64,000 nucleotides of DNA from Sheuella amnicola (GTDB taxonomy: Bacteria > Pseudomonadota > Gammaproteobacteria > Burkholderiales > Burkholderiaceae_B): NCBI RefSeq assembly GCF_010499255.1, contig NZ_JAAGRN010000002.1:248001-312000 (forward strand), read 5' to 3'. A model generated the notes under the pieces. It worked only from the letters and a program-made list of their open reading frames with translations. It was not told where the DNA came from and did not search any database. The position numbers were made by a program, and so were the translations under genes. Positions 1 through 64,000 of the stretch are shown in pieces (position 1 is the stretch's first letter; every line of letters begins with the position of its first letter).

Positions 1-318
1 ATCCTCGAGTTTAAGCGGGGTTGCCAGCCATAAGCCGGGCTTACCCTCAAGATTACGGTTATCCAATAACAGACTGTACTTGTTTAACCAAATGCCTTCA
101 GCTTTCGCAGGACGCCATGGCAATAAATCCTTGTCATCAGTAGTGGCATCTAAGTTGACCGCCTCCCGACTTCTTCCTCGTTCGATTGCTTCGGCAATCA
201 CACGTCTTTCATCTGCTCTGGATAACTGCCAGTTTCCCAGCGATATAAAGCCCGCTGTCAAAACGGCAAGCAAAATCATCGCAACTACATTGAGCATCTG
301 CGTGTGCGATTTAGCCAT
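1..318 (-). CDS. SURF1 family cytochrome oxidase assembly protein (3' part missing)
   Basis: The reading frame starts with ATG at 318 on the minus strand and runs off the left edge without a stop, giving 106 residues. An N-terminal membrane segment of about 18 residues is followed by LGNWQLSRADERR and later YSLLLDNR, which match the start of SURF1/Shy1 proteins. SURF1 is an inner-membrane factor that helps build the heme a3-CuB centre of cytochrome c oxidase. Its place behind the oxidase subunit genes on the same strand fits that role. The second membrane helix and the C-terminus lie outside the window. The family call is firm; the full length cannot be judged. Confidence 0.85.
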   Translation of the reverse strand, partial: MAKSHTQMLNVVAMILLAVLTAGFISLGNWQLSRADERRVIAEAIERGRSREAVNLDATTDDKDLLPWRPAKAEGIWLNKYSLLLDNRNLEGKPGLWLATPLKLED

Positions 319-353
319 GTCTGAGATAATTCCTTTTTTAGGCGGAGGGCCCG

Positions 354-554
354 ATGCGTATCATTGTAGGACTGGCTTTCATCATTATCTTAGGTAGTCT
401 GGCGTCGGCGCTGTTTTATCTCATGCGCGACAAGGGCGCCAGCAATAAAACCGTCAATGCCTTAACAGTCAGGATCGGTTTATCGGTCGTGCTGTTTTTG
501 TTTCTGCTCTTTGCCCATTGGATGGGATGGATCGAAACAACCGGTTTTAAATGA
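354..554 (+). CDS. Twin-transmembrane small protein (DUF2909-like)
   Basis: A 66-residue protein with two hydrophobic helices (about residues 3-22 and 40-60) joined by a short basic loop containing RDKGASNKT. The start at 354 has a strong GGAGG ribosome site a few bases upstream. It is the only plus-strand gene inside the oxidase locus, divergent from the SURF1 gene and convergent with ctaE. Small DUF2909 twin-helix proteins are common beside cytochrome oxidase genes in Burkholderiales and are presumed to help the oxidase; no biochemical role is known to me. The family assignment rests on size, topology and neighbourhood. Confidence 0.75.
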   Translation: MRIIVGLAFIIILGSLASALFYLMRDKGASNKTVNALTVRIGLSVVLFLFLLFAHWMGWIETTGFK

Positions 555-578
555 TTGATGTTTGTTGCCAATTAAAAG

Positions 579-611
579 AAAAGGCCGGCATTTGAAGCCG
601 GCCTTTTTTTC
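579..611. terminator. Bidirectional intrinsic terminator
   Basis: A perfect 9-bp stem AAGGCCGGC / GCCGGCCTT with a 7-base loop is followed by a T-run on the plus strand. The AAAAGAAAA tract on the other side gives a U-rich tail on the minus strand. It lies between the convergent twin-helix gene and ctaE and can serve both. Confidence 0.85.
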
Positions 612-633
612 TACGGTGCAAGACCGTCCGGCA

Positions 634-1521
634 TTAGAACCAATAAACGAAAAGGTACAGTCCGAGCCAGACAACGTCCACAAAGTGCCAGTACCAAGCG
701 GCACCTTCAAAACCAAAGTGGTTATCGGCGGTAAAGTGGCCTTTCATTAGACGGACCAAGATAACGGCCAGCATGGTTGCACCCAGCAACACGTGAAAAC
801 CGTGAAAGCCGGTGAGCAAGAAGAATAGCGAACCATATGCTCCTGAGCTGAACTTGAGGTTCAGTGCATGATAAGCATGGTAATACTCATATCCCTGACA
901 AGCGACGAAGATGAAACCCAGAAGTATCGTGGCAAACAACCAGAACTTTGCTTTACCGCGGTGATCTTCACGCAAAGCGTGGTGCGAGATCGTCAGTGTT
1001 ACGCCAGAGGTCAACAGCAACGCCGTATTGATCGTCGGTAGCCAGAACGGTCCCATCGTTTGAAAAACTTCAACAACGCCGGCAGGACCGGTATTGGGCC
1101 AGACGGCAACAAACGTTGGCCATAGCAGTTGCTTGTGATCAAGATCGCCAAGCCAAGGTGTGGTCACAGAACGCGTATACCAAAGCGCACCGAAAAAGGC
1201 TGCAAAAAACATCACTTCGGAGAAGATGAACCAACTCATGCTCCAGCGATAAGAGACATCGATGCGCTTGCTGTTCAAGCCCGTCTCTTCTTCATGAATC
1301 GCATCACCGAACCAGTGGTACAACACAACAATCAGACCGACCAGACCGGCATAGACCGCCCACTTGGCAGGATCAATACCGTTCACCCAGGCTGATGCGC
1401 CAAGCATCACTACCAGGAGCGCAAAACTGGCGCGAACCGGGTGGGCGGAATCATTGGGCACGTAATAGTACGGAGCCTCTTTGCCTTGGATAGAGTGGGA
1501 TGCACTCATGTCATTCTCCAT
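634..1521 (-). CDS. ctaE: Cytochrome c oxidase subunit III
   Basis: A 295-residue seven-helix membrane protein, the third core subunit of the aa3-type terminal oxidase. It carries no metal; it stabilises the proton-uptake path of subunit I. Family marks are SMSWFIFSEVMFFAAFFGAL near residue 95 and the C-terminal run GFHGFHVLLGATML ... YWHFVDVVWLGLYLFVYWF. The length is normal for bacterial subunit III. It lies downstream of the subunit II and I genes and a DUF2970 gene on the same strand, and ends just before a bidirectional terminator. Function and start are well supported. Confidence 0.96.
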   Translation of the reverse strand: MENDMSASHSIQGKEAPYYYVPNDSAHPVRASFALLVVMLGASAWVNGIDPAKWAVYAGLVGLIVVLYHWFGDAIHEEETGLNSKRIDVSYRWSMSWFIFSEVMFFAAFFGALWYTRSVTTPWLGDLDHKQLLWPTFVAVWPNTGPAGVVEVFQTMGPFWLPTINTALLLTSGVTLTISHHALREDHRGKAKFWLFATILLGFIFVACQGYEYYHAYHALNLKFSSGAYGSLFFLLTGFHGFHVLLGATMLAVILVRLMKGHFTADNHFGFEGAAWYWHFVDVVWLGLYLFVYWF

Positions 1522-1545
1522 GCTGCAGATAGTTAATTACCGGTC

Positions 1546-1776
1546 TTAGCCGAAACTTGAGATCACCGCGCGGACGATCATGACAAGCCCGACCACAAAA
1601 ATTACACCAAACAATAAGCCGGCAATCACCAGATGTACCGGATTAAGTTTGGACATATCCTCCTGATACCCAGAACCTTTACGCACGCCGAACATGGCCC
1701 ACGCAATCGCCTTGAGTGTCTGAAAGAAATTCAGCTTTCGCTGACTCAACTCTTTAAGATCCTGACTCATTTTCAC
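1546..1776 (-). CDS. DUF2970 family membrane protein
   Basis: A 76-residue protein with a charged N-terminal half holding LNFFQTLKAIAWAMFGVRKG, the conserved core of DUF2970, and one membrane helix near the C-terminus (about residues 48-72). Such proteins sit in oxidase operons of many betaproteobacteria, usually right after ctaG (cox11). Here it follows the small assembly peptide after only 18 bases, with no ctaG between them. The exact role is unknown; a part in oxidase assembly is inferred from position only. Confidence 0.8.
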   Translation of the reverse strand: MKMSQDLKELSQRKLNFFQTLKAIAWAMFGVRKGSGYQEDMSKLNPVHLVIAGLLFGVIFVVGLVMIVRAVISSFG

Positions 1777-1797
1777 ATCTAATCAAATGATCGGAAC

Positions 1798-1911
1798 TCA
1801 ACGTCCAATAAACTGCTTTGCAATGGTCCACCCGAACAACGCAAGAACAATCACCAGAAATACCAAACCTACGCGATTATTCTTACGCTTCTGTTCAGGA
1901 GTAGGGGCCAT
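1798..1911 (-). CDS. Cytochrome oxidase small assembly protein (37 aa)
   Basis: A short frame from ATG at 1911 to TGA at 1798 encodes 37 residues: a basic head (TPEQKRKNNR) and a single membrane helix ending in AKQFIGR. It begins 4 bases after the ctaD stop codon, so the two are probably translated together. Peptides of this size and pattern directly after ctaD are annotated in Burkholderiales as cytochrome oxidase small assembly protein. The coding call rests on position, topology and the clean frame. Confidence 0.75.
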   Translation of the reverse strand: MAPTPEQKRKNNRVGLVFLVIVLALFGWTIAKQFIGR

Positions 1912-1915
1912 TTGA

Positions 1916-3517
1916 TTACTTTACCTCTGGAGGTGTGACAAACGTGTGGAATGGAGCCGGTGAAGGCACAGTCCACTCCAAACCTTCTGCTCCTTCCCAA
2001 GGCTTGGCAGCAGCCGGCTGACCCTTGCCTGCATAACAACGCAACACCGCCGCCAGGAAAATCAACTGGGAGAAACCGAAAACAAAAGCACCAATCGTTG
2101 CAATCTGATGATAGTCGGTAAATTGAGCTGCATAGTCAACGTAACGACGTGGCATACCGGCCAGACCCAAAAAGTGCATCGGGAAGAAAGTCACGTTAAA
2201 CGAAATAATGCTCAGCCAGAAGTGCCATTTGCCGAGTGTTTCGCTGTACATACGCCCAGTCCACTTGGGAAGCCAGTAGTAGGTGCCGGCGAATAAGGCA
2301 AACAACGAACCTGCCACAAGCACATAGTGGAAGTGAGCAACAACGTAGTATGTATCGTGAACCTGGATGTCGATCGGAGCCATCGAAAGGATGAGGCCCG
2401 TAAAGCCGCCAATCGTGAATACGAAAATAAAGCCGACAGCGAACAGCATGGGGGTTTCGAAAGTCATCGAGCCGCGCCACATCGTTGCAACCCAGTTAAA
2501 CACCTTGACACCCGTAGGGATCGAAATCAGCATCGTTGCATACATGAAGTAAAGCTGACCGGTTACAGGCATTCCGGTTGCGAACATGTGGTGCGCCCAC
2601 ACGATAAACGACAAGATCGCAATCGAAGCAGTCGCATAGACCATCGAAGCGTAGCCGAACAGTCTTTTACGGGCGAAAGCCGGAACGATGGCTGAAACAA
2701 TGCCAAACGCCGGCAGAATCATGATGTATACCTCGGGGTGACCGAAGAACCAGAAAATGTGCTGATAAAGGACTGGATCACCACCTGCGGCTGCGTTAAA
2801 AAAGCCGGTACCGAAATGACGGTCGGTCAACACCATGGTGATAGCTGCAGCCAAAACGGGCATGACTGCAATAAGCAGATAAGCGGTAATCAACCAGGTC
2901 CAGCAGAACAAGGGCATTTTCATCAGAGTCATGCCCGGAGCGCGCATATTCAGGATTGTGACCACGATATTGATCGCGCCCATGATCGAAGAAGCACCCA
3001 TGATGTGGACAGCAAAAATAGCCAGATCCATGCCGGGACCCATTTGCAGCGTAAGCGGGGCGTAAAGTGTCCAGCCGGCTGCGGTTGCGCCACCGGGAAC
3101 AAAGAACGAGGCACTAAGCAAAATACCTGCAACGGGCAACAACCAGAAACTGAAGTTGTTCATACGAGCGAAAGCCATATCCGATGCGCCGATTTGCAAC
3201 GGAATCATCCAGTTAGCAAATCCGACAAAGGCGGGCATGATCGCACCGAAAACCATGATAAGACCATGCATGGTCGTAAACTGGTTAAACAGTTCGGGCC
3301 GGAAAAACTGCAAGCCCGGCTGGAACAGCTCGGTACGCAACAGCAATGCCAACACGCCGCCAACGAGCAGCATGACAAACGAAAATATCATGTACATCGT
3401 ACCGATATCTTTGTGATTGGTTGCGAATAACCACCGGCGCCAACCGTGTAGCTGATGACCATGATCATCATGGTCGTGGTCGTGGCCGTGGCTGTGATCT
3501 GCTGTGACGCTACTCAT
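1916..3517 (-). CDS. ctaD: Cytochrome c oxidase subunit I
   Basis: A 533-residue, twelve-helix catalytic subunit of aa3 oxidase that binds heme a, heme a3 and CuB and reduces oxygen to water while pumping protons. Visible marks are [12 protein letters not shown] near residue 33, the heme a His in [12 protein letters not shown], the CuB/Tyr motif [17 protein letters not shown], the HH pair in VWAHHMF, and [17 protein letters not shown] near the C-terminal heme ligands. The first 25 residues are unusually rich in His ([14 protein letters not shown]). It follows ctaC on the same strand and is followed after 4 bases by a small assembly peptide. Identity is certain. Confidence 0.98.
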
Positions 3518-3616
3518 GTTGAACTCCTATCCTGCTTTGGCTGCAATCCCGCGTTTGGCGGGACAGTCAGCGTATCTTTTCGAAAGTGTCGTTGATAGAC
3601 TGAAGACAAATCAAAT

Positions 3617-4774
3617 TTATCGTGCGGCCTTAACTTCAGCCGGCGTGACGACCGGATCCTTGCCTTTACCCTGATTACCCCAGGATGCGCGCGTGTAATT
3701 GATCACGGCGGCAAGTTCCACATCATTCAACTGTCCGGCGAAAGAGGCCATTGCGGTTCCGGGCTTGCCCTTGAGCATGATGTCAATTTGTGCCGCCTTG
3801 GGACCCATGACAATCGCACTGCCGTCAAGCGCAGGGAACGAACCAACGATACCCTTACCACTACCCTGGTGGCAGGCCACGCAATTCGCCGCGTAAACCT
3901 TTTCGCCGCGAGCAATCAATTCAGCTGCAGGCCATTCCTTGTTTGGATCGTCGTTAGCTGCATCGGCCAGTTTTTTCTGCTCTTCTGACCATTTTGCCCA
4001 ATCCTGTTCGGAGACAACCTTGACAACGATCGGCATGAAAGCATGATCCTTTCCGCAAAGCTCGGCGCACTGACCACGATATTCACCAACTTTATCGGCA
4101 CGGAACCAGGAATTACGAATGAAACCGGGAATCGCGTCTTGCTTCACAGCCAGGTCGGGCACCATCCAGGAGTGGATAACGTCACCGGCAGTCACTGCGA
4201 CACGAATCTTTTTGCCTACCGGAACAACCAGCGGCTTATCGACTTCCATCAGATAAAAAGGACCCTTGGGCTCACGGTTCTCGATTTGCGCGGCGGGTGT
4301 AGACAGATTGGACAAGAATTTCACGCCCGCAGCGGGACCGTCTACATATTCGTAGCCCCACTTCCATTGATAGCCGGTCACTTTAACCGTCATGTCCGCA
4401 CCACTCGTATCCTTCATGGCAACCACGGCGCGCGTTGCAGGCAATGCCATCGCGATCACGATCAGGAAAGGAATCACGGTCCAAGCGATTTCAACGCTAA
4501 CGCTTTCATGAAATGTTGCAGGCTTGGCGCCACGCGACTTGCGATGCGCCCAGATCGAGTAGAACATCACGCCGAAAACAGCGATGAAAATCACCAGACA
4601 GATGATCAGCATCAACCAATGGAGCCAAACCACGTCGCGAGCGATCTGGTTGACACCCTCAGTCAAATTGAGCTGATTGACGCGCGGACCTCCCGGCATA
4701 TCCACTACTTGTGCACCCACAATGCCGCTAAAAAGCATGGCACAGGCACTCAGTAACCCTCTCAACTTCTTCAT
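3617..4774 (-). CDS. ctaC: Cytochrome c oxidase subunit II with fused cytochrome c domain
   Basis: A 385-residue protein that takes electrons from cytochrome c. It has a signal peptide, two membrane helices (about 48-75 and 95-118), the CuA cupredoxin domain with H201, C236, C240, H244 and M247 (QCAELCGKDHAFM), then a C-terminal mono-heme cytochrome c domain with CVACH at 298-302. The fusion makes this a caa3-like subunit II, common in Burkholderiales. It is the first gene of the oxidase operon; ATG at 4774 has a GAGG ribosome site. The domain order and ligands are complete, so it should be functional. Confidence 0.97.
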   Translation of the reverse strand: MKKLRGLLSACAMLFSGIVGAQVVDMPGGPRVNQLNLTEGVNQIARDVVWLHWLMLIICLVIFIAVFGVMFYSIWAHRKSRGAKPATFHESVSVEIAWTVIPFLIVIAMALPATRAVVAMKDTSGADMTVKVTGYQWKWGYEYVDGPAAGVKFLSNLSTPAAQIENREPKGPFYLMEVDKPLVVPVGKKIRVAVTAGDVIHSWMVPDLAVKQDAIPGFIRNSWFRADKVGEYRGQCAELCGKDHAFMPIVVKVVSEQDWAKWSEEQKKLADAANDDPNKEWPAAELIARGEKVYAANCVACHQGSGKGIVGSFPALDGSAIVMGPKAAQIDIMLKGKPGTAMASFAGQLNDVELAAVINYTRASWGNQGKGKDPVVTPAEVKAAR

Positions 4775-4986
4775 GCTGACCTCGAAACACGTTGCAATTA
4801 GCGCTTGAATCCGTTGGAAAAAAGCACCGCTTGCAAAAGAAAATTATCGGACGGCTAATGTCAATGACCCAGACAAAACATGGGTTGATTTAGCGCAAAT
4901 CATTAAGAAACGTGGGGGATTATAGCGGAGCTACGTACGAACTGCTGCTCTACAATCCATTCATTCCATTTTGAGCCTCGCTCCAT

Positions 4987-5823
4987 ATGCCCGCTGCGCT
5001 CCTGTCCACCGACCAGAATCGACTCCGATTGTTGCTCAATAGCCTCAAAAGCCGGGCTGATGAACCACCGCATGCCGGCTCGCTTCCCCTGTCAATCGCC
5101 GCAAAGCGTTGTGGGACGGTGTTTCCCGATGCGATAAAGGCATTGAGCGGACTTTACGGCGTCAAAATAACCCAGGATGCTGTCGATATTGGAAGCAACA
5201 TGCATCCAGGCCCGGAATTAAACGGTTTGCTCGAAAATGTGGCAAAAACACTACGTTCTGCCGGATGCGCTCCGGGTTGGCGAGATGAATTGCTGGATAT
5301 CTGGGCTGACCCGGAGTCCAAAGATGAACACTTAGGAGTCATAGAGCGAGGCGTGATGCGCCCCCTCGGTATCGTTACGCGAGCCGTTCACCTGAATGCC
5401 CGGTCAAGTCAAGGCAATATCTGGATCGCCAGAAGATCAATGACAAAAAAAACCGATCCGGGGCTATGGGACACATTAGTTGGTGGTCTGGTAGGCAGCC
5501 TGGAGCCTGACGACCTGGCTTTGATTCGTGAAACCGAAGAAGAAGCCGGTCTGGATGCCGGTCACATCAAAAGTCGTACACCCTTGCGCACAATTCATCG
5601 GATGCGCCGCAAAATTCCTGAAGGCTACCAAAACGAACAGGTACTGACCTGCGAGTGTGTGTTGCCCGATGCCGTGACACCGATAAACCGCGATGGCGAG
5701 GTCATGGAAATCCGCTGCCTGGCGCCAGATCAAATTCTGGAAATGATTCTCGCTGACACCGTCACCATAGAAGCATCCATCGTTTTCGTCGAAGATTTAT
5801 TGCGCAGAACCGCCTGCGCCTGA
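4987..5823 (+). CDS. Nudix hydrolase with N-terminal DUF4743 domain
   Basis: A 278-residue protein whose C-terminal half carries a full Nudix box: GLVGSLE, seven residues, then RETEEEAGL (roughly residues 162-184). The N-terminal half resembles the DUF4743 domain found with Nudix domains in thiamine-pyrophosphokinase-related proteins of plants and bacteria. Nudix enzymes cleave nucleoside diphosphates linked to another moiety, using Mg2+ held by the box glutamates; the substrate cannot be told. It is divergent from ctaC, and its last 27 bases overlap the 3' end of the convergent antiporter gene. Confidence 0.85.
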   Translation: MPAALLSTDQNRLRLLLNSLKSRADEPPHAGSLPLSIAAKRCGTVFPDAIKALSGLYGVKITQDAVDIGSNMHPGPELNGLLENVAKTLRSAGCAPGWRDELLDIWADPESKDEHLGVIERGVMRPLGIVTRAVHLNARSSQGNIWIARRSMTKKTDPGLWDTLVGGLVGSLEPDDLALIRETEEEAGLDAGHIKSRTPLRTIHRMRRKIPEGYQNEQVLTCECVLPDAVTPINRDGEVMEIRCLAPDQILEMILADTVTIEASIVFVEDLLRRTACA

Positions 5824-8310
5824 TTGTTGTCCCTGCCAAACCTCGAGCGCGCGCAAGCGTTGTTTCGCAACCAATTCGATACTTTGGCGCAAAGATGCAT
5901 CCCGCGCCATCAAGTTTTCAAACTCGTTGACCGGCAAACAAAGCAACTTGCTATACCCCAAGGATCGAACCTCGAATCCTCGCAAAAGTTCCTTTTTCAA
6001 CATATACAACTCGCCGAAAAACTCCCCTGAACCCAATTCGATGTGGGTGGAGTCCGGCAATCGAACCCTAACCGCGCCGGAAGCAACAACATATAGAGCG
6101 TATGACGGCATATTATTGGCCGACCAAACCAGTTGATCCGGCAAAAAGAGACGAGGTTTCATCATGCGGGCAACCGAGCGCTGCACTTCCGGAGATAGCC
6201 CATTTAACAATGGAACTCTGGCTACGAGCTCTTCGGGCTCCATCTCCATATCAAGCAATGGATCCTTATCGATGAAGCTCCAGCGCTGCCCGACGCGCGT
6301 GGACAAGTCTTCATAAACTTCGCCGCTAATCAAAGACTGTTCCAGCATTTCATCGTAACGCTCGCGTTCAATCCGACGAGCAATACGCCCCAGATAACAC
6401 TCCTGTAGCCAAGTTGAATACTTTGGATACTGCAATTCGAGTGCCTGCAGACCCTGCTCGATCAAATCGAGGCGATTCTGATGTGCCTGCCTAACTTGCT
6501 CTGTTGCCTCATCCCCAATAATGTCGCGCAATTTTTGATCGGCAAACGTCAGCAACTGTCTAGAAACGGATCGCATACTCATCAGCGAGACGAACCGCTG
6601 ACTCAGTTCGTAAGCCAACCAGCGCTGGATACCGAAAACCTCATAAATCCGCAACGCCTGGCGAAACCTGCGCGGATAGCGCAGCGCCCGTTTAGCAACT
6701 TTATTAAATCCATCCAGTCCTCCTACCCGGACTGCATCCTCATGCCGTTCAGCCTTACCAATCAAAATTTCGGCCATAGATCGATCGATGATCTGATGCT
6801 TCAGAATCTCGAAATAAATTTCAAATTCGCGGCGAGCAAGAATCGATAACCCAAGATCAATCCTATCCTGAACCGAGAACTGTTCAACTTCCGCATCGCT
6901 TGGCGCAATCAATAATCCATCGAACACTGAACGCACGCGCTCACGCACATCATCCGGAAGCAACTCCGACTTAGCGATATCATCTGTCTCATGCTGATTC
7001 AGAGTGGCCGCCACCACGACAGCCTGATCACGCAAGGCGCGTTGTTTACGTGTCAATTGATTCAAACCCAACAGCCGTATCAATGGCTGCAAGGTCATGC
7101 CATTAATAAACAGCGTCGCCAAAATAAAACCCGTCACCGTCACAGCGATAAATTCGCGCACTTCCTGAGGCAATCCGACCCTCTCGGTCACCGCTAAGGC
7201 CAGTGCAAAAGACACTGCACCACGAAGCCCACCCCACCAAATCACTGCCTGGAAACGCCTTCCAACCCTTGCCCCGACTCCCAGCTTAGTCAACAAGGGA
7301 ACCAGCCCATATACGACAATCGCACGCGCCAAAAGTGTCGTCACGAAAACCAGCAGGATGTACAAAGCATGCATCCAGGTTATGTTCGCCATCATCTTGG
7401 GAATCAACATGGCCGCCAACAAAAAAACCAGTGAGTTTGCCCAGAACCCAAATTGATGCCATGAATGCGAAAGCGTTTCGAAAGCCGCCGGAGATATACG
7501 TGTGCGCCCCGTCGATCCAACCACTAGGCCGGCAACAACCGTTGCCACAACGCCCGACACATGCAAATAATGTTCTGAAATGAAATAAGAAAGATATGCA
7601 ACGGCAACAGTGAGCGAAACCTCGGCTGCCGGCCAGCCTCGCAGCCACTTGAAGGCAACGCACGTAAATCGGCCGATCATGAACCCGGCTAGCCCTCCTC
7701 CCAAAAACAGGAAGAGGAAATCCTTTACGACAATAAATACTTCCCAGTTCCTGTCCTTCGTCAACACACCAAGCAGAACGGAATACAGTGCGATTGCAGC
7801 CGCATCGTTCAACAGACTTTCCCCTTCGACCAGAGTCGTCAACCGTTTCGGTGCCCCGACTTCCCTGAAAATACTGACCACTGCAGCAGGATCCGTTGTG
7901 GCCACAATCGCTCCAAGCAACAAACATGCAACGAGGCCCATTCCGGAAACGCTCGTCAACACAACACCAACAAGCAATGTACTCACGATCACGGCAACAA
8001 TCGCCATCATCAAAATGGGACCGATATCGTCCATCAGTCGCCGAACGTTCATCGAAAGTGATGTTTCGAACAAAAGTACAGGCAAGAATACGATCAGGAA
8101 GGTTTCGGATGACATGTCAAACGTAGTGACAATATCCAGAAAATCTCCGATCACGGGAGGTGTCCAGTTGTAGGACAAGTACGCGAGCAAAGACCCGCTC
8201 AAGGCAAGGAAAACAGAATACGGGATTTTCATGTGTCCGGCCAATGGCGGCATGAAACAGATCAGCGCCAACAAGCCTGCCAAGCCGAACACAACTGAAC
8301 TTATATCCAT
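5797..8310 (-). CDS. Na+/H+ antiporter (CPA1/NhaP-like) with C-terminal cyclic-nucleotide-binding-like domain
   Basis: An 837-residue protein. The first 410 or so residues form about twelve membrane helices with CPA1 motifs ATTDPAAVV and EGESLLNDAA, typical of Na+/H+ exchangers. A long cytoplasmic region (about 430-690) follows, then a CRP-like beta-barrel domain in the last 140 residues (GSGEFFGELYMLKK). The layout is that of plant SOS1. I chose ATG at 8310 because an upstream TTG at 8334 lies inside the rpoH terminator. It is expected to expel Na+ or adjust pH, perhaps gated by a nucleotide. The ligand pocket is not canonical, so binding is uncertain. Confidence 0.88.
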   Translation of the reverse strand: MDISSVVFGLAGLLALICFMPPLAGHMKIPYSVFLALSGSLLAYLSYNWTPPVIGDFLDIVTTFDMSSETFLIVFLPVLLFETSLSMNVRRLMDDIGPILMMAIVAVIVSTLLVGVVLTSVSGMGLVACLLLGAIVATTDPAAVVSIFREVGAPKRLTTLVEGESLLNDAAAIALYSVLLGVLTKDRNWEVFIVVKDFLFLFLGGGLAGFMIGRFTCVAFKWLRGWPAAEVSLTVAVAYLSYFISEHYLHVSGVVATVVAGLVVGSTGRTRISPAAFETLSHSWHQFGFWANSLVFLLAAMLIPKMMANITWMHALYILLVFVTTLLARAIVVYGLVPLLTKLGVGARVGRRFQAVIWWGGLRGAVSFALALAVTERVGLPQEVREFIAVTVTGFILATLFINGMTLQPLIRLLGLNQLTRKQRALRDQAVVVAATLNQHETDDIAKSELLPDDVRERVRSVFDGLLIAPSDAEVEQFSVQDRIDLGLSILARREFEIYFEILKHQIIDRSMAEILIGKAERHEDAVRVGGLDGFNKVAKRALRYPRRFRQALRIYEVFGIQRWLAYELSQRFVSLMSMRSVSRQLLTFADQKLRDIIGDEATEQVRQAHQNRLDLIEQGLQALELQYPKYSTWLQECYLGRIARRIERERYDEMLEQSLISGEVYEDLSTRVGQRWSFIDKDPLLDMEMEPEELVARVPLLNGLSPEVQRSVARMMKPRLFLPDQLVWSANNMPSYALYVVASGAVRVRLPDSTHIELGSGEFFGELYMLKKELLRGFEVRSLGYSKLLCLPVNEFENLMARDASLRQSIELVAKQRLRALEVWQGQQSGAGGSAQ

Positions 8311-8321
8311 CTTCGTGCCTT

Positions 8322-8360
8322 CAAACAAAATCAAAGGCGCCTCGCAAGGCGCCTTTGATT
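8322..8360 (-). terminator. Intrinsic terminator of rpoH
   Basis: A stem of about 13 bp centred on TCAAAGGCGCC / GGCGCCTTTGA with a 6-base loop is followed on the minus strand by TTTTGTTTG. It lies 32 bases after the rpoH stop and just before the antiporter start, so it separates the two genes. Confidence 0.85.
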
Positions 8361-8391
8361 GGTGTGAAACATACCGTTTCTTAAAACGGAC

Positions 8392-9273
8392 TTACACAGT
8401 CAAAGCCTCACGCATTTTCTTCATGGCAGCAACCTCAATTTGACGAATCCGCTCTGCGGATACACCGAATTCATCTGCCAATTCATGTAAAGTCGCACCA
8501 CCTTCGTCTTGCAACCATCGTGCCTCAACGATCTTGCGCGAACGCGCATCGAGTTTATCCAGGGCTTGCACCAGGCCCTCACCCTGCATCCGATCTACCG
8601 CCTGACGCTCAAGCACCTGCATCGGATCCGAGCGCCCTTCATCAGACAAATACGCTATAGGAGCATAAGCGTCCTCATCGTCATCCTGATTTTCAAGCGA
8701 CATCTCGCGACCCGACATCCGAACTTCCATTTCGCGGACATCTTCGGATCGAACGCTTAATTTACTTGCAATCTCATCCACTTGGACTGGGTCAAGTGTA
8801 TGTCCGTCCGGCCGCATGCTGCGCAAGTTAAAGAATAACTTACGTTGAGCCTTTGTGGTCGCAACCTTAACCATTCTCCAATTGCGCACAATGTACTCAT
8901 GGATTTCAGCCTTGATCCAATGCACCGCGAATGAAACCAGGCGCACACCTCGCTCCGGATCGTAGCGCTTGACGGCTTTCATCAATCCGACGTTTCCTTC
9001 CTGTATCAGATCGGCGTGGGGCAATCCATATCCCAGATACTGCCTTGCGACTGAAACAACGAGGCGTAAATGAGACAACACCAGCTCTCTGGCTGCGCTG
9101 ATATCCGCCTCGTCGCGCAGACGGCGGGCGAGAGCGGTTTCCTGCTCAGCGGTCAGCACGGGCAAATGGTTGACCGTAGATATATAGGCGTCGATCGTTC
9201 CCAGAGCACCTGGGTTCGAAATGGCCATTGCGAGTTGATTCTGTGGCAATGTCAAAGTAGTTACGCTTGTCAT
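8392..9273 (-). CDS. rpoH: RNA polymerase heat-shock sigma factor, sigma-32
   Basis: A 293-residue sigma-70-family factor. Region 2 is clear (LSHLRLVVSVARQYLGYGL, DLIQEGNVGLMKAV, FAVHWIKAEI), followed by the RpoH box AQRKLFFNLR, which marks sigma-32, and a C-terminal helix-turn-helix in region 4 (LHELADEFGVSAERIRQIE). It directs transcription of chaperone and protease genes after heat stress. I chose ATG at 9273, which has AGGAG upstream, over a longer frame to 9324. A perfect CIRCE operator lies 45 bases upstream of the start, and an intrinsic terminator follows the gene. Confidence 0.97.
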   Translation of the reverse strand: MTSVTTLTLPQNQLAMAISNPGALGTIDAYISTVNHLPVLTAEQETALARRLRDEADISAARELVLSHLRLVVSVARQYLGYGLPHADLIQEGNVGLMKAVKRYDPERGVRLVSFAVHWIKAEIHEYIVRNWRMVKVATTKAQRKLFFNLRSMRPDGHTLDPVQVDEIASKLSVRSEDVREMEVRMSGREMSLENQDDDEDAYAPIAYLSDEGRSDPMQVLERQAVDRMQGEGLVQALDKLDARSRKIVEARWLQDEGGATLHELADEFGVSAERIRQIEVAAMKKMREALTV

Positions 9274-9317
9274 GATATTGTTGCTCCTGAACTCAGGTGC
9301 TACGACATGTTTTAATC

Positions 9318-9344
9318 TTAGCACTCTTGTGTGTCGAGTGCTAA
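9318..9344. promoter_or_regulatory. CIRCE operator (HrcA-binding site) upstream of rpoH
   Basis: The sequence reads TTAGCACTC, nine bases, GAGTGCTAA: an exact match to the CIRCE consensus with the standard 9-base spacer. CIRCE is the binding site of the heat-shock repressor HrcA. It sits between the divergent rpoH and SdiA-regulated-family genes, closest to rpoH, so HrcA probably represses rpoH. The hrcA gene itself is not in the window. Confidence 0.95.
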
Positions 9345-9455
9345 TCAGACGCGTTTTTCGCAGATAAGTTCCGCATTTCTTCTGACGGTGTTAATCTCAA
9401 GGGGCTCGGCGCAAACGGCATTTTGCCGTTTTTATGTGTCACCCTGGATCCGGGT

Positions 9456-10400
9456 ATGTCCGATTTAGTTAAGTTTCTCTCGAAAATTCTGCTTGCCTGT
9501 GTCCTCATCATCATTGTGGGCTGGGCTGTTTACATCGGCGTGCGCTACTACCATGCCGAGCAGGTCGCTTACCGCTGGATATCAGGCCTGGCCGCCAAAC
9601 AGGCTCAGTGGGAGAACAAAATTTCGGCCGCCGGGGGCAATACATTAACGGGATACGCAACCCCTGATAGCCCAACCACAATCGATGGCATTCAAGGCAG
9701 TCTGGTTGGGCTTACGTACGATCCATTACAAAAACGCCTCTGGGCTGTAGCCAACAAACCCGCAACGCTCATTTCGCTCTCTCTCGAGGGACAAGTTATT
9801 GGAACTTACCCCTTGAAAGGCATGTCGGAGGTCAACGGTATTGCCTGGATGGGTGGAAACCGAGTTGCGATGGTCAACGGACGAAGAAGTCGCCTGGTGA
9901 TCACCGAGGTGCCCTCCGAGCCGCAAACGCTTGACGTCACACGCGCTTTCTCGCTTGTTCTGAAATTCGGTGAAAGCGAGGATAGCAATTACGGATTTGA
10001 CGGTCTTGGTTATGATCTCAAGCGAGACCGTTTGTACATTGCCAAAGAGCACAGTCCCCGCGCCCTTTACAGAATCAGTGGCCTGAATAACCTTCAATCT
10101 CCCGATTCACGCGGCATGAGAATCGAAAATGTCAGCTACTGGCTTGATGAAATTCCTTTTGCAACCGATCTTTCATCCGTTGAAGTCGATCCGCTAACTG
10201 GTCGTGTCTTTCTCCTGAGCGAAGAGTCTCAGATGATTGTTCAGCTTGATGGTGACAGCGGTACCGGTCGCGGTATGCTCTCACTCAAGCCCAAGGGGGG
10301 CAAACCCATGCCACACCCCGACGGGGTCGCAACCGACGAAGCGGGTAACATTTATATCGTCAGTGAACCTAACCTGTTCTATCGTTTGCGCAAGCCTTGA
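9456..10400 (+). CDS. SdiA-regulated-domain protein, membrane anchored
   Basis: A 314-residue protein with one N-terminal membrane helix (about residues 7-27) and a periplasmic beta-propeller-like domain. Segments GLTYDPLQKRLWAVANKP, GIAWMGGNRVAMVNGRRSR and HPDGVATDEAGNIYIVSEPN match the SdiA-regulated family (PF06977, as in E. coli YjiK). Its function is unknown; related folds bind ligands or have esterase/lactonase activity. I chose ATG at 9456 rather than an upstream TTG at 9423, which lies in a hairpin. It shares its upstream region with rpoH and is followed closely by the RAYT-like gene. Confidence 0.8.
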   Translation: MSDLVKFLSKILLACVLIIIVGWAVYIGVRYYHAEQVAYRWISGLAAKQAQWENKISAAGGNTLTGYATPDSPTTIDGIQGSLVGLTYDPLQKRLWAVANKPATLISLSLEGQVIGTYPLKGMSEVNGIAWMGGNRVAMVNGRRSRLVITEVPSEPQTLDVTRAFSLVLKFGESEDSNYGFDGLGYDLKRDRLYIAKEHSPRALYRISGLNNLQSPDSRGMRIENVSYWLDEIPFATDLSSVEVDPLTGRVFLLSEESQMIVQLDGDSGTGRGMLSLKPKGGKPMPHPDGVATDEAGNIYIVSEPNLFYRLRKP

Positions 10401-10421
10401 ATTGTTTAGCGGAGCTTCTTT

Positions 10422-11123
10422 ATGGCCCGTTTACCTCGACTGTATGCGCCAGGCCTGACTCAGCTGGTTATTGCCGAACTGGTCAAAGATGCAAAAGGCC
10501 ATGGCCCCGACCTTTCCCCCGCAACGATCAAGGATATGTTGCAATGGATTGGTGAAGCTTCCAGAACCCATCATGTTGCCATCAACGGCTGGGTAATTAC
10601 TCCCGGATCCATTGCCTTGCTAGCCACGCCTGCCGATTCCCGGGGTATTTCCAAGCTCATCCAGACTATTGGGCGTAACTTGGCGTCCCGTCTAAAAGCC
10701 GGATCTGTCTTTTCCGGTCGCTACCATTCGACTTTGCTCGAATCTGCGTCATGGGTATTACCAGCACTCGTTTGGCTCGAATGGCTACCTGTACGAGAGG
10801 GCCTGACCCAAGATCCCGAAAACTGGATGTGGTCATCGGCGTGCGCCCACACTGGTTTAGGCGGCTTGAATCATTTTTGGCTCGAACAGCATGTCGATTA
10901 CTGGGCGCTGGGCAACACCCCATTTGACAGGCAAGCGCGTTATCGTGCCATCCTGCAAGAGGGTAATTCTCTTAACAACGATCAAAAAATTTCATCTAGC
11001 CTTCGCGGTCAATGGGCTCTTGGCTCCGACTCTTTCCTTGCTAGCATTTCCGATTTTGCGAGCCGCCGCGTACGACCCGGTTTGCGCGGTCGCCCCAAAA
11101 AACTTGTCGAATCAGTGCACTAA
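10422..11123 (+). CDS. RAYT-like transposase relative lacking the HUH and Tyr catalytic residues
   Basis: A 233-residue protein that aligns along its length with REP-associated tyrosine transposases: MARLPRLYAPGL at the start, FSGRYHSTLLES, WLPVREGLTQDPENWMWSSA, WALGNTPFDRQARYRA, WALGSDSF and the basic tail RRVRPGLRGRPKK. In active RAYTs the segment near residue 60 reads MPNHVHLL; here it is TPGSIALL, so both metal-binding His residues are gone. The helix that normally carries the catalytic Tyr (GRRYVRYFN-like) reads GRNLASRLK, without Tyr. The frame is intact, which suggests a retained DNA- or RNA-binding protein rather than debris. A palindrome follows its stop codon. The host function is unknown. 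Confidence 0.75.
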   Translation: MARLPRLYAPGLTQLVIAELVKDAKGHGPDLSPATIKDMLQWIGEASRTHHVAINGWVITPGSIALLATPADSRGISKLIQTIGRNLASRLKAGSVFSGRYHSTLLESASWVLPALVWLEWLPVREGLTQDPENWMWSSACAHTGLGGLNHFWLEQHVDYWALGNTPFDRQARYRAILQEGNSLNNDQKISSSLRGQWALGSDSFLASISDFASRRVRPGLRGRPKKLVESVH

Positions 11124-11125
11124 TG

Positions 11126-11184
11126 ATCTGTCCCCATTAATTTAATTCGATTTGGCGAATTCGAATAAATTGGGGACGTACCCT
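11126..11184. repeat. REP-like imperfect palindrome between the RAYT-like gene and gltB
   Basis: GTCCCC at 11130-11135 is matched by GGGGAC at 11172-11177. Between them AT-rich arms (ATTAATTTAATTCGA and GAATTCGAATAAATT) pair further around a short centre, giving a long hairpin. It begins 3 bases after the RAYT-like stop codon. The layout resembles REP sequences that flank RAYT genes. It could instead be a terminator or a gltB regulatory structure. Only one copy was noticed in the window. Confidence 0.55.
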
Positions 11185-11272
11185 ATTTTAATTTTCTTGC
11201 ACTGCCGCATTTTCAAGCGTATCGTTCTCACCCTCGCACCGCTTATCAGCCGTGGCGCCTCCGGAGCACGAA

Positions 11273-14200
11273 ATGTCAACACATCCATTAAATTTTTATC
11301 CTGCGAAAAAATCTTCGCAGGTCGCCGAACCATCCGTCCCCACCACCGGTTTACCTGTTGCGCAGGGACTTTACTCGCCATCGCATGAACATGACGCATG
11401 CGGCGTTGGTTTCGTTGCGCACATCAAAGGCGAAAAAAGCCACGCAATCGTAGAGCAGGGCCTGAAGATTCTTGAAAATCTGGATCATCGGGGCGCAGTC
11501 GGCGCCGACAAATTGATGGGTGATGGTGCGGGCATTCTCATCCAGATTCCCGATGCGTTTTATCGCCAGGATATGGCAAAGCAAAATATCGAGCTACCCG
11601 CCCCGGGCGAATATGGCGTAGCCATGGTCTTTCTTCCCAAAGAGATCGCTTCGCGCCTTGCTTGCGAACAGGAGCTTGAGCGCGCAGTTCGCGCCGAAGG
11701 TCAGGTGGTTTTAGGCTGGCGCGACGTACCGGTCGACACTGAAATGCCCATGTCGCCCGCCGTACGTGCGTGCGAGCCCGTCATTCGCCAGCTATTCATC
11801 GGCCGTGGTGCGGATGTGATGGTACCGGATGCGCTTGAGCGAAAGCTTTACGTGATTCGCAAGGCAGCCAGCCACGCCATTCAGGCAATGGGTCTGGCTC
11901 ACGGCAAAGAATATTTCGTGCCTTCCGCTTCGGTTCGCACCGTGGTCTACAAAGGCTTGCTGCTGGCTGATCAAGTTGGTCGGTACTACAAGGATCTCGC
12001 CGATCCACTCACCGTTTCCGCGGTCGCGCTGGTTCACCAGCGTTTCTCGACAAATACATTCCCTGCCTGGCCACTGGCTCACCCCTATCGCATGATTGCG
12101 CATAACGGCGAGATCAATACCGTCAAGGGTAACTTCAACTGGTTGCGCGCCCGCGAAGGCATGATGCAATCGGCCGTGCTGGGTGATGACCTCAAAAAGC
12201 TATATCCAATTGTTTACGAAGGCCAGTCCGACACGGCTACTTTCGATAATTGTCTGGAATTGCTCGTCATGTCCGGCTACTCGTTGGCACACGCCATGAT
12301 GATGATGATCCCCGAAGCATGGGAACAGCATACGCATATGGACGCCAGCCGTCGCGCGTTTTATGAATATCATGCCGCGATGATGGAGCCCTGGGATGGC
12401 CCGGCAGCCGTTGCATTCACGGATGGTCGCCAGATCGGCGCCACGCTTGACCGAAACGGTTTGCGCCCGGCCCGCTACCTGATTACCGATGATGACATGG
12501 TCATCATGGCTTCCGAAGCCGGCACTTTGCCGATTCCCGAAAGCCGGATAGTCAAAAAATGGCGCTTACAGCCCGGCAAAATGTTCCTGATCGACCTCGA
12601 ACAAGGTCGCATCATTGATGATGCCGAAATCAAGTCACAACTTTCCAACTCGCGTCCTTATCGCCAGTGGATCGACCGCCTGCGCGTCAAGCTCGATTCG
12701 CTGCCCGTCCCGCAAGCCAGCGCCGCCGAAAAATCTGCAACCACCTTGCTCGATCGACAACAGGCTTTTGGCTGGACGCAAGAAGACTACAAGTTCGTGC
12801 TCGAAATCATGGCAAGCACAGGCGAAGAAGCCATTGGCTCAATGGGCAACGATGCGCCGCTGGCGATTTTGTCGAGTCGCGCCAAACCTTTCTACAATTA
12901 TTTCCGTCAGCTGTTTGCGCAAGTCACCAATCCTCCGATCGATCCGATCCGCGAACAACTCGTCATGTCGCTGGTGTCATTTATTGGTCCCAAACCAAAT
13001 CTGCTGGACATCAACAACGTCAACCCGCCACTGCGTCTCGAAATCACTCAACCTGTTCTCGACGTTGAAGAAATGGAACGCATCCGCGGCATCGCCGCAT
13101 TGACTGGGGACAAGTTCCGTAGCCTGACGCTTAACATCACTTATTCCGCCGCATGGGGACCCGATGGCATCGAAGCCCGCCTAGCCGCACTTTGCGCCAA
13201 GGCAGTCGATGCCGTCAGGAGCGGCTACAACGTGCTTATTCTTTCCGATCGTGCGGTCGATAGCCAAAACGTGGCCATTCCGGCGTTACTCGCAACCTCG
13301 GCGATTCACCAGCATCTTATTCGCGAAGGTCTGCGCACCAACACTGGTCTTGTAGTTGAAACCGGTTCGGCTCGAGAAGTCCATCACTTCGCATTGTTGG
13401 GTGGTTATGGTGCCGAAGCCATCCATCCCTTCCTCGCCCTCGAAAGCCTGGTCGATATGTGCAAGGACCCCGAAAAGGCGGACAAGGCGGTCAAAAACTT
13501 CATCAAGGCAATCGGCAAGGGCTTAAACAAAGTCATGTCCAAAATGGGCATTTCGACCTATATGTCCTACTGCGGCGCCCAGATCTTTGAAGCGGTTGGC
13601 CTGCGTTCGGCGCTGGTGAATAAATATTTCTCTGGCACTGCAAGCACCATCGAAGGAATCGGTATTTTCGAAGTCGCTGAAGAAGCGTTGCGCACGCATC
13701 GTGCCGCTTTCGGCAACGATCCGGTGTTGGCTCATGCGCTCGAAACCGGTGGCGAATACGCTTTCCGCGTTCGCGGCGAAGATCATATGTGGACTCCGGA
13801 CTCGATCGCCAAACTGCAGCATGCCACGCGCGCCAACAACTATCGCACCTACAAGGAATACGCTCAGCTGATCAACGATCAGAGCAAGCGTCACCTGACG
13901 CTTCGCGGCCTGTTCGAATTCAAGATCGACCCTGCCCGAGCTATTTCGCTCGATGAAGTCGAACCGGCAAAAGAAATCGTGAAGCGTTTTGCGACCGGAG
14001 CCATGTCGCTCGGTTCGATTTCGACAGAAGCGCATTCAGTACTGGCCGTCGCAATGAACCGAATCGGTGGTAAATCTAATACGGGCGAAGGCGGTGAAGA
14101 CGAGCTTCGTTATCGCAATGAATTGCGTACCGGTAAAAGCGGGATTCAAGCCGGAGCAACGCTTGCATCCGAACTTGGTGCGGACGTGATCGAAGCCGAC

Positions 14201-16027
14201 ATCCCTCTGCAAGCAGGCGACTCGATGCGTTCACGCATCAAGCAAGTTGCCTCTGGCCGGTTTGGAGTCAGTGCCGAATACCTTTCGAGCGCAGATCAGA
14301 TTCAGATCAAGATGGCTCAAGGCGCCAAGCCTGGTGAGGGCGGTCAGCTACCCGGCCACAAAGTTTCCGAATACATCGCAAAATTGCGCTGCTCGGTTCC
14401 GGGTGTCGGACTGATTTCGCCACCACCTCACCACGACATCTACTCTATCGAAGATTTGGCCCAGCTCATTCACGATCTGAAAAACGTGAACGACAAAGCA
14501 TCGATCTCCGTCAAACTGGTTTCCGAAGTCGGTGTGGGCACCGTGGCGGCGGGTGTTGCCAAGGCCAAGGCAGATCACGTCACGATTTCGGGCCATGATG
14601 GCGGTACCGGCGCTTCGCCAGTCTCGTCTATCAAACATGCCGGCACGCCATGGGAACTGGGTCTGGCCGAAACGCAGCAAACACTGGTGCTAAATCAGTT
14701 GCGTAGCAGAATTCGCGTTCAGGCTGATGGTCAGATGAAAACGGGTCGTGATGTTGTGATCGGGGCGCTGCTAGGTGCGGATGAATTTGGTTTTGCTACC
14801 GCACCCCTAGTAGTCGAGGGTTGCATCATGATGCGCAAATGCCACCTCAACACTTGCCCGGTTGGCGTCGCCACGCAAGATCCGGTTCTACGCAAAAAAT
14901 TCCAGGGCAAGCCGGAACACGTCGTGAACTACTTCTTCTTCGTTGCGGAAGAAGTACGCGAAATCATGGCGCAACTTGGCGTTCGCACCTTCGACGAGCT
15001 TGTCGGCCGAGTCGATCTTGTAGACACCCGCGCAGGAATCGAGCACTGGAAAGCTCAAGGGCTTGACTTCACTCGTGTGTTCTATCAGCCTGCAATCGAT
15101 GGTCCGCGCCGTCAGACTGAAGTGCAGGATCACGGGCTGGATGTTGCGCTCGATCATGAACTGATCAAGCGCAGCCTGCCTGCTATTGAGCGTGGCGAAA
15201 AAGTTTCTTTCATCACGCCTGTGCGCAACCGCAACCGTACGATTGGCACCATGCTATCTGGTCGGGTGGCAACCAAGTATGGTGATCACGGTCTGCCCGA
15301 CGACACCATTCACATTCAGTGCAATGGCACAGCAGGACAAAGTTTTGGTGCATTCCTGGCTCGCGGCATCACGCTCGACCTGGTTGGCGAAGGCAATGAC
15401 TATGTCGGCAAGGGATTGTCTGGTGGTCGCATCATCGTTCGCTCACCAAACGACTTCCGTGGCTTTGGTCCAGATCACATCATCATCGGCAACACCGTAA
15501 TGTACGGAGCCACTGCAGGTGAAGCCTATTTCAACGGAGTGGCGGGCGAGCGTTTTGCCGTGCGCAACTCCGGCGCTGCGGCTGTTGTTGAAGGGACAGG
15601 CGATCATGGTTGCGAATACATGACCGGCGGCACCGTTGTAGTTTTGGGTCAAACCGGAAGAAACTTTGCCGCGGGAATGTCGGGTGGCGTAGCTTACGTA
15701 TTCGATCCGGACAATACCTTCGCCGAAAGATGCAACACATCAATGGTTGCTATCGAACCTGTTCTGTCATCGGCCGAACAAGAAAAAACCCAGGGAATGG
15801 ACATCTGGCACAGCATGGTTCGCGGTGGCCAGCGAGAAACTGACGAAGCAATCCTGCGTCGCCTGGTCGAAAACCATTTCCGTTACACAGGCAGTTTCCG
15901 CGCACGCGATCTGGTCAGCGACTGGGACTCCGCGCGAAGCAAATTCGTCAAAGTCATGCCTGTCGACTACAAGCGCGCGCTGGGCGAAATGTGGCGCGCT
16001 GCCAACCCACAGTCAAAAGCTGCTTAA
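11273..16027 (+). CDS. gltB: Glutamate synthase (NADPH) large subunit
   Basis: A 1584-residue enzyme that makes glutamate from 2-oxoglutarate and the ammonia of glutamine. The N-terminal glutaminase domain has its nucleophile at C43 (HDACGVGF), after a propeptide-like stretch of about 42 residues. The FMN synthase domain follows ([18 protein letters not shown]), with 3Fe-4S cysteines in [15 protein letters not shown], and then the C-terminal beta-helix domain rich in Gly ([19 protein letters not shown]). I chose ATG at 11273, with GGAG upstream, over 11252. gltD follows after 9 bases. Length and motifs are normal for the family. Confidence 0.98.
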
Positions 16028-16036
16028 GGAATCATC

Positions 16037-17500
16037 ATGGGAAAAATTACTGGGTTTCTCGAACAAGAGCGCTTGCAGGAAGCTTCTGAAGCTCCCACAG
16101 CACGCCTGAAACACTGGCGCGAATTTGTGCTGCACCTCACCGACGAACAAGCGGGTAAGCAAGCATCCCGCTGCATGGACTGTGGCATTCCGTTTTGCAA
16201 CAACGGATGTCCGGTGAATAACGTCATACCAGACTGGAACGATCTGGTTTATCGTCAGAACTGGCGTGGCGCCCTCGATGTACTGCATTCGACCAACAAC
16301 TTCCCCGAGTTCACGGGTCGTATTTGTCCCGCTCCATGTGAAGCAGCTTGCACGCTGAACATCAACGATGATGCCGTCGGAATCAAATCGATCGAGCACG
16401 CCATCATCGACAAAGGCTGGTCCGAAGGTTGGGTCACGCCAGAATTACCCAGCCGCAAAACAGGCAAAAAAGTTGCCGTTGTCGGATCAGGCCCCGCAGG
16501 CTTGGCCGCAGCCCAGCAATTGGCGCGCGCCGGTCACGATGTGACTGTTTTTGAAAAAAATGATCGCATCGGCGGGCTTTTACGTTACGGCATTCCGGAC
16601 TTCAAGCTCGAGAAGAAACTGATCGATCAGCGCATCCAACAAATGCAAGCCGAAGGTGTGACATTCAAAACCTCCCACTACATTGGCAATGCGACCGATG
16701 CGGCAAAAGGCCTCACTGTCATGACACCTGCTGATCTGGATAAAGCTTTTGACGCCATTATCCTGAGCGGCGGTTGCGAAACCCCGCGTGACTTGCCCGT
16801 TGAAGGTCGTGAACTTGACGGCGTCATGTATGCAATGGATTTCCTGCGTCCGCAGAACAAAGTTGTTGCCGGCGATAAGCTGACCGATCAGGTTCTGGCA
16901 AAAGGCAAGCATGTGGTTGTCATTGGTGGTGGAGACACCGGTTCGGATTGTGTAGGCACAAGCAATCGTCATGGCGCCAAAGCCGTCGTTCAGATCGAAC
17001 TGATGCCACGCCCCCCGGAAAGCGAAAACAAAGCGTTGACCTGGCCTTATTGGCCGGCCAAGTTGCGCACTTCGTCTTCGCACGAAGAGGGCGCCGAACG
17101 TGATTGGGCAATCACGACCAAATCACTTGTCGGTAAAAATGGCAAGGTTGAAAAACTTATCGCCGCACGCGTCGAGTGGGTCAAGGACGAAACCACCGGT
17201 CAAATGAAAATGCAGGAAGTCAAAGGTTCCGAATTCGAAATCAAAGCGGATTTGGTTCTGCTTGCCATGGGCTTTGTTGCCCCGGTAAGCAAAGTCCTGA
17301 CAGCATTTGGCGTAGACATGGATCCTCGCGGCAATGCCCGAGCCAACACAGATGATTATCGAAGCAACGTTGGCAAAGTGTTCGCTGCCGGTGATATGCG
17401 GCGCGGTCAATCCCTGGTTGTCTGGGCAATCCGTGAAGGTCGCCAGTGCGCGCGCGCAGTGGATGAATTCCTGATGGGTTCTACTGAACTGCCACGCTAA
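16037..17500 (+). CDS. gltD: Glutamate synthase (NADPH) small subunit
   Basis: A 487-residue flavoprotein that oxidises NADPH and passes electrons to GltB. The N-terminal 4Fe-4S region has [17 protein letters not shown] and CPAPCEAAC; the FAD site is [20 protein letters not shown] near residue 150; the NADPH site is [17 protein letters not shown]; and the C-terminal FAD contact is [22 protein letters not shown]. It starts 9 bases after the gltB stop with AAGGA as ribosome site, so the two form an operon. All cofactor motifs are intact. Confidence 0.98.
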
Positions 17501-17519
17501 TCGTCATAAGGAAAGCGCC

Positions 17520-18533
17520 ATGAAGTATCTGAATCATCTGGTTAAAGCTGGTTTGGTCACGGTGATGGCGCTACTGTACGCATTGCCTGTTGCCGCTCAA
17601 GGACAAACCGCTTCCACTGCGTCGCAGACTTCTGACTGGCCAACCAAAGGCATCACTCTCATCTCTCCATACGCGGCAGGCGGATTCTCGGATACGAGAA
17701 TGCGTCTGCTCGCTCGTAAGCTTTCAGAAAAACTCGGTCAGCCTGTTGTAGTTGAGAATAAAAGTGGCGCCGGTGGCGTCATCGGCACCGCAGTCATCGC
17801 AAAGGCGGCTCCGGACGGGTACACAATTGGATCCGGTAATCTGGCTCCTCTGGCAGTGAATCAATCGTTGATGAAAAAACTGCCTTACGATCCCGCCAAG
17901 GATATCGAGCCCGTCATTCTGGTTGAAAACAGTCCGCTCATATTGAGCGTTGCAAATAATCTACCCGTCAAAAACTTAGCCGAACTCATCGCTTTGGCTA
18001 AAAAAGAACCCGGCAAGTTAACGTTCGGATCATCCGGGATCGGTGGTGCTCACCATCTTTCTGGAGAGATGTTTCGAGAACTTTCGGGGATACAGATTGT
18101 GCATGTTCCATACAAAGGCGGCTCGCCAGCAGCGACCGACTTGATGGCCGGACACCTCAGCATGATGTTTGAAATGGGCTATGCGGCCTTGCCATCGATC
18201 CGAGCCGACAGAGTACGTCCTATCGCGGTCTCCTCCAATAAGCGTCTGGCGATTCTGCCCGATGTTCCCACCATGGCCGAAGCGGGTGTTCCCGGATTTG
18301 AGTCTTACAACTGGCAAGGGATCATCGTTCCGGCCGGCACACCCGTCGAGATCACGACCAAACTCAACAAGGTCCTAAACGAAGTATTGCTGGATCCTGA
18401 AGTCCAACGCGCCATTATCGAAAGTGGGGGTCAACCCGGTAGCGGCTCTGCCGAGGACTTTGGTCGCTTTATCACGGCGGAGCGGGCGAAATGGTCCAAA
18501 GTCATTCAGCAAGCTCAAATCAAGGCTGAATAA
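17520..18533 (+). CDS. Bug-family (TctC-like) periplasmic solute-binding receptor
   Basis: A 337-residue secreted receptor. A signal peptide (about residues 1-26, ending AAQG) is followed by the Bug fold with ITLISPYAAGGFSDTRMRLLARKL, VVVENKSGAGGVIGT and GGAHHLSGEMFRELSGI. The family, greatly expanded in Bordetella and relatives, binds carboxylates or amino acids, often for tripartite tricarboxylate transporters. No TctA or TctB gene lies nearby, so it is an orphan receptor with unknown ligand. It starts 19 bases after gltD and may be read through from it. The neighbourhood (gltD then mla genes) gives no clue to the substrate. Confidence 0.92.
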   Translation: MKYLNHLVKAGLVTVMALLYALPVAAQGQTASTASQTSDWPTKGITLISPYAAGGFSDTRMRLLARKLSEKLGQPVVVENKSGAGGVIGTAVIAKAAPDGYTIGSGNLAPLAVNQSLMKKLPYDPAKDIEPVILVENSPLILSVANNLPVKNLAELIALAKKEPGKLTFGSSGIGGAHHLSGEMFRELSGIQIVHVPYKGGSPAATDLMAGHLSMMFEMGYAALPSIRADRVRPIAVSSNKRLAILPDVPTMAEAGVPGFESYNWQGIIVPAGTPVEITTKLNKVLNEVLLDPEVQRAIIESGGQPGSGSAEDFGRFITAERAKWSKVIQQAQIKAE

Positions 18534-18609
18534 AACTTGGGCTACCGCTCACTTTTGATGATATTCATCCATTTCAATCAGTTTCCAGTTAATTCAAACT
18601 GAAAACTTG

Positions 18610-18625
18610 TTAGCGATACAATGGT
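18610..18625 (+). promoter_or_regulatory. Possible -10 region of a promoter for the mla operon
   Basis: TACAAT lies in GCGATACAATGG, about 65 bases before the mlaF start, in the 119-base gap after the Bug receptor gene. No good -35 hexamer is seen at 17 bases. The call is weak and rests on the -10 match and on the need for a start before the long mla block. Confidence 0.3.
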
Positions 18626-18685
18626 AAACCCGTAAGCGTAAAGTCTTTCATATTGAACGATTCCAGCTTCGACCTAAAGAAAACC

Positions 18686-19522
18686 ATGCCCTCGCGCTCC
18701 CTGCATTCGAGTGATCCCGTGATTCGCCTTGATAGCGTGACGCTTGCCTATGGCGACTTCACTGTATTGAGTGACATTTCCCTTGAGGTGGGAAAAGGTC
18801 AGGTGGTTGCGATAATGGGCGGATCTGGATCCGGAAAAACGACGCTATTACGCGCTACAACCGGTCAAATGAAGGCTCGATCCGGTAAAGTTGAAGTGTT
18901 TGGTCAAAATCTGACGGATATTTCGCGCAAGGATCTCATGACCTTGCGCCAGCGCATGGGAGTGCTTTTTCAGCAGGGCGCTTTATTTACCGATCTGAAC
19001 GTTTTTGAAAATGTCGCTTTTCCTTTGCGCGAGCACCGACAACTTGCCTCAACCGAAATGTTGTCGCGCGTCCTAACCAAGCTGGATGCTGTCGGCTTAA
19101 AAGCCGCCGCGCATCTCAAAGTTTCCGAAATCTCAGGTGGAATGGCGCGGCGGGTCGCGCTTGCCCGAGCAGTGATACTCGAACCTGAGCTTGTTTTATA
19201 CGATGAGCCCTTCGCAGGCCTGGATCCAATATCAATGGGTATTACCGCCAGGCTGATCAGGGAGTTATCCGACCGTCTCGGTTGCGCTTCGGTCGTGATC
19301 ACTCACGATATCGCGGAATCATTCGCGATTGCGGATTATGTTTATCTGGTTGGTCAGGGACGACTTAAGGCTCACGGCACACCCGCCACGCTGCGCTCAT
19401 CCTCCGACCCGTATGTGCAGCAGTTTCTACAGGCCGAGCCCGATGGTCCCGTCCCCTTCGACTATCCTGTCACTCCGGCATTCGAGTCTTGGTTGACTCA
19501 TCAGAAACGAGTCAGGGGCTGA
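18686..19522 (+). CDS. mlaF: Phospholipid transport ABC ATPase MlaF
   Basis: A 278-residue ATPase with Walker A GGSGSGKTT, signature SGGMARR and Walker B LVLYDEPFAGLD. It powers MlaFEDB, which moves phospholipids between the outer and inner membranes to keep outer-membrane lipid asymmetry. It is the first of five mla genes in tight order. I chose ATG at 18686; an in-frame TTG at 18653 would add 11 residues, and neither start has a strong ribosome site. The stop is 2 bases before mlaE. Identity is secure from the operon. Confidence 0.93.
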   Translation: MPSRSLHSSDPVIRLDSVTLAYGDFTVLSDISLEVGKGQVVAIMGGSGSGKTTLLRATTGQMKARSGKVEVFGQNLTDISRKDLMTLRQRMGVLFQQGALFTDLNVFENVAFPLREHRQLASTEMLSRVLTKLDAVGLKAAAHLKVSEISGGMARRVALARAVILEPELVLYDEPFAGLDPISMGITARLIRELSDRLGCASVVITHDIAESFAIADYVYLVGQGRLKAHGTPATLRSSSDPYVQQFLQAEPDGPVPFDYPVTPAFESWLTHQKRVRG

Positions 19523-19524
19523 GA

Positions 19525-20304
19525 ATGAGTGGTTCTCTTCAAAAACTGGGCTATTACACCCGAACCCGCCTTGCCATGCTCGGTTTTTTTGCGCGCTTTT
19601 TCACCACGTTATTAGCACGTTCGAGCATAGTGCTGCAAAGACCTCGGCTGGTTTCGCAGCAAATACACTTCATCGGCAACTATTCCCTACTGATCATTAC
19701 GGTGTCCGGCCTTTTTGTCGGCTTTGTTCTCGGATTACAAGGTTATTACACCCTCAACCGATACGGATCTGAAGAGGCGCTTGGCCTGCTGGTCGCACTA
19801 TCGCTCACACGCGAACTAGGACCGGTCATCACCGCACTTCTATTCGCCGGGCGAGCCGGCACTTCCCTCACCGCCGAAATCGGACTCATGAAGGCCGGAG
19901 AACAGCTTGCAGCCATGGAAGTGATGGCGGTCGACCCTATACGTCGGGTTCTGGTCCCCCGCTTCTGGGGTGGCATCATCGCGATGCCCGTATTAGCTGC
20001 GGTATTCTCCATGGTAGGCATATTGGGCGGCTGGGTGGTCGGCGTTTTGTTAATCGGTGTCGATACGGGATCGTTTTGGTCGCAAATGCAAGATGGCGTC
20101 GATATCTGGAAAGATGTCGCCAACGGTGTGTTGAAAAGCGTTGTATTCGGCGTAGCAGTCACCCTCATTGCGCTCTATGAAGGCTGGCAATCCCGCCCCA
20201 CGCCGGAGGGCGTCGCCCGGGCGACCACCCGTACGGTCGTGGCTGGATCGCTATCCGTGCTTGGCCTTGATTTTCTGCTGACAGCGCTAATGTTCAGCAA
20301 CTGA
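19525..20304 (+). CDS. mlaE: Phospholipid transport permease MlaE
   Basis: A 259-residue membrane protein of the MlaE/YrbE family, the channel of the Mla ABC complex in the inner membrane. Family marks are LSLTRELGPVITALLFAGRAGTS in the centre and EIGLMKAGEQLAAMEVMAVDPIRRVLVPRFW. About five hydrophobic helices are visible. I chose ATG at 19525, 2 bases after the mlaF stop, over an upstream in-frame start at 19489 that would overlap mlaF. MlaD follows at 20321. Length fits the family. Confidence 0.95.
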   Translation: MSGSLQKLGYYTRTRLAMLGFFARFFTTLLARSSIVLQRPRLVSQQIHFIGNYSLLIITVSGLFVGFVLGLQGYYTLNRYGSEEALGLLVALSLTRELGPVITALLFAGRAGTSLTAEIGLMKAGEQLAAMEVMAVDPIRRVLVPRFWGGIIAMPVLAAVFSMVGILGGWVVGVLLIGVDTGSFWSQMQDGVDIWKDVANGVLKSVVFGVAVTLIALYEGWQSRPTPEGVARATTRTVVAGSLSVLGLDFLLTALMFSN

Positions 20305-20320
20305 TTTCGGAACCTGAATT

Positions 20321-20806
20321 ATGTCCAATGAAAAAAATGACTTGTGGGTAGGATTATTCGTCCTGTTAGGAGCAATCGCGATTGTCTTTCTGGCATTACG
20401 TGCGGCCAATCTCAGTTCACTCTCTTTTACCGCCACCTACCCGGTGATGGCAAAATTCGACAACATCGGCGGACTCAAGATACGCGCCCCAGTCAAAAGC
20501 GCAGGCGTCGTAGTGGGTCGCGTGTCCGATATTCGACTGGACTCAAAATCTTTCCAGGCCGTAGTAACCATTCAGATGGAAAAGCCTTTTACGTTTCCGT
20601 CCGACTCTTCTGCCAAAATCCTGACCTCAGGATTACTGGGAGAACAGTACATAGGTTTAGTCGCCGGCAACGATGATGACAAGCCGCTGACTGCCGGTTC
20701 GACTATCCGCATGACGCAAAGCGCAATCGTTCTAGAAAGTCTGATCAGTCAATTTTTATACAGCAGCGCCGAAAAACAAGGCACTCAATCAACACCGAAA
20801 CCCTGA
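20321..20806 (+). CDS. mlaD: Phospholipid transport MCE-domain protein MlaD
   Basis: A 161-residue protein with one N-terminal membrane helix (about residues 8-27) and an MCE domain (YPVMAKFDNIGGLKIRAPVKSAGVVVGRVSDIRLD). MlaD forms a hexameric periplasmic ring on MlaE through which lipid passes. It starts 16 bases after mlaE, and mlaA follows after 25 bases. Size and domain match MlaD of other Proteobacteria. Confidence 0.95.
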   Translation: MSNEKNDLWVGLFVLLGAIAIVFLALRAANLSSLSFTATYPVMAKFDNIGGLKIRAPVKSAGVVVGRVSDIRLDSKSFQAVVTIQMEKPFTFPSDSSAKILTSGLLGEQYIGLVAGNDDDKPLTAGSTIRMTQSAIVLESLISQFLYSSAEKQGTQSTPKP

Positions 20807-20831
20807 TCCTGCGCTAGGGTTGACACATATC

Positions 20832-21629
20832 ATGCAAACACCTCGACTTCGCTCTTTACGATTGTTCGCCATTATTATCCTGCTCATCGGGATGGTCGGC
20901 TGCGCAACAACCGAGCAGCGCACGGGACCGCTTAACCCCGAAGATCCATGGGAAGATACCAACCGCAATATCTACGCTTTTAATGATGCATTGGATCGCA
21001 ATGTTTTTATTCCCGTTGCCGAAGCCTATGCCTTTGTTGTCCCTCAGCCCGTTCGCACCTGTATCAACAACATTTTTTTAAATTTGGGCGAAGTCTGGTC
21101 CTTTATCAACAGCAATCTGCAAGGTCGCCACGAAGACGCAATCAACACTTTCGGCCGCTTCATGCTTAACACGACCATGGGATTAGGTGGTTGTTTCGAT
21201 CTGGCAAGTTCAAATGGCGCCCCCCGCATTTCAAATGATTTCGGCACCACGCTGGGTGTATGGGGCGTCGAACCCGGTCCGTTCGTCGTACTCCCCATCA
21301 TTGGCGCGAGCACTGTGCGCGATACAGGTGGCCGAGTGGTTGATCTATACGTCAACCAAGTCGGATGGGGTCAGCTTGTCACCAATATCGACCTGCGCAA
21401 TTCAATGTATGGTTTAGAGCTCATTGATCGCCGCGAGTCTTTGCTGGATGTAACAAAAACAATCGACAAGAATGCGATTGACCGATACAGCTTTATCCGG
21501 GATGCGTATCTGCAGCGTCGCAAGGCATTGGTGCGAGGCACTCGAGGCGCTCAGGAATTACCTAGCTATGAAGATTTCCAGGATGCGCCCGCAGATGAGA
21601 AATCGCTTGGCATACAGAAGGCTAAATAG
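20832..21629 (+). CDS. mlaA: Outer-membrane phospholipid-removing lipoprotein MlaA (VacJ)
   Basis: A 265-residue lipoprotein. The signal peptide ends in the lipobox MVGC near residue 24, then DPWEDTNRNIYAFNDALD and NNIFLNLGEVWSFINSNLQG mark the VacJ family, with GVWGVEPGPFVVLPIIGAST behind. MlaA extracts misplaced phospholipid from the outer leaflet and hands it to MlaC. I chose ATG at 20832 over a TTG at 20820. In gammaproteobacteria mlaA is unlinked; its place inside the mla operon, as here, is usual in betaproteobacteria. Confidence 0.94.
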   Translation: MQTPRLRSLRLFAIIILLIGMVGCATTEQRTGPLNPEDPWEDTNRNIYAFNDALDRNVFIPVAEAYAFVVPQPVRTCINNIFLNLGEVWSFINSNLQGRHEDAINTFGRFMLNTTMGLGGCFDLASSNGAPRISNDFGTTLGVWGVEPGPFVVLPIIGASTVRDTGGRVVDLYVNQVGWGQLVTNIDLRNSMYGLELIDRRESLLDVTKTIDKNAIDRYSFIRDAYLQRRKALVRGTRGAQELPSYEDFQDAPADEKSLGIQKAK

Positions 21630-21630
21630 G

Positions 21631-22302
21631 ATGCGACACAACATGATCGACATTTTCCGGAATTTGAATTATTCACTCGTAAATTCTTTGCGTTTCAAAA
21701 TATTCGCGTCAATCCTGATCGGATTTTTAACAAGCGCTCAAGCTACTGCCCAACAACCCGATCCGATGGCTGCACCGACTGTGTTTGTTCAACAGGTGGC
21801 TGATCAGGTATTGAATGCGCTTAAAAAAGACGGTTCCGTGCGCTCGGGCGACACGGCTCGTGTCAACGAAATCGTCGATGAGCTGATTTTGCCCAACGTG
21901 AATCTAGAAAAAACTACGCGCTTGGCCGCAGGCAGATCCTGGAGGGATGCAACGCCCGAACAGCAAGCAGCCCTCGTCAAAGCTTTTCGAGGCACGCTCG
22001 GACGCACTTATAGCGGCGCACTCACCAAGATCGATGACGCCACCACGATGAAAGTCCTTCCGTTCAGAGGAGATGCCGAAGCAAACGATGTGGTTGTGCG
22101 CTCGCAAGTGACTCAATTCTCGAATAGCTCGCCGATACAGCTCGACTACCGCCTTGAAAAGACGCCTAAAGGGTGGCGAATTTATGACATCAACGTCGAA
22201 AACATCTGGCTAATTGAAAACTATCGCAATCAATTCGCTCAACAAATCAATCAGAATGGTATCGACGGACTGATTCAAGCACTGAACAAACCCAAACAAT
22301 AA
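21631..22302 (+). CDS. mlaC: Periplasmic phospholipid-binding protein MlaC
   Basis: A 223-residue exported protein with an N-terminal signal (hydrophobic stretch about residues 21-37, ending ATAQQ) and a Tol-Tol-Ttg2 domain containing PNVNLEKTTRLAAGRSWRDATPEQQAALVKAFRGTLGRTYSGAL and GWRIYDINVENIWLIENYRNQF, quoted as segments of the same region. MlaC shuttles lipid between MlaA and MlaD. I chose ATG at 21631, one base after the mlaA stop; the longer upstream frame runs inside mlaA. The next gene begins 2 bases after the stop, leaving no room for the usual STAS gene mlaB. Confidence 0.93.
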   Translation: MRHNMIDIFRNLNYSLVNSLRFKIFASILIGFLTSAQATAQQPDPMAAPTVFVQQVADQVLNALKKDGSVRSGDTARVNEIVDELILPNVNLEKTTRLAAGRSWRDATPEQQAALVKAFRGTLGRTYSGALTKIDDATTMKVLPFRGDAEANDVVVRSQVTQFSNSSPIQLDYRLEKTPKGWRIYDINVENIWLIENYRNQFAQQINQNGIDGLIQALNKPKQ

Positions 22303-22304
22303 TC

Positions 22305-23093
22305 ATGTCTGCCATTTCAATCGAACACGTTTCGAAAATATATCCACCAAAATCATCCGGCTGGAAGTCTCTTTTCCAAACTCAAACAAGCCCGGGTTTT
22401 CAAGCGCTGGACGATGTTTCCCTCACCATAGAACATGGAGAATTTTTTGCACTGCTGGGTCCGAATGGTGCTGGAAAGACTTCTCTGATTTCGGTGCTGG
22501 CCGGTTTGTCGCGCCCAACCAGCGGGCGAGCGAGTGTCTGTGGTTACGATGTCACAACCGAATATCAAATGGCACGCCGCTCGCTTGGCGTGGTACCTCA
22601 GGAACTGGTCTACGACCCGTTTTTTACCGTCCGTGAAACCTTGCGGATTCAATCAGGTTATTTCGGTTTCAGGCACAACGATGACTGGATTGACGAGATT
22701 CTCGCCAATCTGGGTTTATCGGATAAAGCCGATGCAAATATGCGCGCACTTTCAGGTGGAATGAAGCGACGCGTTCTTGTTGCACAAGCACTCGTGCATC
22801 GTCCGCCCGTAATCGTGCTGGATGAGCCGACAGCAGGTGTCGATGTGGATTTGCGCCGTAGCCTGTGGGATTTCATCTCGCGCCTGAATCGAGAAGGGCA
22901 TACTATTCTGCTCACCACACATTATCTCGAAGAAGCTGAATCTCTCTGCAACCGCATCGCCATGCTCAAGCGCGGACGAATCGTTGCTCTGGACACAACG
23001 GCCAATTTGCTGGCACAAGCCGGTGGCAATCTTGAAGACGCTTTCATCAAAATCATGCACAACAATGCCGACACACTGGAGGTCGTAGCATGA
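22305..23093 (+). CDS. ABC-2 type exporter, ATP-binding protein (YadG-like)
   Basis: A 262-residue ATPase with Walker A GPNGAGKTS, signature LSGGMKRR, Walker B VIVLDEPTAGVD and switch His in LLTTHYLEEAE. It starts 2 bases after mlaC, and its last 4 bases overlap the permease gene (ATGA). The pair resembles E. coli YadG/YadH. It regularly sits between the mla genes and ibaG-murA in Burkholderiales, so an envelope role is likely, but the substrate is unknown. Confidence 0.92.
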   Translation: MSAISIEHVSKIYPPKSSGWKSLFQTQTSPGFQALDDVSLTIEHGEFFALLGPNGAGKTSLISVLAGLSRPTSGRASVCGYDVTTEYQMARRSLGVVPQELVYDPFFTVRETLRIQSGYFGFRHNDDWIDEILANLGLSDKADANMRALSGGMKRRVLVAQALVHRPPVIVLDEPTAGVDVDLRRSLWDFISRLNREGHTILLTTHYLEEAESLCNRIAMLKRGRIVALDTTANLLAQAGGNLEDAFIKIMHNNADTLEVVA

Positions 23094-23881
23094 GCGCGCC
23101 TATTCTTAAGGCGCGTGCGGGCGCCGGTTCAGGTTTTCCTACATTATTGGGCAAAGAGCTGCTGCGCTTCTGGAAGGTCAGCTTTCAAACTATCGCAGCA
23201 CCGGTCATTACCGCATTGCTTTATCTGATTGTTTTTGCACAAGTCCTGCAAGACCGGGTTCAAGTGTATGGGACGATACCCTACACCGAGTTTCTGATTC
23301 CAGGGCTCATGATGATGAGCATGCTCCAAAATGCCTTCGCCAACCCGTCTTCATCCTTAATACAAAGCAGGGTGACGGGCAACTTGGTCTTCATGCTATT
23401 GCCCCCTCTGACCCATCGCGAGATATTCAGTGCATACGTCCTTGCTGCGATCATCCGTGGCGCGGCGGTAGGCGGGTGCGTCTGGTTTGTGTCGCTTTAT
23501 TTTGTAACTTTACCCATCAAAGCCCCAGTCTGGCTGTTTATTTTTACTGTATTGTCCTGTGGAATCATGGCAATCATGGGTTTGATTGCCGGTCTTGCCT
23601 CAGAAAAATTTGATCAACTCGCGGCTTTCCAGAATTTTTTGATCATGCCTGCTACATTTCTGTCTGGCGTGTTCTATTCCGTCACCTCTTTGCCCCCGTT
23701 TTGGCAACTGGTTACGCACTGGAATCCTCTTTTTTATACGATCGATGGCTTTCGCTATGGATTTTTCGGTGTCGCGGATGTATCGCCCTGGCACAGCCTA
23801 GCGGTAGTCGGTGGCGTTTTCGCCGCGTTATCACTTTTCACACTCAGATTGCTCGCTCGCGGCTACAAGCTCAGAACCTGA
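23090..23881 (+). CDS. ABC-2 type exporter, permease (YadH-like)
   Basis: A 263-residue inner-membrane protein with about six hydrophobic helices and the ABC-2 family segment LIMPATFLSGVFYSVTSLPP near residue 184, followed by HWNPLFYTIDGFRYGFFG. It overlaps the ATPase gene by 4 bases, so the two are translationally coupled and form one exporter. The substrate is unknown. ibaG begins 30 bases later on the same strand. Confidence 0.92.
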   Translation: MSAPILKARAGAGSGFPTLLGKELLRFWKVSFQTIAAPVITALLYLIVFAQVLQDRVQVYGTIPYTEFLIPGLMMMSMLQNAFANPSSSLIQSRVTGNLVFMLLPPLTHREIFSAYVLAAIIRGAAVGGCVWFVSLYFVTLPIKAPVWLFIFTVLSCGIMAIMGLIAGLASEKFDQLAAFQNFLIMPATFLSGVFYSVTSLPPFWQLVTHWNPLFYTIDGFRYGFFGVADVSPWHSLAVVGGVFAALSLFTLRLLARGYKLRT

Positions 23882-23910
23882 TTTAAAGTCATCAAGGACC
23901 CTAAAGAATT

Positions 23911-24156
23911 ATGTTGCCAACTTCCGAAGACATCCGTTCATACATTGCTGCGGGCTTGCCTTGCGAACATATCGTCGTCAACGGTGATGATGGCACGCAC
24001 TTTGATGCCCTGATCGTCAGTGCCGCATTCGAAGGAAAACGTCCGATCGCACGGCATCAATTGGTTTATGCCGCTTTGGGCGACCGCATGAAACAAGAAA
24101 TTCATGCGCTATCAATGCGGACGCTGACACCGGCCGAATTCAAGGCGCAAGGCTGA
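23911..24156 (+). CDS. ibaG: BolA family protein IbaG
   Basis: An 81-residue BolA-fold protein. Family marks are the helix-turn stretch [28 protein letters not shown] and the C-terminal [14 protein letters not shown]. IbaG binds iron-sulfur clusters together with monothiol glutaredoxins and is linked to acid resistance in E. coli, where it also precedes murA. Here its TGA stop overlaps the murA ATG by one base. Length is typical. Confidence 0.92.
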
Positions 24157-25412
24157 TGGATAAGCTTCGCATCACCGGCGGCTCTCCTCTAAATGGCGAG
24201 ATCAGCATATCGGGCGCAAAAAATGCCGCGCTACCTATCCTGTGCGCAGGGCTGCTGACAGCCGACACCATCTCGTTGTCGAATGTACCGAAACTCAACG
24301 ACATTGCCACCACCCTCAAACTGTTAAGTCAAATGGGCGTTCGTTGCGATCGCTCCCAAGACAATGCTGTCAGCATTACCGCTGATCAGGTCACGACTCT
24401 TGAAGCTCCTTATGAGCTCGTCAAAACCATGCGTGCGTCAATTCTCGTGCTGGGGCCTTTACTTGCGCGCTTTGGGGAGGCGCGGGTCAGCCTACCGGGC
24501 GGTTGCGCGATCGGCCAGCGCCCCGTAGATCAACACATCCAGGGCCTGGCTGCGCTGGGCGCCGATATCAAAATCGAACATGGATTCGTCGTCGCACGCG
24601 CCAAGCGACTAAAAGGCGCCGTCGTTCGAACCGACATGGTCACGGTCACAGGCACAGAAAACCTCATGATGGCTGCCGTGCTGGCCGAAGGTCAAACTGT
24701 GCTCGAAAATGCCGCACGAGAGCCTGAAGTGGTAGATCTTGCTGAGTTGCTCATCAAAATGGGGGCAAAAATCAAAGGTCACGGCACCGATCGGATCGTC
24801 ATCGAAGGCGTGGATAAACTACATGGCGCATCGCATCGTGTTTGCCCCGACCGAATCGAAGCCGGTAGTTTTTTGTGTGCCGTCGGCGCGGCTGGAGGCA
24901 GTATCGTTTTACGCGATGTCGCGCCCGACACTATGGGTGCCACGATTTCAAAATTGCAAGAGGCCGGAATTAAAATCGAATGCGGCTCGGACTGGATCAA
25001 AGCGGGCATGACGGGACGTCCTCGCGCCGTTGATGTCCGAACACAGGAATACCCCGGTTTTGCAACCGATATGCAAGCACAACTCATGGCGCTGGATGCG
25101 ATCGCCGACGGAACCTCAGTTATCGTTGAAACGATTTTCGAAAACCGTTATATGCATGTGCAGGAATTAATTCGTCTTGGCGCAAATATCGACATCGATG
25201 GCCATACTGCTGTCGTACGGGGCGTGACCCGCTTATCGGGTGCCACCGTCATGGCCACAGATCTGCGCGCTTCCGCAAGCCTAGTCATCGCAGGCCTTGC
25301 CGCTGAAGGCGAAACCATTGTCGAACGCATCTATCATCTTGATCGCGGTTACGAAAAGATGGAGCACAAGCTTCGACTGCTCGGTGCCAACATTGAACGC
25401 ATAACAAGCTGA
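24156..25412 (+). CDS. murA: UDP-N-acetylglucosamine 1-carboxyvinyltransferase
   Basis: A 418-residue cytoplasmic enzyme that adds enolpyruvate to UDP-GlcNAc, the first committed step of peptidoglycan synthesis. The fold begins with [20 protein letters not shown], and the active-site Cys is in [19 protein letters not shown], so the fosfomycin-target Cys is present. The C-terminal [19 protein letters not shown] closes the inside-out barrel. It overlaps ibaG by one base, and hisG starts 10 bases after its stop. Identity is certain. Confidence 0.98.
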
Positions 25413-25422
25413 AGGATTTTGC

Positions 25423-26103
25423 ATGAGCACAGAAACGGGCGCACGCCCTCTGACCATGGCCTTGTCAAAGGGACGTATCTTCCAGGAAACATTGCCTTTA
25501 CTGCAAGCTGCAGGCATCACTGTATCCGAAGACCCAGAAAAATCTCGCAAACTGATCATCGGCACCAGCAACCCTGGACTGCGTCTGATCATTGTGCGCG
25601 CATCTGACGTACCGACATATGTCGAATACGGGGCTGCAGATCTTGGAATCGCAGGCAAAGATGTATTAATCGAGCATGCGGCAAATCACCCGGGCGGTCT
25701 CTATCAACCCATCGATCTCAACATCGCCAAATGCCGATTGGCCGTTGCAGTCAAAAATGGCTTTGACTATGCTGCAGCCGTTCGACAGGGTGCTCGTTTA
25801 AGAGTCGCCACAAAGTACACCGCAGCTGCACGCGAACATTTTGCATCCAAAGGTGTATACGTCGATTTGATCAAGCTTTATGGATCAATGGAGCTCGCCC
25901 CGTTGGTTGGTCTGGCCGATGCAATTGTCGATTTGGTTTCAACGGGCAACACTTTGAAAGCAAACGATCTGGTTGCGGTAGAGGACATCATGCCGATTTC
26001 TTCGCGACTGGTTGTCAACCGCGCCGCGCTTAAAACCCGTCATGCTGATTTACAGCCTCTGCTTGATGCATTTGAGAGCGCCAGCCGCCTGAATGTGGCA
26101 TGA
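25423..26103 (+). CDS. hisG: ATP phosphoribosyltransferase, short form
   Basis: A 226-residue enzyme for the first step of histidine synthesis, joining ATP and PRPP. Marks are [33 protein letters not shown] and [18 protein letters not shown]. It lacks the C-terminal ACT-like domain of the long form, so it should need the HisRS-like partner HisZ for activity and feedback; hisZ is not in the window. It opens the his block 10 bases after murA, and hisD follows after 51 bases. Confidence 0.97.
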
Positions 26104-26154
26104 TTCACTAACCCCCGGATATTTCAGCCCTTTCACGAGAAGGGATTACACATC

Positions 26155-27456
26155 ATGGCTATTATTTCCCGGCTGGACGTAACTGATCCGGCATTTGATA
26201 CCAAACTGGCTGGATTGCTTGCGGTCGACGCTGCACAAGACGAAGCAATCGAGGCGGCAACTGCCCGCATTCTTGCCCATGTCCGGGATACCGGCGATGC
26301 CGCTTTGCTGGAATACACCAGACAGTTTGACAAAGTGCAGGCCGACAGTGTTGAAGCACTTGAAATTCCGCGTGGCGAATGGATAGCCGCTCTCGAAAGT
26401 TTGCCCGAATCGCAACGCCGAGCACTAGAAACCGCCGCAGAACGCGTGCGCAGTTATCACGCTCGTCAACGCCAGGATAGCTGGTCCTATACCGAGGCGG
26501 ATGGTACGCGCCTTGGTCAGCAAATCACACCCCTAGATCGAGTGGGCTTGTATGTACCTGGTGGTAAAGCCGCCTATCCGTCATCTGTATTGATGAACGC
26601 CATCCCTGCCAAAGTCGCAGGAGTTGCTGAAGTCATCATGGTGACACCAACGCCTAGCGGACTTCGCAACCCAATGGTCCTCGCTGCAGCCGCAATAGCC
26701 GGCGTCGATCGGGTTTTTGCGATCGGAGGCGCCCAAGCCGTTGGCGCACTTGCATACGGCACTCATACCATTTCACCAGTAGACAAGATCGTAGGACCGG
26801 GCAATGCTTATGTCGCCGCCGCGAAGCGACGCGTCTTTGGCACGGTCGGCATCGACATGATCGCCGGCCCAAGCGAAATATTGATCATTTGCGATGGCAA
26901 TACCCCGCCTGACTGGATCGCGATGGATCTATTCTCGCAAGCCGAGCATGACGAACTCGCACAGGCGATTCTTTTGTGCCCGAGCAGCGATTTTCTCGAC
27001 CAAGTTGAAAAGTCGATTAGTAAACTCATGCCAACCATGCCGCGCGCCGAAATCATTGCGACTAGTTTGCGCGACCGTGGCGCTCTGATTCGCGTGGAAA
27101 GTCTCGAGCAAGCCTGCGAGATCAGCAATCGCATCGCTCCCGAGCACCTTGAAGTATCGACTGAACAACCTGAACAATTGCTCCCTCTACTTCGTCATGC
27201 CGGCGCCATTTTTATGGGACGATTTAGTTCTGAAGCACTTGGAGACTACTGTGCCGGCCCCAACCATGTGCTTCCAACTTCACGCACAGCACGGTTTTCG
27301 TCACCCCTGGGGGTGTACGACTTCCAGAAACGCTCGAGCTTGATCCAGGTTTCCGCCGCAGGCGCCCAAACACTGGGCCGCATCGCAGCAGAACTCGCCA
27401 TTGGCGAAGGGCTGCAGGCTCACGCGTCTAGCGCAAGCTTCAGATTGGACAAATAG
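26155..27456 (+). CDS. hisD: Histidinol dehydrogenase
   Basis: A 433-residue zinc enzyme that oxidises L-histidinol to histidine in two NAD+-dependent steps, the end of the pathway. Marks are [62 protein letters not shown] and the late [20 protein letters not shown] with its Asp/His ligands. The start at 26155 has GAGAAGG upstream. In relatives hisC normally follows; here hisB begins only 48 bases later. Confidence 0.98.
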
Positions 27457-27504
27457 AGCCTGGATCGACCTAAAATAACCGCATACAAACTGAGCGCCAT
27501 TCAC

Positions 27505-28092
27505 ATGCGAACCGCTGAAATTACACGCAATACTAACGAAACGCGTATTCGCGTTGCGATCAACCTTGACGGAACAGGCAAGCAAAAGCTTGACACCGGG
27601 GTGCCCTTTCTTGATCACATGCTGGATCAGATCGCTCGCCATGGCTTGATTGATCTGGATATCAAAGCCGAAGGCGATACGCATATCGATGCACACCACA
27701 CTGTCGAAGACGTCGGCATCACGCTTGGAATGGCGATCGCCAAAGCGGTTGGAGACAAAGCAGGTATCCGCCGCTACGGCCATGCCTATGTGCCTCTCGA
27801 TGAAGCCCTCTCGCGTGTCGTGATCGATTTTTCAGGGCGGCCCGGGCTACAGTTCCATGTCCCCTTCACGCGCGCACGGGTTGGTGATTTCGATGTCGAT
27901 CTGACTATCGAATTTTTCCAGGGACTGGTCAACCACGCTCTGCTCACCATGCATATCGACAATCTTAGGGGTGTCAATGCGCATCACCAGTGCGAAACCG
28001 TTTTCAAAGCTACCGGACGGGCTTTACGCATGGCGCTTGAACCCGATCCTCGCGCAGTTGGAGTCGTACCCTCAACCAAAGGCGTTCTCTAA
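27505..28092 (+). CDS. hisB: Imidazoleglycerol-phosphate dehydratase (monofunctional)
   Basis: A 195-residue manganese enzyme for the sixth step of histidine synthesis. The metal-binding repeats [32 protein letters not shown] and the later [19 protein letters not shown] and [21 protein letters not shown] are complete. It has no N-terminal histidinol-phosphatase domain, unlike the enteric fusion, so that activity must come from another gene. It lies between hisD and hisH; the hisC that usually precedes it is absent. Confidence 0.97.
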
Positions 28093-28095
28093 ATC

Positions 28096-28740
28096 ATGAT
28101 CAAGATCGCCATTGTCGATTACGGCATGGGTAATTACCATTCGGTGCAAAGGGCACTGAGCCACGCAGCGCCCGAGGCAGATGTCCGGCTGTGCAAGCTT
28201 GCTTGCGAAATCGATGCCGCCGATCGGGTTGTATTCCCCGGACAAGGTGCCATGGCCGATTGCATCCGTACGCTTGATGAGGCAGGACTGCGCGACGCAG
28301 TGCTGCGAGCAGCTAAAAGCAAACCGCTTTTAGGTGTGTGCGTCGGCGAACAAATGCTGTTCGAACACAGTGAAGAAGGCGACACGACCAGCCTTGGAAT
28401 TTTCAAGGGTGAAGTGGTGCGATTTGCCGGTCCCGCATATGCGGACCAACATGGCCACGGGGACCGCCTGAAGGTTCCGCACATGGGTTGGAATCCGGTC
28501 AAACACGTCAAAGACCATCCTCTGTGGACGGGTATTGCTGACAATGCCCCTTTTTATTTCGTACACAGCTACTATGCTGTTCCTGCCGATCCGTCGCTGA
28601 CGGTCGGCACTAGCGACTACGGATTACCTTTTACCTGCGCCGTTGCTTTTGAAAATATTTTTGCCGTACAGTTTCACCCCGAGAAAAGCGCCGATGCCGG
28701 TTTGCGTCTCTGCCGTAATTTTGTAGACTGGAAACCCTGA
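28096..28740 (+). CDS. hisH: Imidazole glycerol phosphate synthase, glutaminase subunit
   Basis: A 214-residue class I glutamine amidotransferase that feeds ammonia to HisF. It starts with [18 protein letters not shown]; the catalytic Cys is in [18 protein letters not shown] and the His-Glu pair in [12 protein letters not shown] near the C-terminus. It starts 3 bases after hisB, and hisA follows after 38 bases. The partner hisF is two genes downstream. Confidence 0.97.
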
Positions 28741-28778
28741 ATTATTAATTTGCCTTTGATCTCTAGATCTCAAACGAC

Positions 28779-29519
28779 ATGCTGCTGATCCCCGCTATAG
28801 ATTTGAAAGATGGACGCTGTGTAAGACTGCGTCAAGGCGACCTCGACGATGCCACCATCTTTTCCGAAGACCCCACATCCGTTGCAACGCACTGGCTGGA
28901 CCTTGGTGCAAGACGGCTTCATCTGGTTGACTTGAACGGGGCCGTTGCCGGCAAGCCTAAAAACGAAAGCCTGATCAAAGCAATCGTCAACGCAGTCGGT
29001 GACGATATACCCGTTCAGATTGGCGGCGGCATTCGGGATCTGGATACGATCGAACGCTATCTGGATTTTGGCATCTCATACGTCATCATCGGCACGGCCG
29101 CAGTGAAGGATCCCGGTTTCCTGCATGATGCGTGCGGCGCGTTCCCCGGCAACATCATCGTTGGACTGGATGCGCGTGACGGTAAGGTTGCCACAGACGG
29201 TTGGAGCAAACTCACCAAGCACGATGTGATCGATATGGCTAAAAAATTCGAAGACTACGGTTGCGAAGCCATCATTTACACTGATATCGGACGAGATGGC
29301 ATGCTATCCGGTGTAAATATTGAAGCTACTGTACGCTTAGCCCAACACGTTCGTATCCCGGTCATCGCATCCGGTGGCGTCACCGACCTGCGAGATATCG
29401 AGGCTCTTTGCGATGTGGAAGAAGAGGGCGTCGAAGGCGTCATTCTTGGCCGTAGTATTTATGAAGGGACACTCGACTTCGCTGCAGCACAACAACTTGC
29501 CGATGATCGTGCCCCTTGA
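28779..29519 (+). CDS. hisA: Phosphoribosylformimino-5-aminoimidazole carboxamide ribotide isomerase
   Basis: A 246-residue TIM-barrel isomerase (ProFAR isomerase). It begins [20 protein letters not shown] with the catalytic Asp, and the half-barrel repeat shows in [17 protein letters not shown] and [14 protein letters not shown], then [18 protein letters not shown]. Its last bases overlap the TTG start of hisF, indicating coupled translation. Length and motifs are standard. Confidence 0.97.
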
Positions 29520-30316
29520 ATACTGCAACGAATCCAGCCTTAAGCGGCCTAACCCGACGCATCATTCCCTGTCTGGACGTCACTGCCGGACGGGTCGTTA
29601 AGGGCGTGAATTTTGTATCGCTGGTTGATGCCGGCGACCCCGTCGAAATCGCCAGTCGCTACAACGAACAGGGCGCCGACGAACTGACATTTCTGGACAT
29701 CACTGCAACCAGCGATGGTCGGGATTTGATTTTGCCGATCATCGAACAAGTTGCATCGCAAGTATTTATCCCCTTGACCGTGGGTGGTGGTGTCAGACAA
29801 GTCAGCGATGTCCAGCGCTTACTCAATGCAGGGGCGGATAAAATTTCGATGAATAGCGCGGCGGTTGCCAATCCCGAACTGGTTCGCGCTGCATCTGACT
29901 ACCACGGTTCGCAGTGCATTGTCGTCGCTATCGACGCTCGACGCGTCCAAACGGCAACTGAAGAACCCAGATGGGAGGTATTCACCCATGGCGGTCGCAA
30001 AGGAACCGGGATCGATGCGGTTGCCTGGGCAGTCAAAATGGCCCAGTACGGCGCAGGTGAAATTTTACTCACCAGTATGGATCGGGATGGAACTAAATCC
30101 GGCTTCGATCTCGAGCTGACCCGACGAGTATCCGATGCCGTGCCGATTCCCGTAATCGCCTCAGGTGGCGTAGGCAATTTGCAACATCTCGCTGATGGGG
30201 TCACGCTAGGAGGCGCAAGCGCAGTATTGGCGGCAAGTATTTTTCATTATGGCGAATACACTATTCGCCAGGCCAAGGAATTTATGGCCAAGCAAGGCAT
30301 CCCCGTCAGGTTGTGA
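29516..30316 (+). CDS. hisF: Imidazole glycerol phosphate synthase, cyclase subunit
   Basis: A 266-residue TIM barrel that, with HisH, makes imidazole glycerol phosphate and AICAR. The first catalytic Asp is in [20 protein letters not shown] and the second in [32 protein letters not shown] and [14 protein letters not shown] are phosphate-binding loops. The best start is TTG at 29516, overlapping the hisA stop by 4 bases (TTGA), because no ATG lies before the conserved IIPCLDV. It is a rare-start variant of the usual ATGA coupling. Confidence 0.96.
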
Positions 30317-30333
30317 GCCCGGAGACGAAATCG

Positions 30334-30768
30334 ATGATCAATCCGACCACTAACAACGACACCGTCTCGAACCATCCGGCTTGGCTAGCCGAAATCAAGT
30401 TTGATGATCAAGGCCTGATTCCGGCAATCTCTCAGGATGCGACAACCAACCAAATTCTGATGGTTGCCTGGATGAACGCCGAATCCCTAATGGAAACAGC
30501 ACAAACAGGACGCGCGGTATTTTGGTCGCGCTCCCGCAAAAAACTGTGGCGCAAAGGAGAGGAATCCGGGCATGTACAACGCGTGATTGAAATGCGTCTG
30601 GATTGTGATGCCGATGTTGTTTTGCTGAAGGTCGAACAAATTGGTGGGATTGCCTGCCACACCGGACGCGCAAGTTGTTTTTACCGCCGTCTTGACCAAA
30701 CCGGCGGCACAAGCCAGTGGATCGCTACAGATCCTGTGCTCAAAGATCCTGAGTTGATATACAAATGA
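30334..30768 (+). CDS. hisI: Phosphoribosyl-AMP cyclohydrolase
   Basis: A 144-residue zinc enzyme that opens the adenine ring of PR-AMP. Motifs are [38 protein letters not shown], the acidic metal site [15 protein letters not shown] and the Zn-binding [12 protein letters not shown] chose ATG at 30334, which has GGAG upstream; an in-frame GTG at 30313 overlapping the hisF stop is an alternative. It is separate from hisE, whose start overlaps its end by 4 bases. Confidence 0.95.
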
Positions 30769-31109
30769 ACACCAACATGACTGATGATGTTTTGGCTCGC
30801 GTAGCGAATTTGCTCACAACCCGACTTCCCGCCAATGGGGGTGACCCAACCACCTCTTATGTTGCCAAGCTGTTTTCCAAAGGGCCGGATGCCGCTTTGA
30901 AAAAAATCGGCGAAGAAGCCACCGAACTTGTCATGGCGGTCAAGGACAAACAATCAGATCGAATCATCGCAGAAACGGCAGATTTATGGTTTCATTGCCT
31001 AGTTGTACTGACGGAGCACGGTTTGAGGCCCGAGCAGGTTTTGGCAGAGCTAGCCAGGCGAGAGGGTGTCTCGGGCCTGCAGGAAAAAGCCGCCCGACCA
31101 CAATCCTGA
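30765..31109 (+). CDS. hisE: Phosphoribosyl-ATP pyrophosphatase
   Basis: A 114-residue all-alpha MazG-like enzyme that removes pyrophosphate from PR-ATP, the second step of the pathway. Marks are [31 protein letters not shown], read in segments, and [18 protein letters not shown]. It overlaps hisI by 4 bases (ATGA) and is the last his gene here; hinT follows after 68 bases. Confidence 0.95.
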
Positions 31110-31177
31110 CTATCCGCCCCGACTATCGGGTAAGCTAAGCATTAATTATCAGACCCAACCGGGATTCAACAGTCATC

Positions 31178-31546
31178 ATGAGCGCCAACTGCATTTTCTG
31201 CAAAATCGTCAAAGGCGATATACCTGCAAAAATCGTCCACCAAGACGAAGACTGCATCGTTTTTCAAGACATCAACCCGTCAGCGCCTGTCCATTTGCTC
31301 ATGATTCCCCGCCATCATGTGGTGTCCATGCAAGAAGTTGGTGCTGAAGATCATGGCTGGTTAGGTAGAATGATGGCAAAGGTACCGGCAATTGCCCTCG
31401 AAAACGGGTGCAATCCCGGTCCAAATGGCGGATTCCGGATCGTAACCAACTCGGGACATGATGGCGGTCAGGAAGTACATCATTTACATTTTCATATTCT
31501 TGGCGGCAAACGACCCTGGAAGGGTTCGATGGCTGCCATAGCCTAA
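31178..31546 (+). CDS. hinT: HIT family purine nucleoside phosphoramidase HinT
   Basis: A 122-residue HIT protein. [20 protein letters not shown] is the N-terminal family mark, and the histidine triad is [10 protein letters not shown] near residue 107. HinT hydrolyses AMP-lysine and other nucleotide phosphoramidates. It lies between hisE and tatA, a placement common in Burkholderiales. Length is typical and all triad His residues are present. Confidence 0.94.
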
Positions 31547-31560
31547 AACGGAGAAACATC

Positions 31561-31812
31561 ATGGGTCAATGGAGTATTGTTCACTGGTTGGTCGTGCTAG
31601 GTATCGTTGTTGTTATTTTCGGTACGAAAAAGTTGCGCAATATCGGCTCGGATCTCGGTGGCGCGATCAAAGGCTTCAAGGAAGGCATCAAAGAGCCGAC
31701 CAAAGAAGGTGAAGCCGCCGCAACGACGACTAATGCCGAAGCTGCACCCCAGCGAGTCGCCAAGTCTGAAACGATCGATGTGCAGGCAAAAGAGAAATCC
31801 AGCACCCTTTAA
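31561..31812 (+). CDS. tatA: Sec-independent (twin-arginine) translocase subunit TatA
   Basis: An 83-residue protein with one N-terminal membrane helix ([20 protein letters not shown]), the [20 protein letters not shown] hinge and amphipathic helix, and a charged tail. TatA oligomers form the pore through which folded proteins cross the inner membrane. It is first of tatABC. The Rieske protein at 38775 carries a Tat-like RR signal and is a likely client. Confidence 0.95.
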
Positions 31813-31882
31813 TCATTCGTATCGGTCGTTTCTTTCTGGTCGATCGAAACGATGCGGTTGGATTTCATTGGCAGTCTGATAC

Positions 31883-32443
31883 ATGTTCGACGTCAGCTTT
31901 ACTGAACTACTCGTCATCGGTGTAGTCGCTCTGGTCGTGATCGGCCCCGAGCGATTGCCCAAGGTCGCGCGCACCCTAGGCCATTTGGTCGGGCGCGCGC
32001 AGCGCTACGTCAACGATGTCAAATCCGACATCCAGCGCGAGGTGGAGCTTGACGAGCTGCGAAAGCTCAAAGAGACAATGAAGGATGCGGCCAATTCAGT
32101 TCAATCAACTCTGCATAATGCGGAGGCCTCATTCAGGCAACCACTGGAATCGATTGAGCACGACACAATGTCCGCACTGAAGTCGGACACAGCTGCCGAA
32201 GTCATCGCAACACCTTCCGAATCTGTAGAAAGTAGCCCGCATGCCCAAGTAGCTTCTGAAACAAGTGCAGATTACGCATCAATTGATTCAAAGCCAGCTC
32301 CTGAGGTCACTATCAGTGACTCACCATCAGCTCTTGCTCATGTCCAGGCTGCCGAACCGACTATTCAGCCCACTCATTTAGAAATCGAAGGCGTATCAAA
32401 GAGCGCCGCTATCGCAACACCAACGCCCGGATCCAAAACTTGA
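31883..32443 (+). CDS. tatB: Sec-independent translocase subunit TatB
   Basis: A 186-residue protein with the TatB N-terminus MFDVSFTELLVIGVVALVVI, the GPERLPKVARTLG hinge and a long amphipathic helix to about residue 85. The last 100 residues are a low-complexity Ser/Ala/Glu tail. TatB joins TatC in the receptor that binds twin-arginine signals. Its stop codon overlaps the TTG start proposed for tatC. Confidence 0.95.
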   Translation: MFDVSFTELLVIGVVALVVIGPERLPKVARTLGHLVGRAQRYVNDVKSDIQREVELDELRKLKETMKDAANSVQSTLHNAEASFRQPLESIEHDTMSALKSDTAAEVIATPSESVESSPHAQVASETSADYASIDSKPAPEVTISDSPSALAHVQAAEPTIQPTHLEIEGVSKSAAIATPTPGSKT

Positions 32444-33216
32444 GCACTGACGCACAACAACCCGAAGAAAGCGGCGAAAGCTTCATGTCGCACCTGATTG
32501 AGCTCAGGTCGCGTCTACTCAAAGCAGTTGGTACCGTTCTCGTGATTTTCATCATTTTGTTCAGCTGGCCGGGCGCATCATTCATTTACGATTTGCTTGC
32601 CGCCCCAATGCTTGCATCCTTGCCTCAAGGCACGCGCATGATCGCAACGGGCGTGGTCACCCCCTTCATGGTGCCTGTCAAGGTCACCATGATGGCAGCC
32701 TTTGTTGTGGCCTTGCCTGTCGTCTTGTATCAAATCTGGGCTTTTGTCGCGCCCGGCCTCTACCGCCACGAACAACGACTTGCATTGCCACTGATCATTT
32801 CGAGCACACTGCTATTTATCGCCGGAATGGCATTTTGCTACTTTGTCGTGTTTCAAACAGTTTTCAGCTTTATCGCTTCTTTCGCACCTCAATCCATTAC
32901 ACCGGCGCCAGATATCGAAGCCTATCTGGGATTTGTGATGACCATGTTTCTGGCCTTTGGCATCACTTTTGAAATCCCCGTAGCTGTGGTGCTGCTAGTT
33001 CGCATGGGAATTGTTTCCGTGGATAAGCTCAAAGAGTCCCGAGGTTACGTTGTTGTAGGCGCCTTCGTCATTGCCGCAGTCGTGACACCGCCCGACGTGG
33101 TCAGTCAATTCATGCTGGCCGTTCCGCTTTGCATACTTTACGAAATCGGATTGCTATGCGCCCGCTGGGTCAAGCCACGAGATAGTGATTCCGAAGAAGA
33201 GCAACCTGTCGTCTGA
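32440..33216 (+). CDS. tatC: Sec-independent translocase subunit TatC
   Basis: A 258-residue six-helix membrane protein that recognises the twin-arginine signal. Marks are SFMSHLIELRSRLLKAVG, FVAPGLYRHEQR and the central ITFEIPVAVVLLVRMGIV, with AAVVTPPDVVSQFMLAVPLCILYE behind. I chose TTG at 32440, which overlaps the tatB stop by 4 bases as TTGA; the next ATG at 32485 would cut the conserved N-terminal region. A short acidic C-terminus (DSDSEEEQP) follows the last helix. Confidence 0.95.
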   Translation: MSTDAQQPEESGESFMSHLIELRSRLLKAVGTVLVIFIILFSWPGASFIYDLLAAPMLASLPQGTRMIATGVVTPFMVPVKVTMMAAFVVALPVVLYQIWAFVAPGLYRHEQRLALPLIISSTLLFIAGMAFCYFVVFQTVFSFIASFAPQSITPAPDIEAYLGFVMTMFLAFGITFEIPVAVVLLVRMGIVSVDKLKESRGYVVVGAFVIAAVVTPPDVVSQFMLAVPLCILYEIGLLCARWVKPRDSDSEEEQPVV

Positions 33217-33284
33217 GCGAAACATCATGCAGTTATGATTCGCTCGATTCATGAACCAACCTATCATCTCGCAAGGACACTCTG

Positions 33285-34754
33285 ATGACTGTCGAATCTA
33301 TTCCCACAATTCTAAATTTACCTATTGGTCTTTCCGCTACCGGTTCCAGACAGGAGTTTGACAGCATCGGCAAAGTTGAAGTCCCTGCAAATCATTACTG
33401 GGGGGCGCAGACACAGCGCAGCCTGATGCACTTCAACATCGGGCATGACAAAATGCCACTTGAAGTCTATCGCGCTTATGGTTATGTCAAAAAGGCCGCA
33501 GCGATCGTCAACACCAAGGCAGGTCGACTGCCGGAATGGAAAGGCAAACTGATCGAACAAGTCGCCGACGAAGTCATTAACGGCAAGCTTGATAGCGAGT
33601 TTCCCCTCTACGTCTGGCAAACCGGTTCGGGCACGCAATCGAACATGAATATGAACGAGGTGATCTCCAACCGCTGCATACAGCTTGTTGGCGGCACTCT
33701 AGGCTCCCAGGAACCCGTGCATCCGAACGATCACGTCAATATGGGTCAATCCAGTAACGATACTTTTCCGACCGCGATGCATATCGCCGCATACAAAATG
33801 GCGGTCGAAAAAACCATTCCCGCGTTGATCAAACTACGCGATGCAATCGACAAGAAGTCGAAACAATGGATGACCATTGTCAAAATCGGACGCACCCATC
33901 TTGAGGATGCGACACCTCTTACTGTCGGACAAGAATGGTCGGGCTATGTCGGCGCTCTGGATGATGCAATCAGTGACGTCAAGCAAGCAACCGAAGGATT
34001 GCTGCGTGTTGCAATGGGCGGCACGGCCGTTGGCACAGGCCTGAACGCTCCTGTCGGATTCGGGGAAGAGGTTGCCGCCACACTATCCCAGTTGACCGGC
34101 TTTCAAATCAAGACAGCCGACAACAAATTTACTGCGCAAGGTACGCTTGATCGGATGGTTCGCGCGCATGCTTCGCTCAAATCGGCCGCCGTATCGTTAT
34201 TTAAAATCGCTAACGACATGCGTTGGCTAGGTTCGGGTCCAAGAACAGGCTTAATGGAACTGATCTTCCCTTCTAACGAACCCGGTTCTTCAATCATGCC
34301 GGGCAAGGTTAATCCGACACAGGCCGAAGCCATGCTGATGGTTTGTATTCAGATCATGGGATCGGATGTCGCTGTTCAAATGGGTGGGGCTGAAGGCAAT
34401 TTTGAACTCAATGCATTTCGTCCGGTCATCATCAGCAACTACCTGCATTCGGCATTGATCATGGCCGATATGTGCGATCACTTCAGAGAGTTCATGATCG
34501 AAGGCGCTGCATTGAACGAAGCCCAGATTAAATCAAATATCGATCGTTCGGTCATGATGGTCACCGCATTGTCGCCCGTTATCGGTTATGACCAGGCATC
34601 GGTGATCGCACATTACGCGATCGACAAAAATCTGACACTCAAACAGGCCGCACTGGCCAATGGAGTAACCGAAGAAATGTACGATCGCGTTGTCGTGCCG
34701 ATCAACATGACGCAGCCAGGTTCTGCAGACATCAAGAATGCTTCCACTAAGTAA
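33285..34754 (+). CDS. fumC: Class II fumarate hydratase
   Basis: A 489-residue iron-free fumarase that interconverts fumarate and malate. Marks are TGSGTQSNMNMNEVISNR, SSNDTFPTAMH, GRTHLEDATPLTVGQEWSGY and the catalytic loop GSSIMPGKVNPTQAEA. It has about 20 extra N-terminal residues before the conserved IGKVEVPANHYWGAQTQRS compared with E. coli FumC; AAGGAC precedes the ATG at 33285. It lies between tatC and an aquaporin-family gene, an unusual place, and may form an operon with the latter (13-base gap). Confidence 0.97.
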   Translation: MTVESIPTILNLPIGLSATGSRQEFDSIGKVEVPANHYWGAQTQRSLMHFNIGHDKMPLEVYRAYGYVKKAAAIVNTKAGRLPEWKGKLIEQVADEVINGKLDSEFPLYVWQTGSGTQSNMNMNEVISNRCIQLVGGTLGSQEPVHPNDHVNMGQSSNDTFPTAMHIAAYKMAVEKTIPALIKLRDAIDKKSKQWMTIVKIGRTHLEDATPLTVGQEWSGYVGALDDAISDVKQATEGLLRVAMGGTAVGTGLNAPVGFGEEVAATLSQLTGFQIKTADNKFTAQGTLDRMVRAHASLKSAAVSLFKIANDMRWLGSGPRTGLMELIFPSNEPGSSIMPGKVNPTQAEAMLMVCIQIMGSDVAVQMGGAEGNFELNAFRPVIISNYLHSALIMADMCDHFREFMIEGAALNEAQIKSNIDRSVMMVTALSPVIGYDQASVIAHYAIDKNLTLKQAALANGVTEEMYDRVVVPINMTQPGSADIKNASTK

Positions 34755-34767
34755 ATACACTTGAGTC

Positions 34768-35577
34768 ATGAATCAAAACAATACTGTTACCGAAAATGCC
34801 AGAGGGCGGGATGCACTGAAACTTGAGGTCGGCAATAGATTTTCAGCCGACTGGCAAAGTAATAACCATCGCGAACGCAGATTAGTTTCCGAATTTATCG
34901 GAACTGCCGGATTAACGTTCGTTCTGTCAGCTGGTGCGGCGGTGTTGGCGCGCTACGGTGGCGAGTCATTGCCGCCGTTCGCATATGCATTCATTTTATC
35001 GGCTGTCTCCGCATCATGGCTTGTTGCCGCTGTTTATTTTCTGGGCGGAATTTCGTGCCACTTTAATCCCGCAATGACGCTTGCCTTCACAATGCGCGGA
35101 GATATGGGTGTCAAGATGGCCTGCGCCTACATTATTGTTCAATACATCGCTGCGGCAGCCGGATCATCGCTTGCATTGTTTCTTGTCGGGATGGGGGGTA
35201 ACCTCGCAGCCACCATCCCCCAGGAGGGGATGCTTTGGCAAGCGGTCGTATTTGAGGCTGTCCTCACGTTCGGAATGGTTCTATTGGTTTTAAGCATGGC
35301 CAACGGGCCAAAACTGACCGGTCCTTTCATACCTATTGCTGTTGGGGCCTATGTGATGGCTGCAGGCACAATGGGCGGACCATTCGAGGGGGCCGCCTTC
35401 AATCCCGCCCGTGCTTTTGGTCCCGATTTCGCCCGCAATGATTTCTCAACTTACTGGGTTTACCCATTGGGCTCGTTCATTGGTACGGTTATTGCTGTAT
35501 TTGTTGCCAGATTTTTACGCGGACCGGCAAAAGCGGATGAGGCACGCGCAGCGATGGGCGAACCTCTCGATCGATAA
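34768..35577 (+). CDS. MIP family channel (aquaporin/glycerol facilitator-like)
   Basis: A 269-residue membrane channel with six helices and two half-helices bearing NPA boxes: GGISCHFNPAMTLAF near residue 93 and GAAFNPARAFGPD near residue 211, the second followed by the usual filter Arg. The N-terminal 37 residues are polar. MIP channels pass water or small neutral solutes; the filter is not clear enough to choose. It starts 13 bases after fumC. A perfect 14-bp palindrome overlaps its stop codon. The subgroup is undecided. Confidence 0.88.
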   Translation: MNQNNTVTENARGRDALKLEVGNRFSADWQSNNHRERRLVSEFIGTAGLTFVLSAGAAVLARYGGESLPPFAYAFILSAVSASWLVAAVYFLGGISCHFNPAMTLAFTMRGDMGVKMACAYIIVQYIAAAAGSSLALFLVGMGGNLAATIPQEGMLWQAVVFEAVLTFGMVLLVLSMANGPKLTGPFIPIAVGAYVMAAGTMGGPFEGAAFNPARAFGPDFARNDFSTYWVYPLGSFIGTVIAVFVARFLRGPAKADEARAAMGEPLDR

Positions 35578-35584
35578 TTATCGA
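35571..35584. repeat. 14-bp perfect palindrome at the end of the MIP gene
   Basis: TCGATAATTATCGA spans the stop codon of the channel gene. It is too AT-rich and short for a good terminator and has no T-run. It could be a protein site, or chance in an AT-rich stretch. Confidence 0.35.
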
Positions 35585-35659
35585 TAAAATCCGCCTGCAA
35601 TCCAATAAATTCGAAAAAATAACTAATTGTTGCGCCTAGTTGGGATCAAATAAGCTCAG

Positions 35660-35674
35660 TTACCAACATGGTAA
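35660..35674. promoter_or_regulatory. Inverted repeat TTACC-N5-GGTAA upstream of the XRE gene
   Basis: A perfect 5-bp dyad with a 5-base spacer lies in the 260-base AT-rich gap before the XRE regulator gene. Its size fits an operator for a small helix-turn-helix dimer. No direct evidence ties it to a protein. Confidence 0.35.
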
Positions 35675-35801
35675 GTTAAATTTAATTACAATAAAACCTA
35701 AGAAATCTCTTGTTGTCCTGCTACATAAGGTATATCTTTCAGCGACAGAATCACTTTTTTTGATTCTTTGAATTTCGTTCTTCTTTTCGCGCTGTTGTTT
35801 A

Positions 35802-35813
35802 ACCAAATTTGGT
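35802..35813. promoter_or_regulatory. 12-bp palindrome near the XRE gene start, possible operator
   Basis: ACCAAATTTGGT lies 24 bases upstream of the GTG start, where an autorepressor could block transcription or translation. The dyad is perfect. The role as operator is inferred from position beside an XRE gene. Confidence 0.4.
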
Positions 35814-35837
35814 CACAAGAACCATAAAGGGATCATC

Positions 35838-36176
35838 GTGCTTGCTCATCGACTCAAACAGGCTCGCTTACGCGCCGGACTATCACAAGAAAAACTCGGC
35901 AAACTTGCCGGAATCGATCCAATGTCAGCCAGCGCTCGAATGAATCAGTACGAGCGCGGAAAGCACTCGCCTGACTATTTGCTGATGTGTCGTGTGGCAG
36001 AAATTCTAAAGATGCCGGTTAGTTGGTTCTATACCGAAGACGAAGATCACGCACGACTTCAAGAAATTTATCACTTACTGTCGCCAGCGGCTCGGCAGGC
36101 GTTAATGACACAGGCGGAAATCGTGCTATCCACAAATCCTCCCGAGGCCAGTGAATCTTCAGCCACTAGCATTTAA
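35838..36176 (+). CDS. XRE family transcriptional regulator
   Basis: A 112-residue protein with an N-terminal Cro/CI-type helix-turn-helix (LKQARLRAGLSQEKLGKLAG, then MNQYERGKHSPDYLLMCRVA) in residues 4-65 and a short C-terminal tail. Start is GTG at 35838 with AAAGGG upstream. It should bind DNA as a dimer; two palindromes upstream are candidate sites. Targets are unknown. The gene lies in an AT-rich patch at the end of a probable insertion and is convergent with the degQ-like gene. Confidence 0.87.
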   Translation: MLAHRLKQARLRAGLSQEKLGKLAGIDPMSASARMNQYERGKHSPDYLLMCRVAEILKMPVSWFYTEDEDHARLQEIYHLLSPAARQALMTQAEIVLSTNPPEASESSATSI

Positions 36177-36213
36177 AACCTTCGCTATACACGGCTGGCT
36201 CCGGTCTGCGACC

Positions 36214-37368
36214 CTATCTGGGCTGTACCGGACGCTGCCCGGCGGACACAATAAAAACTTGTGTCTTGCCATTGCGATAAACCTCCAGTTTTATTTTTTC
36301 TCCAGGCGCCTTCGCCGCAATACGAGCCATCAGTTTCGTTGTGTCATCGACTTTCTGATCATCCATGCTCAGAACAATATCGCCAACCTTCAATCCCGCT
36401 TTCGCCGCCGGACCATCACGCAACAGTCCTGCAATAATCACGCCTGTTGATTTATTCAATCCGAAAGCACGCGCAAGATCGGAAGTCATATCTTGCGGTT
36501 CAATTCCGAGCCAGCCGCGTTTTACATGGCCATGCTCTTCTATCTGACTCATCACCAATTGAACGGCAGAGGCGGGAATGGCAAATCCAATACCCAATGA
36601 CCCGCCCGTTTTCGAATAAATAGCTGTATTCAATCCAATCAGTCGTCCTTGCGCATCGATAAGCGCACCGCCGGAGTTACCCGGATTAATTGCGGCATCG
36701 GTCTGAATGAAATTTTCGTAAGTGTTAATGCCAAGGCCATCGCGTCCCAAGGCAGAAACTATTCCCATGGTCACTGTTTGACCCACTCCGAATGGATTGC
36801 CAATCGCAAGCACCACATCGCCCACTCGTGGTTGTGCGCCGGCAAACAACGGTAGCTCCGGAAGATTCTTCAAATCAATCCGTAAAACTGCGAGATCCGA
36901 ATCGCGATCCGATCCGAGAATTCTGGCCACAGCTTGCCTACCATCGCGCAAGCCGACCAGAATCTCGTCAGCGCCATCAATCACGTGCAAATTAGTCAAT
37001 ACGAGGCCCTTAGTCGAAACGATGACTCCCGAGCCCAGGCTCGTCGTTTTTTGCGACTGGCTCATTCCGGGAACTTGCTCGAAAAATTGTCGCAACGCCG
37101 GATCAACGGGAAAGGGAAAGCGCGAAACATTGACACGCTTGGTGGTATGGATATTGACAACAGCGGGGGCGGCTATCGCGACCGCACCCGCAAAGGATGT
37201 CATCTCGAAATTTGATGGGATCTGCGCCGCGTTTTGCGCATGGTTCTCATGCCCTGATGTGTTTTTTGCAAAGGGTCTCAACCATTCCGGGCGCAAAGTC
37301 ACCAGCACGAATAAAATCGCCAGACAAACTGTCACGGTTTGGGCAAATAACAACCAGATTTTTCGCAT
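36214..37368 (-). CDS. Trypsin-like periplasmic serine protease with one PDZ domain (DegQ/DegS-like)
   Basis: A 384-residue protein with one N-terminal membrane anchor (about residues 5-26), a trypsin-like domain with catalytic H128 (LTNLHV), D158 (DRDSDLAVLRI) and S232 (GNSGGAL), and one PDZ domain (about 280-370). A single PDZ and an anchor make it DegS-like in shape; it could be a stress sensor or a quality-control protease. It is divergent from nif3 (18-base gap). In Burkholderiales it normally follows tatC, but here fumC, MIP and XRE genes lie between. Confidence 0.9.
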   Translation of the reverse strand: MRKIWLLFAQTVTVCLAILFVLVTLRPEWLRPFAKNTSGHENHAQNAAQIPSNFEMTSFAGAVAIAAPAVVNIHTTKRVNVSRFPFPVDPALRQFFEQVPGMSQSQKTTSLGSGVIVSTKGLVLTNLHVIDGADEILVGLRDGRQAVARILGSDRDSDLAVLRIDLKNLPELPLFAGAQPRVGDVVLAIGNPFGVGQTVTMGIVSALGRDGLGINTYENFIQTDAAINPGNSGGALIDAQGRLIGLNTAIYSKTGGSLGIGFAIPASAVQLVMSQIEEHGHVKRGWLGIEPQDMTSDLARAFGLNKSTGVIIAGLLRDGPAAKAGLKVGDIVLSMDDQKVDDTTKLMARIAAKAPGEKIKLEVYRNGKTQVFIVSAGQRPVQPR

Positions 37369-37386
37369 TTTTCAACCGGGAAAATC

Positions 37387-38148
37387 ATGAAATCCATTTC
37401 AAGGCAAGAGCTTGTATCCTGGCTGGACGCCACGCTGACCCCTGCATCTTTTAACGACTACTGTCCGAATGGCCTGCAAGTCGAGGGTAACCCATCCGTC
37501 TCGCATATTATCGCCGGTGTAACGGCTAGTCAGGATCTGATCGATAGAGCCATCTCGCAAGGAGCGGATACGTTGCTGGTGCACCACGGCTGGTTCTGGA
37601 AAGGGGAAGACCCTCGGGTGCGCGGAACGCGCAAAAATCGATTAGCCGCACTGCTCAAGCACGACATCAATTTGATCGCCTATCACCTACCTCTGGATGC
37701 GCATCCGGTATTGGGAAATAATGCGCAGCTGGCACGTGTACTTGGACTGACCCCCGCTACCCCACCAACACTTGCGCCGACCAGCCTGGTATGGCACGGA
37801 ACGATGCCCGGGGCAACCACACTTGAACACATCTCTTTACGCACTGAAGAGCGGCTAAAACGCCAGCCACTCATAATCGGTGCGCCGGACATGCATGTTC
37901 ATCGCATCGCCTGGTGCACGGGTGCTGCGCATAGCATGCTAGCTGAAGCAATTGATGCGGGCGCGCAAGCCTACATTACCGGAGAAATCTCTGAGCCCGC
38001 CGTGCATCTGGCGCGCGAAGCGGGCATTGGATTGATTAGCGCCGGCCACCATGCTACCGAACGCTATGGTGCACAAGCCCTTGGTGCCGCCATAGCGGAT
38101 CGGTTTGGCATCCGAGTCGATTTTGTGGATATCGACAATCCGGTCTGA
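37387..38148 (+). CDS. Nif3-like dinuclear metal-centre protein
   Basis: A 253-residue protein of the Nif3/YbgI family. Metal-binding residues show in DTLLVHHGWFWKGE near residue 62 and in ISAGHHATERYGAQALG near the C-terminus; YCPNGLQVEG is the N-terminal mark. The family forms ring hexamers with two metals per subunit. It is linked to folate-related GTP cyclohydrolase-like activity in some members, but the true role is unsettled. It starts close to the divergent protease gene. Confidence 0.92.
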   Translation: MKSISRQELVSWLDATLTPASFNDYCPNGLQVEGNPSVSHIIAGVTASQDLIDRAISQGADTLLVHHGWFWKGEDPRVRGTRKNRLAALLKHDINLIAYHLPLDAHPVLGNNAQLARVLGLTPATPPTLAPTSLVWHGTMPGATTLEHISLRTEERLKRQPLIIGAPDMHVHRIAWCTGAAHSMLAEAIDAGAQAYITGEISEPAVHLAREAGIGLISAGHHATERYGAQALGAAIADRFGIRVDFVDIDNPV

Positions 38149-38168
38149 TCGGACACCCCAAAAACAAT

Positions 38169-38197
38169 AAGCTGTTCAGCAATCGCAGCTATTTTTT
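38169..38197 (+). terminator. Weak intrinsic terminator of the Nif3-like gene
   Basis: A short stem AGCTG / CAGCT with an 11-base loop is followed by ATTTTTTG, 20 bases after the Nif3-like stop. It overlaps the end of the convergent mscL gene. The stem is weak, so efficiency is doubtful. Confidence 0.4.
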
Positions 38198-38632
38198 GAG
38201 GGAGTCACGAATTTCCCTTAACAGCAGGATGTCTTCTGGCACGGGGGCAGGTGGCTTTTCGGCTTCGATTTTGGCACGTGCGGTGTTGATCAATTTAACC
38301 ATCCCGAAAATCACAAAGGCAAGCAATGTGAAATTAATGATGATCGTGAGGAAGTTACCCCATGCAAACAGGGTGGCTCCCGCCTTGGTCATTGCCTCAT
38401 AAGTTTCAGGTCCGGAATAATTAGCAGGACGCGACAACACAAAGAATTTATTAGTAAAATCTACAGAGCCGCCAACTAAAAAGTTAACCAAAGGCATCGT
38501 AATGTCCTTAACAAGCGACTCGACAATCTTGCCGAATGCAGCACCGACAATTACACCGACCGCGAGATCTACAACATTACCCCTGACGGCAAAATCGCGA
38601 AATTCCTTTAAAAAACCCTTTGGTTTAATCAT
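38189..38632 (-). CDS. mscL: Large-conductance mechanosensitive channel MscL
   Basis: A 147-residue inner-membrane channel that opens under membrane tension and releases solutes after osmotic downshock. The N-terminal helix [20 protein letters not shown], first membrane helix [19 protein letters not shown], second helix (about residues 92-115) and the C-terminal bundle [15 protein letters not shown] are all present. It is convergent with the Nif3-like gene and divergent from petA. Length is typical. Confidence 0.97.
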
Positions 38633-38774
38633 TTCAATCTCCCTCTGTTGATGCCTGCTGGCAGGCGCTATAATAAGGGGTTACGGAATCTGTAACAAAT
38701 GTGTTCCATTAAAGGCACTCGCTTAGGCAATACTTAGGCAATACCTCTGCCGGGGCAACAACAAGGATAGGAAG

Positions 38775-39416
38775 ATGAGTCAGGATTCGATTGTGCATGA
38801 CGACGAAGGCGCGGTACCTCCCACGCTGCCGTCCGACCCCTCGCGCCGCTTCTGGATTGGCACAAGTTGTGCCATGGGTGGCGCAGTAGGCGTCGCAGCG
38901 GCGGTTCCCTTTGTCAGTACGTTTGCGCCATCCGAGCGCGCGCGCGCTGCCGGCGCCCCCGTTGAAGTTGATATCAGCACGATCGCTCCGGGCGAAATGC
39001 GTACGATTGAATGGCGTGGCAAGCCTGTCTGGCTGATCCACCGCACGAAAGAACAACTCGCATCCCTTAAGGATGACACGGCTGAACTGGCAGACCCCAA
39101 CTCAAATCGTCCCGGCTATACGCCCCCATACGCCAAAAACGAATGGCGTTCGCGTAAGCCGGAAATGTTTGTTTGCGTGGGCATTTGCACCCACCTTGGT
39201 TGCTCGCCCACACCAAAGTTTCAAACGGGCCCACAGCCCAGCCTGCCCAACAACTGGGAAGGCGGGTTTCTCTGCCCGTGCCATGGTTCGACTTTCGATA
39301 TGGCTGGACGCGTGTTCAAAAACAAACCCGCACCCGACAATCTCGAGGTCCCTCCATACCAGTATTTAAGCGACACCCGCATCATTGTCGGGGTTGATGA
39401 AGACAACAAGGCCTAA
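38775..39416 (+). CDS. petA: Ubiquinol-cytochrome c reductase iron-sulfur (Rieske) subunit
   Basis: A 213-residue protein that carries electrons from ubiquinol to cytochrome c1. An N-terminal Tat-like signal anchor has SRRFWIG (R24 R25) and a helix to about residue 50. The 2Fe-2S ligands are C138 and H140 (CTHLGC) and C167 and H170 (CPCHGS), with C143 and C169 as the disulfide pair. It is first of petABC. Export by the Tat system encoded at 31561-33216 is expected from the family. Confidence 0.97.
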   Translation: MSQDSIVHDDEGAVPPTLPSDPSRRFWIGTSCAMGGAVGVAAAVPFVSTFAPSERARAAGAPVEVDISTIAPGEMRTIEWRGKPVWLIHRTKEQLASLKDDTAELADPNSNRPGYTPPYAKNEWRSRKPEMFVCVGICTHLGCSPTPKFQTGPQPSLPNNWEGGFLCPCHGSTFDMAGRVFKNKPAPDNLEVPPYQYLSDTRIIVGVDEDNKA

Positions 39417-39473
39417 TAGGCTGTTGACCAACACCGCACCACGCGACACTGAACAAGTTAAAGGAGCCATTTC

Positions 39474-40853
39474 ATGGCTGGCGAGAAAAAAGTCGAAACG
39501 ACCGGATTGCTTGGCTGGGTAGACCATCGCTTTCCGCTGACTGCGACGCTTAAAGCGCATGTCACCGAGTATTACGCACCAAAAAACTTCAATTTCTGGT
39601 ACTTCTTTGGCTCACTAGCCACGTTGGTACTGGTTCTTCAAATCGTGACCGGAATTTTTCTGGTCATGCATTACAAACCTGATGCTGCACAGGCTTTTCA
39701 GTCCGTCGAATACATCATGCGTGAAGTACCGGGCGGATGGTTCATTCGCTACATGCACTCGACCGGCGCCTCGATGTTTTTTGTCGTGGTTTACCTGCAC
39801 ATGGTTCGCGCCCTGATTTATGGCTCATATCGCAAACCTCGCGAACTCGTCTGGATTTTCGGCGTCGGCATTTTCCTGTGCCTGATGGCCGAGGCGTTCT
39901 TTGGCTACCTCCTGCCTTGGGGTCAGATGTCTTTCTGGGGCGCTCAGGTTATCGTCAACCTGTTCTCAGCCATTCCTTTTATCGGTCCTGAACTGTCCAT
40001 CTGGATTCGCGGTGACTACGTTGTTTCCGATGCCACTCTGAACCGTTTCTTCGCCTTCCACGTGATCGCGATCCCTCTGGTTCTGCTTGGTTTGGTTGCA
40101 GCACACTTGGTTGCCTTGCATGAAGTCGGCTCAAATAACCCTGATGGCATTGAAATCAAAGCCAAAAAGGACAAGTATGGTCGCCCCTTGGACGGAATTC
40201 CTTTCCATCCGTTCTACACGGTTCATGACATCCTCGGCGTAGCCGGCTTCCTGATCATTTTCATGGCGATTGTTTTCTTCGCGCCTGAAATGGGTGGCTA
40301 CTTCCTTGAGTTCAACAACTTCATACCGGCCAACCCTCTCGTTACGCCACCGCACATTGCGCCAGTATGGTATTTCACGCCCTTCTACTCGATGCTGCGC
40401 GCGACAACCGATGACTTCACCTGGATTCTGGCCGGTGCCGCAGTCCTTGCTGCCATCATCATGTTCCTGCGTCACAAGGGGCTGGTCAAGGTTATCGTTC
40501 CCGCCGTTCTCATCGTTGTTGCCGTTCTTCTTCGCGTTATCGACGCCAAGTTTTGGGGCGTGGTTGCGATGGGTGGGGCGGTTGTTCTGCTGTTCTTCCT
40601 GCCCTGGCTCGATTACAGCCCGGTCAAGTCGATTCGCTATCGTCCGGGTTGGCACAAAGCGCTTTACGCCATTTTCTTTGTCAACTTCATTGTGTTGGGT
40701 TACCTCGGTACCCAGGCGCCAACAGACATCTTCAACCTCATCTCGCAAATCGGAACCTCCATTTATCTGGGCTTCTTTTTCCTGATGCCGGTCTGGAGCC
40801 GTCTCGGTACATTCAAACCGGTTCCTGACCGTGTCACGTACCACGCCCATTGA
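39474..40853 (+). CDS. petB: Cytochrome bc1 complex cytochrome b subunit
   Basis: A 459-residue membrane protein with eight or more helices that holds the two b hemes and both quinone sites. Heme ligands are in MHSTGASMFFVVVYLHM and FFAFHVIAIPLVLLGLVAAH; the Qo motif is WGQMSFWGAQV with the PEWY-equivalent PVWYFTPFYSML. It starts 57 bases after petA with AAAGGAG upstream. The end overlaps an alternative upstream start of petC. Confidence 0.97.
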   Translation: MAGEKKVETTGLLGWVDHRFPLTATLKAHVTEYYAPKNFNFWYFFGSLATLVLVLQIVTGIFLVMHYKPDAAQAFQSVEYIMREVPGGWFIRYMHSTGASMFFVVVYLHMVRALIYGSYRKPRELVWIFGVGIFLCLMAEAFFGYLLPWGQMSFWGAQVIVNLFSAIPFIGPELSIWIRGDYVVSDATLNRFFAFHVIAIPLVLLGLVAAHLVALHEVGSNNPDGIEIKAKKDKYGRPLDGIPFHPFYTVHDILGVAGFLIIFMAIVFFAPEMGGYFLEFNNFIPANPLVTPPHIAPVWYFTPFYSMLRATTDDFTWILAGAAVLAAIIMFLRHKGLVKVIVPAVLIVVAVLLRVIDAKFWGVVAMGGAVVLLFFLPWLDYSPVKSIRYRPGWHKALYAIFFVNFIVLGYLGTQAPTDIFNLISQIGTSIYLGFFFLMPVWSRLGTFKPVPDRVTYHAH

Positions 40854-40872
40854 GCCTAACTTTACATACGGA

Positions 40873-41712
40873 ATGAACATGATCAAGAAGCTGCTTTCCG
40901 CTCTTGCCCTGATGATCGCCAGCACCGCAGCTGTGGCTGCAGGCGGTGGCTACTCGCTCGACAAGGCTCCGGACCGTTCGACCAATTTGGCTTCACTGCA
41001 AAATGGCGCAAAACTGTTCGTTAACTACTGCCTGAACTGTCACGCTGCCGCATCGGTGCGTTACAACACCCTGAAAGAAATTGGCCTGACTGATGCTCAA
41101 ATCAAAGAAAGCCTTCTTTTCACGGGTGACAAGGTAGGGGATTTGATGGTTGGATCCATCAATGCCAAGGATGGTAAGGCATGGTTTGGCGTACCGCCAC
41201 CAGACCTTTCGGTTATGGCACGCGCAAAATCCCAAAGTGCCAACGTCACCGGTTCGGATTACATCTACACCTACTTGCGCACGTTCTACCGTGACACGTC
41301 CAAGCCAACAGGCTGGGACAACCTCGCATTCCCGAATGCCGGCATGCCGCATGCTCTCTGGGAGCGTCAAGGCCCTCGCTCAATGACCGCCGTTGTCACT
41401 CACAAGCATGGTTCAGATTGGGAGCGTGTCACTACGACATATGATCCACAGGGTTATGTATCGAGCAAGACGGAAAAGCTGAAGGATTACAACGGCAAAG
41501 CGTCGACCGAGTACACCTTTAAACCTGTTGATGCCGCTCTTGCAGCTGCATATGACGGTGATGCAGCCGACCTGACCGCTTTCATGACCTGGATGTCTGA
41601 GCCAATTCAACAAAAGCGCAAGCAAATTGGCGTATGGGTCATGTTATTCCTTGGCCTGTTCCTGATCGTTGCCTGGCGCCTGAACGCTTCGTTCTGGAAG
41701 CACGTCAAGTAA
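40873..41712 (+). CDS. petC: Cytochrome bc1 complex cytochrome c1 subunit
   Basis: A 279-residue protein with a signal peptide (ending AVAAGGG), the c-type heme motif CLNCH at residues 53-57, and a C-terminal membrane anchor (IGVWVMLFLGLFLIVAWRL). It passes electrons from the Rieske protein to soluble cytochrome c or the oxidase. I chose ATG at 40873; a GTG at 40831 would overlap petB by 23 bases and add residues ahead of a normal signal peptide. A strong terminator follows. Confidence 0.96.
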   Translation: MNMIKKLLSALALMIASTAAVAAGGGYSLDKAPDRSTNLASLQNGAKLFVNYCLNCHAAASVRYNTLKEIGLTDAQIKESLLFTGDKVGDLMVGSINAKDGKAWFGVPPPDLSVMARAKSQSANVTGSDYIYTYLRTFYRDTSKPTGWDNLAFPNAGMPHALWERQGPRSMTAVVTHKHGSDWERVTTTYDPQGYVSSKTEKLKDYNGKASTEYTFKPVDAALAAAYDGDAADLTAFMTWMSEPIQQKRKQIGVWVMLFLGLFLIVAWRLNASFWKHVK

Positions 41713-41724
41713 TTTGGAATTGTG

Positions 41725-41766
41725 GGCCAGCGTCTGCATTTGCGGACGCTGGCCTTTCGTTTTTTA
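41725..41766 (+). terminator. Intrinsic terminator of petABC
   Basis: A perfect 10-bp stem GGCCAGCGTC / GACGCTGGCC with a 10-base loop is followed by TTTCG and a run of six T. It begins 12 bases after the petC stop and separates petABC from sspA. Confidence 0.9.
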
Positions 41767-41812
41767 TTCGCGCCACTTATCTGCGCAATTTTTTTAGGAC
41801 GGAAAATCCATC

Positions 41813-42424
41813 ATGATGGTCCTCTACTCCGGAACCACCTGCCCATTCTCGCATCGCTGCCGTTTTGTGTTGTTTGAAAAAGGCATGGATTTTGAAATCC
41901 GCGATATCGATCTATACAACAAACCGGAAGATATCTCGGTGATGAATCCCTACGGACAAGTGCCGATTCTTGTCGAACGCGATCTGATTCTTTACGAGTC
42001 GAATATCATCAACGAATACATCGACGAGCGCTTCCCGCACCCCCAGTTGATGCCGGCCGATCCGGTCATGCGCGCGCGCACTCGCCTCTTTTTGTACAAC
42101 TTCGAAAAAGAACTTTTCATTCATGTCGCCGCGCTTGAAGATCGTACGGCGCGTCATGACGAAAAGCGCTTGGACGCCGCACGAGCAGCTATCCGTGACC
42201 GACTGTCACAACTGGCTCCCTTACTGCTTAAAAACAAATACATGCTTGGTGAAGAATTCACCATGCTCGACGTAGCTATGGCTCCACTGCTATGGCGCCT
42301 GGATCATTACGGAATCGAACTGCCAAAAACAGCGGCTCCTATCCAGAAATATGCAGAACGGATTTTCTCGCGCCCAGCTTACATCGAAGCGCTAACGCCT
42401 TCCGAAAAAGTCATGCGTCGTTAA
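41813..42424 (+). CDS. sspA: Stringent starvation protein A
   Basis: A 203-residue GST-fold protein that binds RNA polymerase and alters transcription in starvation and acid stress. The thioredoxin-like half has YSGTTCPFSHRCRFVLFEKG and NPYGQVPILVERDLILYES; the helical half has EEFTMLDVAMAPLLWRLDHYGI. It starts 46 bases after the petABC terminator and is followed by sspB, the order known from Proteobacteria. ATG at 41813 is followed by a second ATG at 41816; GGACGG upstream fits either. Confidence 0.95.
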   Translation: MMVLYSGTTCPFSHRCRFVLFEKGMDFEIRDIDLYNKPEDISVMNPYGQVPILVERDLILYESNIINEYIDERFPHPQLMPADPVMRARTRLFLYNFEKELFIHVAALEDRTARHDEKRLDAARAAIRDRLSQLAPLLLKNKYMLGEEFTMLDVAMAPLLWRLDHYGIELPKTAAPIQKYAERIFSRPAYIEALTPSEKVMRR

Positions 42425-42448
42425 TCGCAAAGCATTCCATTTAAGACT

Positions 42449-42880
42449 ATGGCTGAAACATCAACCAAACCGTACATGATTCGTGCTTTGCACGAATGGT
42501 GTACGGATAATGGCTACACACCACACATTGTTGTGCAGGTTGACCAGAACACGATGGTACCGCCCGCTCACATTCGTGACGGGCAAATTACCCTCAATAT
42601 CGGCTCCTTGGCGACAAACAGGTTGGTGCTGGGCAACGATGCCATTGAGTTTCAGGCACGCTTTAATGGCGTGACAGAAAACCTTTATGTTCCTATAGGT
42701 GCGGTGACTGCAATATACGCACGTGAAACCGGCGCCGGCATGGGTTTCGAGGTGGAATCCACAGCATCGCCATCACAAACAGCAGCGGAAAAAACCAGTG
42801 CTCAGTCGATGGATGCTCCATCCGAAGACGGTCCCGTCGATCCGACGCCTAAACGGCCGAAACTTGCAATCGTCAAATAA
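42449..42880 (+). CDS. sspB: ClpXP adaptor protein SspB
   Basis: A 143-residue adaptor that brings ssrA-tagged proteins to ClpXP. The folded domain (residues 6-105) has MIRALHEWCTDNGYTPHIVVQV, LNIGSLATNRLVLGNDAIEFQARF and YVPIGAVTAIYARETG; a flexible linker leads to the C-terminal ClpX-binding tail PKRPKLAIVK. All are typical. It follows sspA after 24 bases and is convergent with the alpha/beta hydrolase gene. Confidence 0.96.
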   Translation: MAETSTKPYMIRALHEWCTDNGYTPHIVVQVDQNTMVPPAHIRDGQITLNIGSLATNRLVLGNDAIEFQARFNGVTENLYVPIGAVTAIYARETGAGMGFEVESTASPSQTAAEKTSAQSMDAPSEDGPVDPTPKRPKLAIVK

Positions 42881-42893
42881 ACGACGAATCGCT

Positions 42894-43691
42894 TCAAGAC
42901 TCCAGCCAGTTAATGAGTATCTGAAAAAACGCCTCCGTACGCGTAATCGGAAAGAAATGCGCGCCATGACTAAAGAGGTGTATCTCTGCGTGCGGTAATA
43001 ATTTAGCCAATTGCTCCTGCAAAAACGCTGGCACTAATACATCATCACGCGAACCCAGGATCAACGTTGGCAACTTAATTTGATGCAAATCAGCCCCCCT
43101 ATCGAAGTCAAGCAGGGCATCGATTCTTTCTTGAACGATGTGCTGCTCTGCCCCCGTTAATGGTGCATTGTCCAGCATGATTTCATATCGAGACCAATTT
43201 GCATTAAGCCAGCTCGGTTCAAAGGTTAGAAACGCTGAAGTCGATGCATACGCTCTCGGGTCACTTACCAGCATATTGCGCCGCAATGAAAACAACTCTC
43301 GCATGTAGCGGTTTTTCTTTCCCCAGGTGCCACTCAGCACAAGCCTTTTTACACGCTCCGGGGCAATCAACGCTATTTCCTGAGCAATGCAACCACCTGT
43401 CGAATGCCCAATCAAAACGGCAGAATCTACACCCCTAGCATCCATGACAGACAAGCAATCGCGAGCCAATTGGGCAATCGTGCATGGCGCTGTGCCGCGG
43501 GAACTTGCCGCAATCCCCCTTTGGTCTATACGTAGAACACGGTGGTGCGCTGATAAAACCTCCACACAGGGTTGCCAGAACCCTGCTGTCCCGCCAAGAC
43601 CACTCATTAAAAAAATTGCCTCGCCTTCACCTTCATCCATTCCGGCAATGCTTGCCCCGTCTTCAAGAGGAGCGATAAAAGATTTATTCAT
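42894..43691 (-). CDS. Alpha/beta-fold hydrolase
   Basis: A 265-residue hydrolase with oxyanion region LMSGLGGTAGFW, nucleophile Ser in LIGHSTGGCIAQ near residue 94, Asp in LILGSRDDVLVP and His in FSHGAHFFPITR. It resembles 3-oxoadipate enol-lactonase and haloperoxidase-like enzymes, but no pathway genes lie near, so the substrate is unknown. I chose ATG at 43691 over a TTG 9 bases upstream. It is divergent from the 101-residue conserved gene. Confidence 0.85.
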   Translation of the reverse strand: MNKSFIAPLEDGASIAGMDEGEGEAIFLMSGLGGTAGFWQPCVEVLSAHHRVLRIDQRGIAASSRGTAPCTIAQLARDCLSVMDARGVDSAVLIGHSTGGCIAQEIALIAPERVKRLVLSGTWGKKNRYMRELFSLRRNMLVSDPRAYASTSAFLTFEPSWLNANWSRYEIMLDNAPLTGAEQHIVQERIDALLDFDRGADLHQIKLPTLILGSRDDVLVPAFLQEQLAKLLPHAEIHLFSHGAHFFPITRTEAFFQILINWLES

Positions 43692-43788
43692 GACCCGCAA
43701 CCTTTGAAATTACCTATTCTTAAGTAGCATAATGAAATCTCGAAGAACAGAGTAAAAAATAAAATGTTTTTTCAAACTACATTTCAAT

Positions 43789-44094
43789 ATGAGCGAAGAT
43801 AATCAGATCGTTATCCCGCCATCATTTATTGCGTTATTCATAGAGCCGGGACGAATAAAGCCAACCGCCAGCAAAGAACACATTCTCGAGCGTTATGATT
43901 TTTGCGAAGATCTGGCCAATATGTTGACGGAAACGGCAGCAACCAAGCTATGGGAGCTGGGCATCACGGAATCGGATGTATTGAACAGAATCCATCAAGG
44001 ATTGTCGGTTTCGGGTATCGGCATCAGCGAGGACGAGGCCAAATGGGTCATGACCCGGCTGGCCGAGCTGATGGGGTGGCTCAATGCTGATTAA
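43789..44094 (+). CDS. Conserved hypothetical protein (101 aa)
   Basis: A 101-residue acidic protein without signal or membrane segment. It begins MSEDNQIVIPPSFIALFIEP and carries RYDFCEDLANMLTETA and ESDVLNRIHQGLSVSG. I recall similar short proteins in many Burkholderiales, sometimes labelled ATPase with chaperone activity, though no ATP-binding motif is visible. It lies alone between the hydrolase and the Gly-rich gene. Function unknown. Confidence 0.75.
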   Translation: MSEDNQIVIPPSFIALFIEPGRIKPTASKEHILERYDFCEDLANMLTETAATKLWELGITESDVLNRIHQGLSVSGIGISEDEAKWVMTRLAELMGWLNAD

Positions 44095-44134
44095 TCCGCT
44101 CAACAATAAAATTTAGGTTCAGAGCGAATCAATA

Positions 44135-44551
44135 CTATTGCACACGCAAACCACCACCCGCAGAACGCGGTGCGGTGACCGCCCCCGCAGATCCCGAGCC
44201 GTAACCGGAGTCGGTCGAGCCATACGCAGTAGAGCCGCTTGTGCCGGATCCGCCATAGCTACCGTACCCACTGTAATTTCCCGAGCCACCATAACTTCCT
44301 TGACTGCCGGATGAGCCTCCATAGCTTGCTCCCGACGAACCGCCGTGGCCAGAAGAAGTTGGGGGCGTGCCAGCCGCAGCGCCACCATATGGTGATGAAT
44401 CAGTGCCGGTATTACCGCCGACTTGCCAGCCAGAACCGAAGCTGCCCTGATTGGTTCTAAGGCCTTGAGCAGATACGGGGGATGTGAACGTAAACGTTGC
44501 CACACCAACCAACACCATTACCGACAAAGTGTTTCGCAAAGTTTGTATCAC
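44135..44551 (-). CDS. Exported Gly/Ser/Tyr-rich low-complexity protein
   Basis: A 138-residue protein with a clear signal peptide (residues 1-29, ending PVSAQG) followed by about 100 residues dominated by Gly, Ser, Tyr and Thr, with short units such as GSYGGSGN and YGSYGGSG. No known domain is recognised. The composition suggests an unfolded surface or periplasmic protein. Another frame in the same DNA (44119-44508) is open but lacks the signal, so this frame is preferred. It is divergent from the alcohol dehydrogenase gene. Confidence 0.6.
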   Translation of the reverse strand: MIQTLRNTLSVMVLVGVATFTFTSPVSAQGLRTNQGSFGSGWQVGGNTGTDSSPYGGAAAGTPPTSSGHGGSSGASYGGSSGSQGSYGGSGNYSGYGSYGGSGTSGSTAYGSTDSGYGSGSAGAVTAPRSAGGGLRVQ

Positions 44552-44686
44552 ACTGAATCTCCGGAAACCTAGGAATAGACTTATTGGGAATCGGACATTT
44601 TAACGATGACCGACTTTCTGTCGACTCAAACGCGTTGCATAAAACATGGTTTATGATGGTTTCAAAATAATTTTTAGGAGATATTG

Positions 44687-45826
44687 ATGGCTTTGATCAA
44701 TTACATCACGCAAATTCAGTTTGATTTTGGTGCGATCGCTTGCTTACAAGCTGAATGCGAGCGCCTAGGTATCAAGCGCCCAATGATTGTGACTGATGCC
44801 GGCGTGCGCGGTGCAGGTCTAGTCGACCGGGTTTTAGGACAGCTCAAAAATCGCGCAGATGTTGCTGTTTTTGATCAAACACCATCTAATCCCACAGAAT
44901 CTGCCGCACGCGACGCCCTCAAAATATACATGGACGGTAAATATGATGGGCTGATCGCTATCGGCGGAGGTTCGTCTATGGATTTGGCAAAAGCAGTTGC
45001 AGTCATGTCCGCACACTCAGGGCCATTGAAGAATTTTGCCGCCGTAGAAGGCGGGGCTGCGCGCATCACCGCGGCAACCGCGCCGGTCATTGCTATTCCG
45101 ACAACCGCCGGCACAGGCAGCGAAGTCGGTCGTGGCGCCGTTCTGATTCTTGACGATGGTCGCAAACTGGGTATTTTGTCTCCGCATATTGTTCCCAAAG
45201 TCGCCATTTGCGATCCTGAACTGACTCTGGATTTGCCTGCGATTTTGACCGCTGCCACCGGTATGGATGCCATTACGCATTGTTTCGAAACTTTCATGGC
45301 GCCTTCATATAACTTTCCTGCCGAAGGCATCGCTCTGGATGGATTATGGAGAGGTTGGCGCAATATTGAACAAGCCACCAACAATCCGCATGATCGAGAG
45401 GCGCGCTTTCACATGATGAGCGCTTCAACTCAGGGGGCCTTGGCATTTCAGAAAGGTCTTGGCGCAGTCCACAGCCTGAGTCATTCGCTCGGTGGATTAA
45501 ATCCTCGCCTGCACCACGGCACACTGAATGCCATGTTTCTACCAGCGGTCATCATGTTTAACGCTAGCGCGGAATCGATGCAAAAAGCCAAAAAACTAGA
45601 GCGGCTTGCCCAAACGATTGGTGTGACCCATGCAAATGAAGTGGCGCCCGCTGTCAAAGCGTTGAATCAGCGTTTAGGTTTACCCTCCGGACTGGCCGCA
45701 ATGGGTGTCACCGAGGACATGTTCCAGAAGGTGATCGAGTCCGCCATGGTCGATCATTGCCATTTTACAAACCCGCGCACACCAACCGCGGAGGACTATG
45801 TCAATTTATTAAAGCAGTCGATGTAG
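44687..45826 (+). CDS. Iron-containing (group III) alcohol dehydrogenase
   Basis: A 379-residue enzyme that oxidises alcohols or reduces aldehydes with NAD(P). The cofactor motif GGGSSMDLAKAVAVM, PTTAGTGSEVGRGAVL, and the iron-binding region TGMDAITHCFETF and HSLSHSLGGLNPRLHHGTLN are all present. It could act on lactaldehyde, 1,3-propanediol or a similar substrate; the neighbours do not tell. I chose ATG at 44687 with AGGAGA upstream. It ends before a terminator shared with tRNA-Thr. Confidence 0.93.
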   Translation: MALINYITQIQFDFGAIACLQAECERLGIKRPMIVTDAGVRGAGLVDRVLGQLKNRADVAVFDQTPSNPTESAARDALKIYMDGKYDGLIAIGGGSSMDLAKAVAVMSAHSGPLKNFAAVEGGAARITAATAPVIAIPTTAGTGSEVGRGAVLILDDGRKLGILSPHIVPKVAICDPELTLDLPAILTAATGMDAITHCFETFMAPSYNFPAEGIALDGLWRGWRNIEQATNNPHDREARFHMMSASTQGALAFQKGLGAVHSLSHSLGGLNPRLHHGTLNAMFLPAVIMFNASAESMQKAKKLERLAQTIGVTHANEVAPAVKALNQRLGLPSGLAAMGVTEDMFQKVIESAMVDHCHFTNPRTPTAEDYVNLLKQSM

Positions 45827-45848
45827 ATCGCTTCGATTACAACCCCAA

Positions 45849-45882
45849 ATAAAAAATCCTGCCTAAGCAGGATTTTTTATTT
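45849..45882. terminator. Bidirectional intrinsic terminator between alcohol dehydrogenase and tRNA-Thr
   Basis: A perfect 12-bp stem AAAAAATCCTGC / GCAGGATTTTTT with the loop CTAA. Each strand ends the stem with six T, so it can stop the alcohol dehydrogenase transcript and the minus-strand tRNA transcript. Confidence 0.9.
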
Positions 45883-45890
45883 ACTGAAAC

Positions 45891-45965
45891 TGGTGCCCAC
45901 TGAGAGGATTGAACTCCCGACCTTCGGTTTACAAAACCGCTGCACTACCGCTGTGCTAAGTGGGC
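45891..45965 (-). tRNA. tRNA-Thr (anticodon UGU)
   Basis: On the minus strand the 75-base sequence begins GCCCACTTAGC and ends AGTGGGC-A-CCA, so the acceptor stem pairs fully and CCA is encoded. The anticodon loop reads TTTGTAA, giving TGT at 45931-45933, and the T arm holds GGTTCAATCC-like GAGTTCAATCC. A terminator follows on the same strand. Confidence 0.96.
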
Positions 45966-46030
45966 AAAACTGCTTGGTTTGCAAACAGAAGCGCTATTGT
46001 AAATCAACATCGCTTCTGAACCAAATCGAT

Positions 46031-46459
46031 TTACTTGACCAGCAGGACGGGTTGCTTAGCTGTTGACAGCACCCTCTGGGCAACCGAGCCAACCAGCAGA
46101 TCAGCCAGAGAAGTACGTCCCTTGGAGCCCAGCACAATCATGTCGTACTTGCTGCCACTGGCCTCTTTAACAATCTCTTCGGCAACGTGACCGGTGCGAA
46201 TCACCATATCATGCTTGATGCCGCTATCTTTCAGGAATTTGACGGCAGGCTTGAGCTCTTTGTCGCTTAATTCGCGCAGGTAATCAGCCACCGCATCCTT
46301 ACCCACAAAGGCCTTGGCATGGCGCAAGCCGGCATCATCATGCACGCTGATCACGGTCAATGAAGATGTCTTCGAGTTCAACTGACTAACCAATGCCACT
46401 GCATATTTGAGTGCGCGCATCGAATTCTTCGAACCATCGGTAGCAACCAGGACTTTCAT
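46031..46459 (-). CDS. Universal stress protein, UspA family
   Basis: A 142-residue single-domain UspA protein. The N-terminal VLVATDGSKNSMRALKYAV and the ATP-binding signature LGSKGRTSLADLLVGSVAQRV near the C-terminus are intact, so it is likely of the ATP-binding type. These proteins aid survival in stationary phase or low oxygen. It is divergent from ppa across a 180-base gap. Confidence 0.93.
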   Translation of the reverse strand: MKVLVATDGSKNSMRALKYAVALVSQLNSKTSSLTVISVHDDAGLRHAKAFVGKDAVADYLRELSDKELKPAVKFLKDSGIKHDMVIRTGHVAEEIVKEASGSKYDMIVLGSKGRTSLADLLVGSVAQRVLSTAKQPVLLVK

Positions 46460-46569
46460 TATTCTCTCCAGTGAGAAAGCAAAACCATAAACATCGATCA
46501 GGGCTTGACTTACCTACCCAACATACCCCTAGTATAAAGAATTCGTAGCTCAGTCGCCCGCTAAAGGCT

Positions 46570-46586
46570 GAATATTGTGAATATTC
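46570..46586. promoter_or_regulatory. Perfect dyad GAATATT-GTG-AATATTC between usp and ppa
   Basis: A 7-bp inverted repeat with a 3-base centre lies 54 bases upstream of the ppa start and 111 bases from the usp start. Its shape fits an operator for a dimeric regulator. No matching consensus is recognised. Confidence 0.4.
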
Positions 46587-46639
46587 TTTGTTAACATTTC
46601 GCTATACCACAATCAACCCCCCTCTTATCCGGAGTTTGC

Positions 46640-47179
46640 ATGAGCCTCAACAAGGTCAGTCCCGGCAAAAATCTGCCCGAAGAATTTAACGTCATCATCG
46701 AGATTTCGATGAACGCCGACCCTATCAAATACGAAGTGGATAAAGATTCAGGCGCGATTTTCGTTGATCGCTTCATGGGCACAGCCATGCACTACCCATG
46801 CAACTACGGCTACATCCCCCAGACCATCGCAGGCGATGGCGATCCCGTCGATGTTCTAGTCATTACTCCGTTTCCTCTGCTGCCTGGCGTTGTTGTACGT
46901 TGCCGTGCCCTTGGCATGCTGAAAATGCAAGACGAAGGCGGTGAAGATGCCAAATTGATCGCCGTGCCTGTGACCAAGATTCTGCCGATCTACAGCGACT
47001 GGAAAGATACCAATGACATCAATCCGCTGAGCCTGAACCAGATCAAGCACTTTTTCGAGCACTACAAAGATCTGGAAGCCGGCAAGTGGGTCAAGGTTCA
47101 AGGCTGGGGCTCCGTTGCCGACGCCCACAAAGAAATCAGCGATGGTCTCGCAACCTACGCAAAAGAAAATAAAGCTTGA
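46640..47179 (+). CDS. ppa: Inorganic pyrophosphatase (family I)
   Basis: A 179-residue soluble enzyme that hydrolyses pyrophosphate and so pulls biosynthesis forward. Metal- and substrate-binding segments are DPIKYEVDKDSGAIFVDRF, the core DGDPVDVLVITPFPLLPG and GEDAKLIAVPV; the size matches bacterial hexameric PPases. The ribosome site CCGGAG precedes the ATG at 46640. An AT-rich hairpin overlaps its end. Confidence 0.97.
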   Translation: MSLNKVSPGKNLPEEFNVIIEISMNADPIKYEVDKDSGAIFVDRFMGTAMHYPCNYGYIPQTIAGDGDPVDVLVITPFPLLPGVVVRCRALGMLKMQDEGGEDAKLIAVPVTKILPIYSDWKDTNDINPLSLNQIKHFFEHYKDLEAGKWVKVQGWGSVADAHKEISDGLATYAKENKA

Positions 47180-47194
47180 AGCCTTATTTTCTTT
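47162..47194 (+). terminator. Possible AT-rich terminator overlapping the end of ppa
   Basis: AAAGAAAATAA pairs perfectly with TTATTTTCTTT over 11 bp, and the T-rich right arm could act as the tail. The left arm lies in the last ppa codons. The stem is AT-rich, so termination strength is doubtful. Confidence 0.45.
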
Positions 47195-47272
47195 CGGCAA
47201 ACTAAACAAGGTGGCGGTTTCCGGTTGGATTCGTAAATCGATCAGCATCTAAATTTAATTTCGGAGTAACGG

Positions 47273-48850
47273 ATGATTGATAACTTTTCAAATTCGCAAA
47301 CCGTTCGAAAACAAGTCATTGCGACCAAAGGCGGCGTTGTAGCCGCCCAGCATCGCAGAGCAGCTGAAGTTGGCGCTGCCGTCCTTGAAGCCGGTGGAGA
47401 TGCTGTCGATGCCGCCATCGCAACCTCGTTTGCGATCGGTGTAGTCGAGCCCTGGATGAGTGGCCCGGCTGCAGGCGGGGCGATGGTCTTATGGCGTGCA
47501 GATGAATCGCGCGCCAGCGTCATCAATTTTGGCTGCCGCTCGCCTCGCGAACTAAATCCGGCAGACTATCCATTAAGTGGCGGTCCTAAATCTTCAGATT
47601 TATTTCCTTGGCCAGCAGTCGTAGATGATCGCAATGTCATGGGAGCGACAGCGGTTGCTGTGCCCGGCGTTGTGTCAGGTATGGATCTTGCGCACCAGCA
47701 CTTCGGCAAATTACCCTGGGCCGACCTGGTCACCCCTGCCGCTAATCTGGCCGAGGAGGGATTGATCGTTGACTGGTATACCTCATTATTGATTGGCGCC
47801 AACGCCAAAGTGCTTTCCAGGGATCCGGATTGCGCGGCATTGTTTCTTGAAGACGGGCAATGGCCCATCGCCGGCGACTGGACTGCATTGAATGATCGCC
47901 ATCTGAATCAAAAGACATTCGCTCGCACATTGCAGCGTATCGCAGAGTACGGAGCAAAAGACTTTTATTCCGGCGAAGTTGCGCAGGCATTGGTGCGGGA
48001 CGTGCGCGCTAAGGGTGGCAGCCTAAGCTTGGCCGACTTGGCCGATTATCGAGCTGAAATGGTTGATCCGTTAACGATCAATTACCGCGGCGGCCGGGTC
48101 TTCGCAACACCGGGGCTGACAGGTGGTCCGACTTATGCCAAGGCGCTTGAGCTACTCGCGCGCGAACTTGATCCGAAAAAAGGAAAACCGGGTACCGCAA
48201 CCTATACCGGTTTCGCGCGGGCGCTTGATGCCGCCTTTCGTCTGAGATTCGAAAACATGGGTGATCACGAGTCGCCCAAGGCTCCTGGCTCAACAACGCA
48301 TTTCAGCGTGGTCGACCGACACGGCAATATGTGTTCAGTGACGCAAACCCTGTTGTCGATTTTTGGTTCGCGCGTCGTATCACCATCGACCGGCCTACTA
48401 CTCAACAATGGCATCATGTGGTTTGATCCCGAACCCGGTAAGCCGAATTCGCTTGCGCCCGCAAAGCGATGCCTTGCCAATTACAACCCTGTGATCGGGG
48501 AAGACGCAGCCGGGCGTCGCTTTGCGATTGGCGCTTCAGGTGGCCGCAAAATTCTTGGCGCGGTGATGCAACTGAGCTCTTTCATTATGGATCATGGTCA
48601 AAGTCTGGAAGACGCGTTCCATCAACCTCGTATTGATGTGAGCGGAGGAAGCAACATCATTGCCGACAGGACCTTGCCTGCCGAAACCAAAGAAGCGCTT
48701 GAAGCGGTGATGCCGGTTGTCGAAACGCGCAGAAACGCTTATCCCTATGCGTTTGCCTGCCCGGCAGGCGTCATGCGCGATGGTGAAATGAACATGGGTT
48801 GCACTGAAATCATGACGCCATACGGGGATGCGGTGAACGAGAAAATGTAA
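47273..48850 (+). CDS. Gamma-glutamyltransferase family protein
   Basis: A 525-residue Ntn-hydrolase. The N-terminal part has GGVVAAQHRRAAEVGAAVLE and GGDAVDAAIATSFAIGVVEP; self-cleavage is expected before the Thr in GSTTHFSVVD (about residue 343), leaving a small subunit with SVTQTLLSIFGSRVV and a Gly-rich oxyanion loop ASGGRKI. No signal peptide is seen, so a cytoplasmic acylase or hydrolase role is as likely as glutathione breakdown. It is convergent with the small lipoprotein gene. Confidence 0.9.
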   Translation: MIDNFSNSQTVRKQVIATKGGVVAAQHRRAAEVGAAVLEAGGDAVDAAIATSFAIGVVEPWMSGPAAGGAMVLWRADESRASVINFGCRSPRELNPADYPLSGGPKSSDLFPWPAVVDDRNVMGATAVAVPGVVSGMDLAHQHFGKLPWADLVTPAANLAEEGLIVDWYTSLLIGANAKVLSRDPDCAALFLEDGQWPIAGDWTALNDRHLNQKTFARTLQRIAEYGAKDFYSGEVAQALVRDVRAKGGSLSLADLADYRAEMVDPLTINYRGGRVFATPGLTGGPTYAKALELLARELDPKKGKPGTATYTGFARALDAAFRLRFENMGDHESPKAPGSTTHFSVVDRHGNMCSVTQTLLSIFGSRVVSPSTGLLLNNGIMWFDPEPGKPNSLAPAKRCLANYNPVIGEDAAGRRFAIGASGGRKILGAVMQLSSFIMDHGQSLEDAFHQPRIDVSGGSNIIADRTLPAETKEALEAVMPVVETRRNAYPYAFACPAGVMRDGEMNMGCTEIMTPYGDAVNEKM

Positions 48851-48877
48851 TTCGAATATCGCACGATTCCATCCCAG

Positions 48878-48905
48878 GCCCGGAATTAACTTCCGGGCTT
48901 TTTAT
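48878..48905 (+). terminator. Intrinsic terminator of the gamma-glutamyltransferase gene
   Basis: Stem GCCCGGAA / TTCCGGGC, 8 bp with the loop TTAAC, is followed by TTTTTATT. The stop codon of the convergent lipoprotein gene falls in the loop. Confidence 0.85.
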
Positions 48906-49221
48906 TGCAATCGACCGTGGCACGCATCAACAACTTGCCTTTTTTTTCCTCTTCCGGATAAATCGAACTGGTCACAGCACAACCGGAAACAGTTTCGATT
49001 GCCTTGATCTGACGGGCTTTTTGTTTTTCGAGCGCAGCTGCGTCCGATCCACCTTGTTTTCCGCCATACGCCTCCCATTGATCTTTGCCGAGGGGCAAGA
49101 CACTGATTTCCCGCTTGTCGAGCACCACGACATGACGCTGCACATCGCGGTGGTAATACGCGGGGCTACCCTGGCATCCGACCAAAAAAAAGACCGCGGT
49201 GGCGATAAACCAAACTTTCAT
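48886..49221 (-). CDS. Small hypothetical lipoprotein
   Basis: A 111-residue protein whose signal peptide ends in the lipobox FLVGC (Cys16). The mature part has a charged middle (EKQKARQIKAIETVSGCAV) and two Cys, with no domain I recognise. It should be anchored to a membrane facing the periplasm. It is divergent from the aldolase operon, and its stop lies in the loop of the convergent terminator. Confidence 0.75.
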   Translation of the reverse strand: MKVWFIATAVFFLVGCQGSPAYYHRDVQRHVVVLDKREISVLPLGKDQWEAYGGKQGGSDAAALEKQKARQIKAIETVSGCAVTSSIYPEEEKKGKLLMRATVDCNKKPGS

Positions 49222-49399
49222 TCGTTGCTCCGTGAGTCACCGCCATCTATGGCGATGGAAACATCAAAAATTCATGGCCGAACAACCTATTATTTTTGAC
49301 GCTTTACGATACGATTGGATATTAGCGCATCATCAAAGATCTCACTACGCGCAAATTATTCGCATAAACAATCAGATTAATACGGACGGAGCAAAAATC

Positions 49400-50185
49400 A
49401 TGGCTGAAGGCGTTCTGAAAATTTCATCCCTTAAAGGCAAAGTATCCGATGCCGAGTGGCAAGCGCGAGTTGATCTGGCGGCTTGCTACCGACTGGTTGA
49501 AATCTATGGCATGGCCGATATGATGGCCAACCACATTTCGGCGCGCGTACCTGGAGAAGAGGGAACTTATCTAATCAATCCCTACGGAATGATGTACGAA
49601 GAGATGACCGCTTCCTGCCTGCTCAAAGTCGATCATCAAGGCAATATCCTGACCAAGCCCGACTTTGGCGATCTGAACTATGGCATCAACAAGGCGGGTG
49701 CGGTTATTCATAGTGCAGTACATCATGCTCGGCCAGATGTGAACTGCGTGATTCATACGCATAGCTGGGCTTCGATGGCCGTATCCTCCCTCGAGTGCGG
49801 TTTGTTGCCCTTGACGCAAACCGCCATGCGGTTTCTCAAGATCGGTTATCACGACTATCAGGGCGTTGTTCTCGATGAAGCGGAGCAAGAATCGCTTGTG
49901 CGCGACCTGGGTCATGGTGAAGCGATGATTCTGCGCAACCACGGGGCACTGACAGTCGGTCGCAGCGTGGGGGAAGCTTTCAACTGGATGCATCGTCTGG
50001 AACTATCCTGCCGTGCCCAATTGGCAACCATGGCCTGCAATAGCCCGACCGCGCACGTATCAAAAGAAATTCTGGAAGAAACATGGAATAACTATCAACC
50101 CGGCACACGCCGTCCGTACGGATTGATGGAGTGGCCGGCCTTATTGCGCAAACTCGATCGCACCGACCCATCCTACAAAAATTAA
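49400..50185 (+). CDS. Class II aldolase/adducin family protein
   Basis: A 261-residue protein of the class II aldolase fold. Zinc-binding His residues are in VNCVIHTHSWASMAVSSL and in ILRNHGALTVGRSVGEAF, with the N-terminal acid region YGMADMMANHISARVPGEE. Members are aldolases or decarboxylases of small sugar or acid substrates. I chose ATG at 49400 with GGACGGAG upstream; a longer frame from 49199 lacks homology in its first 67 residues. It leads an operon with a Bug receptor and a 2-hydroxyacid dehydrogenase. Confidence 0.88.
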   Translation: MAEGVLKISSLKGKVSDAEWQARVDLAACYRLVEIYGMADMMANHISARVPGEEGTYLINPYGMMYEEMTASCLLKVDHQGNILTKPDFGDLNYGINKAGAVIHSAVHHARPDVNCVIHTHSWASMAVSSLECGLLPLTQTAMRFLKIGYHDYQGVVLDEAEQESLVRDLGHGEAMILRNHGALTVGRSVGEAFNWMHRLELSCRAQLATMACNSPTAHVSKEILEETWNNYQPGTRRPYGLMEWPALLRKLDRTDPSYKN

Positions 50186-50199
50186 ACTCTCGCGCACCC

Positions 50200-51216
50200 A
50201 TGAAGACAGATCAAAAATCCGGCATCATCAATGCTTCGCGCCGCCGTCTGACGACCTATGCGTGTTCCGTTTCTGCCTTGAGTCTGACGGGTATGCAATC
50301 CGCATTCGCTCAAAAATCCGATGACTATCCGACCAAAGCTGTCAAAGTCATTGTGTCATTTACGGCTGGCGGCACAACCGACGTCATCGCGCGCAGCGTA
50401 AGTCAAATTCTTGCCGAAGAATTCAAACAGCCCTTCGTGGTTGAGAACAAGCCTGGATCGGGAGGCAATATCGGCAATGAAATCGCCGCGCGCGCACCTG
50501 CAGATGGTTACACGTTAACCGTCGCATCGGTCGGACCGATCGCAATCAATCCCACGCTTTTCAAAAACCTGAAGTACGACCCTCTTACGGATCTTGTGCC
50601 GGTGATTTTAATTGCGGATGTACCTAACGTTTTAGTGGTCAATCCCTCGTCGCCGGTCAAAAACTTCGGAGAGTTTGTCGCTTATGTCAAAAGCAAGCCA
50701 CCCGGTACGTTGAATTACGCCTCGACAGGGACAGGCACGTCAGCGCATCTGTCGAGTTTTATGTTGATGGACAGAATAGGCTGTGAAGCACAACACATCC
50801 CTTATAAAGGCGCCGAAGCATTGAATGACTTGCTCGCAGGCAGGATCGACTTCATGTTTGCGACGATTCCGTCGGTTATTGGTCAAATCAAGGGCGGCAA
50901 ATTACGCGCACTCGCCGTGTCTAGCCCCAAACCCTCTCGTTCATTACCTGGCGTTCCGACCGTTGCGGCAAGCGGTTATCCGGGATTTACCGCCGGATCA
51001 TGGTTTGGAATGCTTGCTCCTAAAGGAACTCCCGAACAGATCATCACCAAGCTAAACACCGCGGTCGGAAAAGCCATCATCAAACTAGAAGATCGATTTG
51101 TCGCCGAAGGTGCGGATCCGGTCGGAGGATCGCCAGAGGACTTTGGAGCGTTTATTCAACAAGAATATCTAAAGTGGAAAAAAGTCGTCATCGACTCAGG
51201 AGCAAGTATTAAATGA
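50200..51216 (+). CDS. Bug-family (TctC-like) periplasmic receptor
   Basis: A 338-residue receptor. The signal region has SRRRLTTYACSVSALSLTG, which looks Tat-compatible, then the Bug fold VIVSFTAGGTTDVIARSVS, VVENKPGSGGNIGNEIAA and the C-terminal GADPVGGSPEDFGAFIQQE. It lies 14 bases after the aldolase gene, and its last 4 bases overlap the dehydrogenase start (ATGA). The ligand is probably the hydroxy acid or keto acid handled by its neighbours. No TctA/TctB genes are present. Confidence 0.92.
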   Translation: MKTDQKSGIINASRRRLTTYACSVSALSLTGMQSAFAQKSDDYPTKAVKVIVSFTAGGTTDVIARSVSQILAEEFKQPFVVENKPGSGGNIGNEIAARAPADGYTLTVASVGPIAINPTLFKNLKYDPLTDLVPVILIADVPNVLVVNPSSPVKNFGEFVAYVKSKPPGTLNYASTGTGTSAHLSSFMLMDRIGCEAQHIPYKGAEALNDLLAGRIDFMFATIPSVIGQIKGGKLRALAVSSPKPSRSLPGVPTVAASGYPGFTAGSWFGMLAPKGTPEQIITKLNTAVGKAIIKLEDRFVAEGADPVGGSPEDFGAFIQQEYLKWKKVVIDSGASIK

Positions 51217-52241
51217 GCGAAGTTAGAAACGGTTCGACAGCACGCCCGCACTGTCCCCGCATTTTGATGTCCGATTCTACGGCTCAGGAACTGGCCTCGG
51301 AAATCCAGGCTATCTTTGGCGATGAAGGGTATAAGCACGTTACAGCGCAGCAAATCCATGACGGCACTGCCGATGCGGATCTCTGTTTCATCTCTCGAGA
51401 AATAACAGGCAATTCCACGAAACAAAACATCCTTCCCAACACACAATATTTTTACGATGCCTTGCGCAAATCCAAAACACTCCAATGGATTCAAGTTCAT
51501 TCGGCAGGCGCAGATCGTCAAATATTTCTGGACCTGGTTGCGCGAGGCGTGACTGTCACGACATCTTCAGGCGCCAGCGCAAGCTTGGTCGCTCAATCTG
51601 CTTTAACCGGGTTGCTCTCGCTTGCGCGATATTTTCCTCAATTAGCCATTGCTCAAAAAGAGCATCAATGGGCACCATTTTTCAAAACCGGACTACCTCC
51701 CGACCTTGAAGGCCAAACCGCAACCATCGTTGGATGGGGACCGATCGGTCAACGGCTGGGTGCATGGTTAACCATGCTAGGCCTCAAAATCATCGTTGTC
51801 AGACAATCCGCTTCATCGACCGTGGAGGGTGCGCGTGTGATCGCGTTCGAGGACTTCACAAAAGTATTGCCTGAAACCGACTGGCTGGTTCTAGCCTGCC
51901 CATTAACTGCACAAACCACGAACCTGGTGGATGCGCATGCGCTGTCGGTGATGAAACCAACCGCTCACATCGTGAATGTGTCACGAGGCGCTGTGGTTGA
52001 TGAGCCGGCCATGATTCATGCCCTTGAAACAAAACGCTTGAAGGGCGCCTATCTGGACGTGTTTGCTGTTGAACCTCTGGCCACCGACTCACCGCTTTGG
52101 GACATGCCCAACGTGATTGTTTCCCCGCATACCGCGGGCTTTTCCGACGGCATTCTGAAACGTATGTCACAGATGTTCTTGCAAAATCTGAGAAATTGGC
52201 AACGTGGTGAGCCTCTTTTCAATGTTGTGAAAAAAGATTAA
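51213..52241 (+). CDS. D-2-hydroxyacid dehydrogenase
   Basis: A 342-residue NAD(P)-dependent enzyme that interconverts 2-keto and D-2-hydroxy acids. The Rossmann motif is IVGWGPIGQRLGAWL (about residue 170); catalytic Arg is in NVSRGAVVDEPAM, Glu in DVFAVEPLATDSPLW and His in NVIVSPHTAG. It overlaps the Bug receptor gene by 4 bases and closes a three-gene operon. Substrate unknown; glyoxylate or hydroxypyruvate reductases are similar. Confidence 0.92.
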   Translation: MSEVRNGSTARPHCPRILMSDSTAQELASEIQAIFGDEGYKHVTAQQIHDGTADADLCFISREITGNSTKQNILPNTQYFYDALRKSKTLQWIQVHSAGADRQIFLDLVARGVTVTTSSGASASLVAQSALTGLLSLARYFPQLAIAQKEHQWAPFFKTGLPPDLEGQTATIVGWGPIGQRLGAWLTMLGLKIIVVRQSASSTVEGARVIAFEDFTKVLPETDWLVLACPLTAQTTNLVDAHALSVMKPTAHIVNVSRGAVVDEPAMIHALETKRLKGAYLDVFAVEPLATDSPLWDMPNVIVSPHTAGFSDGILKRMSQMFLQNLRNWQRGEPLFNVVKKD

Positions 52242-52255
52242 GGAAAAAGCATTTC

Positions 52256-52285
52256 TTGAGATAAATCCTTGAACTGAGCTAAAAT
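52256..52285 (+). promoter_or_regulatory. Likely sigma-70 promoter of the rhlE-type gene
   Basis: TTGAGA (52256-52261) and TAAAAT (52280-52285) are separated by 18 bases. A start near 52292 would give a leader of about 140 bases before the TTG start codon. Confidence 0.5.
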
Positions 52286-52291
52286 AGCGGT

Positions 52292-52433
52292 ACGGCACAA
52301 CGTTCCAGTCCTCGTGCCTCGCTAAGCCCCGTTTCAGTGGGCGTTCGCCATCAAGGCGTTTTCACTCCCTGTTCGTCTGCCCTGATTGGAGTCTGCTTAA
52401 TTTGCAGACCGGCATGATGATGGAGCATTTCTC
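52292..52433 (+). other. Structured 5' leader of the rhlE-type helicase gene
   Basis: Several short hairpins occur in this leader: GCCC / GGGC at 52326-52342, CGCC / GGCG followed by TTTT at 52346-52362, and GTCTGC / GCAGAC at 52391-52409 just before the ribosome site TGGAG. Long leaders are common in cold-induced helicase genes. A regulatory role is inferred. Confidence 0.4.
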
Positions 52434-53882
52434 TTGTCTTCTTCGACTACTTTTGCCGACCTCGGGTTGGCCGAACCTCTTATGCGTGCGATTGCCGACT
52501 CCGGCTACACCGCACCCACCCCTATTCAAGCTCAAGCGATTCCACGCGTGCTGACAGGTGGCGACCTTCTGGCGGCCGCTCAAACCGGCACTGGAAAAAC
52601 TGCAGGTTTTACGCTTCCTATTTTGCATATTCTTCTGAATAAACCTGCCGAATTACGCCAACCGGGTCGCCCGCGTGTTCTGATTCTTTCGCCTACACGC
52701 GAACTTTCCGCGCAAATTCAAGAGTCCGTCAAAACTTACGGCCAATACACCAAAATTTCATCGATGGTGATGTTTGGCGGCGTCAACATCAACCCTCAGA
52801 TCAACGCATTACGCAAACCACTGGATATTCTGGTTGCCACGCCCGGTCGTTTACTTGATCACTGTCAACAAAAAACCGTAAACCTGTCCGGCGTTGAAAT
52901 TCTGGTGCTCGATGAGGCCGATCGCATGCTGGACATGGGGTTCATTCGCGATATCCGCAAAATTCTGGCTCTTTTGCCACGTCAGCGTCAAAACTTGTTG
53001 TTCTCGGCGACTTTTTCAGACGAAATCCGCGAGCTTTCGAAAGGCGTTCTTCACAACGCCAGTGAGGTATCCGTGGCGGCGCGCAACACCACTGCGGAGC
53101 GCGTCGATCAGACGGTGCATATTGTTGATCAGGCGCACAAGCGTGACATCCTGAGCCATATCATCCGCGAAAGCGGGTGGCATCAAGTACTGGTGTTCAC
53201 ACGCACTAAACACGGTGCAAACCGCTTGGCTGAAAAACTGGTCAAGGACGGCCTGTCTGCCGCTGCAATCCATGGCAATAAGAGTCAGGCTGCCCGCACC
53301 AGAGCCCTTGAGGAGTTTAAAAACGGCAAAGTCGCTGTCTTAGTTGCGACTGATATCGCAGCGCGCGGCCTGGATATTGATCAGTTGCCACAAGTCGTGA
53401 ACTTTGAGCTGCCAAACGTTCCGGAAGATTATGTTCATCGCATCGGCCGCACAGGCAGGGCAGGGGCGGCGGGTTCGGCTGTTTCCTTGGTTGATTCTTC
53501 CGAAATCAAATACCTCAAAGCGATTGAGCGATTAATTAAAAAACAGATCCCTCAGTTACCCGCCCCAACCGGCTGGACCCCTTCGCCGAACTCTTCACAT
53601 GGCGCGGCGGATGATGCTCGTGCTGCCGGCCAGCGTAACGGACAACGCAGACATGGTGCATCGCGGTCAAGCAGTGGACGCACGCCCGGGTCAGCCAGTC
53701 CCGGATCAAGTCAGGCACGATCCCCCCGCTCAGGCCATCAGCACAGTGCCGGTCGCCCAAGTCAAGGGTCAGCCAGTCAAAATCAGGAAAAGCGAGCACA
53801 CCCTCAGAGGCAAGGCGTACGCTCGGCAGATAACACCGGCAATGCGAGTCGCAATCGCCGCCCCGCACTTTTATCCAGGTAA
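52434..53882 (+). CDS. DEAD-box ATP-dependent RNA helicase (RhlE-like)
   Basis: A 482-residue helicase. The Q motif is [19 protein letters not shown], Walker [17 protein letters not shown] box [12 protein letters not shown] motif [10 protein letters not shown], and motif [12 protein letters not shown]; the core ends near residue 375. The last 110 residues are Ser/Gly/Arg-rich and basic, suited to binding RNA. RhlE proteins act in ribosome maturation and RNA decay in the cold. TTG at 52434 is the start, with GGAG 9 bases before it. Confidence 0.94.
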
Positions 53883-53893
53883 TTTTTGCTCAC

Positions 53894-53916
53894 ACAGGCT
53901 GGGTCATCCAGCCTGT
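53894..53916 (+). other. Hairpin just upstream of prfC
   Basis: A perfect 9-bp stem ACAGGCTGG / CCAGCCTGT with a 5-base loop lies 11 bases after the helicase stop and 13 bases before the prfC ATG. No T-run follows, so it is not a standard terminator. It may affect prfC translation or mRNA stability. Confidence 0.5.
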
Positions 53917-53929
53917 AAAATTCGCCACC

Positions 53930-55540
53930 ATGAGTATTTCAACCGAAGTCGCACGTCGAAGAACGTTCGCAATTATTTCCCACCCTGATGCGGGTAAAAC
54001 CACATTGACGGAAAAGCTTTTGCTTTTCGCGGGTGCGATTCAAATCGCCGGTAGCGTTAAGGCTCGCAAGGCATCCCGTCACGCATCCTCCGACTGGATG
54101 GAAATCGAAAAGCAACGCGGCATTTCCGTTGCGTCTTCGGTTATGCAGATGGAATACCGTGACTGTGTCATCAACCTGCTTGATACCCCCGGTCACCAGG
54201 ACTTTTCCGAAGATACCTACCGCGTACTGACCGCCGTAGATGCCGCGTTGATGGTGATCGACGCAGCAAACGGTGTCGAGCCGCAAACAATTCGACTTCT
54301 GCAGGTCTGCCGCGCGCGCAACACACCCATCATTACGTTCATCAACAAGATGGACAGAGAGGTTCGCGAGCCCCTCGAACTATTATCCGAGATCGAATCG
54401 CATATCGGAATGGATGCCGTCCCCTTCTCATGGCCAGTTGGAATGGGTAAGGCGTTTGGGGGGGTATTCGATATTCGTCGCGACAGAATGCGCCTGTTCC
54501 GTCCGGGTCAGGAGCGCAGGGATGACAGCAAAGACGACTTTATCGATGGACTGGGTAATCCTGAAATCGCCAAAAGATTTCCGGATGCGTTCAAACAGGC
54601 CAAAGGCGAAATCGAACTGATTCAAGCGGCCTCGCCCGAGTTCGATCGCGATCAATTCCTTGCCGGTAAACAAACGCCCGTCTTTTTTGGATCCGCCATT
54701 AATAACTTTGGCGTCCAGGAAGTACTGGATGCGCTCGTTGATCAGGCTCCGCCGCCTGGTTCGCGTCAAGCTCTGGAGCGCACCGTCAATCCCGAAGAAC
54801 CTAAATTCACCGGCGTTGTGTTCAAGGTTCAGGCCAACATGGATCCGGCCCACCGTGACCGTGTTGCGTTTGTAAGAGTGAGCTCGGGACGATTCGAACG
54901 CGGCATGCGTCTGAAAGTATCGCGCAACGGAAAAGAGATTCGCCCCAACAACGTCGTTTCGTTCTTGTCCCAGCGGCGTGAACTCGTAGACGAGGCCTTT
55001 GCAGGCGATGTGATTGGCATTCCAAATCACGGTATTTTGCATCTTGGCGATGTGCTCACAGAAGGTGAAACACTTCACTTCACAGGTCTTCCCTTTTTTG
55101 CTCCGGAGCTGTTTCAGGCTGTGGAGGTTAAAGATCCTCTTCGCACAAAACAATTGCGCACCGGATTAATGCAACTTGGTGAGGAAGGTGCGATTCAGGT
55201 TTTCAGGCCAATCGCTGCGGGAGGCTCGCTTCTGCTTGGAGCCGTTGGTCAGCTTCAATTCGAAGTCGTCGCCCATCGCCTTCAGGCGGAATATGGAGCC
55301 GAAGCCCGTCTTATGCCATCCCGCTACAACATGGCACGCTGGATTACATCCGACGATCCGAAAGAATTAAGTAAATTCATTGATGCCAATGCTGCTCATA
55401 TCGCCTATGATGTCGTCGAAGCACCTGCATTTCTGGTGACCTCGACCGCACAGTTGCGCGTAGCCGAAGAACGGTATCCTGCCATTCGGTTCCACGCGAT
55501 GCGCGAGCATGGTGGTCAGGTATTTGCCGACAAAGTTTAA
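53930..55540 (+). CDS. prfC: Peptide chain release factor 3
   Basis: A 536-residue GTPase that removes RF1 and RF2 from the ribosome after termination. G motifs are IISHPDAGKTTLTEKLL (G1), DTPGHQDFSEDTYR (G3) and TFINKMDRE (G4); GISVASSVMQMEY is the switch region. Length is normal. The ATG at 53930 is fixed by the conserved start EVARRRTFAIISHPDAGK but has no clear ribosome site; a hairpin lies just upstream. Confidence 0.97.
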   Translation: MSISTEVARRRTFAIISHPDAGKTTLTEKLLLFAGAIQIAGSVKARKASRHASSDWMEIEKQRGISVASSVMQMEYRDCVINLLDTPGHQDFSEDTYRVLTAVDAALMVIDAANGVEPQTIRLLQVCRARNTPIITFINKMDREVREPLELLSEIESHIGMDAVPFSWPVGMGKAFGGVFDIRRDRMRLFRPGQERRDDSKDDFIDGLGNPEIAKRFPDAFKQAKGEIELIQAASPEFDRDQFLAGKQTPVFFGSAINNFGVQEVLDALVDQAPPPGSRQALERTVNPEEPKFTGVVFKVQANMDPAHRDRVAFVRVSSGRFERGMRLKVSRNGKEIRPNNVVSFLSQRRELVDEAFAGDVIGIPNHGILHLGDVLTEGETLHFTGLPFFAPELFQAVEVKDPLRTKQLRTGLMQLGEEGAIQVFRPIAAGGSLLLGAVGQLQFEVVAHRLQAEYGAEARLMPSRYNMARWITSDDPKELSKFIDANAAHIAYDVVEAPAFLVTSTAQLRVAEERYPAIRFHAMREHGGQVFADKV

Positions 55541-55560
55541 GTTTCCGTTATAGATCCTTT

Positions 55561-56247
55561 ATGTCCTGGCGTGTTCTGATTATCTTTCTGTTGATTGCCG
55601 CCTTTGCTTCCTGGCAAGGCGGAATTCAGCTGGGCGAATGGCTTGTGTCACGCGCGCCCGAAACGGTTGCATCAACATCCAGACCAAAAGACAGCAACGA
55701 GCAAATGCTCGATGCGAATGGCAAACCCTTCACCGCACAACCTCCTCAGCCACGTATTGACGGCACCCTCGGCACTCCGCGCGAACGAACCTTGATCGAT
55801 TGGCAAGTCACTAATACTCTCGCAACACAATTCAATGAAGATCCCGAGTCAATGAAAATTGACATCGATGGTCAATTGATCGGGTATGCAGGCGAGGGAG
55901 GCTACGAAAGAAGGGATCACGAACTCTCAGCCGGAGGCAAAGGATTGCCCCAGGGCCAAGACGACATCACAACCCTGGATGTCACAAGTACTCGCCAGAA
56001 TGCAGACGCGAGCTCGACAAGATCAACTCCTGTTACAAACACAGCACCTGCTCGATCCACTCAGCCAGTTCAGCTAACTTGGCAGCAAAAGCTCAAAACT
56101 GATTTGGATCAATGTGCTACGCAGGGTTTTTTCCAGCGTCCAACTTGCATACAGAACGCACGCAATAGATACTGTGCTCCTAATAATGCCTGGGGTAAGC
56201 ACCCTGACTGTCCGTCCCGAACACCCGATACCATTGTTGGCGGCTAA
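55561..56247 (+). CDS. Membrane-anchored hypothetical protein with Cys-containing C-terminal domain
   Basis: A 228-residue protein. One N-terminal hydrophobic helix (about residues 4-20) anchors it; the middle (80-170) is polar and low-complexity, rich in Thr, Ser and Gln. A compact C-terminal segment of about 50 residues has four Cys in DLDQCATQGFFQRPTCIQNA and RYCAPNNAWGKHPDCP. The rest of the protein probably lies in the periplasm. Similar C-terminal segments occur, as I recall, in Burkholderiales hypotheticals. It follows prfC and is convergent with rpoN with one base between stops. Confidence 0.7.
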   Translation: MSWRVLIIFLLIAAFASWQGGIQLGEWLVSRAPETVASTSRPKDSNEQMLDANGKPFTAQPPQPRIDGTLGTPRERTLIDWQVTNTLATQFNEDPESMKIDIDGQLIGYAGEGGYERRDHELSAGGKGLPQGQDDITTLDVTSTRQNADASSTRSTPVTNTAPARSTQPVQLTWQQKLKTDLDQCATQGFFQRPTCIQNARNRYCAPNNAWGKHPDCPSRTPDTIVGG

Positions 56248-56248
56248 T

Positions 56249-57757
56249 TCAAGCCGCTCCCGATTGCGATTTTCTTAAGGGTGCAGTAGGTATTCTCATT
56301 AAATCACGGTACTTGGCAACAGTTCTTCGGGCAATCGTAATTCCCTCCTTCTCAAGCAAAGTCACAAGCTGACTGTCCGACAATGGCCTGGTTCGATCTT
56401 CCGAACCAATCAGAGATTCGATCCGCTTTTGCACCGCCGTCGTTGAAGTCGCTTCGCCTCGCTCCGATGAAAGACCGGTACTGAAAAATCGCTTCATCTC
56501 CAATGTTCCGAAAGGAGTCAGCATGAATTTCTGCGTTGTGGCTCGGGAAATCGTAGATTCGTGCAGATCAAGTTCGACAGCTATATCCTTCAATGTCAAC
56601 GGTCGGATCGCCTCCCAACCTTTAGAGAAAAAAAGCTGTTGATGCTTAACGATCGCTTGAGCAACACGCAAAATCGTATCGAATCGTTGTGCGACATTTC
56701 TAATCATCCAGCGGGCATCCTGTAGTTGCGCATGCAACGCAGCGTGCGAGCCCGACCTTGAACGACCTAACGCCTCTGCGTACATCGTATTGATGCGCAA
56801 CCTCGGCACGATTGCTTCATTTAGCACCGCCTCCCATCCATGCCTGACTTTACGGACCAGAACATCAGGCACGGCAAAGTCCGCAGCAGGTTTGCTCCAA
56901 GCACTGCCCGGTCTGGGATTTAAACGCATCACCAATGCGTGTGCACGTCGCAGCATTTCGTTATCGCAACCGATCGCCTCACGAACACGATTCATATTAC
57001 CTGTGGCAAGCAGGTTTAGATGGTGAAGACACAATGCGCGCGCCACCTTAAGCAGTGCAGGATCTTTCGTTTCCGGATATCGCATGGGATCGGCAAATTG
57101 CAATTGCAAATCAAGGCATTCAGCCAAATCGCGTGCACCGACGCCGGGTGGATCAAAAGATTGCAACAGTCTCAATGCCGCCTTGAAATCATCGGCCTCC
57201 AGACCTAACTCCGGATTCATCCAGCCAGCGATTTCTTCCAGGGAAGAGGCCAGAAAGCCATCCTCATTCAATTCTTCAATCAAGAGTTCAATCAGTGCGG
57301 CATCGCGAGGCGTGGCTCTGGTTGTTCCAAGCTGCTCAAATAAGTATTCATGCAAACTACTCTGACGCGCCGGCTCTTCCCGATCATCAAAATCATCTTC
57401 AGGGGTCGCACGCCTCAGATCGGCCGTGAACTCCTGATGATCATTTTGAAAATCATCGCCCGATACCTCATGATCAATACCTGAGTCAGGATTTTGAGCA
57501 TCGAAGGATTCCGTTTTTTTATCTGGCGCATCCTGCTCTATGTCGCTTGTTCGAGACTCTATTACGGAATGCTCGCTTTCGGTATGCGAGTCGACTTCCT
57601 CCACCTCTTGTTCAAGCAATGGATTTTCAGTCAGGGCATTGGCAATCTCGAGCTCAAACTCGAGCGTCGACAACTGCAATAATCGTATTGATTGTTGCAG
57701 CGCAGGGGTCAGTGTCAAATGCTGACCATGCCGGAGTTCGAGATTATGACGACTCAT
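56249..57757 (-). CDS. rpoN: RNA polymerase sigma-54 factor
   Basis: A 502-residue sigma factor for -24/-12 promoters, needing enhancer-binding activators. The Gln/Leu-rich region I is HLTLTPALQQSIRLLQLST, a long acidic region II follows (about residues 50-130), then core-binding and helix-turn-helix domains, and the RpoN box ARRTVAKYR near the C-terminus. All regions are present. Its start codon lies head-to-head inside the proposed start of the divergent membrane protein gene. Confidence 0.97.
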   Translation of the reverse strand: MSRHNLELRHGQHLTLTPALQQSIRLLQLSTLEFELEIANALTENPLLEQEVEEVDSHTESEHSVIESRTSDIEQDAPDKKTESFDAQNPDSGIDHEVSGDDFQNDHQEFTADLRRATPEDDFDDREEPARQSSLHEYLFEQLGTTRATPRDAALIELLIEELNEDGFLASSLEEIAGWMNPELGLEADDFKAALRLLQSFDPPGVGARDLAECLDLQLQFADPMRYPETKDPALLKVARALCLHHLNLLATGNMNRVREAIGCDNEMLRRAHALVMRLNPRPGSAWSKPAADFAVPDVLVRKVRHGWEAVLNEAIVPRLRINTMYAEALGRSRSGSHAALHAQLQDARWMIRNVAQRFDTILRVAQAIVKHQQLFFSKGWEAIRPLTLKDIAVELDLHESTISRATTQKFMLTPFGTLEMKRFFSTGLSSERGEATSTTAVQKRIESLIGSEDRTRPLSDSQLVTLLEKEGITIARRTVAKYRDLMRIPTAPLRKSQSGAA

Positions 57758-58384
57758 GAGTACAATCGATTCATCTTGAAAAAAGTGGGCGCCTCTATCG
57801 TGAAAGAAGATACTCGTTTACTCGGAAACACCATTCTGCGACTGGCTCTGCCCCGCATCGCGATGAGGCTATCCATCATCGTGACTGCCGTACTGCTCTG
57901 GTATTGGCTGATCGGTCTAGTCTATCGTAGCGGTATGTCACTAAACTACAAATCCTATAAAGAGCTTGAGGCCTTTGGGCCCCATGCGGTCGAATTACTC
58001 ACCAGTATGAACAAATACATCTGGATCACAGCCAATGTTGTGATCACATTGATAGCACTGTCCATGCTTAGAGGTTGGTTTGTCAAAAGTCTGGCGCGTG
58101 GAAAGTCATCGATCGTTCCTCTTCGTACTTTCCGTTCACTATGCTCTTCTCTCCATCCTGAAGCGCTAGAGGTTTTGCGTTGGGTCTGGAAGGACCCTCA
58201 AACTCCCGTCACCATCGGCATTCTGCAAACAACGCTCAAACAGATACTGAGCGGCCGGGTCCGAAAAATGGCACTTGCAAAGGCCCAGCGTGAAGAGCTT
58301 GAACAATCGATCAAACCACCAGCTAATCCCGGAGTAGTGCACCCCGATTCATCCGGATTTCGCGAACCAACCTTGATGGCATAA
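57746..58384 (+). CDS. Hypothetical membrane protein divergent from rpoN
   Basis: A 212-residue protein with two membrane helices (about residues 41-61 and 90-113) and a basic cytoplasmic C-terminal region (WVWKDPQTPVTIGILQTTL, then ALAKAQREELEQ). No domain is recognised. I chose ATG at 57746 over the longer frame from 57692; this overlaps the rpoN start by 12 bases head-to-head, so a later start (TTG near 57775 or GTG near 57799) is possible. A strong terminator follows. Function unknown. Confidence 0.65.
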   Translation: MTTHEYNRFILKKVGASIVKEDTRLLGNTILRLALPRIAMRLSIIVTAVLLWYWLIGLVYRSGMSLNYKSYKELEAFGPHAVELLTSMNKYIWITANVVITLIALSMLRGWFVKSLARGKSSIVPLRTFRSLCSSLHPEALEVLRWVWKDPQTPVTIGILQTTLKQILSGRVRKMALAKAQREELEQSIKPPANPGVVHPDSSGFREPTLMA

Positions 58385-58410
58385 GTAATTTTAGCCTTTC
58401 GGTCTACATC

Positions 58411-58443
58411 CAAAGCGCACCACAACGGTGCGCTTTGTTTTTG
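58411..58443 (+). terminator. Intrinsic terminator of the membrane protein gene
   Basis: A perfect 11-bp stem CAAAGCGCACC / GGTGCGCTTTG with a 5-base loop is followed by TTTTT. It separates the membrane protein transcript from the leuA leader. Confidence 0.9.
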
Positions 58444-58501
58444 TAATGCCAACAATTTTTGAATATTTTTAAAGATTTCCTTGTTTTTATGAGATGGGGA
58501 C

Positions 58502-58530
58502 TTGCGATGTCATGATTTTTGTGTTTAATT
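58502..58530 (+). promoter_or_regulatory. Weak promoter candidate for the leuA leader
   Basis: TTGCGA (58502-58507) and TTAATT (58525-58530) are 17 bases apart. A start near 58537 would leave almost no untranslated leader before the ATG at 58539, so the real promoter may be further upstream. Confidence 0.3.
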
Positions 58531-58538
58531 AATGGCTT

Positions 58539-58679
58539 ATGACTTCATTATCCGCAGCTGGCGCCAGCAACTCGATGGACATCACGATCTCTCAGGTTCG
58601 TGGCTTTGTCTCGTCCGGTGCTTCTGCTTCAAAACTGGATACGCTATCGCTACTACTAGCGATCGGTTGCCGGGCCTAG
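58539..58679 (+). CDS. Candidate leuA leader peptide (leucine attenuation)
   Basis: A 46-codon frame from ATG at 58539 to TAG at 58677-58679 ends in LDTLSLLLAIGCRA. Five of eight codons from 58635 to 58658 are Leu, four of them CTA (CTG GAT ACG CTA TCG CTA CTA CTA). A cluster of rare-type Leu codons shortly before the stop and followed by stem-loops is the hallmark of a leader peptide that senses charged tRNA-Leu. Translation may begin at the in-frame ATG at 58575 instead (34 codons). No ribosome site is evident for either start, which lowers confidence. It lies 154 bases before leuA. Confidence 0.6.
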   Translation: MTSLSAAGASNSMDITISQVRGFVSSGASASKLDTLSLLLAIGCRA

Positions 58680-58776
58680 CGCCCCGTGGCAGTCCGGCAG
58701 CCATCCGCCACTAGTTTCATCCCTGAATTCCAAATAATTTAACCGGCTATGGGCCGACAGTCGGCAAAAAACCGAC
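58665..58776 (+). promoter_or_regulatory. Alternative stem-loops of the leuA leader
   Basis: GGTTGCCGG (58665-58673) pairs with CCGGCAGCC (58694-58702) over the peptide stop. GTGGC (58686-58690) pairs with GCCAC (58707-58711), which excludes the first. GCCGA / TCGGC (58753-58765) and GTCGG / CCGAC (58760-58776) are also mutually exclusive. The pattern fits attenuation, but no GC-rich stem is directly followed by a long T-run, so the terminator form is unclear. The remaining DNA to 58833 holds TATTTTT at 58794-58800 and the leuA ribosome site. Confidence 0.5.
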
Positions 58777-58833
58777 AAAAGACTCCGGATGCGTATTTTT
58801 CGTTCCGCTGTCACAGAAATTGACTCGAGGTAA

Positions 58834-60555
58834 ATGATGCTTAAGAATCCCGCTACAAAATACGTTCCATTCAAACCCTTCGAACGTGATTTTTCCGAAC
58901 GAACATGGCCAAGCAAGCGGATTACCCATCCGCCCATTTGGATGAGCACCGATCTGCGTGACGGCAATCAGTCCTTGATCGAACCCATGAGCGTGGAGCG
59001 CAAACTTCGCTTCTTTGACATGCTGATCAAAATCGGCTTTAAGGAAATCGAAGTGGGATTTCCGTCAGCTTCTCAAACCGATTACGACTTTGTTCGGGCA
59101 TTGGTAGACGAAAAGCGCATACCCGATGATGTCACCATCATCGCCCTGACACAGGCTCGTCCTGAACTGATCGAACGTACAGTTGAAGCAGCGGCCGGTG
59201 CCAAACAGGCCATGATCCACTTGTACAACGCCTGTGCGCCCGGATTTCGTCGCATCGTTTTCAACATGAATCGCGAAGAAGTCAAACAAGTTGCGATCGA
59301 AGGTACCAAGTGCGTCATGGCGTGCATGGCAAAACATCCTGAAACCAATTGGTTTTACGAATACTCGCCTGAAGTCTTCAGCACCACGGAGCCCGACTTC
59401 GCGCTTGAAGTTTGCAATGCCGTGACCGAAGTCTGGAAACCAACTCCACAGAAAAAAATTATCTATAACTTGCCCGCCACGATCGAGGCGACGACTCCAA
59501 ACATGTATGCCGATCAGATTGAATATATGCACAACAATCTGAACAAGCGCGACAGCATCATCATTAGCCTTCATCCGCACAACGATCGCGGTACTGCCGT
59601 TGCGGCGGCGGAACTGGGCATCATGGCCGGCGGTGACCGCGTTGAAGGCTGTCTCTTCGGTAATGGTGAACGCACCGGCAACGTCGATCTGGTCACATTG
59701 GCATTGAATCTCTACACGCAAGGCATTCACCCCGGCCTCGACTTCTCGGATATCGATGAAGTGCGCCGCTGCGTTGAAGACTGTAACCAACTGCCCGTCC
59801 ATCCTCGTCATCCCTACGCGGGCGATCTGGTATTCACGGCGTTTTCCGGTTCACATCAGGACGCTATCAAAAAGGGCTTCGCCGTTCAGAAAGCAGATGC
59901 AATCTGGGAAGTTCCCTACCTGCCCATCGATCCGGCCGATCTCGGTCGCAGTTACGATGCTGTGATCCGGGTCAATAGCCAATCGGGCAAAGGTGGAGTG
60001 TCCTATCTGCTTGAACAGGAGCACGGTTTGGTCTTGCCTCGCCGCCTGCAAATCGAATTCAGTCGCGCCATACAACGCGTCACCGATGAGACAGGTCGCG
60101 AAGTCACGTCTGGCGATGTGTACGATATTTTCAGCAAAGAATACTTGTTGCAGACAACACCATGGAAGCTGATCAAACATCGCATTACCGGTGATCCGAC
60201 CGCCGCTGAAGGACAACACTTCACTATCGAAGCAGAGTTCGAAGTGGACGGTAAGCGTCGCACGCTGTCAGGATCCGGAGACGGTGCGATTTCGGCATTC
60301 GTCGACTGCCTGGGTATTTCGGCACGCATCATGGATTATCATGAGCACGCAATCGGAACCGGCACCGATACGCGCGCCGCCTGCTACACGGAAGTCAGGA
60401 TCGCGGATGCTCCAACCGGATTTGGTGTCGGTATCGATCGCGATATCGTAACTGCATCATTTAAAGCGGTTCTCAGCGCGTTCAACCGTCACATCGCGGC
60501 GAATGGCGCAGCTTCTGTCGTCAGCAAGCAATCGGCCGAGTCCGTTTCAGCCTAA
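58834..60555 (+). CDS. leuA: 2-isopropylmalate synthase (long form)
   Basis: A 573-residue enzyme that condenses acetyl-CoA and 2-ketoisovalerate, the first leucine-specific step. The TIM barrel has [33 protein letters not shown] and the metal motif [16 protein letters not shown]; the C-terminal regulatory domain (about 440-560) should bind leucine. The length and the N-terminal [19 protein letters not shown] mark the long (type 2) LeuA. ATG at 58834 or 58837 follows GAGG. A leader with clustered Leu codons precedes it, and a UUCG-loop terminator follows. Confidence 0.97.
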
Positions 60556-60574
60556 GCCTGACGATCTACGATCG

Positions 60575-60600
60575 AAAACGCCCTTCGGGGCGTTTTTTTC
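60575..60600 (+). terminator. Intrinsic terminator of leuA
   Basis: Stem AAAACGCCC / GGGCGTTTT with a TTCG tetraloop and a run of seven T, 20 bases after the leuA stop. On the minus strand it also leaves a short T tail, so it may serve the convergent sulfatase operon. Confidence 0.9.
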
Positions 60601-62168
60601 TACCACTGTCCGTAAAATACTCCGGCCCGTTTATGGCCATTCGTTGCCCGCTCAACAGCATCATCGGTCATCGTTACGCGATGCTTACGCCTGGCCAACC
60701 AATCCAGTAATTGTGTTCGGAACTCTTCACGCAAAGTCAGATGTAAACCATCCTTGCCAAGATCATTCAGCTCCTCCGGGTCCGCCTGCAGATCAAACAA
60801 TTGCTCAGGTTCATCCAACCAGTAAACATAACGCCAGCGATCTGTACGCATCGAATACGCACGACATTGATGCAACTCTTTACCTAATAAAACTCGCGCT
60901 TGTCGATAGCTGTAATCCAGCTCGGAAAATACCGCATGCCGCCAAGGGAGCGACAGATCGGCGGATCGAAGCAGCGGCAACAGACTACGTCCTTCGACAC
61001 GCTCGGTGGCTATGGGCACATTAAGCGCATCCAGAAACGTAGGAACCATATCAACGGACTCGACAAAGCGGTCATCAATCATCCCTCGCGTCGCATCTGC
61101 CGCCGGATCGGGATCATAAATAATGCAGGGCACTTTCTGAACAGCGTCGTAAAACAACTCTTTTTCGCCGAGCCAATGATCACCCAACAAATCACCGTGA
61201 TCGGATGTAAACACAATCATGGTGTTACGCATCAGGCCTGCACGCTCCATGTAGTCGAATACGCGTCCAAGATGATCATCGAGTTGGTGAATCAATCCCT
61301 GATACGCCGGCCGAACTAGTCTGACGCATTCGTCGCGACTAAAGTTCTGACTTTCCTCATGCTGTCGATAGGCGGCTACAACGGGATGTGCGTGTTGACG
61401 CTCCGCTTCGCTTCGATTGACAGGCAAGCACTGGTCCGCAGAATACATATTGTGATATGGCGCCGGTGCCATATATGGCCAATGCGGTTTAACGTAACTT
61501 AAATGCAGCACCCAGGGTCGCGAACCCATCTTCTTCATGAACCCAAGCGCCTGATCTGTCATGTACGCAGTTTCGGAATGTTGTTCGGCCACACGCGCGG
61601 GCAGATGCACATTACGCATATGCCATCCACTGACGATTTCGCCATTTGGAGCTTGCGCGGCAATGACGTAATCGGTCCAGGGATCGTCTGACACATAACC
61701 GTGACGCTTCAGATATGCGGGATATCCACTTTCGTCACCAGGTGAGTGATGTCCATCATAACGATCCAGCTCCTTGAAATACCCACGCCGAAGCAGATAT
61801 GTCAACTCCGAATCACCCTCCATTCCCAAACGCTTTAAATTCATCAGATCTGAATTGACATGCGTTTTACCAGCAAGGACAAGCTCCCGACCGGCATGTT
61901 TCAGATACTCGCCAAAAGTGATTTCGCCAATCGATAAAGGCACGCGGTTCCATGTCGCTCCATGGCTCGATGGATAGCGGCCGGTGTAGTAACTCATTCT
62001 CGATGGACCGCAAATCCCGGAATTGACGAAAGCGCGACTGAAGGTCACGCCGCGCCTGGCAAGCGCGTCAAGATTGGCTGTTTTCAAGTACGGGTGACCG
62101 GCCATTCCAAGATGATCGAATCGCAACTGATCCGCCATGATGAACAGGATATTCTGCGTGTTGGACAT
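60600..62168 (-). CDS. Sulfatase-family hydrolase (phosphonate monoester hydrolase-like)
   Basis: A 522-residue alkaline-phosphatase-superfamily enzyme. ILFIMADQLRFDHLG gives metal ligands; C53 in ICGPSRMSYYTGRYP is the residue converted to formylglycine (C-x-P-S-R). Further metal residues are in VFTSDHGDLLGDHWLGEKE. Segments VLHLSYVKPHWPYMAPAPYHNMY and LIHQLDDHLGRVFDYMERA, read in parts, resemble the phosphonate monoester hydrolase/arylsulfatase subgroup. No signal peptide, so it is cytoplasmic. It is last of a minus-strand operon starting with panB. The natural substrate is unknown. Confidence 0.88.
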   Translation of the reverse strand: MSNTQNILFIMADQLRFDHLGMAGHPYLKTANLDALARRGVTFSRAFVNSGICGPSRMSYYTGRYPSSHGATWNRVPLSIGEITFGEYLKHAGRELVLAGKTHVNSDLMNLKRLGMEGDSELTYLLRRGYFKELDRYDGHHSPGDESGYPAYLKRHGYVSDDPWTDYVIAAQAPNGEIVSGWHMRNVHLPARVAEQHSETAYMTDQALGFMKKMGSRPWVLHLSYVKPHWPYMAPAPYHNMYSADQCLPVNRSEAERQHAHPVVAAYRQHEESQNFSRDECVRLVRPAYQGLIHQLDDHLGRVFDYMERAGLMRNTMIVFTSDHGDLLGDHWLGEKELFYDAVQKVPCIIYDPDPAADATRGMIDDRFVESVDMVPTFLDALNVPIATERVEGRSLLPLLRSADLSLPWRHAVFSELDYSYRQARVLLGKELHQCRAYSMRTDRWRYVYWLDEPEQLFDLQADPEELNDLGKDGLHLTLREEFRTQLLDWLARRKHRVTMTDDAVERATNGHKRAGVFYGQW

Positions 62169-62176
62169 ATCTTTAT

Positions 62177-62965
62177 TTATCGAGCCTGATAAGGCTGACC
62201 CAATTTAACGAGTTCATCTTCTCCGAATCCGGCCGCTCGACGCGCGTCAAGATTGAAAGGGCCTTTTAACACCGGGGCACGATACTTGATGGCTAACTCG
62301 GTGAATGTTTCCACGGGGTCGAGACTACGCTCGACGCACAACCATCTGTACCATTCATTGCCAAGCGCGACATGCCCGATTTCATCGCGCAAAATAATAT
62401 CGATAATCGCGGCGCCTTTTGGATCTCCACCACTGGCTAGCTTATGCCGTACAGCAGGCGATGCATCCAGGCCGCGCGCCTCGAGCGTGCGCGGAACAAG
62501 GGCGATTCTTGCCAACACATCTTCCTGAGTGCGTTCGGACATTTCCCATAATCCATCATGCGCCGGAAAATCACCATATCGATAGCCGAGAGACAACAAA
62601 TGTTGATTCAACAGTTCGAAATGAAACGCCTCTTCTTTGGCGACCTCAAACCACTGGCGATAAAACGATTCCGGCATGCCTGCAAACCGCCACACAATAT
62701 CCAACGCCAGATTGATCGCATTAAACTCAATATGCGCCAGCGCATGGATCAAAACCGCACGACCTTCAACCGTATGAACACTGCGTTGTCGCAATTGTGC
62801 GGGTGGCACCAACTCAATATCAGGCCTACCGGGAATTCCAATCACTGTCGGAATAATACGAACCGTATCAACTGGCGCTGCTGTATCGACAAGGCGCATC
62901 AACCGGTTTTTTTCTTCCCAACCGGTGAGGCAAAGAGCAGTCTGCGCGGCAAGTCTCAGATCCAT
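62177..62965 (-). CDS. DUF455 family ferritin-like protein
   Basis: A 262-residue helical protein of DUF455. Likely di-iron ligands lie in LIHALAHIEFNAINLALD, AKEEAFHFELLNQHLLSLGY and ILRDEIGHVALGNEWYRWLC, a ferritin-like pattern (E-x-x-H). A metal-dependent oxygenase role is possible but untested as far as I know. I chose ATG at 62965 over a TTG at 62977. It starts 17 bases after the SET gene and ends 8 bases before the sulfatase gene, so all three are probably one transcript. Confidence 0.88.
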   Translation of the reverse strand: MDLRLAAQTALCLTGWEEKNRLMRLVDTAAPVDTVRIIPTVIGIPGRPDIELVPPAQLRQRSVHTVEGRAVLIHALAHIEFNAINLALDIVWRFAGMPESFYRQWFEVAKEEAFHFELLNQHLLSLGYRYGDFPAHDGLWEMSERTQEDVLARIALVPRTLEARGLDASPAVRHKLASGGDPKGAAIIDIILRDEIGHVALGNEWYRWLCVERSLDPVETFTELAIKYRAPVLKGPFNLDARRAAGFGEDELVKLGQPYQAR

Positions 62966-62982
62966 TCGAGTCGCCAAAAGAC

Positions 62983-63507
62983 TTATTCGATTTTTTCGGA
63001 TTTCTTTTCTTTTTTGTCTTTCTTTTTTGGCTTGGACTTTTTATCAGGCAAGGCAAGCATGGTGCCGCGACAAGTCGGCGCTCCACATCGGCACTGATAT
63101 TGGAGCTTGAGTTTTTTGGTCGGTTTTTCGTCGTCGATCACCAGGCCATAATCGTAATTCAACTCTTCCCCGCGCTTGATATCGCGTTTAGCCATAATGT
63201 AAACACGCTTGCCACCCCTGCCTTCGGAGCTTTCGCAGTTTGGTTCGCAAGCATGATTAATCCACCGCGCATCATTACCGTGATCGTCCCCATCAATCAC
63301 TTTGCCGGAGCTAAGAGAAAAGAAAAATGTATGAAACGGATCATCGGGATTGGTTGGGTGGCGACGATCGGCCTCTTTGGCGCTAATCGTTGTGCCTGCA
63401 TACTCGATGATTTTGGTCCCGGCCGGTATTGCACGAGCGGCAAACACTCCGTTGCCATGTATTTTGGATGTTTTAACGATATGCCAAGGCTTTTCGGAGT
63501 TTGTCAT
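62983..63507 (-). CDS. SET-domain protein (putative protein lysine methyltransferase)
   Basis: A 174-residue protein with a complete SET fold: SKIHGNGVFAARAIPAGTKI, EYAGTTISAKEAD, RWINHACEPNCES (the N-H-x-C core that contacts AdoMet), GEELNYDYG with the catalytic Tyr, and a post-SET zinc motif YQCRCGAPTCRG. The last 22 residues are almost all Lys, Asp and Glu, like a histone-H1 tail. Such bacterial SET proteins may methylate ribosomal or nucleoid proteins; the target here is unknown. It lies 17 bases after panB on the same strand. Confidence 0.9.
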   Translation of the reverse strand: MTNSEKPWHIVKTSKIHGNGVFAARAIPAGTKIIEYAGTTISAKEADRRHPTNPDDPFHTFFFSLSSGKVIDGDDHGNDARWINHACEPNCESSEGRGGKRVYIMAKRDIKRGEELNYDYGLVIDDEKPTKKLKLQYQCRCGAPTCRGTMLALPDKKSKPKKKDKKEKKSEKIE

Positions 63508-63524
63508 CAGAATCGATCAAAAAT

Positions 63525-64000
63525 TTAGCTGCGTTTTACGGCAAAACAATGCTGGGGTTCAGGGAATTTCGATGCACGCACTTCGTCTGCATAGCGCTGA
63601 ACTGCACTTCGCATGGACTCTTCAAGATTTGCGTATCGTTTGACGAATTTCGGAACACGCTCGCCACTCAAGCCCAACATGTCTTCGGTGACAAGAATCT
63701 GTCCATCACATGAAACCGAAGCGCCAATGCCAATCGTAGGTATCGATAATTGTTCGGTGATTTCAGTACCTAACGCTTCGGCCACGCCCTCGAGCACAAC
63801 GCCAAAGGCGCCAGCCTGTTCATGGGCCTTGGCATCACCCAAAATACGCGCAGCGGCATCCGGGGTTTTACCCTGCGCAAGATAGCCACCCATCGTATTC
63901 ACATATTGAGGCATCAGGCCCACGTGGGCAAGCACGGGGATTCCGCGAGCGACCAGAAACTCGATCGTTGGGGCCATCACCGCTCCACCTTCAAGCTTGA
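63525..64000 (-). CDS. panB: 3-methyl-2-oxobutanoate hydroxymethyltransferase (5' part missing)
   Basis: The frame enters from the right edge (residues KLEGGAVMAPTIEFL) and ends at 63525, giving about 158 C-terminal residues. AHVGLMPQYVNTMGGYLAQG and LSIPTIGIGASVSCDGQILV match PanB, which makes ketopantoate for coenzyme A. The methionine near 63980 is internal, not the start. The Mg-binding N-terminal part lies outside the window. It appears to lead the operon with the SET, DUF455 and sulfatase genes. Confidence 0.95.
   Translation of the reverse strand, partial: KLEGGAVMAPTIEFLVARGIPVLAHVGLMPQYVNTMGGYLAQGKTPDAAARILGDAKAHEQAGAFGVVLEGVAEALGTEITEQLSIPTIGIGASVSCDGQILVTEDMLGLSGERVPKFVKRYANLEESMRSAVQRYADEVRASKFPEPQHCFAVKRS

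Follow-up and report, generated by a model that had tools for sequence, protein, structure and literature searches.

A putative leucine-sensing leader resembling the LEU element upstream of leuA in Alcaligenaceae and other Proteobacteria

In enterobacteria the leuABCD operon, whose leuA is of the TIGR00973 type, is preceded by a leader with a classical terminator and antiterminator. The peptide encoded by enterobacterial leuL has been described as 28 amino acids long with four leucines, and putative leader peptides before branched-chain genes have been found across Gram-negative bacteria (both in the available part of PMC6123439). The LEU element, which precedes actinobacterial leuA, consists of a leader ORF with leucine codons, a pseudoknot and a base stem in which the leucine run pairs with the Shine-Dalgarno sequence (Seliverstov et al. 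2005, PMC1262725). In the portion of that paper available to us the element is reported from Actinobacteria only and its mechanism is left open; mutations in the Streptomyces leuA leader are said there not to fit classical attenuation, and a protein-binding site is favoured (PMC1262725). Two leaderless systems are also relevant, each as described in the available part of its source. These are LeuL1 of Streptomyces lividans, a leuA leader peptide of sequence MRFGLLLLSCRGEGL which has no typical Rho-independent terminator (PMC8079986), and Sinorhizobium meliloti trpL, a leader ORF whose attenuator also yields an sRNA, rnTrpL (PMC10117765). The available portions of PMC2965389, PMC4833913 and PMC10272879 hold no report of the leader described here, although single cases may have been mentioned earlier in the literature.

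The window, by which we mean the whole stretch of 64,000 nucleotides analyzed, belongs to a genome of the Alcaligenaceae close to Sheuella, Zwartia and Jezberella; all features below lie on its forward strand. The upstream unit ends in an intrinsic terminator-like hairpin with a T run (58411-58447), which has an 11-bp stem at 58411-58437, a loop of 5 and the tail TTTTTGTAAT. It is followed by the leader frame (58539-58679) and then by leuA (58834-60555). The product of leuA is a 2-isopropylmalate synthase of the TIGR00970 (leuA_yeast) type, scoring 813.6 bits against a cut-off of 697.4; with TIGR00973 (leuA_bact) it scored 168.9 bits, under the cut-off of 598.7. Two ATG codons are found at the start of leuA (58827-58839 with the Shine-Dalgarno GAGG at 58827-58830), as also in some relatives. 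The sequence-only reading had taken 58834 as the start. However, translation probably begins at ATG 58837, a start that puts GAGG at a distance of 6 nt and matches the place of the ATG in relatives that have just one. No leader family of Rfam 15 matched the window between 57000 and 60500 (to E 5) or nine related loci including actinobacterial ones (to E 1); in both scans the only matches were weak ones to unrelated families, far under gathering scores.

With covariance model R1 the element was detected across 39 of 43 genera of the family, in 232 of 268 genomes, and at E 0.1 in 39 of 399 order genomes. Model R2 at E 0.01 detected it in 32/399 order and 8/274 class genomes, and R3 at E 0.01 in 16/299 phylum genomes; the window's own genome is included in each of the order, class and phylum searches, and R2 and R3 were built with earlier matches, the refinding of which is no test. 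The loci examined were the best matches of each search, nine weak R1 order matches and two R2 matches (G543, G025) being left out. Among them leuA adjoined the match in 57 of 58, 11 of 11 (three repeats) and 13 of 13 (one repeat) loci; L198-L200 and L231 repeat earlier places, and several genomes occur twice. The element is present in Cupriavidus metallidurans CH34, C. sp. EM10 and C. campinensis. It is also present in Rhizobium, Shinella, Ochrobactrum and Sinorhizobium, where only R. leguminosarum L223 (38.8 bits) lay outside the model. R3 found nothing clear in the Acinetobacter, Klebsiella, Moraxella, Vitreoscilla, Aeromonas, Burkholderia, Sphingomonas and actinobacterial loci examined (best 12.5 bits). 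A Sphingomonas parapaucimobilis plasmid (L210) carries a leucine-rich frame ending in LRLIRP, with CGACTT, a perfect 12-bp hairpin and the stop codon in an arm; this is perhaps a divergent form of the leader element. One weak R1 match in the window genome (G000:C9, 21.3 bits) resembles a signal-peptide-like gene start and was taken as chance.

For comparison, 111 non-redundant loci were divided into a genus group (26 loci, leuA identity at least 86%), the rest of the family (61 loci, 76-85%) and other families (24 loci, below 76%), which are identity bands and not taxa. By pattern, 192 of the 204 loci with a leuA match near the start kept the helix. We left out L009 and L039 (contig ends near leuA), L025, L026, L027, L029 and L030 (distant leuA), and L161, L165, L193, L196 and L206 (leader or start missed by the rule). 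Two side observations concern leuA in these genomes. Locus L169 (G064, genus group g18; probably Achromobacter) is a second, divergent leuA copy with a degenerate leader that retains the helix arms and GTGGC, with one leucine codon remaining near them. In three public MAG records titled Bordetella parapertussis (L040, L051, L056) leuA is 88-91% identical to that of the window, and their leaders resemble those of the window genus, so that the label looks doubtful.

The leader frame has 46 codons and its translation ends in LDTLSLLLAIGCRA. Re-reading of the sequence confirmed that its 3′ codons are CTG GAT ACG CTA TCG CTA CTA CTA GCG ATC GGT TGC CGG GCC TAG, with the five leucine codons in eight, four of them CTA, that had been reported before. 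An inner ATG at 58575 had been offered as an alternative start; we place the start at ATG 58539, which aligns with the start in relatives after a conserved promoter-like pattern. In the window the putative promoter (58502-58530) consists of TTGCGA (58502-58507), a 17-nt spacer and TTAATT (58525-58530) preceded by TGT, and its place is conserved in relatives. By eye, TTGC..-N17-T[TC]GACT-N8-ATG is common before the leader in Alcaligenaceae; a loose pattern made after this inspection fits 22/26 loci of the genus group and 50/61 of the rest of the family. A generic sigma-70 promoter scan of the window did not list 58502-58530. All but one of the 111 loci (110) have an in-frame ATG without intervening stop; the remaining one, the family locus L096, is cut by a contig end. 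Of the 86 family loci that have a leader ATG, 3 show a motif resembling a Shine-Dalgarno sequence ahead of it, versus 12 of 24 in other families; the earlier remark that the leader lacks a clear ribosome site holds. Such a lack would be explained by the promoter-like pattern ending at the ATG, and the leader mRNA is probably leaderless or nearly so, with a start no more than a few bases upstream of ATG 58539.

That the frame is open carries little weight alone. In a count in which frame 0 is open by construction, one other frame has stops in 26/26, 35/60 and 21/24 loci (genus group, rest of family and other families), and the third has stops only in 9, 20 and 6 loci and is thus mostly open too. 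In the N-terminal part of the leader variable sites are about equally spread over the three codon positions; with no codon-position bias, there was no sign of selection on these residues. In five of the 24 other-family loci (L156, L162, L163, L166, L201) the leader stop codon, a TGA, comes only after the two helices and overlaps the start of leuA (ATGTTGA), an arrangement that could allow translational coupling of the two frames.

The leucine run CTA TCG CTA CTA CTA (58644-58658) is placed so that its last CTA starts 9 nt before arm 1 of the first helix. CTACTACTA occurs once in the 64 kb, against 0.03 expected. We defined the cluster as the last eight codons before arm 1 and compared it with the available coding part of leuA and with the rest of the leader. 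CTA makes up 0.81, 0.75 and 0.46 of the cluster leucine codons in the genus group, the rest of the family and other families, versus 0.017, 0.002 and 0.014 of the leucine codons of leuA and 0.08-0.09 in the leader outside the cluster. The sequence-only reading had proposed looking in relatives for conserved leucine codons with synonymous variation and for covarying stems. The leucine codons are kept and the stems covary, but in place of synonymous variation the codon is mostly CTA, with CTG as the chief alternative.

Two interleaved helices follow. Helix 1:2 is formed by arm 1, GGTTGCCGGGC (58665-58675), and arm 2, GTCCGGCAGCC (58692-58702), with 11 bp; the leader stop UAG lies in its loop. 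The loop also contains GTGGC (58686-58690), which pairs as GUGGC:GCCAC with segment 3 (58707-58711) to form helix 2:3. The stems at 58665-58702 and 58686-58711 had been called mutually exclusive. Both are present and interleaved, but they use different bases; there seems to be too little room, at 4 nt between arm 2 and segment 3 in the window, for helix 2:3 to stand together with all 11 bp of helix 1:2. Alignment A1 has 43 sequences, of which 42 belong to the family; there helix 1:2 varies little and pairs to 99.2%, and a double-sided change is seen in 1/11 pairs, in one cell, which was matched by 16/500 shuffles. In A2, with 33 wider sequences, 98.1% is paired and double-sided changes occur in 5/11 pairs and 15 cells (reached by 2/500 and 0/500 shuffles). 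In A3, with 26 sequences including Alphaproteobacteria, the figures are 94.8%, 6/11 pairs and 28 cells (12/500 and 0/500).

Helix 2:3 covaries in the 24 other-family loci, its own score being 13.75 versus 11.69 permuted (0/300), with compensatory forms such as GCGGC:GCCGC and CTGGC:GCCAG. Within the family the helix is nearly invariant, and permutations equalled its own score in 300/300 and 69/300 cases. The best 2:3 partner lies at most 12 nt from arm 2 in 19 of the 24 other-family loci and 19-26 nt away in L150, L155, L162, L163 and L166. In Bordetella genomosp. 1 and 5 (L093, L100) an extra hairpin-like insert separates arm 2 from segment 3, with GTGGTA and GCCAC retained.

We then computed the probability of helix 2:3, counted exactly, in transcripts ending 12 nt past segment 3; masking of five arm 1 bases mimics a ribosome on the last leucine codon. 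Over 104 loci the predicted probability was 0.01 for free RNA, 0.50 with the five bases masked and 0.01 with the ribosome at the stop codon; the window values were 0.00, 0.82 and 0.00. In the window the predicted switch is sharp, with 0.04 at four masked bases versus 0.82 at five; a real ribosome might stop short of the fifth base or reach it. On the full transcript to leuA, masking of arm 1 raised the probability from 0.04 to 0.20 over all loci and from 0.00 to 0.01 in the window. This rise is small; therefore the switch, if real, would act on short RNA and depend on the exact footprint. A first estimate (0.14 to 0.87) had counted any downstream GTGG partner, the full-fold partner in the window lying in early leuA, and was replaced. 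A run of cognate codons in a conserved frame is thus found, by sequence and folding, beside covarying stems that are predicted to be switchable.

Because of the conservation, the CTA bias and the covariation, the leader cluster is not, on sequence comparison, a chance occurrence. The same three observations contradict the idea of a chance frame in an unregulated 5′ region, which can hardly be right. A regulatory protein or other factor might instead bind the RNA element, the leader frame being incidental, as was proposed for the LEU element. A protein-binding site was argued for in Actinobacteria (PMC1262725, available portion); in A1, moreover, strong conservation extends over arm 1 and its flank, and the third base is fixed where residues change (ATC, ACC and CGC before GGT). 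Against this, the in-frame CTA enrichment and the conserved place of the start codon argue for translation of the leader, and we regard incidental translation beside a binding site as unlikely. In a classical attenuator the intrinsic terminator would be helix 2:3, or else a stem of arm 2 and a segment further downstream, and helix 1:2 would be the antiterminator. This would agree with T runs past helix 2:3 or the arm 2 stem in some relatives only (e.g. L101 and L107; L146 in another family), and with T enrichment at offsets 6-8 past segment 3 (56-61% in the rest of the family, 38-58% in the genus group). Terminator-like sites were found in 22/61 loci of the rest of the family and 5/24 of other families, but these barely exceed the shuffles (16.0 and 2.3); in the genus group 1/26 is below the shuffles (3.3), and overall 28/111 compares with about 22. 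Intrinsic termination is therefore not general. The window has merely TTT (58715-58717), 3 nt past segment 3, and no intrinsic terminator was found before its leuA, as the sequence-only reading had noted. Altogether a classical attenuator is decidedly improbable. With a leucine-codon leader whose stems interfere with each other, no clear ribosome site and no classic terminator, the suggestion that the mechanism differs from enteric attenuation gains support.

We consider it likely, on the comparative evidence, that the leader is a LEU-like leucine-sensing leader that would raise leuA expression on leucine shortage. The sensor is well supported by comparison, through the codons, the two helices and the link to leuA. 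We infer the transcription start, translation, stalling, the direction of regulation and the output as follows. Transcription would begin with ATG 58539 or slightly upstream of it, and the leader would be translated by a ribosome. With ample leucine the ribosome would clear the rare CUA codons, halt at UAG 58677 and depart; the strong hairpin 1:2 would then form and leuA would be kept low. A shortage of charged Leu-tRNA would stall the ribosome at the CUA run with its leading edge just inside arm 1; hairpin 1:2 would yield, helix 2:3 could form on short RNA and leuA would rise. For many relatives a translational output is probable: the leucine run would act as an anti-Shine-Dalgarno and hide the ribosome site of leuA whenever no ribosome occupies the run. 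In the window genus, where this base stem is missing, the output would most likely be Rho-dependent early termination in the C-rich spacer, governed by segment 3 being free or paired.

The untranslated spacer before leuA (58712-58826) is C-rich and G-poor, with mean C 0.320 and G 0.185 over the 26 genus-group loci, figures that stand without a control, and such a composition would suit Rho. Rho-dependent termination is our best guess for the window genus, and it fits a switch that is predicted to work only on the short transcript. Pairing of segment 3 with the leuA Shine-Dalgarno sequence was also considered. There was no co-evolution in a 30-nt test, a 13-nt test (181 loci, 89 distinct pairs) gave P 0.11, 0.07 and 0.77, and this pairing was dropped as a general output, being not significant; it is still predicted in Achromobacter-type loci. 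Predicted Shine-Dalgarno accessibility was the same across states (0.49, 0.47, 0.48), the leucine run lying outside the folded piece. A stem 45-95 nt before leuA is found in 25/26 genus-group loci, an equal length being reached by shuffles in about 3.3/26, and its sequence and place vary (58742-58776 in the window). A second exclusive pair had been proposed here, 58753-58765 versus 58760-58776; this pair is less clear, and the longest stem found in the window is another, CGGCTATGGGCCG. By eye, a further long-loop stem lies between segment 3 and leuA in L075, L088, L091, L094, L098, L101, L102 and L106, and it changes sequence among them (e.g. TCACCG/CGGTGA, TCACTG/CAGTGA, ATCGCCG/CGGCGAT).

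Pairing of the leucine run with the Shine-Dalgarno sequence was analyzed with a permutation test on 99-118 pairs, in which permutation keeps shared ancestry. The native base stem was better than permuted over all loci (0/5000), in the rest of the family (-9.40 vs -8.27, 0/5000) and in other families (P 0.010), and weakly better in the genus group (-3.95 vs -3.62, P 0.015); controls gave P 0.010-0.029 in three sub-groups and 0.043 in one pooled control. Stems of -9 kcal/mol or better are present in 28/61 loci of the rest of the family (0.37 of cross pairs) and 9/24 of other families (0.22 of cross pairs). In 15 alphaproteobacterial loci, for which some leuA starts were chosen by eye, the mean was -17.25 versus -13.94 permuted (P 0.0004), the permuted mean itself being strong, and 15/15 reached -10 kcal/mol or better. 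Four loci of Rhizobium, Ochrobactrum and Shinella (L225, L229, L224, L220) have few leucine codons left, yet show a strong stem between leader and ribosome site (-15 to -20 kcal/mol). In the genus group 0/26 loci reach -9 kcal/mol, and because this base stem is absent the window copy was not classed as a LEU member.

The element may work like the LEU element and may be related to it. A wider reading, which we offer tentatively and which may well prove wrong, is an ancient RNA-and-peptide switch common to Actinobacteria and Proteobacteria and to one type of 2-isopropylmalate synthase. In such a switch the leucine codons would serve as both sensor and anti-Shine-Dalgarno, with the interleaved fold at the leading edge of the ribosome; the window genus would be derived, having kept sensor and fold, lost the base stem and moved its output. 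A proteobacterial leucine attenuator of separate origin is possible, if somewhat doubtful. The arm sequence differs between the window leader and the actinobacterial element, and homology was not recovered by covariance model, R2 and R3 giving no leader match in actinobacterial L211, L212, L213 and L215 and one 10.6-bit match in L211 on the other strand. A separate origin has to account for the same gene, an order of parts that by eye is alike in L211, L212 and L215, the pairing of the loop with a downstream segment, the alphaproteobacterial base stem, and intermediate leaders ending in LLLLGLTRGCRVR and LLLLGLIGDRRVR beside actinobacterial LLLLSCR.

If the preferred reading of a LEU-like leucine-sensing leader is right, the loci form a phylum-wide testable data set for an RNA element whose mechanism stayed open in Actinobacteria in 2005. 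They suggest direct control of translation by a leader in which the regulatory codons themselves mask the ribosome site, and they concern leucine synthesis in common environmental, symbiotic and clinical Proteobacteria.

Among described systems, S. meliloti trpL is likewise a leaderless amino-acid leader ORF of a proteobacterium, differing in being specific for tryptophan and in its sRNA (PMC10117765, available part). LeuL1 shares a leaderless leuA leader, no terminator and a leucine run followed by CR near the stop; it is actinobacterial and has 15 residues versus 46 in the window (PMC8079986, available part). The enterobacterial leader, with which the locus had been compared, also has a leader peptide with a cluster of leucine codons before leuA. 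It works by competition between terminator and antiterminator, whereas the window is without an intrinsic terminator, and the nearer parallel is the actinobacterial LEU element. Like that element, as described in the available portion of PMC1262725, the window leader is located before leuA and has a leader ORF with a run of leucine codons, two interleaved helices and no obvious terminator. Its codons are CTA versus mostly CTT and CTC, by eye, in actinobacterial L211, L212 and L215, and the base stem between the leucine run and the leuA Shine-Dalgarno sequence, absent in the window genus group, is present in many of its proteobacterial relatives.
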